Of a DNA stretch of 57,988 nucleotides, positions 1 through 57,988 are shown one piece after another. The stretch comes from an uncultured Woeseiaceae bacterium. GTDB taxonomy: Bacteria; Pseudomonadota; Gammaproteobacteria; Steroidobacterales; Woeseiaceae. Under the pieces are notes generated by a model. The model made no database searches. It saw nothing but the letters and a program-made list of their open reading frames with translations, and was not told the DNA's origin. The stretch spans positions 1 to 57,988 of the forward strand of contig CAJJBK010000015.1 of the NCBI GenBank assembly GCA_905182415.1, given 5' to 3'. The position numbers were made by a program, and so were the translations under genes. How positions within the stretch are numbered: position 1 is the stretch's first letter; every line of letters starts with the position of its first letter.

Positions 1-1093
1 CATTATTATTATTGAATGCTGTTCTGACTAGTTTTTGTACCGCATATACTTCTTCGGCAGTACAGCGAGAAGAAGTTATTCCACCTACTGATTTTCTGCC
101 ATATTTATTTTGAATTTCATTGAATCGTTTGGCGGCAAAAGTAATTGCTTCATCCCAACTTGCTTTTCGCCATGGATCTCCAATATTTTCTCGTATAAGA
201 GGGTCAAGTACTCGTTCTTTATGAGTCGAGTAACCCCATGCAAATCGGCCTTTGACACAACTGTGACCATTATTTGCTTTACCTTCTTTACTTGGAGTCA
301 TTCTTACTACCTGATCGCCCTTCATTTCAGCTCTAAATGAACAACCAACTCCACAATAAGCACAAGTTGTATCGACACTATGTTCTGGTTGACCATGATC
401 AATGATGCTTTTTTCCATTAAAGTGGCCGTTGGACAAGCTTGAACGCAGGCGCCACAAGAAACACATTCTGAGTCAAAAAATGACTCATTTATACTTGCA
501 GAAACTTTAGAATCAAAACCTCTACCTTCAATGGTTAAGGCAAGTGTTCCTTGAATTTCATCACAGGCTCTTACGCATCTTGAGCAGACAATACATTTAC
601 TGGCATCAAAACTAAAATAAGGATTGCTCTCATCAATTACCGCATCGAGGTGATTCTTGCCTTCGAGTCCGTAACGGACATCACGCAAGCCAACAGCACC
701 AGCCATATCTTGCAATTCACAATCGCCATTAGCTGAGCATGTCAAGCAATCCAATGGATGATCAGAGATATAAAGTTCCATGACATTACGACGTAGTTTT
801 GCAACTTTTTCAGTTTGTGTGCGTATTTTCATCCCATCTTCAACAATGGTTGTACATGAAGCAGGAAAGCCCTTCTTTCCTTCAATCTCAACCACACAAA
901 GTCGACATGAACCAAAAGATTTTAAGCTATCTGTAGCACATAATTTTGGGACATCTACCCCTATTTCTCTGGCCGCTCTCATGACACTGATATCAGCCTG
1001 AACATTCATTGGCTTACCATCAATCTCAATAGAAACAGTTTCTTTGCAACGACCTGCTTCAGTACCTAAATCAATTTGTCTGGTTATATTCAT
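1..1093 (-). CDS. fdsA: NAD-dependent formate dehydrogenase alpha subunit FdsA (3' part beyond window)
   Basis: Catalytic subunit of the cytoplasmic Mo/NAD formate dehydrogenase (formate + NAD+ to CO2 + NADH). The frame is open from the ATG at 1093 to the window edge, giving 364 residues of an expected 900 or more. Visible in order: an N-terminal [2Fe-2S] domain with GSCRLC at 61-66; the Cys cluster around HPLDCLTC (112-119); two ferredoxin clusters, CIVCSRCVRAC (167-177) and CVSCGACVQAC (210-220); and the molybdopterin oxidoreductase domain with CAYCGVGC (244-251). SSRCTAEE (341-348) carries Cys344, the expected molybdenum ligand. That site, plus the fdhD neighbour, separates it from the complex I subunit NuoG, which shares the N-terminal layout. 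The start lies 8 bases after the fdsB stop. FdsC/FdsD, if present, would lie outside the window. Confidence 0.93.
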   Translation of the reverse strand, partial: MNITRQIDLGTEAGRCKETVSIEIDGKPMNVQADISVMRAAREIGVDVPKLCATDSLKSFGSCRLCVVEIEGKKGFPASCTTIVEDGMKIRTQTEKVAKLRRNVMELYISDHPLDCLTCSANGDCELQDMAGAVGLRDVRYGLEGKNHLDAVIDESNPYFSFDASKCIVCSRCVRACDEIQGTLALTIEGRGFDSKVSASINESFFDSECVSCGACVQACPTATLMEKSIIDHGQPEHSVDTTCAYCGVGCSFRAEMKGDQVVRMTPSKEGKANNGHSCVKGRFAWGYSTHKERVLDPLIRENIGDPWRKASWDEAITFAAKRFNEIQNKYGRKSVGGITSSRCTAEEVYAVQKLVRTAFNNNN

Positions 1094-1101
1094 ATAGTGG
1101 A

Positions 1102-2649
1102 CTATTTAATTTCTGGTTTAAAATCTTCAGGAAAGTATTGTAACGCACTTTTTACTGGAAATGGTGTCATTCCTCCCATTGCACATAATGATCCATCAAT
1201 CATGGTTTCACAAAGATCGTTCAGTAAGTCCATATTTTTCTCTCTATTCTCATTATTGATAATTCTATCAATAACTTCGACTCCTCGGATTGAGCCAATC
1301 CGACACGGTGTGCATTTTCCACAAGATTCGATTGAACAAAACTCCATGGCGAATCTAGCTTGAATTGCCATATCAGCAGTATCATCAAATACTACAACTC
1401 CTCCATGCCCAACCATACCGTCTTTAGCTGCAAATGCTTCGTAATCAAGGGGGGTATCTAATAATGAGTTAGGGAAATAAGCACCAAGTGGACCCCCTAC
1501 TTGAACTGCATAAACTGGCTTACCTGACGCTGTGCCGCCACCCCATTTCTCGATTAACTCACGTAAGGTTATCCCAAATGCTATTTCAACTAAACCACCT
1601 TGTTTGACATTACCAGATAGTTGGAAGGCCAGTGTACCTTTTGATCGATTAACTCCATATGCTGAATAGGCCGAGCCTCCTTGATCAATAATATCTGGAA
1701 CTGAAGCAAGTGTGACAACATTATTAACCACGGTGGGTTTTCCAAAAAGACCTTCAAGGGCAGGAAGAGGAGGTTTGAATCTTATCATTCCAGCTTTACC
1801 TTCTAGACTTTCTAGCATGGCAGTTTCTTCTCCGCAAACGTAAGAGCCGCCACCAATATGAATATCTATTTCAAAGTCAAAACCACTGGCCTGAATGTCT
1901 TTGCCTAGCCAGTTGTGTTCTTTTGCGGTTTTTATAGCTGAAGCAAGGATTTCATGAGCAATTGGATATTCCGATCTTAGATATATATATCCTTTATTAG
2001 CACCTACAGTTAATCCAGCAATGGTCATCCCTTCAATTAATGCCAATGGATCACTTTCCATAAGTATTCTATCCGAGAATGTTCCGCTATCACCTTCATC
2101 GGCATTACACGCGATGTATTTCTGATCTCCTTCTGCATTAGTTACTGTTTGCCATTTAATTGCTGTCGGAAAACCGGCTCCACCTCGACCTCTCAATCCA
2201 GACTTCTCAAGTTCTTTGAGTATATGACTGGAACCCTTTTGGAGGGCGATCTCTAACCCACTGAAGCCTCTATTTTTTATATAATCTTCTATGGACGCAG
2301 GATCAATAAGTCCGCATCTTCGGAACGTCCATCTTTGTTGATTTTTTAGGTAAGCAATATCGTTTGTATTGCCCAGTTTGAGAGGGTGTGAACCACCCTT
2401 TAGAAAATCAGCTTCAAAAAGATCAATAACATCTGTTTCTGAAATTGGCCCATAAGCAACACGATGACCTTCAATTTCGATTTCAATAAGCGGCTCAAGC
2501 CAACTCATGCCCCATGATCCATTGCGAATAATTGTGACTTCTTTTTTTTCTTTTTGCGCTATTTCTTCGATTTTAATTGCAACTTCATCTCCACCCATGG
2601 ATATAGATGCAGTATCGCGAGGAATGAAAATTTTGGTTGATGTATTCAT
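1102..2649 (-). CDS. fdsB: NAD-dependent formate dehydrogenase beta subunit FdsB (NuoF-like)
   Basis: Diaphorase subunit that passes electrons from the alpha subunit through FMN to NAD+. It has 515 residues, the length expected for FdsB. Residues 1 to about 100 form the thioredoxin-like N-terminal extension typical of FdsB (RNGSWGMSWLEP at 42-53). The NuoF-like domain follows, with the FMN/NAD glycine motif GLRGRGGAGFP (151-161) and ACNADEGDSGTFSD (180-193). The [4Fe-4S] ligands are Cys443, 446 and 449 in SCGKCTPC and Cys489 in SLCAMGG. The start ATG overlaps the fdsG stop by 4 bases (ATGA type), so translation is probably coupled. The N-terminal extension and the adjacent fdhD favour a formate dehydrogenase over complex I. 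Confidence 0.94.
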   Translation of the reverse strand: MNTSTKIFIPRDTASISMGGDEVAIKIEEIAQKEKKEVTIIRNGSWGMSWLEPLIEIEIEGHRVAYGPISETDVIDLFEADFLKGGSHPLKLGNTNDIAYLKNQQRWTFRRCGLIDPASIEDYIKNRGFSGLEIALQKGSSHILKELEKSGLRGRGGAGFPTAIKWQTVTNAEGDQKYIACNADEGDSGTFSDRILMESDPLALIEGMTIAGLTVGANKGYIYLRSEYPIAHEILASAIKTAKEHNWLGKDIQASGFDFEIDIHIGGGSYVCGEETAMLESLEGKAGMIRFKPPLPALEGLFGKPTVVNNVVTLASVPDIIDQGGSAYSAYGVNRSKGTLAFQLSGNVKQGGLVEIAFGITLRELIEKWGGGTASGKPVYAVQVGGPLGAYFPNSLLDTPLDYEAFAAKDGMVGHGGVVVFDDTADMAIQARFAMEFCSIESCGKCTPCRIGSIRGVEVIDRIINNENREKNMDLLNDLCETMIDGSLCAMGGMTPFPVKSALQYFPEDFKPEIK

Positions 2650-3110
2650 TCTTTGAAACCAACAATTTGATTGAATTTTTTAGTATCCACCTTACCGTAA
2701 ACTTTTTCATCAATCATCACAGCAGGAGAGCACGCGCAGTTTCCTAAACAATAGATTGGCTCTAAGGAATATGCATTGTTTTCGGAAGTTCCATGTAATT
2801 TAACACCCAGTACTTTTTCTGCATGTGCTGTTAATTGTCGACTACCCATTGCTTGGCAGGCCTCAGCTTGACAAATTTTTATTACTGTTTCGCCAGCTTT
2901 GGTGGTACGGAAATCATGGTAGAAGCTAACTGTACCGTGTATTTCAGCTCTAGATAGATTAAGTTCTTTAGCAATTAATCGTATGGCTGACTCACTAATA
3001 TAGGAAAATTTAACCACGAAAGCACGAAGAATCTGCACCAGCATTTCCGGTTTTGCACCAACCTGATGAATAATATCAAGGGCAATTTTCTCGTCGTATT
3101 TATGAATCAT
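2646..3110 (-). CDS. fdsG: NAD-dependent formate dehydrogenase gamma subunit FdsG (NuoE-like)
   Basis: Small [2Fe-2S] subunit of the soluble formate dehydrogenase, in the same family as the 24 kDa subunit NuoE. It has 154 residues. The thioredoxin-fold cluster ligands are Cys80 and Cys85 (CQAEAC) and Cys121 and Cys125 (CLGNC), the C-x4-C plus C-x3-C pattern of the family. The N-terminal helical half carries HGTVSFYHDF (58-67), a conserved NuoE stretch. It lies 14 bases after fdhD and overlaps fdsB by 4 bases, so fdhD-fdsG-fdsB-fdsA reads as one transcription unit. In known fds operons fdsG also comes first among the structural genes. Confidence 0.93.
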   Translation of the reverse strand: MIHKYDEKIALDIIHQVGAKPEMLVQILRAFVVKFSYISESAIRLIAKELNLSRAEIHGTVSFYHDFRTTKAGETVIKICQAEACQAMGSRQLTAHAEKVLGVKLHGTSENNAYSLEPIYCLGNCACSPAVMIDEKVYGKVDTKKFNQIVGFKE

Positions 3111-3124
3111 ATTCTGTTGCGCTT

Positions 3125-3970
3125 TTAATTATTAATTCTTTTGGAGCTAGAGTAGATATTAAATTTATTATTTCTTAGAAAGCCGATTAAAGTAACGTTA
3201 AATTTTTCCGCTAAACTGATTGCTAGACTCGATGGAGCACTAACAGCAGCAAGCATTGGTATTCCCGCAACTATTGTTTTTTGCATGAGTTCAAAACTCG
3301 TTCTACCTGAAACAATTATACCCATTTCATTCGCTAGAAGCTTTTTTCTTCTAAGCATTGCCCCAATAATTTTATCCACTGCATTGTGCCGGCCAACATC
3401 TTCGCGAACAAGAATAATTTCACCATGTGTATTAAAGAGTGCTGCTGCGTGTAACCCACCTGTTTTCCCAAAAATTATTTGTTGCTCTCTTAGTTTCTCT
3501 GGCAATGCGATTAAAGCAGATCGATGAATAGAAAACTGACTTTTTGTTGCTTGACAACCTTTATTATAGATTGCCTCGATTGACGCTTTACCACATACCC
3601 CGCAGCTAGAGGTGGTGTAAAAATGTCTTGTAAGTGTATCTGTGTCTATTTCAATAGAAGGCTTAATTGAGACGCGAACAATATTCTTTGATCCGCTTTC
3701 TTGATCAGTTTCACCAACCACATCAATGGATTTAATGTCTTCAGCACTGTGAATAATTGATTCAGTAAAAAGAAAGCCCATCGCTAAGTCTTCATCATGA
3801 CCGGGTGTTCTCATTGTGACCGAAATACTTTTTGCTGCTGACAAAGCTTCAGTTTCAGAGCATAATTGTATTTCCAGAGGCTCTTCAATAGCTACTTGGT
3901 CCAAAGCAGAAGTTACTTTAGTATCATCAAATTTCGTAATTTGGATGCTTTTATGACGTTTAGTTATCAT
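3125..3970 (-). CDS. fdhD: formate dehydrogenase accessory sulfurtransferase FdhD
   Basis: FdhD transfers sulfur, from a cysteine desulfurase, to the molybdenum cofactor of formate dehydrogenase, which is required for activity. The 281-residue protein has the family's CxxC as SSCGVCGKAS (121-130; Cys123 and Cys126). It also has GFLFTESII (65-73) and, near the C-terminus, the conserved region around REDVGRHNAVDKIIG. It is the first gene of the fds unit. A TATAAT hexamer on the minus strand (3977-3982) lies only a few bases before the ATG, so if that is the promoter the message has almost no leader. The neighbourhood fixes the function as maturation of the FdsA downstream. Confidence 0.94.
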   Translation of the reverse strand: MITKRHKSIQITKFDDTKVTSALDQVAIEEPLEIQLCSETEALSAAKSISVTMRTPGHDEDLAMGFLFTESIIHSAEDIKSIDVVGETDQESGSKNIVRVSIKPSIEIDTDTLTRHFYTTSSCGVCGKASIEAIYNKGCQATKSQFSIHRSALIALPEKLREQQIIFGKTGGLHAAALFNTHGEIILVREDVGRHNAVDKIIGAMLRRKKLLANEMGIIVSGRTSFELMQKTIVAGIPMLAAVSAPSSLAISLAEKFNVTLIGFLRNNKFNIYSSSKRINN

Positions 3971-4083
3971 GAATTTATTATAATACGGAACTCAATAGCA
4001 TGGCACTTAAACAACCAATTAAGTTTGTATGTGTAAGTAAGAATTTTGTGCTTTGTTAGCGCTATTATTTGTATCTAATTACT

Positions 4084-4107
4084 ATTAGAATATATTCAAA
4101 TTCTAAT
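4084..4107. promoter_or_regulatory. Inverted repeat upstream of the aminotransferase
   Basis: ATTAGAAT at 4084-4091 is an exact inverted copy of ATTCTAAT at 4100-4107, separated by 8 bases; the centre contains the palindrome GAATATATTC. It ends 4 bases before the GGAG ribosome binding site. It could be an operator or a leader hairpin. No T-run follows, so it is not an intrinsic terminator. No regulator can be named. Confidence 0.35.
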
Positions 4108-4123
4108 TACGGAGACGATGATC

Positions 4124-5305
4124 GTGTTTGAAGATTTTTCCCTAGTTCCTCCCGATCCAATTTTAAAATTAATTGTTGAGCATAAGAATGACTCACGTAC
4201 TAATAAAATAGATTTAGGTGTAGGCGTTTTTCGAGATGCAACAGGAAACACTCCAATTATGGAGGTCGTAAAAGAGGCGGAGCATTATTTATTGGATACG
4301 CAGCAATCCAAAGCTTATATAGGATTAGCGGGTGATGCCGATTTTAATTCTGCCATGCAAAATCTTATTTTAGATCAGAATATAACTGACGACCGTTTTA
4401 GTACCATTCAAACTGCTGGAGGTTCAACATCACTTCGTGTCGCTATAGAGTTAATGAGGAAATCTTCAAAAGATTTAACGGTTTGGGTTAGTGAACCAAC
4501 ATGGAATAATCATATACCGATACTTGATTCCGTTGGGGTCAAGGTTGCTAAGTACCCTTATTATGATGCTGTAAATAATCAACTAGATTTTGAAAAACTT
4601 ATAGAATGCTTGAATAAAATTCCTTCTGGAGACGTCGTGTTATTACATGCTTGTTGTCATAACCCTACAGGCATGGACCCATCTCCCGATCAATGGAAGG
4701 TAATTACAGATATAATTGTAAAACGAAATATAATTCCATTTATTGATAATGCTTATCAAGGCTTGGCGAATAGTTTATCTGAGGATGCTTTTGCAGTTAA
4801 ATTAATGGCCGGTAAAGTCAGGGAGATGCTTATTGCTAGTTCATGCTCTAAGAATTTTGGTCTTTATAGAGATCGTGCTGGCACTCTAACGATAGTCTCT
4901 GAGAATGCCAAAACTAATCTACATACTCGAAGTCACGTTTTAAAAATTGTAAGGACGATGTGTTCAGTCCCGCCGGATCATGGATGTGCCGTTGTCAGTC
5001 ATATTTTGAATAATGATAAATTACGAAATAGATGGATAATTGAATTGAATGCAGTAAAAAACCGCTTAAAAGAAATGAGAGCTCTCTTGAATCAGGCGCT
5101 CAATGATAGAGCAACAGAGTTTGATTCTTCGCATCTCATTAAGGCAAATGGGATGTTTTCGTATCTAGGAGTAACTGCAGAGCAAGTACAAGAAATGAAA
5201 ATTAAACACGGTGTTTATATGGAAGGAGCAGGACGCATCAATGTTGCTGGCATTACTAAAGAGAATGTGAATATCCTCGCTGATGCTATCGTGGACGTAC
5301 TTTAG
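4124..5305 (+). CDS. Aspartate/aromatic amino acid aminotransferase (AspC/TyrB family, PLP enzyme)
   Basis: Class I PLP transaminase of the subgroup Ia AspC/TyrB family, using 2-oxoglutarate as amino acceptor. Starting at the GTG gives 393 residues, close to E. coli AspC. The sequence then opens MFEDFSLVPPDPIL, matching AspC and TyrB end to end, and GGAG (4111-4114) is 9 bases upstream. An in-frame ATG at 4118 is only 3 bases from GGAG, so GTG at 4124 is the better start. Hallmarks are ACCHNPTG (about 176-183), the PLP lysine in SCSKNFGLY (Lys243), and GRINVAG near the C-terminus, which holds the substrate carboxylate arginine. Aspartate versus aromatic preference cannot be read reliably. It ends in a 4-base convergent overlap with the DUF192 gene. 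Confidence 0.9.
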   Translation: MFEDFSLVPPDPILKLIVEHKNDSRTNKIDLGVGVFRDATGNTPIMEVVKEAEHYLLDTQQSKAYIGLAGDADFNSAMQNLILDQNITDDRFSTIQTAGGSTSLRVAIELMRKSSKDLTVWVSEPTWNNHIPILDSVGVKVAKYPYYDAVNNQLDFEKLIECLNKIPSGDVVLLHACCHNPTGMDPSPDQWKVITDIIVKRNIIPFIDNAYQGLANSLSEDAFAVKLMAGKVREMLIASSCSKNFGLYRDRAGTLTIVSENAKTNLHTRSHVLKIVRTMCSVPPDHGCAVVSHILNNDKLRNRWIIELNAVKNRLKEMRALLNQALNDRATEFDSSHLIKANGMFSYLGVTAEQVQEMKIKHGVYMEGAGRINVAGITKENVNILADAIVDVL

Positions 5306-5769
5306 TTCAAAAACAGAATCTGATCATTTTGTTGCAAGCCAAAGTCATCAGTAATTCCGCCAGCTAATTCAAGGACATATTGCACTGGCTCCTCTGATCT
5401 TATTGTTGTTAAAGATAACGGCTCTGTTTTTTTTGAGATCGATGATATATGGCCAGTTTTCTTAATAAAAAGTATATCTAAGGGTATATAAGTATTCTTC
5501 ATCCACATGGCCCTTATTCTTTCTTCTGGATATATAAATAACATCCCAGTATGCTCCGTTAATGATCTGACGTGCATTAAGCCCCTTGCTTGTTGTTTTT
5601 GGGTAGTGGCCAACCATACTACAAAATGAGTGCAGGTTAGATTTGAAGAGGAAATTACGATATTTCTTTTGGTAAAAATTTTATCTAGATCTTCGTTTGA
5701 GTAACATAAATTACTTACTGTTATGAGGATGAGGAGTAAGATGCTTTTTTTAAGTATTTTTCTTTTCAT
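5302..5769 (-). CDS. DUF192 family secreted protein
   Basis: A 155-residue protein with an N-terminal signal peptide (hydrophobic stretch about 8-24, after KRKILKK), hence probably periplasmic. The body matches DUF192: RGLMHV after a short helix, then GMLFIYPEE, MWMKNTYIPLDILFI, and a C-terminal YVLELAGG turn. The biochemical function of the family is not established; it is a small beta-barrel-like domain common in proteobacteria. The stop codon shares bases with the stop of the convergent aminotransferase gene (TTAG at 5302-5305), leaving no room for a terminator between them. Confidence 0.85.
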   Translation of the reverse strand: MKRKILKKSILLLILITVSNLCYSNEDLDKIFTKRNIVISSSNLTCTHFVVWLATTQKQQARGLMHVRSLTEHTGMLFIYPEERIRAMWMKNTYIPLDILFIKKTGHISSISKKTEPLSLTTIRSEEPVQYVLELAGGITDDFGLQQNDQILFLN

Positions 5770-5877
5770 TTCTTTAAATTTTTTTTAGTTTTGATGCTTA
5801 ATACAATGACATCTTTAGTTTAAAATAAATATAAAATAGATTATATAATTAACCGCCTTTTTATAAGGAGTAACTGC

Positions 5878-6846
5878 ATGACCGTTTTGGAAAAAATACA
5901 ACAGCTTGAGGAGCATTCAAGCAATCTAATTATTGGCCAATCAAAATTAATTAATCGGATGCTTATTGCTTTGTTGTGTGATGGCCATCTCTTGGTTGAA
6001 GGAGCCCCTGGTCTGGCAAAGACCAGAGCGATAAAAGTTTTGGCAGATAGTATCGAAGGAAGTTTTAATCGATTGCAATTCACTCCTGATTTATTGCCAG
6101 CAGACCTCACAGGAACAGAAATTTATCGACCCCAAAATGGGTCATTTGAGTTTCGTAAAGGCCCTTTATTCCATAATTTAATTCTTGCCGATGAAATTAA
6201 TAGAGCTCCTGCAAAAGTACAATCAGCTTTATTGGAAGCAATGGAAGAGCGACAAATAAGTGTTGGTGATAAGAGCTATAAATTATCTAGATTATTTCTA
6301 GTGATGGCCACCCAAAATCCTATTGAACAGGAAGGAACTTATCCATTACCAGAAGCTCAGTTGGATCGTTTTTTATTACATGTTGAAGTTGGATATCCCT
6401 CTGTTGAAGACGAAAGGCGTATTTTAGTATTAAATAGAGATGAATCAAAATTGGGTAATAAGAATTCGTTTGAACCTTCCGCGCTTCTGTCAGAGAAATC
6501 AATTCTTGAGGCTAGACAAGAAATATTAGCTTTGCATCAATCCGATGATTTGGAAAAGTATATTGTGGATTTGGTCGTTGCGACCAGAGATCCAGGAAAA
6601 GCTGATCCAAGTTTAACGGGGCAGATTTTATATGGAGCAAGCCCACGTGCATGCATGGGAATAGATCGTGCAGCCCGAGCATGCGCATGGTTAAAAGGTA
6701 AGGATTATGTTGGTCCTGAGGATATTCAAGAGATGGCACCTGATGTTCTGAGGCATCGTTTAGTTTTGAGCTTCGAAGCTGAAGCCGATGGCATAACTGC
6801 AAATCAAATAATCGATAAGTTACTTAATAGTATTGGTGTTCCCTGA
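5878..6846 (+). CDS. MoxR-family AAA+ ATPase
   Basis: First gene of the Bat-type operon. MoxR ATPases act as chaperones that work with VWA-domain partners encoded beside them. The 322-residue protein has Walker A GAPGLAKTR (42-50; alanine and lysine in the GxxxxAKT form usual for MoxR), Walker B LILADEINRA (101-110), a sensor region MATQNPIEQEGTYPLPEAQ (143-161) and a C-terminal lid with GASPRA. The start ATG follows AAGGAG by 7 bases. The next gene begins 17 bases after the stop. The long unidirectional run of small gaps and overlaps up to 12847 indicates a single transcript. Confidence 0.95.
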   Translation: MTVLEKIQQLEEHSSNLIIGQSKLINRMLIALLCDGHLLVEGAPGLAKTRAIKVLADSIEGSFNRLQFTPDLLPADLTGTEIYRPQNGSFEFRKGPLFHNLILADEINRAPAKVQSALLEAMEERQISVGDKSYKLSRLFLVMATQNPIEQEGTYPLPEAQLDRFLLHVEVGYPSVEDERRILVLNRDESKLGNKNSFEPSALLSEKSILEARQEILALHQSDDLEKYIVDLVVATRDPGKADPSLTGQILYGASPRACMGIDRAARACAWLKGKDYVGPEDIQEMAPDVLRHRLVLSFEAEADGITANQIIDKLLNSIGVP

Positions 6847-6863
6847 ATTGACAGGATCTGTTT

Positions 6864-7808
6864 ATGTCGCAACTAAAAGTAAAGCCAATTTCATCCCCGG
6901 TTAGTGTTACACAAAAGGATCTAATTAAGCTCAGTAGAGCAGCTAAATTGATTCCCCTTGATGCCCGTAACATAAAATCTTTACAAGCTGGTCCTTATGT
7001 ATCTAAATTTAAAGGACGTGGCATGGAATTTGATGAATCGAGACCATATCAGCCTGGTGATGATCCCCGAAATATTGATTGGCGCGTTACCGCAAGAAGT
7101 ACTCAGGCATATACAAAGCTCTATCGTGAAGAGAGAGAAAGACCGGTTTATGTTCTAACTGATCTTAGAAGTAATATGCATTTTGCTACACAAGGTCACT
7201 TTAAATCGGTAGTGGCAAGTTATGTGGCTGGTTGTATTGGTTGGGCAGCTCATCATAGAGGGGATCGAGTGGGTGGAATAATATTCGGCGATAACATTTG
7301 TACTGAGATAAAACCAAAAATGGGTCGCCAGGCTTTATTACGTTATTTGCATCATGTCGCAGAACATCCAGATTGGAACTCTACTTTATCCATTAATGAA
7401 TCGATTCAACACGCATCATTTTTGAAAGCAACATCTGCATTAAGACGAGTGGTACGACCCGGGAGTTTGGTGGTGATTATCAGTGATTTTATGGGATTCT
7501 ATGGCATGTGCCAATCTTCTTTAGCTAAGCTTGCTCGTTATAATGAGTTATTAGCTGTCTTTATTAGTGATCCAGTAGAGGCGATTTCACCACCACCAGG
7601 GAGATATCGCATTGTATGTGACGAGCAAGATAGATTAATTGAAACTTATTCGAAACATACCAGAAAACAATATGAGGATATTTTTAAGGAACGAAAAACT
7701 AATTTATTTAATTTTTTTCGACGTTATGGCGTTCATCATATTTCCATTTCGACTAACGAAGATCCTATTGAAGTGATAAAAGATTCCTTTGTTAGGCGAA
7801 AGTATTAA
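6864..7808 (+). CDS. DUF58 domain protein of the MoxR/Bat operon
   Basis: A soluble 314-residue DUF58 protein, a family nearly always encoded next to MoxR. The signature lies at about 51-78: GRGMEFDESRPYQPGDDPR followed by NIDWRVTAR. A VWA-like fold is likely in the second half (VYVLTDLRSNM at about 93-103, then VVIISDF). No signal peptide or membrane helix is present, unlike the longer DUF58 proteins with N-terminal helices. The role is probably in an envelope-directed chaperone or assembly complex with the MoxR ATPase and the two VWA membrane proteins, inferred from gene order. Confidence 0.93.
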   Translation: MSQLKVKPISSPVSVTQKDLIKLSRAAKLIPLDARNIKSLQAGPYVSKFKGRGMEFDESRPYQPGDDPRNIDWRVTARSTQAYTKLYREERERPVYVLTDLRSNMHFATQGHFKSVVASYVAGCIGWAAHHRGDRVGGIIFGDNICTEIKPKMGRQALLRYLHHVAEHPDWNSTLSINESIQHASFLKATSALRRVVRPGSLVVIISDFMGFYGMCQSSLAKLARYNELLAVFISDPVEAISPPPGRYRIVCDEQDRLIETYSKHTRKQYEDIFKERKTNLFNFFRRYGVHHISISTNEDPIEVIKDSFVRRKY

Positions 7809-7818
7809 GGCAAAAAAT

Positions 7819-8310
7819 ATGGATCCTACTTCAATACCAATAAGAGATATCCGCTATCCTAGTGAGCTAGATTGGTGGTCTTTTGCAATTGGTTGGTGGC
7901 TGCTCATTTTTATTGTAGTTCTATCTAGTTTGTTTCTAGGATATAAATTATACAAAAGATGGCTCAATAATCATGCACGCAGAATTGCTTTACTTGAGTT
8001 AAGGGCAATTCAAGAAAAATTTAATCTATCAAATGACATAGTAATTTTAGTACAAGAGTTGTCTATTTTATTAAGGCGTACTTTTTTAGCTTACTTGCCT
8101 AGAGAGAAAGTAGGGGGATTAGTGGGCGAGCATTGGCTTGGGTTTTTGGATCAGGGGCTTGATGGCAAATATTTTTCTGAAGGCGTAGGAAGATTTCTAG
8201 TTTTGGTACCTTATCAACATAAAAGTGAATCTGAAATTATAGATGTGGAAGAATTATTGAATATTATAAAATTACGAATTGAAACACCGATAATTGAAGA
8301 AGGGAATTAG
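7819..8310 (+). CDS. DUF4381 domain membrane protein
   Basis: A 163-residue protein with one membrane helix (about 28-49, rich in W, L, I and V) after a short N-terminal segment containing PIRDIRYP, the typical opening of DUF4381. The cytoplasmic remainder has the conserved arginine helix ELSILLRRTFLAYLPRE and HWLGFLDQ. The start chosen is the ATG at 7819: AAGG ends 8 bases before it and it follows the DUF58 stop by 10 bases. An upstream in-frame TTG at 7789 would overlap the DUF58 gene and has no better ribosome binding site. DUF4381 proteins occur between DUF58 and the VWA genes in such operons; molecular function is unknown. Confidence 0.88.
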   Translation: MDPTSIPIRDIRYPSELDWWSFAIGWWLLIFIVVLSSLFLGYKLYKRWLNNHARRIALLELRAIQEKFNLSNDIVILVQELSILLRRTFLAYLPREKVGGLVGEHWLGFLDQGLDGKYFSEGVGRFLVLVPYQHKSESEIIDVEELLNIIKLRIETPIIEEGN

Positions 8311-8313
8311 CTA

Positions 8314-9339
8314 ATGTGGATTTTTGCATGGCCGTGGATGTTATTTATTTTGCCATTGCCTTTGTTGGTGAGAAGGTTTTACCCACCTTCATCTGAAACC
8401 AATGAATCTGGCTTGAAAGTTCCAAGCTTTATTTTATTCTCAACGTTAATTAACAAATCTTCAACTGAACAATATATGAATTGGAGGCTCTGGTTTGGAG
8501 TGCTTGCATGGTGTCTTCTTGTATTGGCCAGTGCGAGACCTGAGCGTATTGGAGAAGAGATAGAAATTCCAGTTTCTGGAAGAAATTTAATGCTGGCTGT
8601 AGATTTATCCGGAAGCATGGATGCTAAGGACTTTGAACTTGGAGGAAGGAGGGTTGATCGCTTGACAGCAACTAAAGCTGTTGCGAGTGACTTTATAACA
8701 AGACGGAAGGGCGATCGAATTGGCCTTATTCTTTTTGGTGAACAGGCTTACCTACAAGTTCCCTTAACGCTAGATCGTGAAACAGTGAAAATCCTGCTTT
8801 TAGAATCATTTATAGGATTAGCTGGGGAAAAAACAGCTATTGGAGATGCTATTACTTTGGCCGTAAAACGAATTCATGATCAACAAGAAGAAACTAAGAA
8901 TCAAGTACTCGTATTATTAACTGATGGTGCTAATACAGCTGGTGAGATTGAGCCACTGAAGGCCGCTGAGCTGGCTCAAAAAATAGGATTAAGAATATAT
9001 ACTATTGGTATAGGGGCTGATCAGATGGTGGTTTCATCATTAACTGGAGGATTACGACGTGTAAACCCTTCAGTTGATCTGGATGAGAAAACATTAATCG
9101 AAATAGCCAAGATAACTGGCGGAAGATATTTTAGAGCAAAGGATACTTCTACTCTTCAAGAAATCTATCGGCTGCTTGATAACATCGAGCCAGTCCCCGA
9201 GCCTGAGGCCGGATTTAGACCAGTGCAAGCGTTCTTTTTTTGGCCGCTTGGGGCATCACTGCTGATTACTATTTTTTTAGCATTGATGAATTTATTAAAA
9301 AATGGTGGTTTGACTAGAATAAATGAGGCAATCAGGTGA
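8314..9339 (+). CDS. VWA-domain membrane protein, BatA-like
   Basis: A 341-residue inner-membrane protein. N-terminal hydrophobic segments at about 4-20 and 58-75 are followed by a von Willebrand factor A domain with a complete metal-ion-dependent adhesion site: DLSGS (97-101), a distal threonine loop and LLTDGANT. A C-terminal helix (about 306-326) anchors it again. This is the BatA layout of the Bacteroides aerotolerance-type operon. It starts 3 bases after the DUF4381 stop and overlaps batB by 4 bases. The VWA domain probably binds ligands through a divalent metal under control of the MoxR ATPase; the target is unknown. Confidence 0.93.
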   Translation: MWIFAWPWMLFILPLPLLVRRFYPPSSETNESGLKVPSFILFSTLINKSSTEQYMNWRLWFGVLAWCLLVLASARPERIGEEIEIPVSGRNLMLAVDLSGSMDAKDFELGGRRVDRLTATKAVASDFITRRKGDRIGLILFGEQAYLQVPLTLDRETVKILLLESFIGLAGEKTAIGDAITLAVKRIHDQQEETKNQVLVLLTDGANTAGEIEPLKAAELAQKIGLRIYTIGIGADQMVVSSLTGGLRRVNPSVDLDEKTLIEIAKITGGRYFRAKDTSTLQEIYRLLDNIEPVPEPEAGFRPVQAFFFWPLGASLLITIFLALMNLLKNGGLTRINEAIR

Positions 9340-10328
9340 TGAATTATGACGAATTTCATTTCTTGAGGCCAGAATGGCTAATTATATTGCCATTTATACT
9401 GGGGTTAATTTATCTTTTTAAAAAACAGCTCTTATCCCCCGGGGATTGGTTTAATTTGGTTGAGCCGGAATTAATTCCTTATGTATTATCCCGTCATCAG
9501 ATACAAGAAAATAAATTCAAATGGTGGCTAATTACTATTGTAATGATCTTAACTTTGGTTGCCCTAGCTGGTCCGACATGGGAAAGGCTGGATCAACCAG
9601 CTTATAGAATGGAGCAATCTCTGGTTATTGCACTTGATTTATCTAGATCAATGAACGCACAAGACGTAAAACCAGATCGAATAACAAGAGCACGCTTGAA
9701 AATTTTGGATATTTTAAAGCTTCGTCGGAGTGCTCAGGTTGCACTAATTGTCTATTCTGCTAATGCATTCACTGTGACGCCTTTAACTACAGATTCAGAG
9801 ACAATTGCATCATTAGTTGGTAGTTTAGATACAGGAATAATGCCCAGTCGAGGCAGTTACCCTGCAGCCGCTATCGATAAGGCTGTGTTATTACTCAAAC
9901 AAGCAAGTGCGGTGAATGGAGAGGTATTATTGGTCACCGATGGAGGAAGCACTTCTGCTGCAATCGCCTCAGCCAAGCGTCTTAAAGAAGCGGGATTCAG
10001 ACTTTCTGTATTGGGAGTAGGCTCACTTAATGGAGCTCCTATACCTCAAGAAGATGGAGGTTTTATTACTGATCGAAATGGTCAAATTGCTTTAGCAAAG
10101 TTGGGAATGGAGGATTTATCAGAATTGACTCGAATCGGTGGAGGAAGATATGCCAGCTTAACCAATGATAACCAAGATATAGATTCTTTGCTCTCTGCTA
10201 GGGTAGTTTCGAGCAGTGAAAGTGATCAGACTTTAGTAACTGATCATTGGAATGAATTTGGGCCATGGCTACTTTTATTTATTGTACCTATAACCTCATT
10301 AGCATTTCGTCGTGGATGGATTTTTTAA
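9336..10328 (+). CDS. VWA-domain membrane protein, BatB-like
   Basis: Second VWA protein of the operon, 330 residues. It has hydrophobic segments at about 12-27 and 63-79, a metal-site motif DLSRS (101-105), LLVTDGGST in the middle and a terminal helix near 308-322 before a short basic tail. It is a paralogue of the preceding gene. Pairs of VWA proteins in tandem, one BatA-like and one BatB-like, are the rule in Bat operons. It begins inside the end of batA (ATGA overlap) and is followed by the TPR gene after 3 bases. Confidence 0.92.
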   Translation: MMNYDEFHFLRPEWLIILPFILGLIYLFKKQLLSPGDWFNLVEPELIPYVLSRHQIQENKFKWWLITIVMILTLVALAGPTWERLDQPAYRMEQSLVIALDLSRSMNAQDVKPDRITRARLKILDILKLRRSAQVALIVYSANAFTVTPLTTDSETIASLVGSLDTGIMPSRGSYPAAAIDKAVLLLKQASAVNGEVLLVTDGGSTSAAIASAKRLKEAGFRLSVLGVGSLNGAPIPQEDGGFITDRNGQIALAKLGMEDLSELTRIGGGRYASLTNDNQDIDSLLSARVVSSSESDQTLVTDHWNEFGPWLLLFIVPITSLAFRRGWIF

Positions 10329-10331
10329 GCT

Positions 10332-11156
10332 ATGTTTAGATTACTTGCATTTTTAATATTCATGTTATGCGGATCAACTACGTTGCTTGCAGCCGAATGG
10401 AGCGATTTGTGGTTAACAAAAAATCAGCAAGCAAAAAAAGCTTTGGATGCTGGAAATTATGCCGAGGCAATTGAATTATTTGAAGATCCTTCATGGAAAG
10501 CTTCAGCGCAATATCAAGCCGGTAATTATTCAGCTAGTGCTCAGACATATTTAGAGGCGAATAATAATAATGACTTATATAATTATGCAAATTCATTGGT
10601 TAAAATGGGTCAACTAACAGAAGCAATTGAAGCTTATAGCGCCGTAATTCAAAATGAATCTAGCGCGAAAGATGCGATTTTTAATCGCAATTTGATTCAG
10701 GAATTATTGGATCAGCAACAAGATGATAAAAATGAATCTCAGTCTGATCAATCCTCCGAGGATGGTGAGGATGGCGAAGAAAGCAATGAAAAAGGGGAAG
10801 GAGAATCAGAAACCTCCCAGCAAAGTGACAGTCAATCTGGCGAGCAAGAACAAGGTGATAGTGTTACCCAAGATGAAATGGATCAAAAAGATCTAGAGGC
10901 AATTGAACGTGAATTAGAAAAGGCAGCAAAAGAACAAGCAGAAAATAAAGAAAATGGAGAGAATTCAGATCAAACCGATGCTATTGAAGGAAGAGCTGAT
11001 CAAGAAGAGCAACAAGCAATGGAGCAATGGTTGAGAAGAATTTCTGATGATCCTGGTGGGCTCTTGAGGCGTAAATTTAGATATCAATATCAGAGACAAG
11101 GCTTCGATCAAGACGGTAATCAATTATGGCCCGATGATGGAGTGCAGCCATGGTGA
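10332..11156 (+). CDS. TPR protein with acidic linker, BatC-like
   Basis: A 274-residue exported protein: signal peptide 1-20 (ending LLAAEW), then about two and a half TPR-like units (about 25-125; ALDAGNYAEAIELF, YNYANSLVKMGQLTEAIEAY). A strongly acidic, Q/S-rich linker follows (about 128-230, with runs of D, E, Q and S). The conserved C-terminal patch EQWLRRISDDPGGLLRRKF comes last. The linker looks disordered. TPR plus LRRKF tail is typical of the BatB/BatC group, so it is probably a scaffold for the VWA proteins on the periplasmic side. The batD start lies inside its 3' end (7-base overlap). Confidence 0.9.
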   Translation: MFRLLAFLIFMLCGSTTLLAAEWSDLWLTKNQQAKKALDAGNYAEAIELFEDPSWKASAQYQAGNYSASAQTYLEANNNNDLYNYANSLVKMGQLTEAIEAYSAVIQNESSAKDAIFNRNLIQELLDQQQDDKNESQSDQSSEDGEDGEESNEKGEGESETSQQSDSQSGEQEQGDSVTQDEMDQKDLEAIERELEKAAKEQAENKENGENSDQTDAIEGRADQEEQQAMEQWLRRISDDPGGLLRRKFRYQYQRQGFDQDGNQLWPDDGVQPW

Positions 11157-12847
11157 AAAATATCAATACAAAACATAGCGATCAATGGAAAAGACTCTGC
11201 TGTTATTTAGTTTGCATAGTCTGTATGTATTCAATTTTAATGAATACCGTTGCTGCTGCCGTAATTGCGACTATTGATCGACCTAGAGTAGAACTAAATG
11301 AAACTTTTACATTAAAAGTAATAGTCGACACGGCTATTGATGTTGAGCCAGAAGCAAGTGCTTTAGAAGATAATTTTTATGTTGGTTCACGCAGTCAATT
11401 AAGCAATACCACGATTATTAATGGAAAAATATCACGTAGCAGAACTTGGACTTATGCATTAATGGCAAAGAAACCAGGTAATCTTGTAATACCGCCGATT
11501 GTGATAGCAAACGAGCAAAGCAAGCCGATTAATATTTTAATTACACCTCAATCAGACGCAATTTTAGGTGAAGCAGATGTCTTTATTTCAGCTGATTTGG
11601 ATGCTAAGGTGACTTATGTTCAGGCGCAAAATTTACTAAGAATAAAAATATATAGAACGGTTCAAACACGGCAGCCTCGTTTGTATGAACCTGAAATATC
11701 AGGCGTTGATACACTTATTGAAATAGCTGGTGATGATCAAAATTATGAGTCAGTGATCAATGGAAGAACTTACGATGTTATTGAAAGGGTATATGCACTT
11801 TTTCCTCAAGAGAGTGGCTCATTAGAAATAGCGCCTATTCGTTTTGAAGCTAGAATCCTTAAAGATGGCAGTATTACAGGACGAAGAACTTATCAGTCAA
11901 AAGAATCTAAACTAAGAGTTTTGGCTATACCTGCGCCACCTCCAAGCTATCCTAATGCTAATTGGTTGCCAGCAAAGAATGTCAATATCAGTGAAGAATG
12001 GTCAAGAGATCTTACAAATCTTAAGTCAGGTGAGCCAATTACACGTCAAATAAATATTACAGCGGTCGGTCAATTATCAACTCAGCTCCCATCATTGGAT
12101 TATAAAGTTAATGATAAATTGAAAATTTATTCCGATAAACCAAAATTTTCTGATCGAGTCGAAGCTGCAGGGATTATAGCTTCAAGAACTGATCAATATG
12201 CCATGATTGGGATGGCAGCTGGTGTTATTCAATTACCGAGTGTTGAGTTACCTTGGTGGGATATTATTAGTGGGGATTGGAAGATTGCTATTTTGCCTGC
12301 TAAGAAAATCACCATTAAACCTTCAATGAATGACTTGGAAGCAGAGAAAATAATACCCATTTTAGAAGAATTGGAAATTACTGGGTCGAATCAGACGGTA
12401 TCGGATAAATTATGGAGAAACATCAGTGGAGCTCTGGGTGCATTGTGGATCCTGACTATTCTTTTTTGGTTTTATTCTAAGCCCACAATGAAAAGAAAGG
12501 AAAGGCATAACGTCGAGCCTCCATATAAAAAACTTGAAAGAGAAATGCGAAAAGTCATAAAGGCAGCATCATCAAATGAAAAAGAAAGATTTAAACAAGC
12601 GCTTTATAACTGGTCGAAAATTCAATGGCCTGAAGATATTCCTCGAAGTATAGAAGAGATCGCTTCTCGTGTTAAAAACCCTCTTTCAGATGAGCTGAAA
12701 GTATTTAATAAAATTGCTTACGGTTCGGATCAAAATGAAACTTGGGATGGGGGAATCATGGCAAGTGCCATAAAGAAAATTTCATTTTATAATGTAAAAG
12801 ATAGAAAAAAAAATAATCGGGCACTTCCACCATTAACTCCAAACTGA
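11150..12847 (+). CDS. BatD family protein
   Basis: Last gene of the Bat operon, 565 residues. A signal anchor at about 14-37 is followed by a large beta-rich periplasmic part built of repeated immunoglobulin-like segments (for example FTLKVIVD near 50 and GEPITRQINITA near 290). A single membrane helix lies near 423-443 (GALGALWILTILFWFY), and a basic cytoplasmic tail of about 120 residues follows. This is the BatD layout. The family is linked to envelope stress and oxygen tolerance in some bacteria, but the molecular role is not known. The next gene is convergent, 15 bases away. Confidence 0.92.
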   Translation: MVKNINTKHSDQWKRLCCYLVCIVCMYSILMNTVAAAVIATIDRPRVELNETFTLKVIVDTAIDVEPEASALEDNFYVGSRSQLSNTTIINGKISRSRTWTYALMAKKPGNLVIPPIVIANEQSKPINILITPQSDAILGEADVFISADLDAKVTYVQAQNLLRIKIYRTVQTRQPRLYEPEISGVDTLIEIAGDDQNYESVINGRTYDVIERVYALFPQESGSLEIAPIRFEARILKDGSITGRRTYQSKESKLRVLAIPAPPPSYPNANWLPAKNVNISEEWSRDLTNLKSGEPITRQINITAVGQLSTQLPSLDYKVNDKLKIYSDKPKFSDRVEAAGIIASRTDQYAMIGMAAGVIQLPSVELPWWDIISGDWKIAILPAKKITIKPSMNDLEAEKIIPILEELEITGSNQTVSDKLWRNISGALGALWILTILFWFYSKPTMKRKERHNVEPPYKKLEREMRKVIKAASSNEKERFKQALYNWSKIQWPEDIPRSIEEIASRVKNPLSDELKVFNKIAYGSDQNETWDGGIMASAIKKISFYNVKDRKKNNRALPPLTPN

Positions 12848-12862
12848 ATTAAAAGTATTATA

Positions 12863-13282
12863 TTACCAGTGACCTGTATTTTTCATAGATATCCATGGCT
12901 CCTTTGGTTCAAGAGGGCTTCCTTTTTGTAATAGTTCAATGGATATATTATCGGGCGATCTAATAAAAGCCATTCTTCCATCATGCGGTGGTCTGTTTAT
13001 TGATATACCAGCTTTATAAAGCTTATGACATAAGTCATTAATATCATCGACAACATATGCAATATGACCAAAATTTCTTCCTTCGGTATAATTTTCTTTA
13101 TCCCAGTTATAGGTTAATTCAATCTGAGCTTTTTCATCATCTGGTGCTGATAAGAAAATTAATGTAAATCGACCTACTTTATTTTCTTTTCGTTTAATTT
13201 CTCGCAGTCCTAAATGCGTACAGTAAAACTCTAAAGATTTCGTTAGATCTGATACCCTGATCATCGTATGTAAGTATTTCAT
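12863..13282 (-). CDS. gloA: Glyoxalase I (lactoylglutathione lyase)
   Basis: Isomerises the hemithioacetal of methylglyoxal and glutathione to S-lactoylglutathione. The 139-residue protein matches E. coli GloA at the start ([13 protein letters not shown]) and through QIELTYNW and FGHIAY. All four metal ligands are present: His5, Glu55, His73 and Glu116. It is a single-domain protein of usual length, with a C-terminal extra stretch ([12 protein letters not shown]) beyond the fold. It stands alone, convergent to batD and divergent from the phosphatase gene at 13369. Confidence 0.9.
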
Positions 13283-13368
13283 TTTTAACCTTAAGTATTT
13301 GACATATTTGAGTATGAATTATTTATAATTATAATCTCAATTCTTACTTAATCCTCTGGAATAATCTT

Positions 13369-14064
13369 TTGCAAAATATAGAAGCACTAACTATTGATCT
13401 GGATGACACCCTTTGGGATATCGATCCCGTAATCGAGAGAGCTGAAAGGATTCTTTGGAGGTGGCTTGCATCAAATTACCCTAGAATTTCCTCTATATAT
13501 GATCAAGAAAAGATATTAAATTTAAGATTAGAGATAGTAAAAGATTACCCAGATAAAGAATTTGATTATCGATTTATGCGCAAGTTGATCTTGAGAAAAA
13601 TATTTCGTGCGGCTGATTATGAAGAGGATCTTTCTGAAGATGCATTTGCTGTATTTGATACTGAGAGGAATAACGTAAAATTATATGATGGTGCTCTGAA
13701 TACACTTCAATCTCTGTCTGATAAATATACGTTAATTGCTGTAACAAATGGTAATGCAGACCTTGAAAAAATAGGCTTACGCCATCTTTTTGATGGTGTA
13801 GTGACTGCTGTTGAGGTGGGTTATGCGAAACCAAATATACGTATTTTTAATGAAGCAATCAGAAAATCTGGTACTGAGGCTGATAAAATAATACATATTG
13901 GCGATAATCCTGAGGCCGATATTGTTGGTGCGGCAAATGCGGGTTTGACCACGGTATGGATGAATTCAAAGTCTTTGTTGTGGCCCGATGAATACATTCA
14001 GCCAGACATAACGATTAATAAAATTACAGAATTATGTGATTTATTATTACCAGAGATTAATTAA
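13369..14064 (+). CDS. yigB: HAD-superfamily phosphatase, YigB-like
   Basis: Haloacid dehalogenase-type phosphatase of 231 residues. Motif I is DLDDTLWD (10-17; nucleophile Asp10, acid/base Asp12), motif II is the threonine of AVTNGN (about 126), then the KP lysine region (YAKPNIRIF) and motif IV GDNPEADIVGA near the end. The opening IEALTIDLDDTLWDIDPVI and VTNGNA resemble E. coli YigB, an FMN phosphatase; substrate assignment is by similarity only. The start is TTG, 9 bases after CTCTGGA; no ATG fits. Its 3' end overlaps the convergent OmpA-like gene by 8 bases. Confidence 0.82.
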   Translation: MQNIEALTIDLDDTLWDIDPVIERAERILWRWLASNYPRISSIYDQEKILNLRLEIVKDYPDKEFDYRFMRKLILRKIFRAADYEEDLSEDAFAVFDTERNNVKLYDGALNTLQSLSDKYTLIAVTNGNADLEKIGLRHLFDGVVTAVEVGYAKPNIRIFNEAIRKSGTEADKIIHIGDNPEADIVGAANAGLTTVWMNSKSLLWPDEYIQPDITINKITELCDLLLPEIN

Positions 14065-15508
14065 TTTCATCAATTTGGGTTGTTCTTAAAACAATATCAA
14101 TACGGCGATTCTTCTCTCGACCTAGAGTTGTTTCATTATTGGCAACGGGCCTAGTCTCTCCAAAACCAGTGGCAATAATTCGATAACTTGGAATACGCAT
14201 TGCATTTATCATATATTGTTTGATTGAGTCTGCTCGTTGTTGAGATAGTTTTTGATTTAATTGATCGTCCCCTTGAGAATCTGTATGTCCCTCTATGATG
14301 ATTTCACTTCTTGGGTAAACATCAATTGCTTTCTCAACTTTTACCAACAAAGGTATGCTCTCGGTCATAATTGTAGATTCATTACTTTCAAAAGTGAGAC
14401 CAATCAATCTTAATATGACATTATTATTTTCTCGGAAAACTCGAGCCTCAGCTGAGTTAAACATTTTTTCTACTTTATCAAATTGCTCTTTAATCCTTGC
14501 TTGAGCTTCAATTCTTTGGATTAGAGTCTCTCTCTCTTGAGTAGCTCCTCCAAGACGTTCATCAAGATTACGAATTTCTTCTTTCATATCTGCAATTTGA
14601 ATTAAATTATCTTTTTGATCTTGCTCTAAATATTGTTTCTCTTTCCTCAGAGTATCAATGTATTTAACCAAGCTATTTGTTAGAGATTGATATCCATTGG
14701 TCATAAGTGGAAAGATGTCAGCTGAATTAGCAATAGTTTCTAGGTTATTTTCCCATTGAGTAATTAATTCTTCTGGTGTCATTACACCATTTTGAGTATT
14801 TTGAATCAGTGTTGATAAGAAGATGGCATGTGCACTTCGTTCAATGGATTTGTTAGTTAAATTAATCGCAATGTCAGAATTATAACGATTCATCGTTAGT
14901 TCTTGATCGGCCATAACAAGAAATTCCTGTGCTTGACCTAATGTAATCTGTGCATATCTATCGGCTTTATCTTTTTTAGCAAGAGATATTTGTTGTTTGG
15001 CTTCAGTGAGTAGTTTGTCTTTAATAATTAAGAGCTCAATTTCACTGAAATCTGCAGAAGCTTCTAGATCAAGTTTTTTTGCTCTTTCAAAATTATCATT
15101 TTCAATAAATTTGATAGCAAGAACAAATTTTCTTTCAGCTTTTTGCCACCTAGATAAATACTTATCTGGACCATCTACTTTTATAGCATTGCGACGATTA
15201 AGGATGGATTCTTTGAGTATTTGATTCGCTGTTTTCGCAATTTCTGTAGCTGATTGAAAATATTCGGATGACTTTTTAGCTTGCACGCAAATATATTTAG
15301 TTTTTTTTGATAAAGAATTAGCTTTTCTTTGTGCAGTAATACCTTTCTTGTAGGTTTGTGGTGCGAGTATCTTTGCGCTAACTTTCGTAGCCTCAACTAC
15401 CGCTAGATTTAGCTCTTTTAAGCAACTTTCAGCCGAAATTTCCTGCGCATTAATTGTTGAGTAAAAACATAAGATAATTAGTAGTAATTTATTTTTTTGA
15501 GTAATCAT
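14057..15508 (-). CDS. OmpA-family cell-envelope protein with long helical N-terminal region
   Basis: A 483-residue exported protein: signal peptide 1-21 (ending TINAQ), a helix-rich, Lys/Ala/Glu-rich region to about 345 with coiled-coil segments (about 150-230 and 285-345), and a C-terminal OmpA peptidoglycan-binding domain (about 362-478). The domain holds EGHTDSQGD (406-414) and REKNRRIDI (464-472), including the conserved Asp410 and Arg469 that bind diaminopimelate. The N-terminal repeats of alanine- and serine-containing helices resemble DUF4398-type regions in similar proteins. There is no beta-barrel, so it is likely periplasmic, tethering something to the cell wall. Function beyond that is unknown. 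Confidence 0.87.
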   Translation of the reverse strand: MITQKNKLLLIILCFYSTINAQEISAESCLKELNLAVVEATKVSAKILAPQTYKKGITAQRKANSLSKKTKYICVQAKKSSEYFQSATEIAKTANQILKESILNRRNAIKVDGPDKYLSRWQKAERKFVLAIKFIENDNFERAKKLDLEASADFSEIELLIIKDKLLTEAKQQISLAKKDKADRYAQITLGQAQEFLVMADQELTMNRYNSDIAINLTNKSIERSAHAIFLSTLIQNTQNGVMTPEELITQWENNLETIANSADIFPLMTNGYQSLTNSLVKYIDTLRKEKQYLEQDQKDNLIQIADMKEEIRNLDERLGGATQERETLIQRIEAQARIKEQFDKVEKMFNSAEARVFRENNNVILRLIGLTFESNESTIMTESIPLLVKVEKAIDVYPRSEIIIEGHTDSQGDDQLNQKLSQQRADSIKQYMINAMRIPSYRIIATGFGETRPVANNETTLGREKNRRIDIVLRTTQIDEIN

Positions 15509-15649
15509 TATTTTTAATTTATCTTTAATTGAATTTTAGTGTCTTTGTTAATTTTTAATAATACCAATAACATATATAATGAAGCAGTTATCGCGTGTTT
15601 TTTTTATTCATGACAGAATACAACTTTATTAATAGTACTAGCAATTCAA

Positions 15650-16657
15650 ATGACTAATATAAGAAAATTTCAAGGTATCCCGATCATTCCATCTGGCACG
15701 AAGTATAAAACTTCTGAAGGATTTTCTGCGATAAAAAATGGTATCAAATCAAGAAATAATATTACTGGTTTGAGGGGTAGAAAACCAGCGTGGCTAAAAG
15801 CAAAGATTTCGGGTGGTGTTGTATACGAGGAAGTGAAGAGTATTGTTAGAAATAATAAACTCAGCACAGTTTGTGAAGAATCAATGTGCCCTAATATAGG
15901 AGAATGCTGGAACAATGGTACAGCTACTATCATGGTTATGGGTTCGGTATGCACTCGAGCATGTCGTTTTTGTGCAGTTGATACGGGTAATCCAAAAGGT
16001 TGGTTGGATAAGGAAGAGCCGAAAAATACAGCTTTAGCAGTTCAGTTAATGAAATTAGTATATGTAGTTATAACTTCGGTTGACCGTGACGATTTGAATG
16101 ATGGAGGTGCTGCACATTATGCAGCTTGTGTAAGCGAAATAAAAAAAATAAATCCATATACTGCAGTTGAAGCTTTGACTCCAGATTTTAATGGTGTAGT
16201 CGGTGATGTGAAAAAAGTTGTAATGTCAGGACTCGATGTTTTTGCACAGAATATAGAAACGGTTGAAAGGTTGACTAGCACTGTTCGTGATCCAAGAGCA
16301 GGCTACAAAAAAACTTTAGATGTCTTGGCCAAAGCAAAGTCAATGAATCCAGATGTACTGACTAAATCAAGTTTAATGCTTGGACTTGGTGAAAGTGAGG
16401 ATGAAGTTTTGCGGACAATGAGGGATTTAAGAGAACAAAATGTTGATATCGTAACTCTTGGTCAGTACTTAAGTCCCACAGTTAATCATCTTCCAGTTGA
16501 GAGATATGTTACACCAAGTGAATTTGAAAAATATCGTCAACTTGGTTTAAACATGGGATTCGTTGAAGTGGTCTCCGGACCTCTTGTAAGATCTAGTTAT
16601 CGAGCAGATAAAGTATTGCAGCAAAATAATGTAGGTATGAGTATCAATGGCATTTAA
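15650..16657 (+). CDS. lipA: Lipoyl synthase LipA
   Basis: Radical SAM enzyme inserting two sulfurs into octanoyl-E2/H-protein to form lipoyl groups. The 335-residue protein has both clusters: the auxiliary-cluster ligands Cys75, Cys80 and Cys86 ([12 protein letters not shown]) and the radical-SAM CxxxCxxC at Cys101, 105 and 108 (CTRACRFC). The serine ligand motif RSSYRA lies near the C-terminus. lipB, its usual neighbour, is absent here. The gap before it (15509-15649) is AT-rich and shows no clear signal beyond possible -10 sequences. sohB follows after 21 bases. Confidence 0.96.
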
Positions 16658-16678
16658 ATAATATTATTAAGGAAGAAT

Positions 16679-17698
16679 ATGTTTGAATTTTTAATAGAGT
16701 ACGGATTGTTTTTACTGAAGGCGGTTACTATTTTGGCGGCTATCATCCTCGTTATATCATTCGCTGCAGCTACCAAAAAAGGTGGTAAACAGGAGGGCCT
16801 CGAGGTTGAAGATCTAAACAAAAAAAATAAAGATCTATCGGATGGTTTACAAAAAGCTATTCTGCATAAGGATGAGTGGAAGGCTCTTATGAAGAGTGAT
16901 AAAGCAAAAGTTAAAAGTGATGCAAAAAAGAAGAAGTCTAGGCCAAAAGTATATGTAATTGACTTTATTGGCGATTTAAAAGCAAGCGCAGTACCTGCAT
17001 TAAGGGAAGAGGTAAATGCTATATTAAATGTAGCAAAGAAGAACGACCAAGTGCTTGTAAGGTTGGATAATCATGGTGGTGTAGTACACGAACATGGATT
17101 AGCTGCTTCACAATTAGTGAGAATTCGAGAGAAAAATATCAATTTGATAGTGATGGTAGATAAAGTAGCTGCCAGTGGTGGATACCTTATGGCATGCGTT
17201 GCTAATAAAATATATGCAGCACCGTTTGCTATATTAGGCTCAATAGGCGTAATTGCTCAATTACCTAATTTTAACCGTTTATTGGATTCTTATGGAGTAG
17301 ATTTTGAGCAAGTTACTGCTGGTCAATACAAGCGTAATGTTACTATGTTTGGTAAAAATACCGATGAAGATAGAGCTAAATTAAAAGATCAACTAGAAGA
17401 AGTGCATGATCTTTTTAAATCTTCGGTTAGTGATTATAGGCCTACTATGGATTTGGATAAAGTTGCTACAGGAGAGCATTGGTATGGGAAAAAAGCCCTA
17501 GAGTTAGGTCTTGCTGATGAAATCAAAACTAGTGATGAATTATTGATTGAGATGGGTAAAAAGTACGATATATTTAGTGTTAAATTTAAAGTAAAACAAC
17601 CTCTAAAAAAACGACTCATGTCTGGTGTTGACAGCCTATTCGCAAGGTTTGAAGATATTAAATGGCGCCGTAAATTTGAGAGTCAATTACCTCGGTAA
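16679..17698 (+). CDS. sohB: Inner-membrane serine protease SohB (S49 family)
   Basis: S49 (SppA-related) protease of 339 residues with an N-terminal membrane helix (about 8-32). A charged linker (40-90, rich in K and D) follows, then the S49 core. The catalytic serine is Ser166 in AASGGYLMAC and the general base is Lys218 in GQYKRNV, spacing matching E. coli SohB. The helix and length (339, against about 349 in E. coli) identify SohB rather than SppA. It probably degrades or processes membrane or periplasmic peptides. It lies 21 bases after lipA and 40 before an M48 protease gene, so two envelope proteases are adjacent. Confidence 0.93.
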   Translation: MFEFLIEYGLFLLKAVTILAAIILVISFAAATKKGGKQEGLEVEDLNKKNKDLSDGLQKAILHKDEWKALMKSDKAKVKSDAKKKKSRPKVYVIDFIGDLKASAVPALREEVNAILNVAKKNDQVLVRLDNHGGVVHEHGLAASQLVRIREKNINLIVMVDKVAASGGYLMACVANKIYAAPFAILGSIGVIAQLPNFNRLLDSYGVDFEQVTAGQYKRNVTMFGKNTDEDRAKLKDQLEEVHDLFKSSVSDYRPTMDLDKVATGEHWYGKKALELGLADEIKTSDELLIEMGKKYDIFSVKFKVKQPLKKRLMSGVDSLFARFEDIKWRRKFESQLPR

Positions 17699-17738
17699 TA
17701 AAATTTGTTAAAATAAATTCTTTGGAGAAGAGAAAGCT

Positions 17739-18551
17739 ATGTGTAAAAGCTTGACTGGTTATATCTGTATAATAGTTATTAATATTATTTTACTCACATC
17801 TTGCGCCTCATCACCCACTGGGCGAAGTCAAATGATATTAAAATCAGATGCAGCTCTAGAACAAGAAGGGTCACGACAGTTCAAGCAGCTTAGAGAAACG
17901 CTGCCATTAGTTCAAAATCCTGCAACTATCGATTATGTGGCTTGTGTTACCAATGCAATAGTAGATGTTGTTGAAGGAAGAGATGCTGATCTTTATTGGG
18001 AGTTAGCTGTTGTAGATCAATCAGATGTTAATGCTTATGTTTTGCCAGGGGGGAAAATTGTAGTCAATTCAGGAATTTTAACCATGACATCTAATCAGCA
18101 TCAATTAGCAGCAGTCATTGGTCATGAAGTAGCCCATGTGACAGCTCGGCATGCAAATGAGCGTGCATCTAGAGCCGCCGTTACTGATATTGGTGTTGAT
18201 ATTGCTGCAATTATTCTAGGTGGTGGATATCGAAACCAAACACAGGGAGCAAGAAATGCATTATCCACAGGCGCTTTATTGGGCTTATTAAATCCATTTA
18301 GCCGTTTACAGGAAACGGAAGCTGATGTTGTTGGTATTCGATATATGGCAAAAGCAGGTTTTGATCCTAGAGAAAGCGTTGAGTTATGGAAGAATATGAA
18401 TAAGAAAAATGCCTCTAAAATTCCTGAATATTTATCTACTCACCCTTCTGGAGAGACTCGGATTGATGATTTGATTGCTCAATATCCGGTTGCTTTAGAA
18501 TTCTATAATGAAGCAAAAATCAATGGAGTTACTCCAGATTGTAAGCTTTAA
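17739..18551 (+). CDS. M48-family metallopeptidase lipoprotein
   Basis: A 270-residue zinc protease with a lipoprotein signal: hydrophobic stretch then LLTSC (Cys22). The catalytic motif is HEVAH (129-133), followed by TARHANE, and the third ligand glutamate lies in QETEADVVGIRYM. This small periplasmic M48 form without membrane spans resembles the LoiP/YcaL group, which degrades misfolded outer-membrane proteins; the exact subgroup is not resolved. It follows sohB by 40 bases on the same strand and may share its transcript. Confidence 0.9.
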   Translation: MCKSLTGYICIIVINIILLTSCASSPTGRSQMILKSDAALEQEGSRQFKQLRETLPLVQNPATIDYVACVTNAIVDVVEGRDADLYWELAVVDQSDVNAYVLPGGKIVVNSGILTMTSNQHQLAAVIGHEVAHVTARHANERASRAAVTDIGVDIAAIILGGGYRNQTQGARNALSTGALLGLLNPFSRLQETEADVVGIRYMAKAGFDPRESVELWKNMNKKNASKIPEYLSTHPSGETRIDDLIAQYPVALEFYNEAKINGVTPDCKL

Positions 18552-18630
18552 GATTTTGGCTTGTTAATAAAAAATCAACTGATTATGGGCGCAAGCTTTT
18601 TTTTCTAATGATAGATTTGAGGTTAAGATA

Positions 18631-19140
18631 ATGGCATTGCATGTTGTATTTTCTCATGGGCAAGAAAGCGGACCGTGGGGTACAAAAATAAAAATGATGT
18701 CAGATCTTGCGATTAGTATTGGCTGTAAGGTCAAAAGTATTGATTACCAGGGAATTGAAGCTGTAGATCATCGCGTTAAAAAGCTCATTGATGCATGCTC
18801 AACTATTAATGATCCTATATGTCTTGTAGGTTCAAGTATGGGAGGTTTTGTAGCATCAGCGGCTGCCATGGATGTTAGGGCAGTTGGCTTATTTGTTCTG
18901 GCACCTGCTTATTTTATGAAAGGTTTTGAATATACTCCTTTTGAGGTTGCTAATATACCAACAGAGATTGTTCATGGTTGGCATGATGATATCGTTCCGG
19001 TAGAAAATAGCATACGTTTTGCACAACAAAACCAATCTAAAATACATATTGTCAATGGCGATCATCGATTGACTGGAAATATTAAAGATATAAATATTTA
19101 TTTAGAAATTTTTTTGAATCAGTTTATCCTTGATTCATAA
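18631..19140 (+). CDS. Small alpha/beta-hydrolase (YqiA/UPF0227-like esterase)
   Basis: A compact 169-residue alpha/beta-hydrolase without a lid domain. Nucleophile elbow GSSMGG (67-72; Ser69), acid Asp119 or Asp120 in GWHDDIVP, and His145 in NGDHRL make a full triad. The opening VFSHGQESGPWGTKI supplies the oxyanion loop. Size and motifs fit the YqiA-like esterases found in gammaproteobacteria; natural substrate is unknown. The message gap of 79 bases before it contains a GCTTG/CAAGC pair far apart followed by T8 (ending near 18603), too weak to call a terminator. Confidence 0.8.
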   Translation: MALHVVFSHGQESGPWGTKIKMMSDLAISIGCKVKSIDYQGIEAVDHRVKKLIDACSTINDPICLVGSSMGGFVASAAAMDVRAVGLFVLAPAYFMKGFEYTPFEVANIPTEIVHGWHDDIVPVENSIRFAQQNQSKIHIVNGDHRLTGNIKDINIYLEIFLNQFILDS

Positions 19141-19185
19141 TAAAATGGATTATTTCCTCCTATAATATTGTGGTGATTACTTAAT

Positions 19186-20115
19186 ATGGAGAATATAAAA
19201 GTAGCATCTTTTTATCGTTTTCTAAGGATTCATGATCTAGAGGAAATGCGTGAAGAGTTATTGACACTATGCAAAGAATTAAATTTACTTGGTACTATTT
19301 TAATTGCTGAAGAAGGTTTTAATGGATCGATATCAGGTCAGGAGCGTTCAATTATATTTATATTTGATTGGCTTGGGCAGAAATTAAGTATTAAAAACCC
19401 AATTAAAAAGACGGCGCGTTGGGCTGATGTAAAAAAACCTCCATTTAGTAAATTACATATTAAGATTAAAAAAGAGATTGTTGCTCTTGGCCGAGAAGAT
19501 ATTCGACCCTATGAGAAATTTGGAAAATCTGTAATACCAAAAAATTGGAATCAGTTAATACAAAATCCAGAAACTCTTATCATTGATACTCGCAATAAAT
19601 ATGAGATTGACATCGGTTCATTCCCAGGTGCCGTGAATCCGGAGACAAATGCATTTAGAGACTTTTCTGCATTTGCTGAAAAAATACCAGAATCTAAAAA
19701 AAATAAGCCAATAGCAATGTTTTGTACGGGTGGTATTCGTTGCGAGAAAGCCGCTGCACTGATGGTTGAGATGGGTTTTGAGGATGTTAATCAACTTGAA
19801 GGCGGTATATTAAACTATCTAGAAGATATAAAAGAATCAGAAAATATTTGGCAGGGAGAGTGTTTTGTTTTTGATGATCGAGTTGCGGTTGATGGTGCAC
19901 TTAGGGATGGCAAATATATTCAATGTCATGCTTGTCGTCATCCTCTCTCTATTGAGGAAATTCATTCCTCAGATTACCAAGAAGGTATTTCATGCCCAAG
20001 ATGTATAAATACAATTCCTAGCGCTAAACTTGAAGGATTCAAAGAAAGGCAAAAACAAATTAAATTAGCAAAGCAGCGTGGTGAAAAGCACATAGGTAAA
20101 ATTTTAGATAAATAG
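19186..20115 (+). CDS. trhO: tRNA uridine(34) hydroxylase TrhO (rhodanese-like, YceA)
   Basis: Oxygen-dependent enzyme forming 5-hydroxyuridine at tRNA position 34, a precursor of cmo5U/mcmo5U. The 309-residue protein has an N-terminal acylphosphatase-like domain (about 1-95), a rhodanese domain with the active loop CTGGIRCEKA (Cys180), and a C-terminal cysteine-rich part (CHAC at about 246-249 and CPRC near 271-274) typical of the TrhO long form. It stands alone on the plus strand, 45 bases after the esterase gene, and convergent with the P19-like gene. Confidence 0.93.
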   Translation: MENIKVASFYRFLRIHDLEEMREELLTLCKELNLLGTILIAEEGFNGSISGQERSIIFIFDWLGQKLSIKNPIKKTARWADVKKPPFSKLHIKIKKEIVALGREDIRPYEKFGKSVIPKNWNQLIQNPETLIIDTRNKYEIDIGSFPGAVNPETNAFRDFSAFAEKIPESKKNKPIAMFCTGGIRCEKAAALMVEMGFEDVNQLEGGILNYLEDIKESENIWQGECFVFDDRVAVDGALRDGKYIQCHACRHPLSIEEIHSSDYQEGISCPRCINTIPSAKLEGFKERQKQIKLAKQRGEKHIGKILDK

Positions 20116-20167
20116 GTATAAAATTAGATATTTGAGCGATTTAGATTAAAGCTATATAGCTAGATAA

Positions 20168-20698
20168 CTAACGCCTTGATGATAAGGCGACATTTTTAAA
20201 GTCTAAATCATTATAAGTAAAGGTCGTTTTCTTTATCAGCGATCCAATATTTGCGTTCCAATCAAAATGAATACCTAGCTCATCATGACCAGGCGGGTAA
20301 ATAGTAAAAGTGACACTATAAAGCTCATCAATTTTACCGGGCAATTTGATATTTTGTGCATAGTGTAAATTATCCGACATATTTAGATGCGGTGTTAATT
20401 CAATCCGGATTGATTTTCCACTGATACTCGCGATGCTCGCAAATACTCTTAAATAAGCGACAAAACCGCCAATTGGTGATCCTTCCGGTGCTTCATTAGA
20501 CCAGTTAGCAAGCATTTCAATATGAATATCAGTGGTGGATTCAGAGCGAAAATATTTTTTAGGATGGATTGTATCTTTTGGTGCTCCCTCAAAAATTAGA
20601 TTAATACCGGGAGATATATTTTCTTCACCAATGATCATCTCAGCAGAATAAGTATTAGTAGATATAAAAAATAGAATTATTGAATGAAACAGCTTCAT
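20168..20698 (-). CDS. Periplasmic P19/Tp34-like metal-binding protein (remote similarity)
   Basis: A 176-residue exported protein (signal peptide 1-18, ending TYSAE). It is not obviously any common family, but the layout follows P19/Tp34 (Campylobacter P19, Treponema Tp34), periplasmic proteins linked to iron or copper. DIHIE (57-61) corresponds to the first His, NLHYAQNIKLPG (110-121) to GPHYG..., and GIHFDWNANIG (142-152) to GRHVDEETGVG. The metal-site residues of that family (three His and one Met) have counterparts His59, Met107, His112 and His144. The usual partner genes (FTR1-type permease, thioredoxin-like proteins) are absent, so the role is open. A CGCCTT...AAGGCG hairpin overlaps its stop region (about 20173-20190). 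Confidence 0.55.
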   Translation of the reverse strand: MKLFHSIILFFISTNTYSAEMIIGEENISPGINLIFEGAPKDTIHPKKYFRSESTTDIHIEMLANWSNEAPEGSPIGGFVAYLRVFASIASISGKSIRIELTPHLNMSDNLHYAQNIKLPGKIDELYSVTFTIYPPGHDELGIHFDWNANIGSLIKKTTFTYNDLDFKNVALSSRR

Positions 20699-20722
20699 AT
20701 ATATTTTGTTAGATAGATAAAT

Positions 20723-20938
20723 TTATGCATCTAAATTAGGAATTAAGGCACTTTCAAGATTAACAATCATATCCTTTAGAAGTAATCTTCTGGTTTTAAG
20801 TCGCCTCAAATTAAGTTGATCTATTTCCGGTATAGACACTAATAAATCGATCTCCGCATTTATTTTTTGATGCTTAACGCGAAGCTCTTTAAGCCTTGTA
20901 AACTTTTCAAATGAGTCACTATCAATTGTTTTATTCAT
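20723..20938 (-). CDS. DUF465 (YdcH-like) small helical protein
   Basis: A 71-residue basic helical protein. The pattern is that of DUF465/YdcH: RLKELRVKHQKINAEID (15-31), a short turn containing PEIDQLNL, then RRLKTRRLLLKDMI (44-57), predicting an antiparallel two-helix hairpin. Members are small, conserved and of unknown function. It lies 24 bases upstream of the P19-like gene and 94 bases after cysQ on the same strand, so co-transcription with cysQ is possible but not shown. Confidence 0.78.
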   Translation of the reverse strand: MNKTIDSDSFEKFTRLKELRVKHQKINAEIDLLVSIPEIDQLNLRRLKTRRLLLKDMIVNLESALIPNLDA

Positions 20939-21032
20939 ATATTTGAGGTTGTATCCTCAGTTATTTTATAACAATTTTATTCTTACATAATTCATCATAA
21001 AGGCGCAATTATTCCTTGTTCTTGGAGAGCTA

Positions 21033-21830
21033 TCAATCGCTCTTAAGAAAAAGCTCTTTATGTAAAGGAGAATTAATTGCAATAAAATCAGGATTAAGAA
21101 TATTGTCTTTTGTGTTATAGAGAAGAGGCGTACCATCAGTTTTGAGAACCAAACCACCCGCCTGCTCAACAACCGCTTGAGCGGCAGCTGTATCCCATTC
21201 AGAAGTTGGTCCATACCGAGGATAAATATCAGCCAAGCCTTCGGCAATCAGGCAAAATTTTAGTGAGCTGCCCATGGGTTGTAACTCATAATGTTCAATT
21301 TGATTTAAAAAGTTTTTTAAACTGTCTCCCTGGTGCGACCGACTCCCAACAATTCGAATTAACTTGCTAGTTTTTTCTGAGACGTGAATTATTTTTTTAG
21401 TTTTATCTGCTTCAATAATTTGTGCCCCAAAACCAACGCATCCAATATATGTTTTCCTTGAGACTGGAACATAAACGATTCCTAAAATAGCTTTATGATT
21501 ATTGATTAGAGCAATATTAACTGTAAATTCGCCATTTTTTTTAACAAACTCCTTGGTGCCATCCAGTGGATCGATAATCCAGTATTGATGCCATAGCTTT
21601 CTTTCGTCAAAGCTTTGAAGCGATGATTCTTCTGAGATAATTGGTATATTTGGCGTTATTTTTTTTAATCCTTCAACAATAATTTGATGGGATTTTAAAT
21701 CAGCTTGCGTTAAAGGTGAGGTATCTTCTTTTATTGAAACATTAAAATTTGAATTATAAATATCAAGAATCGCATTTCCAGCATTTTGGGAAAGTTCAGT
21801 TAATGGTTCTATGAGATCGACGATATTCAC
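21033..21830 (-). CDS. cysQ: 3'(2'),5'-bisphosphate nucleotidase CysQ
   Basis: Removes the 3'-phosphate of adenosine 3',5'-bisphosphate, a by-product of sulfate assimilation and of CoA-dependent phosphopantetheinyl transfer. The 265-residue inositol-monophosphatase-fold protein has the metal-binding motifs IISEES (64-69, Glu67), DPLDGTKEF (87-95) and EWDTAAAQAV (about 214-223). Length and the DGTKEF signature favour CysQ over SuhB. It is divergent from yrfG (69-base gap). Confidence 0.93.
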   Translation of the reverse strand: MNIVDLIEPLTELSQNAGNAILDIYNSNFNVSIKEDTSPLTQADLKSHQIIVEGLKKITPNIPIISEESSLQSFDERKLWHQYWIIDPLDGTKEFVKKNGEFTVNIALINNHKAILGIVYVPVSRKTYIGCVGFGAQIIEADKTKKIIHVSEKTSKLIRIVGSRSHQGDSLKNFLNQIEHYELQPMGSSLKFCLIAEGLADIYPRYGPTSEWDTAAAQAVVEQAGGLVLKTDGTPLLYNTKDNILNPDFIAINSPLHKELFLKSD

Positions 21831-21899
21831 TTTTTATAGATATTCAGCTTTTGTCATGTTAAAAATATCATCTGCTTATAAAATAATAAAATTATCATA

Positions 21900-22565
21900 A
21901 TGCATCCTTCTTGTAGAAATATCTTAAATAAATGCGATACATTGATGTTGGATATGGACGGAACGCTACTGGATCTTGCTTATGATAGTTTTATTTGGCT
22001 TGATTTGGTACCGAAAGAATACGCAAAAAAAATGAACATGTCTTTGGGCGATGCTACTGCTCAATTATATAAGCATTTTATGAGTTTACAGGGAACGCTC
22101 AAATGGTACAGCTCAGATTATTGGAGTGAATTACTTGATTTAGACATCATAAAGTTACATCAAATGGAAAGAGATAAAATTCAATATCTCACTGGCGCTG
22201 AAGAGTTTCTTAATCTAATTAAAACCTATGATATCCGAGTACTTCTAGTGACTAATGCGCATAATGACATTTTAAAATTAAAATCTGAAGTTATAGGGAT
22301 AGATCAATACTTTGATCAAGTTTATATTTCACATGATTTCGGCGCTCCAAAAGAAAGCCAATTGTTCTGGAAAAAATTAAGTAATGCTGAGCCATTTGAT
22401 ATCAAAAGAACTGTATTCGTCGATGATAATGAGATAGTTCTGGATAGCGCTAAGCAATTTGGCATTAAATCTTTAATTCAAATTACGAAACCAGATAGTA
22501 AGCAAAAGCAACAAATAGCAAAAAACTATCTTGGTGTGAAGGGCGTCTTGGAATTGATAGAGTAA
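21900..22565 (+). CDS. yrfG: HAD-superfamily GMP/IMP nucleotidase, YrfG-like
   Basis: A 221-residue HAD phosphatase: motif I DMDGTLLDL (18-26; Asp18 and Asp20), motif II LLVTNAHND (about 115-123), KES lysine region near 150, and motif IV FVDDNEIVLDSA. The order and the length agree with E. coli YrfG, a purine nucleotide 5'-nucleotidase often found beside cysQ- or nudE-type genes. Specificity is inferred. It ends 23 bases from the convergent rhlB stop. Confidence 0.83.
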   Translation: MHPSCRNILNKCDTLMLDMDGTLLDLAYDSFIWLDLVPKEYAKKMNMSLGDATAQLYKHFMSLQGTLKWYSSDYWSELLDLDIIKLHQMERDKIQYLTGAEEFLNLIKTYDIRVLLVTNAHNDILKLKSEVIGIDQYFDQVYISHDFGAPKESQLFWKKLSNAEPFDIKRTVFVDDNEIVLDSAKQFGIKSLIQITKPDSKQKQQIAKNYLGVKGVLELIE

Positions 22566-22588
22566 AATAATTAAGAAGTAATATTTAT

Positions 22589-23827
22589 TTAGTATTTACT
22601 TTTATATTTACTTTTCTTTTTATAAGGAGGTTTTTTAAGATCAGGTAATTGTGTTGGTTCATACTTAGCCACCGGGATTTTATTGCCAATATATTTCTCT
22701 ATATCGGGAAGTGATATTGCGTATGTCTCACATCCAAAACTAATGGCGTTACCATTAGATCCAGCTCTAGCTGTACGTCCTATTCGATGAACATAATCTT
22801 CTACATCTTGAGGTAGATCATAGTTAATTACGTATTCAACATTAGGAATATGTAGGCCTCTTGATGCTACATCTGTAGCAATTAGGACGCTTAACTGATC
22901 CTCCTCAAATTGCTTTAAGATTTTAATTCTTTTATTTTGTGGTACATCTCCGGAAAGTGCTTTAGCATCGATATTATTTTCCTGTAGATAAGCCTCAACA
23001 ATTTCAATTTCTTTTTTTGTATTGATAAAGACCATAATTTTACTGTTTTCTACTTCTCTAATTAAGCCGACTAAAAGCGGAATTTTCTCTTTGTTGGAAG
23101 GAAAAAAAATCGCCTGCCTAATTCTGTCCCCAGTCATTTTTTCTGGTTCAATTCTTATTAGTTCGGGCTCATTCATATGCTCATAAGCCAACTCCATTAC
23201 TCGATGTGATAAAGTTGCCGAAAAAAGCATATTGAGTCGGTCTTCAGGTTTTGGAAGTCGTCTTAGTAGATAACGTATATCTTTAATGAAACCAAGATCA
23301 AACATTCTATCGGCTTCGTCTAAAACCAAGACTTCGATCTTATGGAGTTTAAAAACTCCTTTTTTATAATAATCGATGATACGTCCAGGCGTACCAATTA
23401 GAAGATCTATCCCATTTCTTATATCAGTGGCTTGTTTTTCGTAGTCGGTCCCTCCGTATGCTAGGCCTATATTGAGTTTTGTGTGATTCGCGAGTGGCTC
23501 AGCATCTTTTGCAATTTGTATAGCAAGTTCACGTGTCGGTGCCAATATGAAAATTCTGGGTTGCTTATTATTAGGAGTATTTCCTTCTTTATTGCTTCTT
23601 AAAATATGCTCTAGAGCCGCAATAAGAAATGCTGCAGTTTTCCCTGTCCCTGTTTGTGCTTGTCCAGCAACATCTTTTCCTTGAAGAGCAATTGGCAAGG
23701 ATTGAGCTTGGATAGGCGTACAATGAGTGAATCCAGATTCAGCTATACCATCAAGAATCTTTTGATCAATATTAAGTGTGTCAAATTTTGTTTGACTTAA
23801 ATGACTTCCTTCAATTACTTTTTTAAT
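22589..23827 (-). CDS. rhlB: DEAD-box ATP-dependent RNA helicase RhlB, apparent AUU start
   Basis: ATP-dependent RNA helicase, degradosome partner in E. coli. No ATG, GTG or useful TTG exists near the true N-terminus. A TTG at 23698 would delete the Q motif. The frame stays open to a TAG at 23879-23881. An ATT at 23825-23827 has AGGA 6 bases upstream and yields a 412-residue protein opening with KKVIEGSHLSQTKF and reaching GFTHCTPIQ, which aligns with E. coli RhlB from its first residues. Motifs in that numbering: Q motif about 33-40, Walker A AQTGTGKT (56-63), DEAD (170-173), SAT near 201, HRIGRTARAG in domain 2, then a lysine-rich tail. The divergent trxA-rho neighbour is the E. coli order. 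Confidence 0.9.
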   Translation of the reverse strand: MKKVIEGSHLSQTKFDTLNIDQKILDGIAESGFTHCTPIQAQSLPIALQGKDVAGQAQTGTGKTAAFLIAALEHILRSNKEGNTPNNKQPRIFILAPTRELAIQIAKDAEPLANHTKLNIGLAYGGTDYEKQATDIRNGIDLLIGTPGRIIDYYKKGVFKLHKIEVLVLDEADRMFDLGFIKDIRYLLRRLPKPEDRLNMLFSATLSHRVMELAYEHMNEPELIRIEPEKMTGDRIRQAIFFPSNKEKIPLLVGLIREVENSKIMVFINTKKEIEIVEAYLQENNIDAKALSGDVPQNKRIKILKQFEEDQLSVLIATDVASRGLHIPNVEYVINYDLPQDVEDYVHRIGRTARAGSNGNAISFGCETYAISLPDIEKYIGNKIPVAKYEPTQLPDLKKPPYKKKSKYKSKY

Positions 23828-23997
23828 AAAAATTCCTAAAATACTTGCAATATGTCTCGCGACGGGTTCAAATTGTATCTATTAAGAGACAACTTTCGTT
23901 GTTTCAACCAAGATTTACTACCCAAATTCAAATTAAGTGACGTTAAAACATCGATATATTGCCTGATTGGGAACTCATCGTCACTTTATTTTTTCAA

Positions 23998-24035
23998 TGC
24001 TCATATATTATAAGTTATATGAGCAAAATTATAAT
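23998..24035 (+). promoter_or_regulatory. 10-bp inverted repeat and -10 element upstream of trxA-rho
   Basis: TGCTCATATA (23998-24007) is repeated in exact inverse as TATATGAGCA (24016-24025), with an 8-base centre. Five bases downstream is TATAAT (24030-24035), a consensus -10 for trxA on the plus strand; a convincing -35 was not found. The repeat would cover the region just upstream of -10, as expected of a repressor or activator site. It is not followed by a T-run on the plus strand. It sits in the 241-base rhlB/trxA divergent gap, which otherwise shows nothing recognisable. Confidence 0.4.
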
Positions 24036-24068
24036 ACTGAAATTATGTTAATTCGGAGGATATAACCG

Positions 24069-24395
24069 GTGGGTGAAAATATTATACAAACGAGCGATGG
24101 TTCATTTGAGACGGATGTTATTAAATCAGAAAAACCAGTGCTACTTGATTTTTGGGCAGAATGGTGCGGACCTTGCAAGATGATAGGGCCTTTGTTGGAT
24201 GAAATTGCTGAGGAATTTAAGGATAAACTTACGGTCGCTAAAATCAATATTGATGAAAATCAAAATACCCCACAGAAATATGCCGTCAGAAGTATTCCTA
24301 CCTTAATGATATTTAAAGATGGCAATGTGCACGCTCAAAAAATGGGAGCATTATCAAAATCTCAATTAGTTGAATTTCTGGAATCAAATTTATGA
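24069..24395 (+). CDS. trxA: Thioredoxin TrxA
   Basis: Cytoplasmic dithiol-disulfide oxidoreductase, 108 residues, the length of E. coli TrxA. Active site WCGPC at 32-36, preceded by DFWAEW, and the cis-proline loop RSIPTLMIF (about 74-82). The start is GTG with GGAGGA ending 8 bases upstream; no ATG is near. The stop overlaps the rho ATG by 4 bases, so both are translated from one message. The order rhlB (divergent), trxA, rho is conserved in gammaproteobacteria. Confidence 0.96.
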
Positions 24396-25813
24396 GTGAA
24401 CAAACAAATAATAATAGCCCACGAAGACCAAGACAACCTTCAAATCAATCAAATCGTCGCCGCAGAAGACCCCCACGTCGTAATGATATTTATCCTGATG
24501 ACGGTGAAAGTTTAGAGATAATTTCTGCTGATCAGCTTGAAGCAAGCAAAAAGGGAATGAATCTTACTGACCTTAAAAATAAGCCACCATCTGAATTAGT
24601 TGAATTGGGAGAGTCTCAAGGCTTAGAGAATCTTGCTCGATCGCGAAAACAAGATATTATTTTCGCTATTCTCAAGGCACACGCTAAAAATGGAGAAGAT
24701 ATCTATGGTGATGGTGTATTAGAGATCCTTCAGGATGGCTTTGGATTTCTAAGATCAGCAGATAGTTCTTATCTTGCTGGCCCAGATGATATTTATGTTT
24801 CACCAAGTCAAATACGTCGATTTAATCTAAAAACTGGAGATACTGTTTCTGGTTTAATTAGACCGCCCAAGGAAGGGGAGCGATATTTTGCACTATTAAA
24901 GATTGGTGAAGTCAACTTTGATGCTCCTGGAAATAATCGAAGTAAGGTTCTATTTCAAAATCTTACTCCTCTTCATCCCAATGAGAGATTTACCTTAGAG
25001 CAAGGTAATGGCAGTAAAGAGGATTTAACTGCTCGAATCATAGATATGGCATCACCTATCGGTAAAGGGCAACGAGGCTTGATAGTTTCGCCACCTAAAG
25101 CAGGTAAAACTATTCTTCTGCAAAATATTGCCTCAGCTATATGCGCTAATAATCCTGATGTAACATTGATTGTATTATTGATTGATGAGCGGCCGGAAGA
25201 GGTTACAGAAATGGCAAGAACGGTAAGAGGTGAAGTAGTCTCATCAACATTTGATGAGCCTGCTAGTCGTCATGTCCAAGTTGCTGAAATGGTCATCGAA
25301 AAAGCAAAACGACTGGTAGAGCATAAAAAAGATGTGGTTATTTTGCTTGATTCAATTACTAGACTTGCAAGAGCATACAACACAGTTGTTCCATCCTCCG
25401 GTAAGGTTTTAACAGGTGGTGTTGATGCTAATGCACTTCATCGTCCAAAACGATTCTTTGGAGCTGCTCGTAATATCGAGGAAGGTGGAAGCTTAACTAT
25501 TTTAGCAACCGCACTCGTGGATACAGGCTCTAAGATGGATGAGGTTATTTATGAGGAGTTCAAAGGCACGGGAAATATGGAAATTCATCTCGATCGAAGA
25601 ATCTCAGAAAAAAGAGTATTTCCAGCAATAAATATTAATCGGTCAGGAACAAGAAAAGAAGAATTATTAACTGATCCTGCTGAGCTGCAAAAATTATGGA
25701 TTCTAAGGAAAGTGTTGCACCCAATGGATGAGCTTGCTGCAGTCGAATTTTTGATTAATAAAATGCAAGATACTAAAACTAACAGTAAATTCTTTGACGC
25801 AATGAAGCGTTAA
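24392..25813 (+). CDS. rho: Transcription termination factor Rho with Arg-rich N-terminal extension
   Basis: Hexameric RNA-dependent ATPase that ends transcription. It has 473 residues, about 54 more than E. coli Rho. The E. coli start matches residue 56 ([19 protein letters not shown]). Residues 1-55 are a low-complexity Arg/Pro/Asn-rich tail ([11 protein letters not shown] at 22-32). Then come the RNA-binding domain (DGFGFLRS at 115-122), Walker A PPKAGKT (234-240) and Walker [13 protein letters not shown]. Such basic extensions occur in several lineages and can add RNA affinity. Translation is coupled to trxA through the ATGA overlap. The 113 bases after the stop show no gene or hairpin. 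Confidence 0.96.
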
Positions 25814-25926
25814 ATTTAGAATTACATTAATGGAAATGATTTATATAGTTTTTTGTGACTCACTTCCGAAAAATAAAGCAGAATAGTATCGTTGTAAAAG
25901 AAGTATTTAGTTAAAGAGAGGGTCTT

Positions 25927-26577
25927 ATGCGTTTAAAATCTTTGCTGCTAATTGTTCTTGCCTCTATTGCATTTCCGGTTATTCAGGCGCAAGAAGTTAA
26001 TACTAATGTTGAGTTCCATGTTGACAGTGATAGCAGTTGGCTGCGAGTTTTAGCATACCCTGATGGCCCGTTACGCCGTTTTGGCCATAATCATGTGATA
26101 TCACATCAAAATATTTCAGGGACTGTTTTAACTACTCAGAATCCTCTTGATTCTATGATTACGCTAGAACTTCAAGTGACAGACTTTGAAGTCGACAATG
26201 CTTCTTTGCGAAAAATTGAAGGCGCTGATTTTGCGAAGGAAGTATCACAGAAAGATATCGATGGAACTCGAGTTAATATGCTTGCTGAAAATTTACTAGA
26301 CGCAGAAAAATTTCCAATAATTAAAGTTTTTTCTAGCTCAATAGATGGAAATTTCCCTAATGTTAATGTTAAAGCAGTAATTACCATTAAAGGTGAAGAG
26401 CATAATATGAACGTCCCAAGCACAATTGAAATTGATCATAAATCCTTCGTAGCAAGAGGTTATATGGAGGTTACGCATGGCGATCTTGGGTTGACACCAT
26501 TTTCCGCCGCGGGAGGTGCATTAACTGTTCGGGATTTGTTGGTCTTAAAATACGAAATATTTGGTAAATCTCAATAG
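25927..26577 (+). CDS. YceI family periplasmic protein (first of two)
   Basis: A 216-residue exported protein with a clear signal peptide (1-21, ending PVIQAQ). The rest is a YceI-like lipocalin fold: RRFGHNHVIS near 57-66, VTDFEVDN, FPIIKVFSSS, ITIKGEEHNMNVP and the terminal GDLGLTPFSAAGG. Family members bind isoprenoid lipids such as polyprenyl or quinone tails in the cavity. It diverges in sequence from the second YceI gene at 28241. AGAGAGG lies 6 bases before the ATG. The flavoenzyme gene is convergent, 44 bases away. Confidence 0.85.
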   Translation: MRLKSLLLIVLASIAFPVIQAQEVNTNVEFHVDSDSSWLRVLAYPDGPLRRFGHNHVISHQNISGTVLTTQNPLDSMITLELQVTDFEVDNASLRKIEGADFAKEVSQKDIDGTRVNMLAENLLDAEKFPIIKVFSSSIDGNFPNVNVKAVITIKGEEHNMNVPSTIEIDHKSFVARGYMEVTHGDLGLTPFSAAGGALTVRDLLVLKYEIFGKSQ

Positions 26578-26621
26578 ATATAACCGCAGTAATCTTCTCT
26601 ATCAATCATATTTCCTGGTAG

Positions 26622-28217
26622 TCACCCTTTCATGGATCTTGCATGAAGCTTTTCAATCTGTGCCCATGCGGACTCAATGGCGCCAACTTGCCAACCTGGT
26701 AAACCACTTACGTGATCACCAGCAAAATAAACTCGACCTTGCGGCTCTCTTAGGATGGACATATGTTTCTGGCGATCCGCCGGTGACCAAGCTGACCACC
26801 CAGCCTCACTATAGCGAGTAAGGTGCCAGTCAATCGAAAAAGCTTTGCCATCATAGTGTTTACGAAATTGGCCTGGGTGTATTGGTTCGCTTCGATTAAC
26901 TGCTTGCTTGATTTTTTGAGCCATTGAAAGTTCGCCATGAACGACTGCTGCACGACCAAATGTATATGCACTCTGGACGATACCTTTTTTGCCGCAGAAG
27001 CCATAAGAGGGATAAATGACCGTGTGCCCAGGAATTCCTCGCGTACTCGAGCCACCATATATTTGGTCATCTTCTTCCCAGAAACGACGATTCATTTGTA
27101 ACGATAATTTACCTACCGTCATTTTCCGCGGAGCATCCATGGCTTCTTTACATCTATCGGACAAGTCCGTCTGAAGTTTGGAGAGTATCCCCAATGGAAG
27201 GGTAGTAATGCAGTAGTCTGCTTTTTGAACGCTTACCTCTCCAGTGACATTGTTGCGATAAGTTATGCTGACACCATTTTCGTCTTGTCTTAATTCTTGG
27301 ACTTCAGCATTAAAGGTAATCGCATCGCCCACTGCACGTTCGAATCCACGAGCAATCTGATCCATTCCACCGACAGGTTGAAACATTGTTGCCGGATGAT
27401 CAATTGTGGTGACTCCCTGGAATGTATTACCTAGTCCTGATTGCAGTATTTCTTTCAATGCTATGGCTTTTGAGGCAATACTGGTGCCCATGGGGTTGAA
27501 TTCAGATTGACCTCTATGGATGGTTCCTTTGTAGCTTAAATCATTCGCATCTAGAAAGCCCTCGCGAATAAGATAGTCGGTGAGTTTCTCTCTGTCTCGG
27601 TTGGTTAGCTGTTCATCGAGCGCCCCCTGATCTGTGAGTTTAGCCAGTAACTCGGAGGTATAACCTCTCATATCAGCCTTGATTTCTCGCTTGCGAACTC
27701 GTCGACCAGCTAAAGGCCCACCAGCTTTATCAAACTGAAGATAACCTAAATCATTTTCTTGAATCATAGCTTCCATAGGGACACCAAATTTACGTATGTA
27801 ATGGAAAACTGCATGATGGAAGCTAGGCAGGCGCCAAGGACCATGATTAAAATACTGACCCTCATCGAAATCACAAGTGCGAGTTTCACCATCAACTGTT
27901 GTAGTTTTAAAGCCAGCACGTGAAGATTGACATCGCCCTCCTGCAAATGCGCGAGCCTCTATAATTTGGCAGTTATAACCACGTAAACCTAGCTCGTAAG
28001 CGGAGGTCATGCCGGCAAGTCCTGCACCTAAAATTAACACCTTTGTTCCATTGGGGTTACCCATTAGGTTAGGCGGCGCTTCTGCTGCAGAAGCTATTCC
28101 CATATCCCAGCCATTCAATGCCGAAATTACTCCAGATACTCCACCAACGACAGCAAACGCCTCAAGAAATTCTCGTTTAGTAATTTTATGAGGTTGATCA
28201 GGCTTGGAATTAGCCAT
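26622..28217 (-). CDS. Flavin-dependent amine oxidase with Tat-like signal
   Basis: FAD-binding amine oxidase family protein of 531 residues. The Rossmann start is VLILGAGLAGMTSAYELG (60-77), Glu87 ends the second strand, GGRC (93-96) follows, and the C-terminal flavin motif is GRVYFAGDHVSGLPGWQ. The N-terminus TKREFLEAFAVVGGVSG has the shape of a twin-arginine signal but with Lys-Arg, then a hydrophobic stretch and an Ala-rich cleavage region near 42-47, suggesting export in folded, FAD-loaded form. Sampled stretches of the gene run at about 40-50% GC against about 35% in neighbouring genes, suggesting a different origin. The substrate is unknown. yceI2 lies 23 bases upstream on the same strand. 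Confidence 0.87.
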   Translation of the reverse strand: MANSKPDQPHKITKREFLEAFAVVGGVSGVISALNGWDMGIASAAEAPPNLMGNPNGTKVLILGAGLAGMTSAYELGLRGYNCQIIEARAFAGGRCQSSRAGFKTTTVDGETRTCDFDEGQYFNHGPWRLPSFHHAVFHYIRKFGVPMEAMIQENDLGYLQFDKAGGPLAGRRVRKREIKADMRGYTSELLAKLTDQGALDEQLTNRDREKLTDYLIREGFLDANDLSYKGTIHRGQSEFNPMGTSIASKAIALKEILQSGLGNTFQGVTTIDHPATMFQPVGGMDQIARGFERAVGDAITFNAEVQELRQDENGVSITYRNNVTGEVSVQKADYCITTLPLGILSKLQTDLSDRCKEAMDAPRKMTVGKLSLQMNRRFWEEDDQIYGGSSTRGIPGHTVIYPSYGFCGKKGIVQSAYTFGRAAVVHGELSMAQKIKQAVNRSEPIHPGQFRKHYDGKAFSIDWHLTRYSEAGWSAWSPADRQKHMSILREPQGRVYFAGDHVSGLPGWQVGAIESAWAQIEKLHARSMKG

Positions 28218-28240
28218 TGAGTCTTTCTCCCAGCAGTCGA

Positions 28241-28792
28241 TTATTGTTGTAATTTTAGTTCTATTTGGACACCAACTTCATTCGCAATCCAATTGGTTGC
28301 ATCCCAGCCAATACCGAAAAGCAGACGTTTAACTTCAAAGGTACCAGAGAATTTTGCTTGTCCTTCAGAGCTTTCGAATTCAAAAATCATTGTGATTGGT
28401 TGACTAACTCCGACAATAGTTAGTTTTCCATGAGCGGCATAGGTACCATTATCCAGTTTTTCCAGACGCTCAGATTCAAATTTAGAATTAGGAAAGCTTT
28501 CAGGATTGAACCAATCTGGTTCCATTAAATATGCATCATATTCTGCATCGCCCGAATCAGCAGAATTCATTTTTACTTCACCGGTAATTTTTCCATCTTC
28601 GGGATTAGCTGGATCAAAGTTAATTATTGCCGAGAAAACATCAAATCGCCCTCGAAATGCCGCACCTTCAAGTGCACCTATAAAACGGACATTCCCTTCA
28701 TCTTCTATGAGCTTCCATTCTGTAGCTTCAGCTTTCGCTGAAATACTTGTAAATAGCACTAAGAATATGAACCATTTTAAGTGTTTTCTCAA
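28241..28792 (-). CDS. YceI family periplasmic protein (second of two)
   Basis: A 183-residue exported YceI protein: signal peptide about 1-22 (after MRKHLKWF, ending SAKAEA), then the lipocalin-like barrel with FRGRFDVFSAIINFDPANP, the conserved SFPNSKFESE, GKLTIVGVSQPITMIFEF and the terminal VGVQIELKLQQ strand. It is a closer match to E. coli YceI than the gene at 25927. It lies immediately upstream of the flavin amine oxidase on the same strand, so the two are probably one operon (23-base gap). A lipid-bound cofactor or substrate shared with the oxidase is possible, inferred from position only. Confidence 0.9.
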   Translation of the reverse strand: MRKHLKWFIFLVLFTSISAKAEATEWKLIEDEGNVRFIGALEGAAFRGRFDVFSAIINFDPANPEDGKITGEVKMNSADSGDAEYDAYLMEPDWFNPESFPNSKFESERLEKLDNGTYAAHGKLTIVGVSQPITMIFEFESSEGQAKFSGTFEVKRLLFGIGWDATNWIANEVGVQIELKLQQ

Positions 28793-28945
28793 AATTTATG
28801 CTCCTTTGGATCGTAAGCTTTTTTATGTTAATTTACTAAACCAATTCTCGCGTATCGTGACATTTAGTCATAGGTTTTGCAATGGTTTTGTGAGCAATAA
28901 ATCTCGTTATTCGTAACCATTAAATCAAATAAATTTAAAACTAAA

Positions 28946-28982
28946 AAATAAGCCAATATGTCAAAAACATACTGGCTTATTT
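28946..28982 (-). terminator. Intrinsic terminator after doxX
   Basis: Arms AAATAAGCCAATATG (28946-28960) and CATACTGGCTTATTT (28968-28982) pair over 15 positions with one mismatch and a 7-base loop. Read on the minus strand the hairpin is followed by a T-rich tail. It begins 9 bases after the doxX stop. Confidence 0.8.
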
Positions 28983-28991
28983 CGCTATATA

Positions 28992-29366
28992 TTAGCTTCT
29001 TTTTTCGTCAACACTCCAAGTGCCACTTCCCTTAGCTGCAATGAAAAGGAAAATAAAGCAGAATGCTACTGCAAGCTCGCCTTTATTGTTGATTGGTAAT
29101 CCACCGCCCATTTTTGAGAAGTGAATAAGCCAATATGCTCCAGCCATCAGACCACTAGAGAGAAATGCGGCTGCTGAAGTACAAAGACCAATCATTATTA
29201 GAGCGCCACCAACAATCTCTATCGGACCCGCCAAGTACTGCATCCAGGTTGCTTCTCCTGCCATAATGGCTTCCATTTTCGGTATCCCATGAAAGATAAA
29301 CATGAATCCTGAGACGATTCTAAGTAATGCGTAAGTTTGTGTTTCATACTGTTTCATAAAGTCCAT
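28992..29366 (-). CDS. DoxX family membrane protein
   Basis: A 124-residue integral membrane protein with four predicted helices (about 10-28, 45-65, 70-85 and 100-118) and the DoxX signature RIVSGFMFIFHGIPKM at 16-31 and GPIEIVGGALIMIGL near 46-60. DoxX proteins are small quinone-related or redox-linked membrane proteins; in Mycobacterium a homologue links superoxide defence to thiosulfate metabolism. A single-gene unit is likely: a strong terminator follows, and the upstream gap of 131 bases holds palindromes that may be its control region. Confidence 0.87.
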   Translation of the reverse strand: MDFMKQYETQTYALLRIVSGFMFIFHGIPKMEAIMAGEATWMQYLAGPIEIVGGALIMIGLCTSAAAFLSSGLMAGAYWLIHFSKMGGGLPINNKGELAVAFCFIFLFIAAKGSGTWSVDEKRS

Positions 29367-29403
29367 ATTTTTTATCCTCTGTTGTTAAAAAGTTTTACCC
29401 CAA

Positions 29404-29433
29404 TCATTAACTTTTCCATTAATGGATAATGAT
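29404..29433. promoter_or_regulatory. Palindromic region upstream of doxX, Fur-box-like half site
   Basis: TCCATTAATGGA (29415-29426) is a perfect 12-base palindrome, flanked by ATCATTA (29404-29410) and TAATGAT (29427-29433), which are inverse copies. GATAATGAT (29425-29433) equals one half of the Fur consensus; the other half is poor. An operator is possible but the regulator is not established. Confidence 0.3.
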
Positions 29434-29497
29434 TATTCTTCAATAGTTACACATATAGTATGACTCTGTCGATTTCGAATGAAACTATTTAAATAAT

Positions 29498-30721
29498 TTA
29501 TGGCATTTTCCAGCGAAAGAATTTTATACTTTCTGACTCTTCGAACAGATTTGATTTACTAACAAGCTCAATATACCCATCTGTTCCAATCAATGAAGCA
29601 AAATCTCCCGATGTATTTGTTTCAACTGGATAGGCCTTTATTTCCCCATTTTCTGAGTTAACTAACCTTACGGGTAAAAAATAAGTTAGGTCTGGCTGAA
29701 ATTTTATTTGTTGCTGTAATTTAACATATTCATCAATAAAAAAATCTCGACCACAGGCTCTCTGTAATACTGGAACTATATAATGCCGACAGCACGTTAT
29801 TGTAGAGACTGGATTTCCAGGTAAAGCAAAGATAAGTTGTTTTTTAGGGCCTATACCAAACCACATGGGTTTACCGGGGCGTTGACGAATTTTATGAAAT
29901 ATATTTTTTACGCCACACTCTTGAAGTACTTGTGGGATAAAGTCCGCTTTACCCATCGACACTCCACCACTAAGAATCAATATATCCGAGCAAATAAGGT
30001 GTTTTTTGATATGCTCTTGTTGGATATTTTTATCATCGACCAAGTGAATATATTCACAATTTTTAAAACCTTGTTGCTCAAGCATCACCATAATGGCTGG
30101 TCCATTCGACATTCTTATTTGATGAGGCAATATTGGTTCACCCGCAGCAATTAACTCATTACCATTAGAGATGATGCAAATTTTAGGATCTGAGCTAACT
30201 TCAATGTATTTCTTGCCACATGATAAGATGAGAGAAATATCCATGGGTTCTATTTTGTGACCGATTCCAAGAACTTCAGTATATTTTTGATGATCTGAAC
30301 CTTGTCGGTGAATATATTGTAGTTTTTGTGGCTGATAATTAGTATCTAGAACAGCAATACCATTATTTGTTTTTATCCACTCTATTGGAATTATGCAGTC
30401 AGTATTTTTGGGTAGTATGGCTCCAGTCATAATTTCGATACAAAAATTCTTATCCTTAAGTGCAATTTGAGCATCGCCAGCAAATTGAGTATTTTCGATA
30501 CTAAATTGATTCACACCTCTTTTTAATGCCTCATAGGAAATGGCAATACCGTCCATAGTGACTCGATCAAATGGCGGTTGATCTCTCTCTGCATAAATGG
30601 GTTCTTTAAGAATTCTACCCACAGATTGAAGGGTATTAATCTTCTCTTTATTGATTATCGGAAGTTGATCAAGAATTAAGTTCATTGCTTCCTGAGATGA
30701 AATCATTTTATTCTGACTCAA
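29498..30721 (-). CDS. moeA: Molybdopterin molybdenumtransferase MoeA
   Basis: Inserts molybdate into adenylylated molybdopterin to form Mo-molybdopterin. The 407-residue protein has DQPPFDRVTMDGIAI (41-55), the conserved PFD..xMDG region of MoeA, GDAQIAL, the C-terminal MoaB/Mog-like domain with ILILSGGVSMGKADF, and ALPGNPVST. It is the last gene of the purine unit, overlapping purD by 14 bases. That is an uncommon location and would link cofactor supply to this long transcript. The window encodes several clients: FdsA, MsrP and the SoxC-type enzyme. Confidence 0.94.
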   Translation of the reverse strand: MSQNKMISSQEAMNLILDQLPIINKEKINTLQSVGRILKEPIYAERDQPPFDRVTMDGIAISYEALKRGVNQFSIENTQFAGDAQIALKDKNFCIEIMTGAILPKNTDCIIPIEWIKTNNGIAVLDTNYQPQKLQYIHRQGSDHQKYTEVLGIGHKIEPMDISLILSCGKKYIEVSSDPKICIISNGNELIAAGEPILPHQIRMSNGPAIMVMLEQQGFKNCEYIHLVDDKNIQQEHIKKHLICSDILILSGGVSMGKADFIPQVLQECGVKNIFHKIRQRPGKPMWFGIGPKKQLIFALPGNPVSTITCCRHYIVPVLQRACGRDFFIDEYVKLQQQIKFQPDLTYFLPVRLVNSENGEIKAYPVETNTSGDFASLIGTDGYIELVSKSNLFEESESIKFFRWKMP

Positions 30722-31988
30722 TAGCTCTGTAACCTATATCATTTCGATGAAACTCATCTTCCCAAGTTATTTTGCCAACAGATTTATAGGAGGTTTGCTG
30801 TGCTTCTTTAGTATTATCTCCCATACCTACAACGCAAAGTACTCGACCACCAGCAGTTAAAAGTTTATCCTTCTCGAGCGATGTTCCGGCATGGAAAACT
30901 TTAGAAGTATCATCCTTCACTGACTCAAGGCCGAATATTTGGTTACCACTTTCATATTTAATTGGATAACCACCTGCAGCCATCACTACACCCAAAGCAA
31001 CTTTTTTACTCCATTGGACGTTATGATTCAAAAGACTACCGTTCAAGGTAGCTTCACATAATTCAACAAAATCAGATTCTAATCGCATCATAATGGGTTG
31101 AGTTTCAGGATCGCCGAATCGACAATTATATTCTAGTATTTTAGGATTACCTGCCCCATCTATCATAAGACCTGCATATAAAAATCCTAAGTAATCAATC
31201 CCATCTTTTTTTAATCCCTCTAAAGTAGGATTAATAATTTCATTCATGACTCTAAGTTTTAGAGCTTCAGTGACAATTGGCGCTGGAGAATAAGCTCCCA
31301 TGCCTCCTGTATTGGGCCCAAGATCATTATTATCTCTGGCCTTATGATCTTGTGAAGTAGCAAGTGAGATCACCTCTGTCCCATCAGTAACGACAATATA
31401 GCTAGCTTCTTCACCGACCAGGAATTCTTCAATTACGATTTTGGAACCAGCTGAACCGAAACTCTTATCACCTAGAATATCTTTCGCGGCGGTTATTGCA
31501 TCATCAACGGTCATGGCTACAAAGACTCCCTTACCTGCAGCTAAACCGTCTGCTTTTACAACAATCGGAGCACCCCTTGATTTAATGTAGGCGATCGCTA
31601 AATTTAGTTCAGAGAAGCATGCATATTCTGCTGTTGGGATATTATGCCGTAATAAAAAGTCTTTGGTAAATGATTTAGAGCCCTCAAGTTGAGCTGCTTT
31701 TGCATTAGGGCCAAAGCATGGAAGACCGGCGGCATTAAACTTATCTACTATACCTAAAACTAATGGAGCTTCTGGTCCGACTATCGTCAATGCTATGTTT
31801 TTTTCTTTCGCAAAAGCTAAAAGGTTTTCAATATCTTCGGCATCAATATTGATATTTTTAACTTTTTCTTCTTTAGCTGTACCTCCATTTCCCGGTGCAA
31901 CATAAATCTGAGTTACTTTTTTTGACTGAGAGCATTTCCATGCGAAAGCATGTTCTCTGCCACCATTACCAATTATTAGTATTTTCAT
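30708..31988 (-). CDS. purD: Phosphoribosylamine-glycine ligase PurD
   Basis: Second step of de novo purine synthesis (GAR synthetase), an ATP-grasp ligase of 426 residues, the standard length. The opening KILIIGNGGREHAFAWK is the N-terminal nucleotide-fold motif; ADGLAAGKGVFVA (about 145-157) and the EYNCRFGDPETQ metal-binding motif follow. It lies 15 bases after purH and overlaps moeA by 14. purH-purD is the usual gammaproteobacterial pair. Confidence 0.97.
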   Translation of the reverse strand: MKILIIGNGGREHAFAWKCSQSKKVTQIYVAPGNGGTAKEEKVKNINIDAEDIENLLAFAKEKNIALTIVGPEAPLVLGIVDKFNAAGLPCFGPNAKAAQLEGSKSFTKDFLLRHNIPTAEYACFSELNLAIAYIKSRGAPIVVKADGLAAGKGVFVAMTVDDAITAAKDILGDKSFGSAGSKIVIEEFLVGEEASYIVVTDGTEVISLATSQDHKARDNNDLGPNTGGMGAYSPAPIVTEALKLRVMNEIINPTLEGLKKDGIDYLGFLYAGLMIDGAGNPKILEYNCRFGDPETQPIMMRLESDFVELCEATLNGSLLNHNVQWSKKVALGVVMAAGGYPIKYESGNQIFGLESVKDDTSKVFHAGTSLEKDKLLTAGGRVLCVVGMGDNTKEAQQTSYKSVGKITWEDEFHRNDIGYRAIESE

Positions 31989-32003
31989 AATTTTGGCCTA
32001 TTC

Positions 32004-33557
32004 CTAATGTCTAAAGTGTCGCATATTAGTAAATACCATTGCGATGCCATGTTCATTGGCCGCAGTTATCACCTCATTATCTCTAAGCGATCCTCCTGGC
32101 TGTATAATTGCACTAACATTATGCTCGGCCGCCGTATCAATCCCATCCCTAAATGGAAAAAACGCATCAGATGAGAGCACTGATCCAGCTACAATTAAAT
32201 TTTCGTCTTGAGCTTTAATAGCAGCAATTTTAGTACTATAAACTCGACTCATTTGACCAGCACCTACTCCAATCGTCATTTTATCTTTACAAAAAACAAT
32301 GGCATTAGATTTAACGAATTTACTGACACGCCATGCAAACAAAAGATCATCTATTTGTTTCTGGGTGGGGATTTTTTCGGTAACAATTTTGAGATCTGAT
32401 TCATTTATCATTCCATTATCGAAGGTCTGAATTAGCATCCCACCAGACACTTTTTTAAATTCAAAATTTTGACCAAGAGCTTTATTCTGATTACCTGTTA
32501 TAAGGACACGAATATTTTCTTTTTTAGTGAGAATATCTTTTGCAGCATCTGTAATTTCAGGAGCTATGATTACTTCAACGAATTGTCTTTCGAGAATCGC
32601 CGATGCTACTTCGTCATCAATAGGACGATTAAATGCAATGATCCCTCCATATGCGGAGGTGGGATCTGTAGAAAATGCTCTTTGATATGCTTTTAAAATA
32701 CTTTGGTTAACTGCTACTCCACAGGGATTGGCGTGCTTTACGATGACGCATGCGGGCTCTATAAATTGATTGACGCAGTCATAAGCAGCTGCGCTATCCG
32801 AAATATTATTGTATGACAGCTCCTTGCCTTGCAGTTGATTTGCTGAGGCCAAGGAATTATCTTTAGTGACTGACTCATCTTTATAAAAAGCCGCTTCCTG
32901 ATGGGGATTTTCACCATAACGAAGTTTTGAGATTAATTCCCCTGTATAAAAAAATCGATCTGTAAAAGTCTTTTGTGAAAAAGATCGGCTTAGATATTGG
33001 GTTATTGATGCATCATAACTTGCGGTATGACCAAAAGCTTTCGCTGCAAGTTGTTGTCGGTAATCAAGAGCTAGGTTGTTATTATCTAGTTTTTCTAAAA
33101 ATTCATCATAATCACCTGGATCAACAAGGACAGCCACACCATCGTGATTTTTTGAGGCACCTCTAATCATCGCGGGTCCACCGATATCAATATTTTCAAT
33201 GGCTTCCTTAAGCGTGGTAGTTGGATTGCTTATTGTTTCTTTGAAAGGGTATAAATTAACTACTAATAAATCGATGGGTTCAATCTTATGGTTTTGCATC
33301 ACCGCATCATCAATCCCTCTTCTTCCAAGCAAGCCACCATGAATTATTGGATGCAGGGTTTTTACTCTTCCATCCATAATTTCTGGAAAACCAGTTTTTT
33401 CAGATACTTCTTTGGCAGGAATATTTGCACCTCGAAGTGCATTATATGTTCCTCCGGTAGATAAAATTTCAACACCATGTTGATTTAAAGAGTTTGCCAA
33501 ATCGATAAGACCACTCTTATCCGAAACACTAATTAGTGCGCGGGTAATTTTAAACAT
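32004..33557 (-). CDS. purH: Bifunctional AICAR transformylase/IMP cyclohydrolase PurH
   Basis: Last two steps of IMP synthesis. It has 517 residues with the N-terminal cyclohydrolase (MGS-like) domain beginning [12 protein letters not shown], with GRVKTLHP at about 63-70, and the larger transformylase domain containing [11 protein letters not shown] (about 267-277) and the [11 protein letters not shown] loop near the C-terminus. Family length is about 510-530. It follows fis by 12 bases, so both are probably on one message that starts further upstream, at or before dusB. Confidence 0.97.
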
Positions 33558-33569
33558 TGCTTGCCTTTA

Positions 33570-33848
33570 TTAGTTAATTGAATATGTTTTTAATTTTTTT
33601 CTTAGCGTGCCACGATTAATTCCCAAAATTTCAGCTGCTTGGCTTTGATTTCCATTTGTATACTTCATTACGGCTTGGAATAAAGGCTCTTCAACTTGAC
33701 CTAAAACTAAGTTATATAAATCACCAGGACGATGCCCGTTTAGACTTTCAAAATAAATTTTCAGTGCATTTTTAGTTTGTACGCGCAATAACTTAGTGTC
33801 CATCGATTTGGATTTTTTGATTTCATTTGGCATTTGTTTCTTAGTCAC
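33570..33848 (-). CDS. fis: DNA-binding protein Fis
   Basis: Nucleoid protein and growth-phase regulator, a homodimeric DNA-bending factor. It has 92 residues, near E. coli Fis (98). The C-terminal helix-turn-helix is [20 protein letters not shown] (69-88), almost invariant in the family. The upstream four-helix core with [18 protein letters not shown] (45-62) is also clear. In E. coli it is co-transcribed with dusB and autorepressed; here dusB lies 71 bases upstream on the same strand, so that arrangement is kept. Confidence 0.95.
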
Positions 33849-33919
33849 TTTATTACGATTCCTAATGCATTATCCAAAAAAATAATGGATAAGTTATTCC
33901 GATAGACGGGTCAATTTCT

Positions 33920-34885
33920 TTATTTTAGGGATTGAAAATATTCTTTTACTAGACCTATTTGTTCGTTCGCATTTATAGCTCTCACTGCTTTCGCTCTAAA
34001 ATCTTTTGAATTATCTAAATACATACAGTACCAATTTAGATGCTTTCTAGCTAATCTTACTCCAAGCTGCTCCCCATAAAAATCATACAAATCAAATAAG
34101 TGTTCAAGCATAGTATCACGGACATTATTTTTTTCTAGCGGGGTAATATGTTTTCCTTCATTTAAATAGTAATTTAATTCACGAAAAATCCAAGGCTTTC
34201 CTTGCGAAGATCTTCCAATCATTAAAGCATCAGCATTGCTTTTTTTTAATACTTCTATGGATTTTTCTGGAGAATTAATATCACCATTTGCAATGACTGG
34301 AATAGAAATCGATTTTTTTATATGCGCTATTGTATCGTACTCTGCTTTTCCACCAAAACGACATGCTCTAGTTCGGCCATGAATTGTAATTGCCTTTATA
34401 CCGCTATTCTCAGCAATATGAGCTACTTCTATTCCATTTCGCTCATCTGGGTTCCAACCGGTTCGCATTTTAAGAGTTACTGGTACATCAACTGAATTTA
34501 CAACTGCCTCAAGTATGAGCTTTATTTTTTTTGTATCCCTCATAAGTGCTGAACCTGCAAGTTTATTGCATACTTTTTTTGCCGGACAACCCATATTTAT
34601 ATCGATTATTTGAGCTCCTTTTTCGACACAAAGCTGAGCGGCAATGGAGAGTAGTTTTGGTTCTGAACCTGCAATTTGAACTACCCTTGGTTCTATATTC
34701 ATATCTAGATTGAGCCTATTTTTGGATTTTGTGGTTTTCCATAAGCTAATATCAGCAGTAGTCATTTCAGAAACTGTCATTCCAGCACCAAATTTTTTGC
34801 ATAATCTTCTAAATGGCGCATCAGTGATTCCCGCCATTGGTGCCAATATAAACGGGCTATCTAATTTGTATTCTCCAATTTTCAA
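33920..34885 (-). CDS. dusB: tRNA-dihydrouridine synthase DusB
   Basis: FMN enzyme reducing uridine to dihydrouridine in the tRNA D-loop. The 321-residue TIM-barrel protein opens with PFILAPMAGITDAPFR (10-25), has the catalytic cysteine in NMGCPAKKV (Cys100), LKMRTGWN and the ITIHGRTR phosphate-binding region. It is upstream of fis, as in E. coli, which supports DusB over DusA or DusC. It lies 18 bases after prmA. Confidence 0.95.
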   Translation of the reverse strand: MKIGEYKLDSPFILAPMAGITDAPFRRLCKKFGAGMTVSEMTTADISLWKTTKSKNRLNLDMNIEPRVVQIAGSEPKLLSIAAQLCVEKGAQIIDINMGCPAKKVCNKLAGSALMRDTKKIKLILEAVVNSVDVPVTLKMRTGWNPDERNGIEVAHIAENSGIKAITIHGRTRACRFGGKAEYDTIAHIKKSISIPVIANGDINSPEKSIEVLKKSNADALMIGRSSQGKPWIFRELNYYLNEGKHITPLEKNNVRDTMLEHLFDLYDFYGEQLGVRLARKHLNWYCMYLDNSKDFRAKAVRAINANEQIGLVKEYFQSLK

Positions 34886-34903
34886 TAGTATTACCTAGTT
34901 AGA

Positions 34904-35800
34904 TTATTTTTTCGAACCACATATTAAAGACCATTCATTGTGATGTGATGAAGAATCAAAGGTTACAAAAGATCTGTATGCATTTTCAATAAGTTTAACT
35001 TGACTGATCAGTATCCCTGAAATACCAATAATCCCATTTCTTTTTAGCATTTTAGTCAGTAATGGAGCGAGCATTATGAGAGGTTCTGCAAGTATATTAG
35101 CCACAATAACATCATATTTTTCTGAGCTATCATTAATTTTATCGTAAACAAAAATATTTTTTTCTATATTATTTTTTAGGGCATTTATTGTTGTTGCTTT
35201 AATTGCTTGTGGATCTATATCTATCGCTGTTACTTTGCTTGCGCCAAGCTTTAAAGCGCTGATTCCGAGAATTCCAGAACCGCATCCATAATCCAATATA
35301 CTTTTATTTTCTAAGTCTAGTGAATCGAGCCACTCAAGGCATAGTTTTGTTGTTGAGTGAGTTCCAGTACCAAATGCCAAACCAGGATCAAGACGGACTA
35401 TGACCTTACCTTTACTCTGACCACTGTATTCTTCGGGATATATCCAAAGATTCCTGCCAAAGCACATAGGCTTAAAATCTTTCATCCATTCCCTCTCCCA
35501 TTCTCGCCCAATGAGTTTCTTGACGGTATGTTCGGGTAGTTCTTTTATCTCGAGAGATATCAATAAATCATATTTTAGAGATTCAAAATCAGTATCAATT
35601 GAAAAGAGGCCTGTTATAAGGCTATTTTTCCAGTAAGGGGTTTTACCTGGTAATGGTTCATATATAGGCTCTGTACCAGCATCACTATAAGTTATAGATG
35701 CAGCGTTATGCCTATTGAATATCTTTTCCACGCATTTTTTATTGAGCGAACCGAGGGACAGTTCAAATTGGTACCAGTCAGTATAATTTGATGGGTCCAT
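34904..35800 (-). CDS. prmA: Ribosomal protein L11 methyltransferase PrmA
   Basis: S-adenosylmethionine-dependent enzyme methylating several amines of ribosomal protein L11. It has 298 residues with the N-terminal substrate-recognition domain (1 to about 100), FGTGTH (143-148), the SAM motif ILDYGCGSGILGI (168-180) and the VANILAEPLI motif near the active site. The opening MDPSNYTDWYQFEL is slightly longer than usual but has no better downstream start. It is between accC and dusB, the standard order. Confidence 0.96.
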   Translation of the reverse strand: MDPSNYTDWYQFELSLGSLNKKCVEKIFNRHNAASITYSDAGTEPIYEPLPGKTPYWKNSLITGLFSIDTDFESLKYDLLISLEIKELPEHTVKKLIGREWEREWMKDFKPMCFGRNLWIYPEEYSGQSKGKVIVRLDPGLAFGTGTHSTTKLCLEWLDSLDLENKSILDYGCGSGILGISALKLGASKVTAIDIDPQAIKATTINALKNNIEKNIFVYDKINDSSEKYDVIVANILAEPLIMLAPLLTKMLKRNGIIGISGILISQVKLIENAYRSFVTFDSSSHHNEWSLICGSKK

Positions 35801-35817
35801 ATTATTAATATACTAGA

Positions 35818-37158
35818 TTATAGTCCAAGTCTTTTTTCAAGATAGTGAATATTGGTACCGCCATTTTTAAACGCAGAATGCTGAAGAATCTCTTGATGAA
35901 GTGGAATGTTTGTTTTTATGCCTTCAATTACTATTTCTTTTAAAGCATTGCTCATGCGTGTAATTGCGGAGTCCCGGTTATTTCCATGGGCGATAATTTT
36001 TCCAATCATTGAATCATAATGAGGAGGTACCTTATAACCACTATATATATGACTATCGATTCTAATGCCCGGACCACCAGGCATATGCCATAGTTTTATA
36101 TCACCGGGTGAGGGCATGAAACTTTTTGGATCCTCTGCATTCATTCTGCATTCAATTGCGTGACCTTGTATTTTAATATCCTTTTGAGAGAGTTTTAATT
36201 TCTCTCCAGCTGCGATATTTAATTGCTCTTTTACAATATCGACACCAGTTATCATTTCTGTGACTGGATGTTCTACTTGCAATCTTGTGTTCATTTCAAT
36301 GAAATAAAATTCGTTATCTTGATAAAGAAATTCAAATGTTCCTGCACTTCGATAACCCATATCTAGACATGCTTTAACGCAACGATCACCAATAAATTTT
36401 CTTTGCTTCTCAGTTATTCCTGGTGCAGGTGCTTCTTCAATAACTTTCTGATGTCTACGTTGCATCGAACAATCTCGCTCACCAAGATGGATTGCATTAC
36501 CTTGCCCATCTGCCAATATTTGTACCTCGATATGACGTGGTGTTTCTAGAAATTTTTCCATATAAACATCTTCATTACTGAATGCGGAACGGGCTTCGGC
36601 CTGAGTGAGTACAATGGCATTTAATAGTGCTGCTTCGGCATGGACTACTCGCATCCCTCTGCCACCACCTCCGCCTGAGGCTTTAATTATAACTGGATAG
36701 CCAATTTCTCTGGCAATTTTAAGATTTTCATCTGAGTTGCCAGTAAGTACTCCATCTGATCCAGGAACTGTAGGTACCCCAGCTTCTTTCATCATTTTAA
36801 TTGCTGAAACCTTGTCACCCATCAGCCGGATTGATTCTGCTTTTGGCCCGATAAAAATAAAGCCAGAAGACTCTACTCGTTCAGAAAAATCCGCATTCTC
36901 AGAAAGGAAACCATAACCTGGGTGGATTGCTACAGCATCTGTAACTTCTGCCGCACTAATAATACTAGGCATATCTAAATAACTATCTGCACTTGCCGCT
37001 GGGCCAATGCAGACGGTTTCATCCGCTAACAAAACATGTTTTAAATTACTATCAATAGAAGAATGAACAGCAACTGTTTTGATACCCATTTCATGGCAAG
37101 CGCGAAGAATTCTTAATGCAATTTCGCCACGATTAGCGATAACGACTTTAGCTAACAT
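35818..37158 (-). CDS. accC: Biotin carboxylase AccC
   Basis: ATP-dependent carboxylation of biotin on AccB, the first half of acetyl-CoA carboxylase. The 446-residue ATP-grasp enzyme has [18 protein letters not shown] at the start, the glycine-rich loop [11 protein letters not shown] (about 160-170), [16 protein letters not shown] (about 283-298) and the catalytic arginine in that stretch. Length equals that of E. coli AccC. It lies 12 bases after accB. Confidence 0.98.
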
Positions 37159-37170
37159 ATTGCTAATTTT

Positions 37171-37650
37171 TTAATTATTTGCATGTTTGTCAATTACGAA
37201 CAATATTTGATCATATTCAACTGGGTCGCCATTTTGAGCACGAATTGATTTAATGACACCGTTTGCCTCTGCTTCGATTTGATTCATCATTTTCATTGCT
37301 TCAATGATGCATAATGTATCGCCTTCTTTGACGTGATCACCGACTTGTACGTATGGCGACGCCTCTGGAGAAGGAGATGCATAGAATGTTCCAACCATTG
37401 GGGATGGTACTTCGTGCTCGGTATTCTTGTTAACTAATTGTTGAGTATCGATACCATCATTTACTATTGATGCCTGATCTGACGTTCCTATTGGCTTTGC
37501 TGGTATTGTCTGAGTTTCTATGGGGGCGAGAATTCTGCCGCTTACCTCACGAGAAATTCGGACAGAATCTTCTCCTTCAGTAATTTCGATTTCACCTACC
37601 CCAGACTCATTTAGAAGTTCTATTAGTTTTTTTACTTTTCTAATATCCAT
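37171..37650 (-). CDS. accB: Biotin carboxyl carrier protein AccB
   Basis: Carrier subunit of acetyl-CoA carboxylase, 159 residues. The biotinylation motif is EAMKM (117-121; Lys120) in the C-terminal lipoyl/biotinyl domain, which also has the PSPMVGTFY loop (82-90). The N-terminal helix MDIRKVKKLIELLNESGV is conserved. The middle (about 40-78) is a proline- and alanine-containing linker. It lies between aroQ (9 bases) and accC (12 bases). Confidence 0.97.
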   Translation of the reverse strand: MDIRKVKKLIELLNESGVGEIEITEGEDSVRISREVSGRILAPIETQTIPAKPIGTSDQASIVNDGIDTQQLVNKNTEHEVPSPMVGTFYASPSPEASPYVQVGDHVKEGDTLCIIEAMKMMNQIEAEANGVIKSIRAQNGDPVEYDQILFVIDKHANN

Positions 37651-37659
37651 AATTTACCC

Positions 37660-38103
37660 CTAGTATTGCTCAATTTTTTTTATGGCAGCAAGTAAAGCCA
37701 ATTCATAGCCATGAGCCCCAAGACCAATCAAGCAACCTGCCGCAATATCACTAAAGTAACTTTTATGTCGAAAATCTTCCCGAGAAAATACATTACTTAA
37801 GTGAATTTCAAAGAACGGAATGTTGATAGCAAGGAGAGCATCTCTTATTGCAATACTTGAGTGCGTAAATGCGCCCGGATTGATCAATATAAATTGTATA
37901 TCTGAATTTTGACAAGTTTGAATTTTATTAACAATTTCATGTTCTGCATTGCTTTGGAAGCAATCTAAAGAATGAGTATGTTGTTTTGCGAGCTCCATTA
38001 AATTATCTTCAATGGTATCTAGATTCATCTCACCATAGACATCTGGCTCTCTAGTGCCAAGCAGGTTAAGGTTTGGGCCATTTATTAGTAATATATTTGC
38101 CAT
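37660..38103 (-). CDS. aroQ: Type II 3-dehydroquinate dehydratase AroQ
   Basis: Third step of the shikimate pathway, a dodecameric small dehydratase. It has 147 residues: [18 protein letters not shown] (6-23) supplies the flexible loop with the catalytic Arg and Tyr, [16 protein letters not shown] (about 74-89) and [16 protein letters not shown] (about 100-115). aroQ is the usual first gene of the accB-accC unit in gammaproteobacteria. A promoter-like sequence lies 30-59 bases before its start. Confidence 0.97.
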
Positions 38104-38132
38104 ATTCGATTATCTTTTTTGTATTTTAATGG

Positions 38133-38162
38133 AAGATAACAGAATTTAACCGCATTTAACAA
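38133..38162 (-). promoter_or_regulatory. Candidate sigma70 promoter for the aroQ-accBC unit
   Basis: On the minus strand TTGTTA (38157-38162) and TATCTT (38133-38138), each 4 of 6 to consensus, are separated by 18 bases in the 116-base gap upstream of aroQ. This would start a transcript that could run through accBC, prmA, dusB, fis, purHD and moeA. The match is modest. Confidence 0.3.
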
Positions 38163-38219
38163 CTTTTTATGTTTTTTTAACTGTAAATTAATTGATATAT
38201 GGGGGTTAATTTAATGAGC

Positions 38220-38798
38220 TTAGATAGAGCCTAGTTGCATTTTTGCTTCACTTACAGTCATTTCACCGTTTTCTATGGCCTTTAATGTTTGAGTTATTAA
38301 CTCTATATGGTGTTCTTTGATTTCGCCAATATGAGTTTTGATGATTTCTTGATCTTTTGTAACAATCATGGTGAAAGGCAAGCCAATAAAATCGACGCCT
38401 GAATTTTCGGCAATCGCCACTGCGTCCTCTTCACCAATCAATATCGGGTAATCAAAATTTGTAGTTTCTGCATAGGATAAAACTTCATCAAAATCATCCA
38501 CAGCAATTCCAATGATTTGTATTTGCGTACCCGTGAGATTCTTCTGCGTTTCATTTAATAGTGGGATTTCACGTCTACAAGGTGCACACCATGTAGCCCA
38601 GAAATTTATTAATTTTGCGGAGTTATTCCATTCAGATGAGTTTCTTATGGATCCGCTTAAATCAATCATTTCGAAATCCATGAGTAACTGTTTTTCAGAT
38701 TTATTTGTCTCTTCATGGGTCGATTTTTTTTGCGATTCCATTTGATCGCAGCCCATTAATGTCAGGAGTAAAATTAAAGTAAAGAACGATTTCATCAT
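38220..38798 (-). CDS. TlpA-like thiol-disulfide oxidoreductase lipoprotein
   Basis: A 192-residue membrane-anchored periplasmic thioredoxin-fold protein. Lipobox LMGC (Cys17) after a hydrophobic leader; the redox motif is WCAPC at 70-74 inside NFWATWCAPCRREIPL; the TlpA/ResA-type insertion and cis-proline region LPFTMIV follow. The dsbD gene is directly upstream (28-base gap, same strand), which suggests DsbD keeps this protein reduced. A role in cytochrome c maturation or cysteine repair is inferred from family. Confidence 0.88.
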   Translation of the reverse strand: MMKSFFTLILLLTLMGCDQMESQKKSTHEETNKSEKQLLMDFEMIDLSGSIRNSSEWNNSAKLINFWATWCAPCRREIPLLNETQKNLTGTQIQIIGIAVDDFDEVLSYAETTNFDYPILIGEEDAVAIAENSGVDFIGLPFTMIVTKDQEIIKTHIGEIKEHHIELITQTLKAIENGEMTVSEAKMQLGSI

Positions 38799-38826
38799 AG
38801 CATTAGCCTTTTTAGTTAACTGTATT

Positions 38827-41076
38827 TTACTTTAGAGCCGCTTGTGTATGCGCTGCAAATTCTCGTGCTTTCATATAGCCAACCACTTCATAACCATCTC
38901 TCTTAACTCCATTATTATCGTAAAAAATAATTGTTGGTGGGCCAAACACATTTAGTTTATTTAATAAGATTTGATCTATATTATCATTAGCGGTTACATC
39001 TGCTTGCAATAAGACGGTATTAGATAGGGCCTTTTGTACGTCCTGATCAACAAAGGTATAAGCTTCCATTTCTTTGCATGAAACACACCAATCTGCATAA
39101 AAATCTAGCATCACCGATTTTTTTTGTGATGCTGCTAATGTAAGCTCATAGTCCAAATCTTCGATAGATTTAATACGCTTAAAATGCAATTCATTGTTGG
39201 TTGTCTTTCCTTGATTAAAAATACCAATATTTGCTAATGGCTGCATCGGGTTTTTGCTTCCAGATAATGAGCCTATAATAAGTGCAATTCCATATATTAA
39301 GACCAGTAAACCAAGTGCTTTATTAAATTTTTCAGTATTTTTCGAGTTCTTAGTGAGGCTGTTTAGGCCGCCTATAAAGACCCCAAACATCAAAGCTAAA
39401 ATTCCCCATAAAGCTAGAATTATGGTGGCATTTATAACTCGAGATAGCATATAAATGGCTAAGCCCAGCATTAAGAAGCCAAATATATTCTTTACTTTAT
39501 TCATCCACTCTCCGGCTTTTGGTAATAATCTCCCAGCTGAGGTTCCTAATATTATTAATGGGGTTCCCATTCCGAGGCTCATTGCAAATAAAGCGATACC
39601 ACCTCTAGCAACATCTCCGGTTTGGCTTATTACCATTAGAGTCGCTACCAATGGAGGGGCAACGCAAGCGGTCACAATCAATGAAGAAATTGCTCCAATA
39701 AAAAAACTACCAATTACAGTTCCACGTCGTTGCTGATTATTTAGTTTTGATAGTTGAGTTTGGAAGATCGACGGAAGTTCAATATTAACTAAATCAAACA
39801 TAGCTAAAGCAAGAAAGACAAATAAAATTACGAATACAATAATGACCCAGGGAGTATTAAAAAGAGCTTGGAGTTGAAGACCAATTGAAGCACTAATGAT
39901 TCCTGCCAAGGTATAGACAATAGCCATTCCCATTACATAGCTGGTGGCTAAGATGAACCCTCTCCTGGGCGTAATATGCTCTCCTTCACCAGCAAGAATT
40001 CCAGAAAGGATAGGAATCATAGGCAGACAACATGGAGTTAAGGACAGCAATAAACCAGCGACAAAAAAAGTTAGGATTACTGTAATTATATGTGCTTGAG
40101 AAACGAGTGATGCTAAACGAGATTGTTCTGAGATTTTAATTTCATTAGAAGTTATATTTGTATTTGAAGTTATCTCTCCTGGGGGGAAAATAACATCAAT
40201 TTCTTTTTGCTGGGGAGGCAAACATAATTCATCTTCAATACACCCTTGATAATTAACCATGAAGGTTAGATTGGTTTCATTTGGATCCACTCTGCCAATT
40301 GCAATTCTGCCAAAAACTTCTTTAAAATAAACTTCAGTTTCACCAAACCATTCATCTGTTTTTATTTCCCCTTTTGGTAATTCAATCGCTCCTATTTTTA
40401 TGTCTTTATTTTTTGCAGTTATAAAAATTTTATCTTTATATAGATAATGATTTGGTGCTATTTGAAAAGCGATTTCTAAAGTGGATGAATCAATTGACTT
40501 TAGATATGGTTTGAAAGCTAAATTTATTGCCGAATAGTTTTGGTCATTGAGAATAGTCAGAGGATCACTTTGTATTAACTTTGAAGGTTTAGTTAATTTG
40601 ATATTGGTAGTCCATTTTTGAGGAGGATAACAAATGCCCCTATCAGCACATCCTTGCGAGTTTATTTGTAGTTCAAATTCATTTACTGGAGTATTGATTC
40701 TTTTGTAAGGAATATGGAATGAGATATTGCCTCTATATACTTGCTGTACTCCAAAGAATTCATCCTCATGATAAGAGCCTTCTGGCAATTTTAAATTGAC
40801 TAATTGAATATCCGGTGAATTTGATACGAAATTCATTTTTTTGCGATAAAGGTAATACCCATCCTCAATCGACCAATTTATTTTAATTGCTGTGCCGGTA
40901 TCTTCAATTTGATATTTAAAAGCCTCTTCGGCCCTGAGCAATGGTTTGGATGTTTTATTACTGGATGAGTTATCCGATTCTATTTCATTTGAGCAGCCAG
41001 ATAATAATGCGACTGATAAAATTAAAAATAGGGAGATATTCTTAGATTTAATTGAATTAAAAATTGAAATATTCAT
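38827..41076 (-). CDS. dsbD: Thiol-disulfide interchange protein DsbD with duplicated N-terminal domain
   Basis: Carries reducing power from cytoplasmic thioredoxin to the periplasm. It has 749 residues against about 565 in E. coli. It begins with a lipoprotein-like leader (LLSGC, Cys28). Two DsbD-alpha-type domains follow in tandem, about 45-160 with Cys143/Cys149 (QGCADRGICYPPQ) and about 185-297 with Cys279/Cys285 (QGCIEDELCLPPQ). The eight-helix membrane domain comes next with Cys349 or 350 in TPCCLP and Cys471 in TACVAPP, then the C-terminal thioredoxin domain with WCVSC (663-667). Extra length is wholly due to the second N-terminal domain. The gene is in the unit with the TlpA-like lipoprotein. 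Confidence 0.94.
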   Translation of the reverse strand: MNISIFNSIKSKNISLFLILSVALLSGCSNEIESDNSSSNKTSKPLLRAEEAFKYQIEDTGTAIKINWSIEDGYYLYRKKMNFVSNSPDIQLVNLKLPEGSYHEDEFFGVQQVYRGNISFHIPYKRINTPVNEFELQINSQGCADRGICYPPQKWTTNIKLTKPSKLIQSDPLTILNDQNYSAINLAFKPYLKSIDSSTLEIAFQIAPNHYLYKDKIFITAKNKDIKIGAIELPKGEIKTDEWFGETEVYFKEVFGRIAIGRVDPNETNLTFMVNYQGCIEDELCLPPQQKEIDVIFPPGEITSNTNITSNEIKISEQSRLASLVSQAHIITVILTFFVAGLLLSLTPCCLPMIPILSGILAGEGEHITPRRGFILATSYVMGMAIVYTLAGIISASIGLQLQALFNTPWVIIVFVILFVFLALAMFDLVNIELPSIFQTQLSKLNNQQRRGTVIGSFFIGAISSLIVTACVAPPLVATLMVISQTGDVARGGIALFAMSLGMGTPLIILGTSAGRLLPKAGEWMNKVKNIFGFLMLGLAIYMLSRVINATIILALWGILALMFGVFIGGLNSLTKNSKNTEKFNKALGLLVLIYGIALIIGSLSGSKNPMQPLANIGIFNQGKTTNNELHFKRIKSIEDLDYELTLAASQKKSVMLDFYADWCVSCKEMEAYTFVDQDVQKALSNTVLLQADVTANDNIDQILLNKLNVFGPPTIIFYDNNGVKRDGYEVVGYMKAREFAAHTQAALK

Positions 41077-41268
41077 TATATTTTTTTAGCACGATGTTTT
41101 AGTGGGTATTTTTAATTATATTCTTTGATGCAAAATTACAAAATTTTAATACTAATTCGTTGTTTATTCCGAAATCATACATGGCCAAAAAAGATCTGTC
41201 ATTATAGAGATAACAATAGTTACAACAAATAACACAATGTTATTTTACTTATTTTTCGTAATTAAACC

Positions 41269-41296
41269 TTGAAATTTATATTTCCGTCCTTATTAT
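41269..41296 (+). promoter_or_regulatory. sigma70-type promoter of groESL
   Basis: TTGAAA (41269-41274, 5 of 6 to TTGACA) and TATTAT (41291-41296, 5 of 6 to TATAAT) with a 16-base spacer. The same bases also contain CTTGAA and CCTTATTA, which resemble a weak sigma32 promoter. The rest of the 309-base gap 41077-41385 shows nothing but AT-rich sequence, this promoter and the CIRCE operator. Confidence 0.7.
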
Positions 41297-41322
41297 TAGC
41301 ACTCTTCGTAATTGAGTGCCAA
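41296..41322. promoter_or_regulatory. CIRCE operator (HrcA binding site) upstream of groESL
   Basis: TTAGCACTC (41296-41304), nine spacer bases, then GAGTGCCAA (41314-41322). The consensus is TTAGCACTC-N9-GAGTGCTAA, so only one position differs. It begins at the last base of the -10 and covers the expected start site, so binding of HrcA would block transcription. CIRCE sites control heat-shock chaperonins in many bacteria, while most Gammaproteobacteria rely on sigma32. Confidence 0.93.
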
Positions 41323-41385
41323 TAGCATTTATTCCGAAGATTTTGAATTTTTTAAGTTAATTAACATATTAGAGGAGAGTAGCTG

Positions 41386-41676
41386 ATGAATATTCGTCCG
41401 CTTCATGACAGAGTCATCGTTAAGCGCATGGAAGAAGAGCGCACTTCCCCTGGAGGAATTGTTCTTCCGGATGGTGCAACAGAAAAGCCAATTAAAGGCG
41501 AAGTTATTGCTGTAGGAAATGGAAGAGTTTTGGATTCAGGTGAAATGCGCGCATTGGATGTAAAAGCCGGTGATCAAGTTTTATTTGGTAAATACAGCGG
41601 AACTGAAATTAAAGTTGATGGCGAAGAGCTTCTTGTAATGAAAGAAGATGATATCGTTGCAATTTTTGAAGGCTAA
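41386..41676 (+). CDS. groES: Co-chaperonin GroES
   Basis: Seven-membered lid of the GroEL folding chamber. It has 96 residues, normal length, opening [18 protein letters not shown] with the mobile loop near 17-32 ([13 protein letters not shown]) and the conserved [15 protein letters not shown]. The leader holds the CIRCE operator. AGAGGAGAG lies 6 bases before the ATG. groEL follows after 53 bases. Confidence 0.98.
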
Positions 41677-41717
41677 TGAAATTTATTTCATTATTTAATG
41701 TAAGAATAAAATCTTAA

Positions 41718-43388
<1,671 letters not shown>

Positions 43389-43411
43389 ATCATTCATACC
43401 TTTCGCTTGAT

Positions 43412-43440
43412 AAAAAGCCCCGCAAATGTGGGGCTTTTTT
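43412..43440. terminator. Intrinsic terminator between groEL and msrQ
   Basis: AAAAAGCCCC (43412-43421) pairs with GGGGCTTTTT (43430-43439), with an inner C-G and G-T pair and a 4-base loop, followed by T on the plus strand and by T-rich sequence on the minus strand. It is 23 bases after the groEL stop and 9 before the msrQ stop, so it can serve both genes. Confidence 0.92.
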
Positions 43441-43449
43441 ATGGCGCAA

Positions 43450-44055
43450 TTATTTATTTTTTCGAAGGTATTTCATCCAGATACGATATGACAATAAAAT
43501 GGATAGAATGACTACATAGATCAATGGTTCGGTGATATCTTTTTTAACTTGCCACCAATAATGCCAGACAGCCAAGATACTTGCGCTATAAACTAAACGA
43601 TGAATTTTATGCCATTTTTTTTGTAATTTTCTTTGCATCTTGTTCGTCGAGGTGATGGTCAAAAGAAGTAATATTAGTAGTGCTAGAAAACCGATTGTTA
43701 TGAAAGGTCGAGTAATAATGTCTTCGGTAATAGCTGGGATATATAAACTTTGCTCTAGTATTAGCCAAGTGAAAAAATGCATAAGAATATAAAAAAAAGT
43801 AAATAAACCAAGCATTCGCCTAAATAAGATGAGCCAGATTTGACCTGTGATATGCCTCAGAGGAGATATCATTAGAGTGAGAAGCAAAAATCTTAAACCC
43901 CAATTACCAAGCCTATCTTGAATTTCTTCAATTGGGTTGGCTCCTAAATTCCCAGTTAATTCAAATGCATCCGTAAAAATAAGAAAAAACGGTAGAATAC
44001 AAATGAGAAACACCGGAGGCTTCAAGAGTTTTCTTGCTGTCCTAGAAGATAACAT
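43450..44055 (-). CDS. msrQ: Heme-binding membrane subunit MsrQ
   Basis: Inner-membrane b-type heme protein that hands electrons to the periplasmic methionine-sulfoxide reductase MsrP. It has 201 residues with six hydrophobic segments (for example 12-30, 48-66, 80-100 and 115-133). The ferric-reductase-like domain signature with histidines in LRHITG, LMHFFTW and WHKIHRLVYSASILAVWHY fits the MsrQ/YedZ family. It lies 18 bases after msrP on the same strand. Confidence 0.93.
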   Translation of the reverse strand: MLSSRTARKLLKPPVFLICILPFFLIFTDAFELTGNLGANPIEEIQDRLGNWGLRFLLLTLMISPLRHITGQIWLILFRRMLGLFTFFYILMHFFTWLILEQSLYIPAITEDIITRPFITIGFLALLILLLLTITSTNKMQRKLQKKWHKIHRLVYSASILAVWHYWWQVKKDITEPLIYVVILSILLSYRIWMKYLRKNK

Positions 44056-44073
44056 TATTTTTTTAGATGCTGG

Positions 44074-45033
44074 TTAGAAGTGTCGACGAAGATTGAGACC
44101 ATCATATAAATGAGCTACTTGCTCTCCATAACCATTAAACATTTGTGTTGGCTGTTTGCTGGCAAAAACACCACTACCAATTCTTCTCTCTCTGGCTTGA
44201 CTCCACCTTGGATGAGATATTTTTGGATTAACATTCGCATAGAAGCCATATTCATTTGATGCTGCCATCTCCCAGCTTGTTTTTGGCTGACTTTTAACGA
44301 AGCTCATTTTAACTATACCTTTGATGCCTTTAAAACCGTATTTCCAAGGCACGACCAATCGAATTGGAGCTCCATTTTGATTTGGTAGGGCACGACCATA
44401 AATTCCTATCGCAAGTAATGGAAGGGGATTCATGGCTTCGGCCATGGTCAATCCCTCACGATAAGGCCATTTTAATACCCTTGATTTTTGACCAGGCATT
44501 CTTTCGCGATCATGTAAGGTCTCAAATCGAACATGTGTTGCCGAAGAAAGAGGTTTGAATGACTTGATAATATCAGCCAATGGTATTCCTACCCATGGAA
44601 TTACCATGGACCAGGCCTCAACACATCGCATTCTGTAAATACGTTCTTCAAGAAGATACGGCTTTACAAAATCTTCTATATCAAATATCCCAGTTTTCTC
44701 AGCTTCTCCTGTGACTTCAATTGACCATGGGCGTGATTGAAAATCTTTTCCATTTCGATAAGGGTCATCTTTACCAGTGCCAAATTCATAATAATTATTG
44801 TAACTAGTGACATCTAAGAAATTATTTATTTTTTCGTCAGTACTGTAAAGACTTGACTTAACATCATCCAATTCTGCAAAAGGTTCTTGAGGAAGATTGG
44901 CGCCAAGTAATCTACTGGAAAGTAAGCTGCCACCGATTAACGTACTTGATTGAATAAATTTTCGACGATTTAGGTAGTTGTCTTCACTGGTTATTTCGGA
45001 AGATTTAATGGTAGAAGATCGTTTAATTAACAT
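44074..45033 (-). CDS. msrP: Periplasmic methionine-sulfoxide reductase catalytic subunit MsrP
   Basis: Molybdopterin enzyme that repairs methionine sulfoxide in periplasmic proteins. It has 319 residues. Twin-arginine signal NRRKFIQSS (22-30) followed by a hydrophobic stretch; the molybdenum ligand Cys137 lies in MRCVEAWSMVIPW; GMPGQKSRVLKWPYREGL-type substrate loop nearby. The SUOX fold is shorter than that of sulfite oxidase (no dimerisation domain), as in MsrP. It is followed by msrQ and preceded by the SoxC-type gene (26 bases). Confidence 0.95.
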   Translation of the reverse strand: MLIKRSSTIKSSEITSEDNYLNRRKFIQSSTLIGGSLLSSRLLGANLPQEPFAELDDVKSSLYSTDEKINNFLDVTSYNNYYEFGTGKDDPYRNGKDFQSRPWSIEVTGEAEKTGIFDIEDFVKPYLLEERIYRMRCVEAWSMVIPWVGIPLADIIKSFKPLSSATHVRFETLHDRERMPGQKSRVLKWPYREGLTMAEAMNPLPLLAIGIYGRALPNQNGAPIRLVVPWKYGFKGIKGIVKMSFVKSQPKTSWEMAASNEYGFYANVNPKISHPRWSQARERRIGSGVFASKQPTQMFNGYGEQVAHLYDGLNLRRHF

Positions 45034-45059
45034 ATTTTTTTATTCCAAGGTAACAAAAA

Positions 45060-46316
45060 TTAACCCCATTCTTGAACACGATATAAGACATCGCCACCAG
45101 CACGGAGTCGCCAGCCGGTAATAGGGTTACTGTGATAGGGTATAGAGCCAGCACCTCTGACCTTAATTAAAGTTTCACGAGTTGGCTGAATATAACCAGA
45201 TTCATCTATAGCTCGACTTAGAATAACTGTCTCTTTGCCATTCCAGTTAAATAAATGCCGGAATCGCGTATGTGCTTTTGGTAGAATTGGTTCTTGTAGT
45301 TTTGCAGATTCCCAGGTTTTTCCATTGTCAGTACTAACTTCAGTACCAGTAATAAGACCGCGGCCACTCCAGGCTATTCCTTGTATTTCTATCCAGCCTT
45401 TTTCTATTGTATTAGGATAAGTGGGGTAAGTGATAATTGAGCGTGCATCCATAGACAGACTAAACTGTCTTGCTTTGCCATTCTTGATGGTTTCAGTGTA
45501 TTTTGATGTTTCTTCACGTGTCATGAATGGCTGATCAGAAAACTCAATTCTTCGCAACCATTTAACCGATGAATTTCCTTCATAGCCCGGATTCAAAAGC
45601 CTTATAGGATACCCATTTTCTGGCCTAACAGCTTCTCCATTTTGGGCATAAACGATCATAGATTCGTTCCAGATATCTTTAGGAATACTCCGAGTTAATG
45701 CTGCTGCATCGGATCCTTCAGCTAAAAACCATGTTGCAGATGGCTTTATACCTACTTCTTTTAGAAGGGTTGATAGCATGACACCTGTCCACTCACTTTG
45801 ACTGGTCATACCACAAATATTTTGTGGTGTAGTGTACTCATCAGCTTCTCTGGCTAAATTTCCAGAGCACTCTATAAAGCATATTCGACTGACTGCCGGG
45901 AATCTTTTTAAGTCATTGACTGAAAAAGTCATTGGCCTATCAACTAGACCATGAATAATTAATTTATGTTTTTCTGCGTCGATAAGTGGCACACCAGCAT
46001 GATGACGTTCGAAATGAAGATCAGAGGGGGTAATAGTTCCGTGCAATTGATGGAGTGGCGTTCGAGAGCTAGTCCCTGTATACCTTACATCACGCTCATA
46101 TTTTTCAAATATTGAACGTTTGCCAACTTTAGTGGCCCATTGGCTCGCGGTTACTTTTGATGGATCTTCTGGGGCGTATGGTCGATCTGAAGATACTTGA
46201 ATCTCTTTACCTGAAGCTGATTTTGCAATTATTGTTCCCGCTGCTCCTGCCATACCGACAAGCGCGCTTCGTCGAGTTATATTTAATTTGGATGGTGTAT
46301 TTTCTTTTTTTGTCAT
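45060..46316 (-). CDS. soxC: SoxC-type molybdenum sulfite/sulfane dehydrogenase
   Basis: Molybdenum enzyme of sulfite-oxidase fold, 418 residues. Twin-arginine signal around NITRRSALVG (13-22); the Mo ligand is Cys150 in FIECSGN; substrate-arginine segments GYEGNSSVKWLRR; and a C-terminal dimerisation domain (about 275-400) that MsrP lacks. The conserved LHGTITPSDLHFERHHAGVP (91-110) matches SoxC more than SorA. No other Sox genes (soxXA, soxYZ, soxB) occur here, so the true donor (sulfite or sulfane sulfur) is not known. The cytochrome gene lies 2 bases upstream, so it is probably translated with it. The gene is tandem with msrP. Confidence 0.85.
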   Translation of the reverse strand: MTKKENTPSKLNITRRSALVGMAGAAGTIIAKSASGKEIQVSSDRPYAPEDPSKVTASQWATKVGKRSIFEKYERDVRYTGTSSRTPLHQLHGTITPSDLHFERHHAGVPLIDAEKHKLIIHGLVDRPMTFSVNDLKRFPAVSRICFIECSGNLAREADEYTTPQNICGMTSQSEWTGVMLSTLLKEVGIKPSATWFLAEGSDAAALTRSIPKDIWNESMIVYAQNGEAVRPENGYPIRLLNPGYEGNSSVKWLRRIEFSDQPFMTREETSKYTETIKNGKARQFSLSMDARSIITYPTYPNTIEKGWIEIQGIAWSGRGLITGTEVSTDNGKTWESAKLQEPILPKAHTRFRHLFNWNGKETVILSRAIDESGYIQPTRETLIKVRGAGSIPYHSNPITGWRLRAGGDVLYRVQEWG

Positions 46317-46318
46317 TT

Positions 46319-46918
46319 TTAGTGCACCTCATTATATTCAAGACGATCATCAGGTACGAATTTATCATGCGCAGGCATTACTATTTCCTTTAGTGAACTG
46401 GCTGAAAGCGTTATGTTATCGGGAACAATTTTATTTAAATATAGTAAATATGCTGAGAGAGCATAAACTTCATTGAATGTTAATGAGCCTGGTGCATTCA
46501 TAGGCATGGAGCGTAAGATGTAATCATAAAGTGTGGTTGCATATGGCCAGTAATTACCAATTGTTCTGCACTCAAAACCACATGCGATTATCCCTTGAGG
46601 AAATTCTTCACCCTCATCAGCGACTAGACGACCATTAATGCCTCCTTTGCCGTTGATTCCATGACAAAACGCGCATTTTGCCGCATAGAGTATTTCACCC
46701 TCCTTGACAGAGCCCTTTCCAAGAGGCAGTCCGGTTCCATCCGGCCGAACATCTAAGTCCCATTTTTTTATTTCTTCTGTGGTTGCGGGGCGCCCAAAAT
46801 TAAATAAAACATCTATATTATCGTTAGTATTGATTTCATTTTGCTCTGCATATGATAGGCCGGAGGTAAATAAAGCAAAATAAATCATGATAATTTTTAT
46901 ATATAGATCTAACGTCAT
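46319..46918 (-). CDS. Monoheme cytochrome c, electron acceptor of the SoxC-type enzyme
   Basis: A 199-residue exported cytochrome c. Start chosen at 46918: GGGGA lies just upstream and a normal signal peptide results (hydrophobic stretch 6-18, ending LSYAEQ). An upstream in-frame ATG at 46993 would put 25 charged or polar residues before the signal. The heme site is CAFCH (82-86) and the likely axial Met is Met138 or 140 in RSMPMNAPG. It lies 2 bases upstream of soxC. SoxD in model organisms has two hemes and is longer; this one-heme form resembles the SorB/SoxD partner found beside SoxC-type enzymes in other bacteria. Confidence 0.85.
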   Translation of the reverse strand: MTLDLYIKIIMIYFALFTSGLSYAEQNEINTNDNIDVLFNFGRPATTEEIKKWDLDVRPDGTGLPLGKGSVKEGEILYAAKCAFCHGINGKGGINGRLVADEGEEFPQGIIACGFECRTIGNYWPYATTLYDYILRSMPMNAPGSLTFNEVYALSAYLLYLNKIVPDNITLSASSLKEIVMPAHDKFVPDDRLEYNEVH

Positions 46919-47272
46919 TTTGTCCCCATTTAGATCGCCTTTAGTTCTTTGCGATTGAGGAATGATAATCGCAGGATATTTAATTTCATTCAAGAAAATT
47001 TGTTTTTATAATTTTTAATTATTATTTTTTATATAAAAATTTCATAATAACTTGTAATTCTTTGCTGGTGAGGATAATTTCTGCATTAGAACGTTGATGG
47101 GGACAAATAGATAATAGATTTGCTTAAAGCGACTGGAAGACGGTGTAAGTTCCAGAGCAAATATTATTGAAAATCACCCCGGAGTTATCATCTGAAATGC
47201 AATATGCAAATTAAGTGTGATCGGTTAATCCACGATAAGGATATAATGAGGCGAAAAATAATTTTCGCAAAA

Positions 47273-47309
47273 CCGGGTGGTACCGCGATAAATAGTATTA
47301 TTGCCCCGG
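47273..47309 (+). promoter_or_regulatory. T-box antiterminator helix
   Basis: CCGGG (47273-47277) is the exact complement of CCCGG (47305-47309), enclosing the TGGT bulge that contacts the tRNA end. The second arm is the 5' part of the terminator stem, so the two structures exclude each other, as in transcriptional T-boxes. Confidence 0.88.
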
Positions 47310-47338
47310 ACGTATACTAACGTTCGGGGATTTTTTTT
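47304..47338 (+). terminator. T-box intrinsic terminator upstream of ileS
   Basis: CCCCGGACGT (47304-47313) pairs with ACGTTCGGGG (47320-47329) over ten pairs with one G-T, 6-base loop, then A and eight T (47331-47338). It lies 21 bases before the ileS ATG, so stopping here keeps ileS off. Confidence 0.95.
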
Positions 47339-47359
47339 GGGTAAAAGAAAAGTATAGAA

Positions 47360-50300
47360 ATGAAATTTAAAGAAATTAAAACTAGATATAATGGCCCTGC
47401 TCTTGAAGAAGAGGTCTTAACCTTTTGGGAAAAAAATACTGTTTTTGAAAAAACACTTGAGCAGTCCAATCATCGACCTTTGTATACTTTTAATGAAGGT
47501 CCCCCCACTGCAAATGGAAAACCCGGTATTCACCATGTATTGGCACGTTCTTTCAAAGATGCTTTTCCTAGATACAAAACAATGCAAGGTTTTCATGTGC
47601 CGCGCAAAGCTGGTTGGGACACCCATGGATTACCTGTTGAGCATGAAATCGAAAAGCAACTGGGAATTTTTGATAAGAAAGAAATTGAGTCTAAGGTAGG
47701 TATTGCTGAATTTACCAAACGATGTCGAGAGTCAGTCATGACTTATATCAAAGATTGGGAAAAAATGACCGAAAGAATGGGTTTTTGGGTTAATACTGAA
47801 GATGCTTATTACACACTCGATAATAAATACATTGAGAGTGTATGGCATTTATTAAAAAATATCTGGAATAAGGATCTTATTTATCGTGGCTATAAAGTCG
47901 TCCCCTATGATCCTCGAATAGGCGCAACTTTGTCACAACATGAGCTCGCTCAGGGTTATCGTGACGTTGAAGACCCATCAATTTTTGTTAGATTTGCATT
48001 GAAAGATGAGACTAATACATCATTTCTTGTTTGGACTACTACTCCTTGGACGCTACCTTCAAACTTAATGCTGGCTGTTCATTGTGATGTGGATTATGTC
48101 TATATCAAGATTGAAGATGAAATTTTAATTCTTGCGGAGGAGTTATTAGTCACTGTATTGCAGGATCGTCCATATTCGATTCTTAAACGAGTGAAGGGTA
48201 AAGAGTTGATTGGGAAAGAGTACCTCAGACTCTTTGATTATCTTGATGTGCCAAATGAGGTAAATGCTTTTGAGGTCTATGAGGCTGATTTTGTAAGTAC
48301 AGAAAACGGTACAGGAATTGTCCATTGTGCCCCAGCTTATGGGGTTGATGATCTTGAGTTGGGTCAAAAAAATGGTTTGCCTGTAATACATGGCGTGGGT
48401 CTAGATGGAAATTTTATTAATGAAGTGACTCCAGTTGCGGGATTATTCTTCAAAGATGCCGATGAAATTCTTATAAATTTACTGAAAAAACAGGGCTCTA
48501 TGTTTCGCTCTGAAAAATACTTGCATAGTTACCCTTTTGGGTGGAGAACGGGCGATCCAATTATCTATTATGCAAAACATGCTTGGTACATAAAAACATC
48601 AAAATTCCGTGACCGTATGGTTGAGCTGAACAAAACAATAAATTGGGTCCCAGGACATATTCGCGATGGTCGATTCGGTAAATGGCTGGAAAATAATCAG
48701 GACTGGGCCCTGTCTAGAGAGCGTTTTTGGGGGACACCATTACCAGTATGGACTGATGGCGAAAACAATTATCATTGTGTAGGTTCGGTAGATGAATTAG
48801 CAGAGTTATCGGGTCAGAAATTAACGGAGCTGGACCTTCATCGACCAAGTATTGATGATATAACTTTTAAGAAAGACGGCAAACTATGGACTCGTGTGCC
48901 TGAAGTTATTGATTGCTGGTTTGATTCAGGGGCGATGTCTTTTGCTCAGTATCATTTTCCATTTGAAAATGAGGAGAATTTTGATCAGCGTTTCCCGGTA
49001 GATTTTATTTGTGAGGCTATTGATCAGACGAGAGGTTGGTTCTACACCCTACATGCAATTTCGACTTTAGTTTCTGACAGTGTGGCCTATCGTAATTGCA
49101 TTTGCTTGAGTCATATCGTTGATAAAGACGGTAAAAAAATGTCTAAGTCATTAGGAAATATTATCAATCCTTACGATGTTTTTGATAGTGTTGGCGCAGA
49201 TGCTCTTCGATGGCACTTTTTAGCAAGAATATCTCCAGACATCCAGAAAAGAGTTTCAGTGGAAATAATCTCGGATGTCGCCAGTTCATTCATGAATACA
49301 TTCTGGAATACATATGGCTTTTTTATACTATATGCACGCCTTGATAATATGGATTTAAAAACACCATTGAATATAAAGGACAGACCTGAGACTGATCGTT
49401 GGGTATTGGCTTTATTAAATCAGACAATATCTAAAACTACCGATGCTATGGATAAGTATGATGCAAAGTTGGCCGGTGAAACTATTGAATCCTTTGTTGA
49501 TCAGCTTAGTAATTGGTATATCAGAAGAAATCGACGTCGTTTTTGGAAATCTTCGGATCTTGAAGATAAAAGATCCGCATATCTAACTTTATATCAGTGT
49601 TTAGATGTTATACATCGGTTGATGGCGCCATTCATCCCATTTTTAGCTGAGAATGTTTATCAAAACCTAATTCGTTATAATCAGACTGATGCCCCTATTA
49701 GTGTTCATATGACAACTTGGCCTAAAATAGAATCAGACTGGGAGAACGAAGAGTTATTATTTGAAATTAATGTTGTTCAAAAAGTAGTTGGTTTGGCGCG
49801 GGCAGCCAGAGCTCAATCCGGTGTTCGAGTAAGGCAGCCTCTTCCAAGGTTATTGATTAGGACACCGACTGATTTAACCGCAAAAGCAATACAGAATCAT
49901 CAATCTCAAATTTTAGAAGAATTAAATGTAAAGAAGATCGAGTTTATTGCGCGTGATGCAGGTCTTGTGAGTTATGTGATTAAGCCAAATTTACCTAGAA
50001 TCGGTAAAAAATACGGTAAATTAATACCAGCAATTAAAGAGGCCTTAATTAATTCTGACACGACAGATATAGCAAGCCTTGTTGCAAAAAGACAATCTTT
50101 TGAGGTTCATTGTAACGAGCAAATATTAACGTTTGAGCCAGAAGATGTGTTGATTGAGACAAAATCAGCAGAAGGTTATTCGTGTGGAGAGGAAGGTGGT
50201 TATTTAACTGCTTTGGATACTCGCTTAGATGTTGAATTAATAAAAGAAGGTTTAGCTAGAGAAATTGTCAGATCTGTGCAGGAGGCAAGGAAGAAATCTG

Positions 50301-50503
50301 GCCTAGATGTTTCGGATCGAATTATTCTTGGTGTTAGTGGTTCTGAAATTGTGGAGACGGCTCTAAAAGAGCATCAGGATTTTTTAATGACAGAGACTTT
50401 ATCAGTTCAATGGCAGGTTAATATGGAGGCTCCTCTCTTTTCTGAAGATAATAACCTTGATGATGAGACCTGGTTAATCGAGTTAAAGAAAATTTCGGAA
50501 TGA
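47360..50503 (+). CDS. ileS: Isoleucyl-tRNA synthetase, type 2 (eukaryote-like) IleRS
   Basis: Charges tRNA-Ile. At 1047 residues it is longer than E. coli IleRS (about 938) and starts TRYNGPALEEEVLTFWEKN, then NEGPPTANGKPGIHHVLARS with the HIGH equivalent GIHH (56-59), and KMSKS (593-597). The GIHH form, the C-terminal region lacking the zinc-binding Cys4 of type 1 enzymes and the length fit type 2 IleRS, the class known to resist pseudomonic acid. The CP1 editing domain is at about 190-400 (WTTTPWTLPSN). The gene is alone and preceded by the T-box leader. It may be the only ileS of the genome or a second copy; this cannot be seen here. Confidence 0.95.
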   Translation: MKFKEIKTRYNGPALEEEVLTFWEKNTVFEKTLEQSNHRPLYTFNEGPPTANGKPGIHHVLARSFKDAFPRYKTMQGFHVPRKAGWDTHGLPVEHEIEKQLGIFDKKEIESKVGIAEFTKRCRESVMTYIKDWEKMTERMGFWVNTEDAYYTLDNKYIESVWHLLKNIWNKDLIYRGYKVVPYDPRIGATLSQHELAQGYRDVEDPSIFVRFALKDETNTSFLVWTTTPWTLPSNLMLAVHCDVDYVYIKIEDEILILAEELLVTVLQDRPYSILKRVKGKELIGKEYLRLFDYLDVPNEVNAFEVYEADFVSTENGTGIVHCAPAYGVDDLELGQKNGLPVIHGVGLDGNFINEVTPVAGLFFKDADEILINLLKKQGSMFRSEKYLHSYPFGWRTGDPIIYYAKHAWYIKTSKFRDRMVELNKTINWVPGHIRDGRFGKWLENNQDWALSRERFWGTPLPVWTDGENNYHCVGSVDELAELSGQKLTELDLHRPSIDDITFKKDGKLWTRVPEVIDCWFDSGAMSFAQYHFPFENEENFDQRFPVDFICEAIDQTRGWFYTLHAISTLVSDSVAYRNCICLSHIVDKDGKKMSKSLGNIINPYDVFDSVGADALRWHFLARISPDIQKRVSVEIISDVASSFMNTFWNTYGFFILYARLDNMDLKTPLNIKDRPETDRWVLALLNQTISKTTDAMDKYDAKLAGETIESFVDQLSNWYIRRNRRRFWKSSDLEDKRSAYLTLYQCLDVIHRLMAPFIPFLAENVYQNLIRYNQTDAPISVHMTTWPKIESDWENEELLFEINVVQKVVGLARAARAQSGVRVRQPLPRLLIRTPTDLTAKAIQNHQSQILEELNVKKIEFIARDAGLVSYVIKPNLPRIGKKYGKLIPAIKEALINSDTTDIASLVAKRQSFEVHCNEQILTFEPEDVLIETKSAEGYSCGEEGGYLTALDTRLDVELIKEGLAREIVRSVQEARKKSGLDVSDRIILGVSGSEIVETALKEHQDFLMTETLSVQWQVNMEAPLFSEDNNLDDETWLIELKKISE

Positions 50504-50551
50504 TGGCTTGAATGTAAAATAGAATGAAAAGCTAACCTTTAGAATCTAATT

Positions 50552-51145
50552 TTAATCCTTGATCATTCCGAGAAATTCTGTCCGAGTTTTTGCATCCTTC
50601 CTGAAGGATCCAAGCATTTGACTTGTAACCATCGAAACACCAGATTTATGAACACCTCTGGTGGTCATACACTGATGAACAGCTTCAATAACAACTGCAC
50701 ACCCTTTGGGCTTGAGAACATCTTGAATACAATGTGCAATTTGTGCAGTCATTTTTTCTTGTACTTGGAATCGACGTGCAAATGTTTCGACGACACGTGC
50801 TAATTTACTAATGCCAACTACTTTATTATTTGGGAGGTAACCAACATGAGCTTTCCCAATAATTGGTGCCATATGGTGCTCACAGTGTGATTCAAAAGAA
50901 ATATCTCTAAGTACAATCATCTCATCGTAACCTTCAACTTCTTTGAAAGTTCTCTGCATATATTTCATAGGATCTTCGCTATATCCTTTGAACCAATCTT
51001 TGTATGCTCGAGCAACGCGTGCAGGCGTGTCTTGTAAGCCTTCTCGTTTTGGATCATCTCCAGCCCATAAAAGAAGTGTTCGGACTGCTTCTTCAGCTTT
51101 TTCCTGGGTTGGCTGTATGATTTTTGTTTTAGTTTCTTTTGACAT
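50552..51145 (-). CDS. folE: GTP cyclohydrolase I FolE
   Basis: First step of tetrahydrofolate synthesis, GTP to dihydroneopterin triphosphate. It has 197 residues. Zinc ligands Cys88 and His91 in SHCEHHMAP (86-94) and Cys159 in [13 protein letters not shown] (97-105) is the conserved substrate region. It is the standard zinc form, not FolE2. It is convergent with ileS (48 bases apart, no terminator visible). msrA is upstream by 62 bases on the same strand. Confidence 0.96.
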
Positions 51146-51207
51146 TTTTCACCTAAATTTGAGTGAGGAGAGTGAGAATTATTTATTAAGTATTATTTGT
51201 ATGGAGC

Positions 51208-51792
51208 TTATATCGAGCAAGAAATACCGGTGCCTTTCATTGCACAGTACCCATTAACATTTTTAGCTAAATATTGCTGATGATAGATTTCTGCATAATA
51301 AAATTTATCCAACATTTTAATTTCTGTAGTAATTTTTCCTAGTATCTCTGACGATACATTGGATTTTTTATTTTCAGCATCAGTTAATTTTATTTGATAG
51401 TGATTTAGGGATTTTTCAGCTAAATTCAGCTGATCGTCAGATGAGGTGTATATAGTTGAGCGATATTGCGTGCCAACATCACTACGTTGCCGCATACCAT
51501 GAGTTGGATTGTGGGATTCCCAGAAAATATCGAGTAATTCCTGGTATTTTATTTCTTTAGGCCTAAAGATAATCATTACCACTTCAGCATGCCCAGTGTT
51601 TCCATCACAGACCTCTTCGTAATTTGGATTTTTAGTGTGTCCGCCAGCATAGCCAACTGCCGTGGAATAAACACCAGGAATTTTCCAAAAATGTCTTTCA
51701 GGGCCCCAGAAACATCCCATACCGAAAATAGCTTGCTCGGTATCTTCCGGGAAGGGCGCTTCTATGGAATTTTGATTTACATAGTGATTCAT
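51208..51792 (-). CDS. msrA: Peptide methionine-S-sulfoxide reductase MsrA
   Basis: Reduces the S epimer of methionine sulfoxide. It has 194 residues, catalytic Cys27 in GCFWGPERHFW (26-36), the TAVGYAGG segment (about 44-51), and HTKNPNYEEVC with DGNTGHAEVV (68-77). The resolving cysteines are in the C-terminal tail GYCAMKGTGISCSI. There is no signal peptide, so it is cytoplasmic, whereas MsrPQ serve the periplasm. Confidence 0.94.
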   Translation of the reverse strand: MNHYVNQNSIEAPFPEDTEQAIFGMGCFWGPERHFWKIPGVYSTAVGYAGGHTKNPNYEEVCDGNTGHAEVVMIIFRPKEIKYQELLDIFWESHNPTHGMRQRSDVGTQYRSTIYTSSDDQLNLAEKSLNHYQIKLTDAENKKSNVSSEILGKITTEIKMLDKFYYAEIYHQQYLAKNVNGYCAMKGTGISCSI

Positions 51793-51858
51793 TAGTCTTT
51801 CTGGCCTATTTAAGATTAGGATTAGTGATGTTAATTATATTATTTTTCCGAAGTTAAT

Positions 51859-53244
51859 TCACTCGGAATCTTTTTGTACAGATGCGTTATTTTTCTTATA
51901 GAAAAACTCATGCTCGAAAATGACATTTTGAGTAATCACAGGCTCACGCTCATAAAATCTTGGTCGATAAACTAATTTCCTTATTTCTTTACCTATAATA
52001 TTGTGCATAAAGTCGAGCCCATCAGGCTTAAAGGAGGCACGATTGATGTTTTTAGCTAAACCTCTTTTGGAAACATTATAGTTAAATGTTACTTGAGCTT
52101 TTTCGTAACCAGGAGGCGTTTCTTCTTGAGAAGTAATTGAGGTATCTTCAAAAAATTTGGGGGGATATATATCCTCTAAAATTACGGGTTGTTCTAGTGA
52201 CAATGCTCTAAATTCAAGTTTTAATTCGTCTTCTGAGAGCAGGTCCCAGATCTCTCGATATATATTATAAGATCGATTGGCTCGATCACTCATTATATAA
52301 TAATCAGCCAGTATGATTTTTGTTTCAGTGATATCTTGCCACGTTGCCTCTGGATTTTTTTCAGCTATGCGGATGGCTTTTTTTAAATATGTATCGCCTT
52401 TTGAGACGGTTGGAATTTCATCATAACCCATAGTATTAAAATGAACGAAAAGATAGGTTTTACCCAGTTCTGTAAGTGGTTCAATCAGATCAAGACTGTC
52501 CTTGCCTTTTTGTTTTTGAGTAATACTTATTATTCTCCGCCATGATTTTCTTTCTTTCTCAAACGACCCAGATTTTCTTTGAGATTTGGCCAGTGTTTTT
52601 AGAGCAGGAATCATTTCGAGGCTATATGGGTCAATGTTACGAGATTGTAAATAGTAAATACGTTTTTCTATATCAGATGCATTCTTAGGTTCTTTAGCAA
52701 TGACATAGACATTGGCTAGTGATTGAAGATTTTCAAGCTGCTCAAGATTATGTGGGCCATCATTGACATGACTAATATGGATAGCTCGATTGTAGTTATC
52801 TCTAGCGAGATCCATGCGGTTCATTTTTATTTGAGTCTCAGCAAGCCCTCTAAGAGGATTGATTAAGCCTTTATCGAGTCGATTTTCTATACGCTGAATA
52901 GTAGAGATAGCTGCCTCATAGTTTAAAATAGCCGACTCATATTTTTTTTGACCTTGCTGTGCCATGGCTAGTTTTATTAATGAATCGGCAGCTTCATGAC
53001 TATCAATTCCATATTTTTGTATGGATTGCTCAACTATTTTTTTGGCTATTTGATCTGCTTCATCAAACATTTCATCAGCAAGAGCATCCAAATAAATGGT
53101 CTGTAGATTACTAATTCTTGTGTTTGTTTCTTGACTAAAACTAAGTTGAGAGAATATTAATAAGATTAGACTAATGATTGGCAACAATAAAAGCTTAGAA
53201 TAGCATCGAAAAGGCAAACTATTTAATGAGTGACTTATTTTCAT
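51859..53244 (-). CDS. Secreted TPR protein with TonB-C-like end
   Basis: A 461-residue exported protein. A signal or anchor lies at about 18-37 (LLLLPIISLILLIFSQLSFS). It is followed by TPR-like helix pairs to about 335 (for example ESAILNYEAAISTI, MDLARDNYNRAI and KSWRRIISI), and a C-terminal 75-residue beta-rich unit (about 370-450; KAQVTFNYNVSKRGLAKNI, RKLVYRPRFYERE) that resembles the TonB C-terminal domain. The function is not known. It may dock to an outer-membrane partner. The gene lies 66 bases upstream of msrA. Confidence 0.7.
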   Translation of the reverse strand: MKISHSLNSLPFRCYSKLLLLPIISLILLIFSQLSFSQETNTRISNLQTIYLDALADEMFDEADQIAKKIVEQSIQKYGIDSHEAADSLIKLAMAQQGQKKYESAILNYEAAISTIQRIENRLDKGLINPLRGLAETQIKMNRMDLARDNYNRAIHISHVNDGPHNLEQLENLQSLANVYVIAKEPKNASDIEKRIYYLQSRNIDPYSLEMIPALKTLAKSQRKSGSFEKERKSWRRIISITQKQKGKDSLDLIEPLTELGKTYLFVHFNTMGYDEIPTVSKGDTYLKKAIRIAEKNPEATWQDITETKIILADYYIMSDRANRSYNIYREIWDLLSEDELKLEFRALSLEQPVILEDIYPPKFFEDTSITSQEETPPGYEKAQVTFNYNVSKRGLAKNINRASFKPDGLDFMHNIIGKEIRKLVYRPRFYEREPVITQNVIFEHEFFYKKNNASVQKDSE

Positions 53245-53386
53245 ATTCTAATCTTATGTCGCTTTTTATAATATATTAGTATATCCCAGCTTGATTAGAA
53301 TAAAAGTTTCTTAATGTTACAAGATAAATGTTGATGATTTTTATACTTAGCCTAATAAAATAAATTCAAAGTTTTCGGTTAAAAAT

Positions 53387-54256
53387 TTATTTTTTAGGCA
53401 GCGCCAGATAAGTTCCTGCGAGGATTAAGAGTACCCCAAAGATGGCATATATCGTCCATTGATATTCACCAATTAGTGTAGATATAACCAGTGCCACCAC
53501 CGGAAAAAGAAGAGTGATATATGCTGTTCTTGTGGAGCCAATTTTTTTAATTAGCATTAAGTAACAGCCAAAAGTTATGGCAGAGGCAGCGATCGATAAA
53601 TACAACAATGAAATAATATAACTTGGAGTAAACTCAAAGATAATCGGTCTTTTGAAGGCCAAACCAATCATAAAAGACAGTATCGAACCACAAAGCATTG
53701 CATGTGCATTTATTATTACAATTGAGAGGTCTTTATTGGTATTTATAATGGCCGTCATATTACCCAATGAGGCGATTATTACAGCGGCAAACAACCAAAG
53801 GCCACCAATAATGGATTGATTTGATTTTTGTAAGTTTTTTAGTTCAGGCCAGAATAAAAAAACAATGCCAATGATGCCTATAATTGCAGCTACCAATATC
53901 CTTCTTTCAATTTTTTTAGCGAAAAAGAGACGCTCAAAGAGGGCGTTAAAAATTACAATAAGACTGAATAAGACCGCTGCCAGACCACTCACCACATAAT
54001 TCATACCATAGTATGTAAAGAGATAATTAAAGCAAAACATAGTGCTTCCCATCAGAAAAATCATTGGGTAATAGGAGAGTTTTATTTGCAGCTTATCTCC
54101 TTTGAAAAAGGCATATGCAAATAAGGCCATAGAGGCTATAAAAAAACGATAAGCAACGGATAGTTCCTCAGAGACTATCCCGTATTGATAAGTTATAGCT
54201 ATCCATGATGAACCCCAAATTAAAATGATTAAGAGATAAAGAATTGGGATAGGCAT
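53387..54256 (-). CDS. EamA/DMT family transporter
   Basis: Ten-helix drug/metabolite transporter of 289 residues with two EamA halves (helices near 1-20, 30-50, 65-80, 85-108, 118-135 and then 150-285). The first half opens ILYLLIILIWGSSWIAI with the family WGSSW motif. Substrate cannot be told; such proteins export amino acids or metabolites. It lies divergent from the Nudix gene (137-base gap) and is not clearly linked to the TPR gene (142-base gap). Confidence 0.87.
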   Translation of the reverse strand: MPIPILYLLIILIWGSSWIAITYQYGIVSEELSVAYRFFIASMALFAYAFFKGDKLQIKLSYYPMIFLMGSTMFCFNYLFTYYGMNYVVSGLAAVLFSLIVIFNALFERLFFAKKIERRILVAAIIGIIGIVFLFWPELKNLQKSNQSIIGGLWLFAAVIIASLGNMTAIINTNKDLSIVIINAHAMLCGSILSFMIGLAFKRPIIFEFTPSYIISLLYLSIAASAITFGCYLMLIKKIGSTRTAYITLLFPVVALVISTLIGEYQWTIYAIFGVLLILAGTYLALPKK

Positions 54257-54393
54257 AAAAAAGAGTTACTGCTGGAAGGTTTATAATACGTTACATTATA
54301 TTGAAATCGATGCTTGGTGTATTGCTTTATTATGGAGTTCATTGATGACTAGAGGACGATTATGATTTGGCAAAAGGATAAGTTTTAAAATTT

Positions 54394-55143
54394 ATGAAAA
54401 TCACAGATAAATTTATTGAACCTTTACCGTCTGCTACTGTCTTATTAATTCGTGATGGTCTAAGTGGCCCTGAGGTTTTTTTAGTATTAAGGCGTAAAGA
54501 AGCCTCTTTTGGAGCCAGTTATGTCTTTCCCGGCGGGATAATTGATCCAGTTGATAAAACAATTAATGGATACTTAGATGATAGCGCAAAAGACTTAATG
54601 GATAAGCAATTGGATATTAGTTCGAGCGGATTTTCATATTTTAGTGCGGCGATACGTGAGCTATTCGAGGAAGCCGGAATATTATATGCGGAATCAGATA
54701 AGGGGGATTTACCGAAATCTCAGGAATTACAAAAATTTCGTGATCAATTGAACACCAAGTCACTGTCATGGGATCAGTTCTTGAGTGAGAATCAGCTTCG
54801 TTTGTGTTGTCAGGATTTAATATATTTTGCTTATTGGATAACGCCATTATATTTATCTAGAAGGTATACAACCCGTTTTTTTTGTGCGAAATTGCCAAAA
54901 AATCAAATTGCATCACATTGCGGCAATGAATTAATTGATAGCTGTTGGCTGCCTCCAAAAGAGGCTTTGTTAGCCAAAAGAAAGAAAGAAATTAGTATAC
55001 CTCATCCTACTGCTATCACTTTGATGCAAATTAGGGGGTTTACTAGTGCGGATGAAATTATTGGGTGGGCAAGAAAAAAATTGGATCTTGGTGTGCCATG
55101 CTATTTTCCTGAGCTTACCGAAACCGAGAGGCAAAAAATCTAG
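54394..55143 (+). CDS. Nudix hydrolase, NUDT19-like (long-insert Nudix box)
   Basis: A 249-residue Nudix protein. The Nudix box is split: FPGGIIDP (45-52) comes first, then an insert of about 30 residues, then AAIRELFEEAGILYAE (85-100). This long insert is typical of NUDT19, a CoA/acyl-CoA diphosphatase. YIxP-type substrate region HPTAITLMQI near the C-terminus. The start ATG has no strong SD but is the first in the frame. The MBL gene starts one base after its stop, suggesting co-expression. Confidence 0.8.
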   Translation: MKITDKFIEPLPSATVLLIRDGLSGPEVFLVLRRKEASFGASYVFPGGIIDPVDKTINGYLDDSAKDLMDKQLDISSSGFSYFSAAIRELFEEAGILYAESDKGDLPKSQELQKFRDQLNTKSLSWDQFLSENQLRLCCQDLIYFAYWITPLYLSRRYTTRFFCAKLPKNQIASHCGNELIDSCWLPPKEALLAKRKKEISIPHPTAITLMQIRGFTSADEIIGWARKKLDLGVPCYFPELTETERQKI

Positions 55144-55144
55144 T

Positions 55145-55984
55145 ATGAAAAAAATTTTACCAAAAGCGGGTGAAATACATCATTTGAAACCAGGGATATG
55201 TCGTTTAACAGCACCAAATGCTGGCTTAATGACCGGACCAGGAACAAATACTTATATTTTGGGTGAAAAAGAATTCGGCATAATTGATCCAGGGCCTCAT
55301 ATAGATCGGCATATTCAGAAAATTTTGGAATTCACACAAGGCAATATTTCCTGGATACTAGTTACCCATACTCACCAAGATCATTCCCCGGCAGTTTCTT
55401 CTTTAGCTAAAACTTCCGGCGCAGAAGTTCTTGGAATACCTCCTCCACTTGATGGTCATCAAGATATGACATTTCAGCCAGATCGAGAGCTAAAAGAGGG
55501 TGAGTTACTAACAACGAAAGAATTCGAGTTAACAGTAATACATACCCCCGGACATGCCTCAAATCATCTTTGTTATTTGGGCACTCAGCATAAATGGTTA
55601 TTTACTGGAGATCATATAATGGATGGTTCTACCGTGGTTATAAATCCTCCAGATGGCAGTATGAGGGAGTATCTAAATTCAATGCATAAACTTACTGAGA
55701 AAACTATTAAAGCAATAGCACCTGGTCATGGGGCAATTATTGATAATCCATATGAAGTAATCGATTGGATAATTAAACATCGCTTAAAAAGAGAAAAAAA
55801 AGTTTTAAAGTCACTTAAGGAAAATTCTAATTTAAAATTAAGCGAATTGGTTGAACTGGCATATAACGATGTTAATAAATCAATATATCCGCTAGCTGAG
55901 AGATCATTATTAGCCCACTTAATAAAATTAAGCGAAGATAACCTTGCACGTAATCATAATGATCGATGGGAGATGATCAATTAA
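55145..55984 (+). CDS. MBL-fold metallohydrolase (LACTB2/glyoxalase-II-like)
   Basis: A 279-residue metallo-beta-lactamase-fold hydrolase. Start taken at the ATG 55145, one base after the Nudix stop; the in-frame ATG at 55046 would overlap the Nudix gene by 98 bases and adds residues not seen in the family. The metal motif is THTHQDHS (74-81), with the other ligands in IHTPGHASNHLCYL and FTGDHIMDGS. The N-terminal NTYILG (35-40) is typical. C-terminal helices resemble LACTB2. Convergent with the enoyl-CoA hydratase fragment, with an 8-base overlap. Confidence 0.88.
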   Translation: MKKILPKAGEIHHLKPGICRLTAPNAGLMTGPGTNTYILGEKEFGIIDPGPHIDRHIQKILEFTQGNISWILVTHTHQDHSPAVSSLAKTSGAEVLGIPPPLDGHQDMTFQPDRELKEGELLTTKEFELTVIHTPGHASNHLCYLGTQHKWLFTGDHIMDGSTVVINPPDGSMREYLNSMHKLTEKTIKAIAPGHGAIIDNPYEVIDWIIKHRLKREKKVLKSLKENSNLKLSELVELAYNDVNKSIYPLAERSLLAHLIKLSEDNLARNHNDRWEMIN

Positions 55985-56414
55985 CTCTACATAGTCTTTG
56001 AGTTGTAAAAACTAATGAGCCAGGTAATAGACCAATTTTTATCTCGGGTAATCTTAAGAGGGTTTTTTGAGTAGCAATTCGGTAATGACAGCCTAAAGCA
56101 ATTTCAAGACCCCCTCCAAGGGCATTGCCATGCATAGTTGCGATTATAGGAATCGAAGAATCTTCGATCATATGGATTATATCAAGTAGATAAGGTGTTC
56201 TTGGTGGGCTATTAAATTCCTTGATATCAGCCCCAACGACAAATGTTTTTCCCTCGCAAATGATGATAATAGATAATATCTCAGTATCTAATTTTGCTGA
56301 TTTGATACAGTTTACTAGATCTTCTCTTACTTTCTGAGATAATGCATTTACTGGAGGATTATTAATAGTAATAATTCCAGTATTATGGTGCTTATTTAAG
56401 GTAACGGTAGTCAT
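55977..56414 (-). pseudogene. Truncated enoyl-CoA hydratase/isomerase (crotonase) remnant
   Basis: A 145-residue reading frame covering only the N-terminal half of a crotonase domain. It opens VTLNKHHNTGIITINNPPVNAL and has the oxyanion-hole stretches VVGADIKEF (about 59-67) and GNALGGGLEIALGC (about 94-107), then PEIKIGLLPG. At that point intact members read GAGGTQRLPRLIG. Here the sequence becomes SLVFTTQRLCRVN and stops. The remainder of the crotonase domain is missing, as is any 3-hydroxyacyl-CoA dehydrogenase part of the FadB/FadJ type that this beginning resembles. No continuation is seen past 55977, where the MBL gene ends. It is best called a decayed fragment, but a functional short protein is not excluded. 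Confidence 0.75.
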
Positions 56415-56541
56415 TTATATTTACTTTTAAATAATTGTGAATCAATTGAGTCAATATTTCGAGAAAATTAATTAATATTAGACTTGATCTATGAATTTTA
56501 TAGCCTAAACTTAGCAAGAATTTTTTAAAGAGAATAGATGT

Positions 56542-56865
56542 ATGACTTTTGTAGTAACTGAAGCTTGTATTAAGTGTAAATACATGGATTGCGTCGAAGT
56601 ATGCCCCGTGGATTGCTTTCATGAGGGACCTAATATGTTGGTCATCAATCCCGATGAATGCATAGATTGTACGTTATGTGAACCAGAATGCCCTGTTGAT
56701 GCCATATTGTCTGAAGATGAGTTGAGCGATGATCAGCAAAAATTTCTACAAATTAATATAGAGCTCTCAGAAAAATGGCCGGTCATTGTAGAGATTAAGG
56801 ATGTTCCAACTGATGCTGATGAATGGGTGGACGTAAAAGATAAGCTGGAATATTTAGAGCGGTAA
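56542..56865 (+). CDS. fdxA: 7Fe ferredoxin FdxA
   Basis: A 107-residue ferredoxin with a [3Fe-4S] and a [4Fe-4S] cluster, the Azotobacter FdI type. Cysteines at 9, 12, 17, 21, 25, 40, 43, 46 and 50; [16 protein letters not shown] (40-55) is the classical second half. The C-terminal segment with [12 protein letters not shown] is family-typical. It stands alone after the crotonase relic and is convergent with the dehalogenase. AAAGAG lies before the ATG. Confidence 0.95.
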
Positions 56866-56889
56866 TGATTTCTTTGTATTTCTTCAGTA

Positions 56890-57768
56890 TTAAAAATTAA
56901 TAATTATATCAACCAAATCCTCACTCTTATCTTCCTGTAGAAAATGACCTGCATTTTTTATAATCCTATGATCTATATCCTTACAGCCGGGTACTTGAAG
57001 TTGGAATTTTTTCGCACCTCCACGTGTAATTGGATCCCGGTTGCTGAATGCAGTAAGGAAAGGTTTTTGCCACTCTCTTAGTATATTCCATGCATGTTGG
57101 TTATTTTTAGATTCAGGATCCTTAGCGTTAGTTGGAACCAGTTGAGGAAAAATTCTTGCACCAATTTTGTATCGACTGGAGGGAAAAGGAGCATCGTATG
57201 CCTTGATAATTTCTTTATCTAATATTTTTATTGTCCCTTGTTGAATAATTCTCCCAATAGGGAACCATGGACTGTATTTAGCAAATAGTTGCCAGTGATG
57301 GAATGCTTTTGGGATTTTTTCATTTCCTTCCGGCAGCCCTCCATTAGAAAGTATTATTTTTGAAAATCTCGTTTGTTCTCTTATGGCAACCCTGAGCCCT
57401 ATGAGTGAGCCCCAATCCTGACAATATAAAATAATATTACGTAAATCTAATTTTCTTACAAAGCTTTGTAACCACTCAATATGATTGTTATAAGTATAGG
57501 CGGCGGGTGAAATCGGTTTATCTGATTTACCAAAACCGATCAAATCTGGCGCAATAACCTGAAATCCCGCTGTTTTAAGCGGAGTAATCATATTTCGATA
57601 TAAATATGACCATGTTGGCTCACCATGCAATAAGAGCACTGTGGGGGCAGTTACATCTCCTTCTCGAATATAGTGCATACGGAGATCATTGATCGACAAA
57701 TAATTTGGTTGAAAAGGGTAATTTTTTAGATTATCAAAACACTCATCGGGGGTTCTTAGGAATTTCAT
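56890..57768 (-). CDS. Haloalkane dehalogenase-like alpha/beta-hydrolase
   Basis: A 292-residue alpha/beta-hydrolase of the haloalkane dehalogenase group. HGEPTWSYLYR (48-58) contains the oxyanion and halide-site tryptophan segment; nucleophile Asp118 in CQDWGSLIGLR with Trp119 beside it; Asp245 in SNRDPIT; His275 in NAGHFLQED. The triad is complete and Asp, not Ser, is the nucleophile, which favours dehalogenase or the related fluoroacetate dehalogenase over esterase. The real substrate in nature is unknown. It is cytoplasmic (no signal). Confidence 0.87.
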   Translation of the reverse strand: MKFLRTPDECFDNLKNYPFQPNYLSINDLRMHYIREGDVTAPTVLLLHGEPTWSYLYRNMITPLKTAGFQVIAPDLIGFGKSDKPISPAAYTYNNHIEWLQSFVRKLDLRNIILYCQDWGSLIGLRVAIREQTRFSKIILSNGGLPEGNEKIPKAFHHWQLFAKYSPWFPIGRIIQQGTIKILDKEIIKAYDAPFPSSRYKIGARIFPQLVPTNAKDPESKNNQHAWNILREWQKPFLTAFSNRDPITRGGAKKFQLQVPGCKDIDHRIIKNAGHFLQEDKSEDLVDIIINF

Positions 57769-57827
57769 GAATTATAGATTATCATGAATATTATAATTAT
57801 TTCTTTAAGTTAATTTTGGATTATATG

Positions 57828-57988
57828 ATGGGAACAATAGAAGGAATAGCACGTAGAAATAAAATATTTGCTCCAATGGAGTTAATAGATTCTGTAACTA
57901 TAGATGAGAAAACTGGATTGGAGGGAGATATTCGTGGCGGATCATTAAAACGTCAGGTGACCATATTGACTGATGAGGCATGGAAGAC
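57828..57988 (+). CDS. MOSC domain protein (5' part, cut by window)
   Basis: An open frame running off the end with 53 residues: GTIEGIARRNKIFAPMEL, then GLEGDIRGG and RQVTILTDEAW, which match the start of MOSC domain proteins (molybdenum cofactor sulfurase C-terminal fold; YiiM/mARC relatives). GGA lies 7 bases before the second of two adjacent ATG codons (57825 and 57828), so 57828 is preferred. A possible role with molybdenum cofactor ties in with other genes here. Confidence 0.75.
   Translation, partial: MGTIEGIARRNKIFAPMELIDSVTIDEKTGLEGDIRGGSLKRQVTILTDEAWK

Follow-up and report, generated by a model that had tools for sequence, protein, structure and literature searches.

A T-box leader precedes a type-2 isoleucyl-tRNA synthetase gene in most genomes of the gammaproteobacterial family Woeseiaceae

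The window analyzed here (the whole stretch of DNA, 57,988 nucleotides) is the whole of contig 15 in an assembly of 1.82 Mb and 73 contigs that is 99.4% complete, and its genome belongs to the Woeseiaceae (Gammaproteobacteria, Woeseiales). Upstream of a gene for isoleucyl-tRNA synthetase (IleRS), whose ATG is at 47360, lies a leader that matches the Rfam T-box family RF00230 above its gathering score of 93; it is the sole match above any gathering score in an Rfam scan of the window and the only T-box in an Rfam search of all 73 contigs. An earlier note on this DNA had claimed a complete T-box before ileS and proposed a covariance search with RF00230, and that search returned a significant match over the full 219-position model. 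The features of the locus are as follows.

47085..47311, + strand: T-box leader, Rfam RF00230, full model (113.3 bits, E 2.6e-24, model positions 1-219 of 219)
47091..47185, + strand: stem I, five helices, with 85-100% of cells paired across 56 leaders
47128..47132, + strand: AG bulge AGCGA of stem I (AGCGA in 53/56 leaders, AGAGA in 3/56)
47142..47145, + strand: apical GGTG loop of stem I (last three bases GTG in 56/56)
47173..47175, + strand: specifier codon ATC (Ile), complement of anticodon GAU (ATC in 56/56 leaders)
47188..47220, + strand: stem II, in which the outer pairs covary and the inner part is weak
47222..47242, + strand: stem IIA/B pseudoknot (4/4 pseudoknot pairs changed on both sides, 92.3% of cells paired)
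47251..47268, + strand: stem III (7/7 pairs changed on both sides, 87.2% of cells paired)
47274..47308, + strand: T-box sequence and antiterminator helix, from the Rfam alignment, covariation (helices 10 and 11) and folding
47304..47338, + strand: intrinsic terminator, stem 47304-47329 (10 pairs) and T8 47331-47338, exclusive with the antiterminator
47360..50503, + strand: ileS2, type-2 isoleucyl-tRNA synthetase, 1047 aa, with a DUF5915 C-terminal domain
47525..47536, + strand: codons for the swapped class I signature motif GIHH

The leader runs in the order stem I, stem II, stem IIA/B pseudoknot, stem III, CGGGTGGTACCGCG and terminator, with the T-box core CGGGTGGTACCGCGA at 47274-47288 and its TGGT at 47278-47281 (from the sequence and the Rfam alignment). 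Its T8 ends 21 bases before ileS, and the AUC specifier matches the amino acid of that gene. The AG bulge is the partner of the stem I apical loop, whose role is contact with the tRNA elbow. The AUC specifier, AG bulge, apical GGTG, stem III and T-box with TGGT that the earlier note had described were all located in the sequence or the Rfam alignment, as was its exclusive terminator, a 10-pair stem followed by eight T; this anatomy was right, yet it was silent on stem II, the stem IIA/B pseudoknot and the type-2 nature of ileS, all of which are present. A sequence scan of the + strand from 46850 to 47450 found no sigma-70-like promoter.

Base pairing was counted over an alignment of 56 leaders from 56 genomes, 55 from the family and one from outside (G529), which are part of the 90 leaders found (89 in the family plus G529), namely those fetched as loci, with L064 and L076 left out as second copies of a genome already represented and G081 left out because it has stem I only. 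Counted over the Rfam base pairs and the pseudoknot together, pairing holds in 88.3% of 2851 cells (78.4% in shuffles), 37 of the 51 pairs have changed on both sides (27.0 in shuffles), and such changes occupy 358 cells (125.7 in shuffles). The covariation score of 0.379 exceeds that of shuffles (0.195) and that of every slid register (0.115 at most), although the structure derives from fitting the first row to Rfam, a choice that favors it over slid versions. The terminator is paired in 97.3% of 554 cells, and both it and the antiterminator are kept despite the columns (383-387) that they have in common. Stem II has 63% of its cells paired overall, with one pair that is never formed and a lower part that pairs poorly. 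The specifier is invariant, all 56 aligned leaders carry the T-box core CGGGTGGTACC, and 50 of the 56 have at least five T within ten bases past the terminator stem. Four family leaders (L038, L041, L046, L068) contain palindromic repeats inside the terminator hairpin; we take the palindromic repeats in these leaders to be REPIN-like.

The terminator of the window folds at -18.1 kcal/mol, and none of 200 shuffles is as good; the antiterminator folds at -13.1 kcal/mol, a signal that is weak on its own because 11 of 200 shuffles equal it. When the region of the two is folded jointly, the terminator form wins, in keeping with a switch whose default state is off and which tRNA turns on by holding the alternative form. 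For the leader as a whole the folding energy is -68.5, matched by 1 of 200 shuffles, and its minimum-energy fold fails to reproduce all T-box stems. By every feature examined here, the leader is a genuine, canonical, full-length transcriptional T-box, with switching predicted from its architecture.

The product of the downstream gene matches the IleRS model TIGR00392 at 943 bits. Its best match among solved structures is 8c8w_A (the GVHH mutant of P. megaterium IleRS2) at 900.6 bits; P. megaterium IleRS2 chains score 888-901 bits against 360-368 for the IleRS1 of that species (8c9f_A, 368.4), the identity of the 8c8w and 8c9f chains as PmIleRS2 and PmIleRS1 being that given in the data statement of PMC10485003. 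By sequence, then, the enzyme is a type-2 IleRS, closer to IleRS2 than to IleRS1. In its class I motif GIHH replaces HXGH, and GIHH recurs in 39 of the 39 order rows that include the N-terminus (40 such rows in total, with some genomes present twice) and also in G545 and G565. The type-2 enzymes with a G/AXHH motif treated in PMC10485003 share with the window the GIHH-for-HXGH exchange, the DUF5915 tail and the best match to 8c8w, and differ from it in that here the enzyme is the only recognized IleRS of a gammaproteobacterial genome and its resistance is predicted. Natural G/AXHH IleRS have a millimolar Ki for mupirocin according to that paper, and the GIHH motif therefore leads us to predict that Woeseiaceae IleRS2 is hyper-resistant to mupirocin. 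Its scores for MupA and MupB, 838 and 818 bits, fall below the NCBIfam exception cutoff of 1900. A profile search of the window's own genome gave a single ileS match over the cutoff, along with nine further ileS-model matches below it that are presumably other class I synthetases.

A leader of this anatomy would work as follows. Uncharged tRNA-Ile (GAU) would bind the AUC of the specifier loop through its anticodon, dock its elbow on the platform of AG bulge and apical loop, and engage the UGGU of the antiterminator bulge with its free ACCA end. This would hold the antiterminator, some of whose bases also belong to the terminator, and RNA polymerase would read into ileS. Charged tRNA would be unable to hold the antiterminator, and transcription would stop at the T-run.

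A tRNA-Ile GAU gene was found in 1 of the 13 family genomes searched, the genus mate G005; it has A73, its 3' end ACCA fits UGGU, and its GAU fits AUC. In G005 this gene lies between 16S and 23S rRNA, beside tRNA-Ala TGC. Neither tRNA-Ile GAU nor tRNA-Ala TGC is among the 26 tRNA matches in the window's own assembly, and since the two lie together among rRNA genes in G005, unassembled rRNA operons may explain their absence there. That explanation does not extend to the single-contig genome G013, in which a search with the E. coli gene gave no match to tRNA-Ile GAU; a search miss or divergence is possible in this case. All 13 genomes gave matches in the tRNA search, and ARAGORN read the 19 readable loci as 12 Met, 6 Val and 1 Ile; L129 yielded no tRNA, and four further matches came without a locus. 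Locus L079 (1501-1577) holds a CAT-anticodon tRNA, assigned to Met by ARAGORN, whose A73 could meet UGGU and whose anticodon misfits AUC; it may be a tRNA-Ile2.

The host is gammaproteobacterial, as the earlier note had argued from the chromosome: NCBIfam confirmed dsbD, aroQ, accB, accC, prmA, dusB, purH, purD and rho (9 of the 9 proteins tried), and IleS is 75-98% identical to six named Woeseiaceae records. Gene content and these close relatives uphold the host against the alternative, raised in the same note, that the contig is not gammaproteobacterial. The comparison with related genomes that it had suggested shows a T-box shared across the Woeseiaceae: among relatives, 33 of 60 genomes have one (33 of 37 in the Woeseiaceae and 0 of 23 in other families), and across the family it is found in 89 of 107 genomes, in 43 of the 45 good ones and in 12 of 12 genera, with a single T-box in each genome. 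Family matches were counted at E 0.001, and only 16 of the 107 genomes exceed the gathering score; 88 of the 89 matches span the full model, and the remaining one, in G081, is stem I only. At the level of the order, 78 matches occur among 296 genomes, 77 in the Woeseiaceae and one outside, in G529, whose own family has a T-box in 1 of 22 genomes. The class yields 2 of 369 genomes, both Woeseiaceae, and the phylum 2 of 398, the window's own genome and one weak match before aspS; these two scans scored 5-6 candidates per genome with filters that are stricter above 40 genomes, and weak T-boxes may escape them. The earlier note had called a T-box unexpected here, which holds in that T-boxes are nearly absent elsewhere in the sampled genomes; yet, far from being isolated, the leader characterizes the family as a whole.

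Among the matches listed, and counted as minimum values from loci of limited length, msrP and msrQ stand near ileS2 in 13 of the 13 loci read, which cover all 12 genera, and folE does so in at least 6 of the 13 and in the window. Between msrP and the T-box, the window also carries a soxC-like sulfite dehydrogenase gene and a cytochrome c gene (45060-46993), which among the matches listed recur in the genus mate G007 and in none of 12 other loci. The usual place of ileS in Gammaproteobacteria is between ribF and lspA. In 11 of the 11 family genomes with an lspA match, lspA comes straight after ribF, leaving no space for an ileS; the lspA search covered 12 family genomes and G529, with no match in G015 and G529, and ribF was identified by eye in the 11 lspA loci and L059, with NCBIfam confirming ribF in L181 and L182 and lspA in L181. 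The best reading of this arrangement is that the T-box/ileS2 unit displaced a native ileS1, leaving the ribF-lspA site empty.

Eighteen family genomes have no T-box match. Upstream DNA was fetched for eight of them and was readable in seven (the contig of G075 ends 17 bases upstream of ileS2); of the other ten, three have no IleS match and seven have only gene-internal or fragment matches. Inspection by eye and with Rfam showed decayed remnants in three of the seven readable genomes and none in four: G092 and G086 retain the stem I base together with the T-box/terminator and have lost the middle with its specifier, G031 keeps only fragments of the leader, and upstream of ileS2 in G107, G096, G121 and G087 there is no leader trace. 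In G081, stem I and the specifier are kept and the rest is replaced by a palindromic repeat. The leader can thus be lost, and on the evidence of these genomes it is dispensable within the Woeseiaceae, where several secondary losses have apparently taken place. In the G081 locus (L201, from about 430), two palindromic repeat copies close together replace the 3' half of the T-box, and the decayed T-boxes of G092, G086 and G031 (L193, L195, L200), with their internal deletions or insertions, constitute natural deletion variants.

When the window protein was searched against 396 genomes of the order, 369 matched at E <= 1e-30. Among the matches listed, IleS2 at 59-68% identity occurs in two other families, f6 (G529, G545, G565, G586) and f10 (G1087), a more distant IleS at 36-42% identity occurs in G056 and G043 (f8), and the remaining genomes outside the Woeseiaceae have an IleRS of about 30-33% identity. 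The f6 genomes differ at the locus: G545 has ribF-ileS2-lspA, the usual ileS site within the order, without a T-box, G565 has ribF-ileS2 without a T-box, and G529 has ribF-T-box-ileS2; the sequences of G586 and G1087 lack the gene start. The G529 leader scores 54.6 bits, below the gathering score, has no T-run past the usual terminator place, and in stem I averages 68% identity to the family leaders and 57% to a clostridial leader. In a tree of 37 rows, the f6/f10 clade (98/99) is sister to the Woeseiaceae (98/91), with a joint node at 100/100. The simplest history consistent with these sequences would give the common ancestor of the two clades a single T-box/ileS2 unit, which one clade would have at the ribF site and the other at a different place, with the leader lost in G545 and G565; transfer between the f6/f10 clade and the Woeseiaceae may be an alternative. 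The f8 IleS groups in the tree with the enzyme of pTML1 (G056 + pTML1 100/100, with G043 left out; loci L185, L186, L188). The plasmid pTML1, which we take to be the thiomarinol plasmid, comes from Pseudoalteromonas sp. SANK 73390, a gammaproteobacterium from sea water, and encodes a related IleRS that is 38.7% identical to that of the window and falls in a separate clade.

We consider it highly probable (roughly 0.92) that an isoleucine T-box controls the only recognized IleRS of this genome, that the leader came in together with ileS2 before the Woeseiaceae diversified, that this unit took the place of the native ileS1, and that inheritance was vertical from then on, with the leader lost secondarily several times. 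Horizontal transfer together with the downstream gene, the explanation favored in the earlier note, gains support from the type-2 gene, the T-box/ileS2 pairs of two Bacillota and the empty ribF-lspA site, and because the T-box is a trait of the whole family, the transfer would be ancient and inheritance vertical since. That the pair exists in Bacillota follows from Acetoanaerobium noterae (139.7 bits; GIHH) and Paenibacillus cellulosilyticus (107.5 bits; HIGH motif), both of which have a T-box before ileS2; none was found before ileS2 of pTML1, Rhodococcus or Parabacteroides (Rfam, E up to 1). Five of the 250 matching plasmid records were examined for a T-box, which was found in two.

Several candidate donors were considered and rejected. 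IleS2 proteins of Cloacimonadota, Zixiibacteriota, Latescibacterota and a further bacterium are 39-43% identical and come without a T-box (Rfam, E up to 5; L028 has fewer than 390 bases upstream, and the Leptospirales locus L031 lacks the gene start), and the plasmid IleS relatives reach at most 43.5% identity among the best 30 of 250, none attaining 60%. The sampled IleS2 outgroups are distant, at most 44% identity, and none is convincing as a donor. Long outgroup branches mark the IleS2 tree (37 rows); with outgroups so distant, we therefore name no donor and treat even the direction of transfer as provisional.

Three other accounts of the locus were weighed against ancient import. Contamination of the assembly or bin by a Gram-positive contig has the rarity of T-boxes in Pseudomonadota as its sole point, and we reject it as having a negligible probability, given that the same leader and neighborhood recur in 12 genera, including the single-contig 4.06 Mb genome G013, and that the 58 kb contig bearing the leader is proteobacterial in its gene content. 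One might also suppose that the leader came with the gene and is here a relic, non-functional or merely a constitutive attenuator, and the 7 of 7 readable no-match genomes in which it is decayed or absent, its absence in G545 and G565 of another family, and the palindrome in place of its 3' part in G081 fit such a view. Against this stand the covariation that stems I, III and IIA/B and the terminator show across the 56 leaders, the invariance of specifier and T-box core, and the presence of the leader in nearly all good family genomes; neutral decay would not preserve two competing structures, and we judge a relic very improbable.

The T-box/ileS2 pair could, finally, be an ancient proteobacterial possession that the Woeseiaceae and a few relatives kept and other lineages lost, with no transfer at all. 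A sister IleS2 clade in other families of the order, one member of which has its T-box next to ribF, is what such retention would leave; but nearly all genomes of other families in the order, among the matches listed, have the distant IleRS, the class scan found a T-box in 0 of 367 genomes outside the Woeseiaceae, and type 1 is the general proteobacterial IleRS according to PMC4861432, which together make this history hardly credible. Ancient import of the unit accordingly keeps its place as the preferred reading.

The Bacillota class I ileS T-boxes (RF00230) have the same anatomy in the same order as the Woeseiaceae leader, and the ileS2 leader of A. noterae has a specifier context, GAAAATCACC, identical to that of the window; the host here, by contrast, is gammaproteobacterial, and stem I averages 58-59% identity to two Bacillota leaders. 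T-boxes outside Gram-positives have a precedent in the leuA leaders of Geobacter sulfurreducens and Pelobacter carbinolicus, Gram-negatives then placed in the Proteobacteria (PMC2494555), which agrees with the mention of deltaproteobacterial T-boxes on leu genes in the earlier note; those leaders control leuA, whereas the present one precedes an aminoacyl-tRNA synthetase gene, in another class and family-wide. A Xanthomonas SAM-I riboswitch that senses uncharged tRNA-fMet is a further tRNA-sensing leader in a Gram-negative (PMC7270179), one that is not a T-box and has, according to that paper, no sequence or structural similarity to it. The same paper describes T-boxes as "restricted to Gram-positive bacteria," and PMC3766115 names Firmicutes, Actinobacteria, Chloroflexi, Thermus/Deinococcus and Geobacter as T-box hosts. 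A literature search over titles and the starts of abstracts, with subscription papers, TBDB and RefSeq annotation outside its scope, found no paper on a gammaproteobacterial T-box, and the leader may be annotated without comment in TBDB or RefSeq. What is new is the lineage, the family-wide spread and the replacement of synthetase and regulator as a pair; the T-box itself is known.

A complete T-box thus stands on an essential gene in most genomes of one gammaproteobacterial family, and three questions become open to experiment: whether the RNA polymerase and tRNAs of a gammaproteobacterium can operate a T-box, by what route a synthetase is replaced jointly with its regulator, and why lineages lose the switch, given that a single family contains leaders that are intact, decayed or missing. 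A bolder conjecture, which we regard as possible if rather doubtful, is that T-box/ileS2 is a self-contained traveling module that in the Woeseiaceae has fully supplanted the native enzyme and now serves as an inducible, built-in defense against pseudomonic-acid-type inhibitors from neighboring bacteria. If that were true, the module would combine a hyper-resistant synthetase with an RNA sensor of uncharged tRNA-Ile and need no host regulatory protein, and its repeated loss and stepwise decay would show the conditions for keeping a tRNA switch outside Gram-positives.

The weak match from the phylum scan (L137 1501-1811, G869:C1:126905-127215; L187 2906-3216) stands immediately ahead of aspS (732 bits), and the 0.9 Mb genome that carries it belongs to a different class of Pseudomonadota; the match scores 26.1 bits, with E 2.9e-4 for the genome and E 0.063 in a separate locus scan. 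Its stem I is short or missing, and the stretch past the tRNA gene at this locus folds no better than shuffles (z -0.52). Downstream of that tRNA gene lie the core AGGGTGGCACCGCG and a helix resembling an antiterminator; tRNA-Asp, with its G73, would be a fit for UGGC, and the aspS leader is possibly a second, independent proteobacterial T-box.
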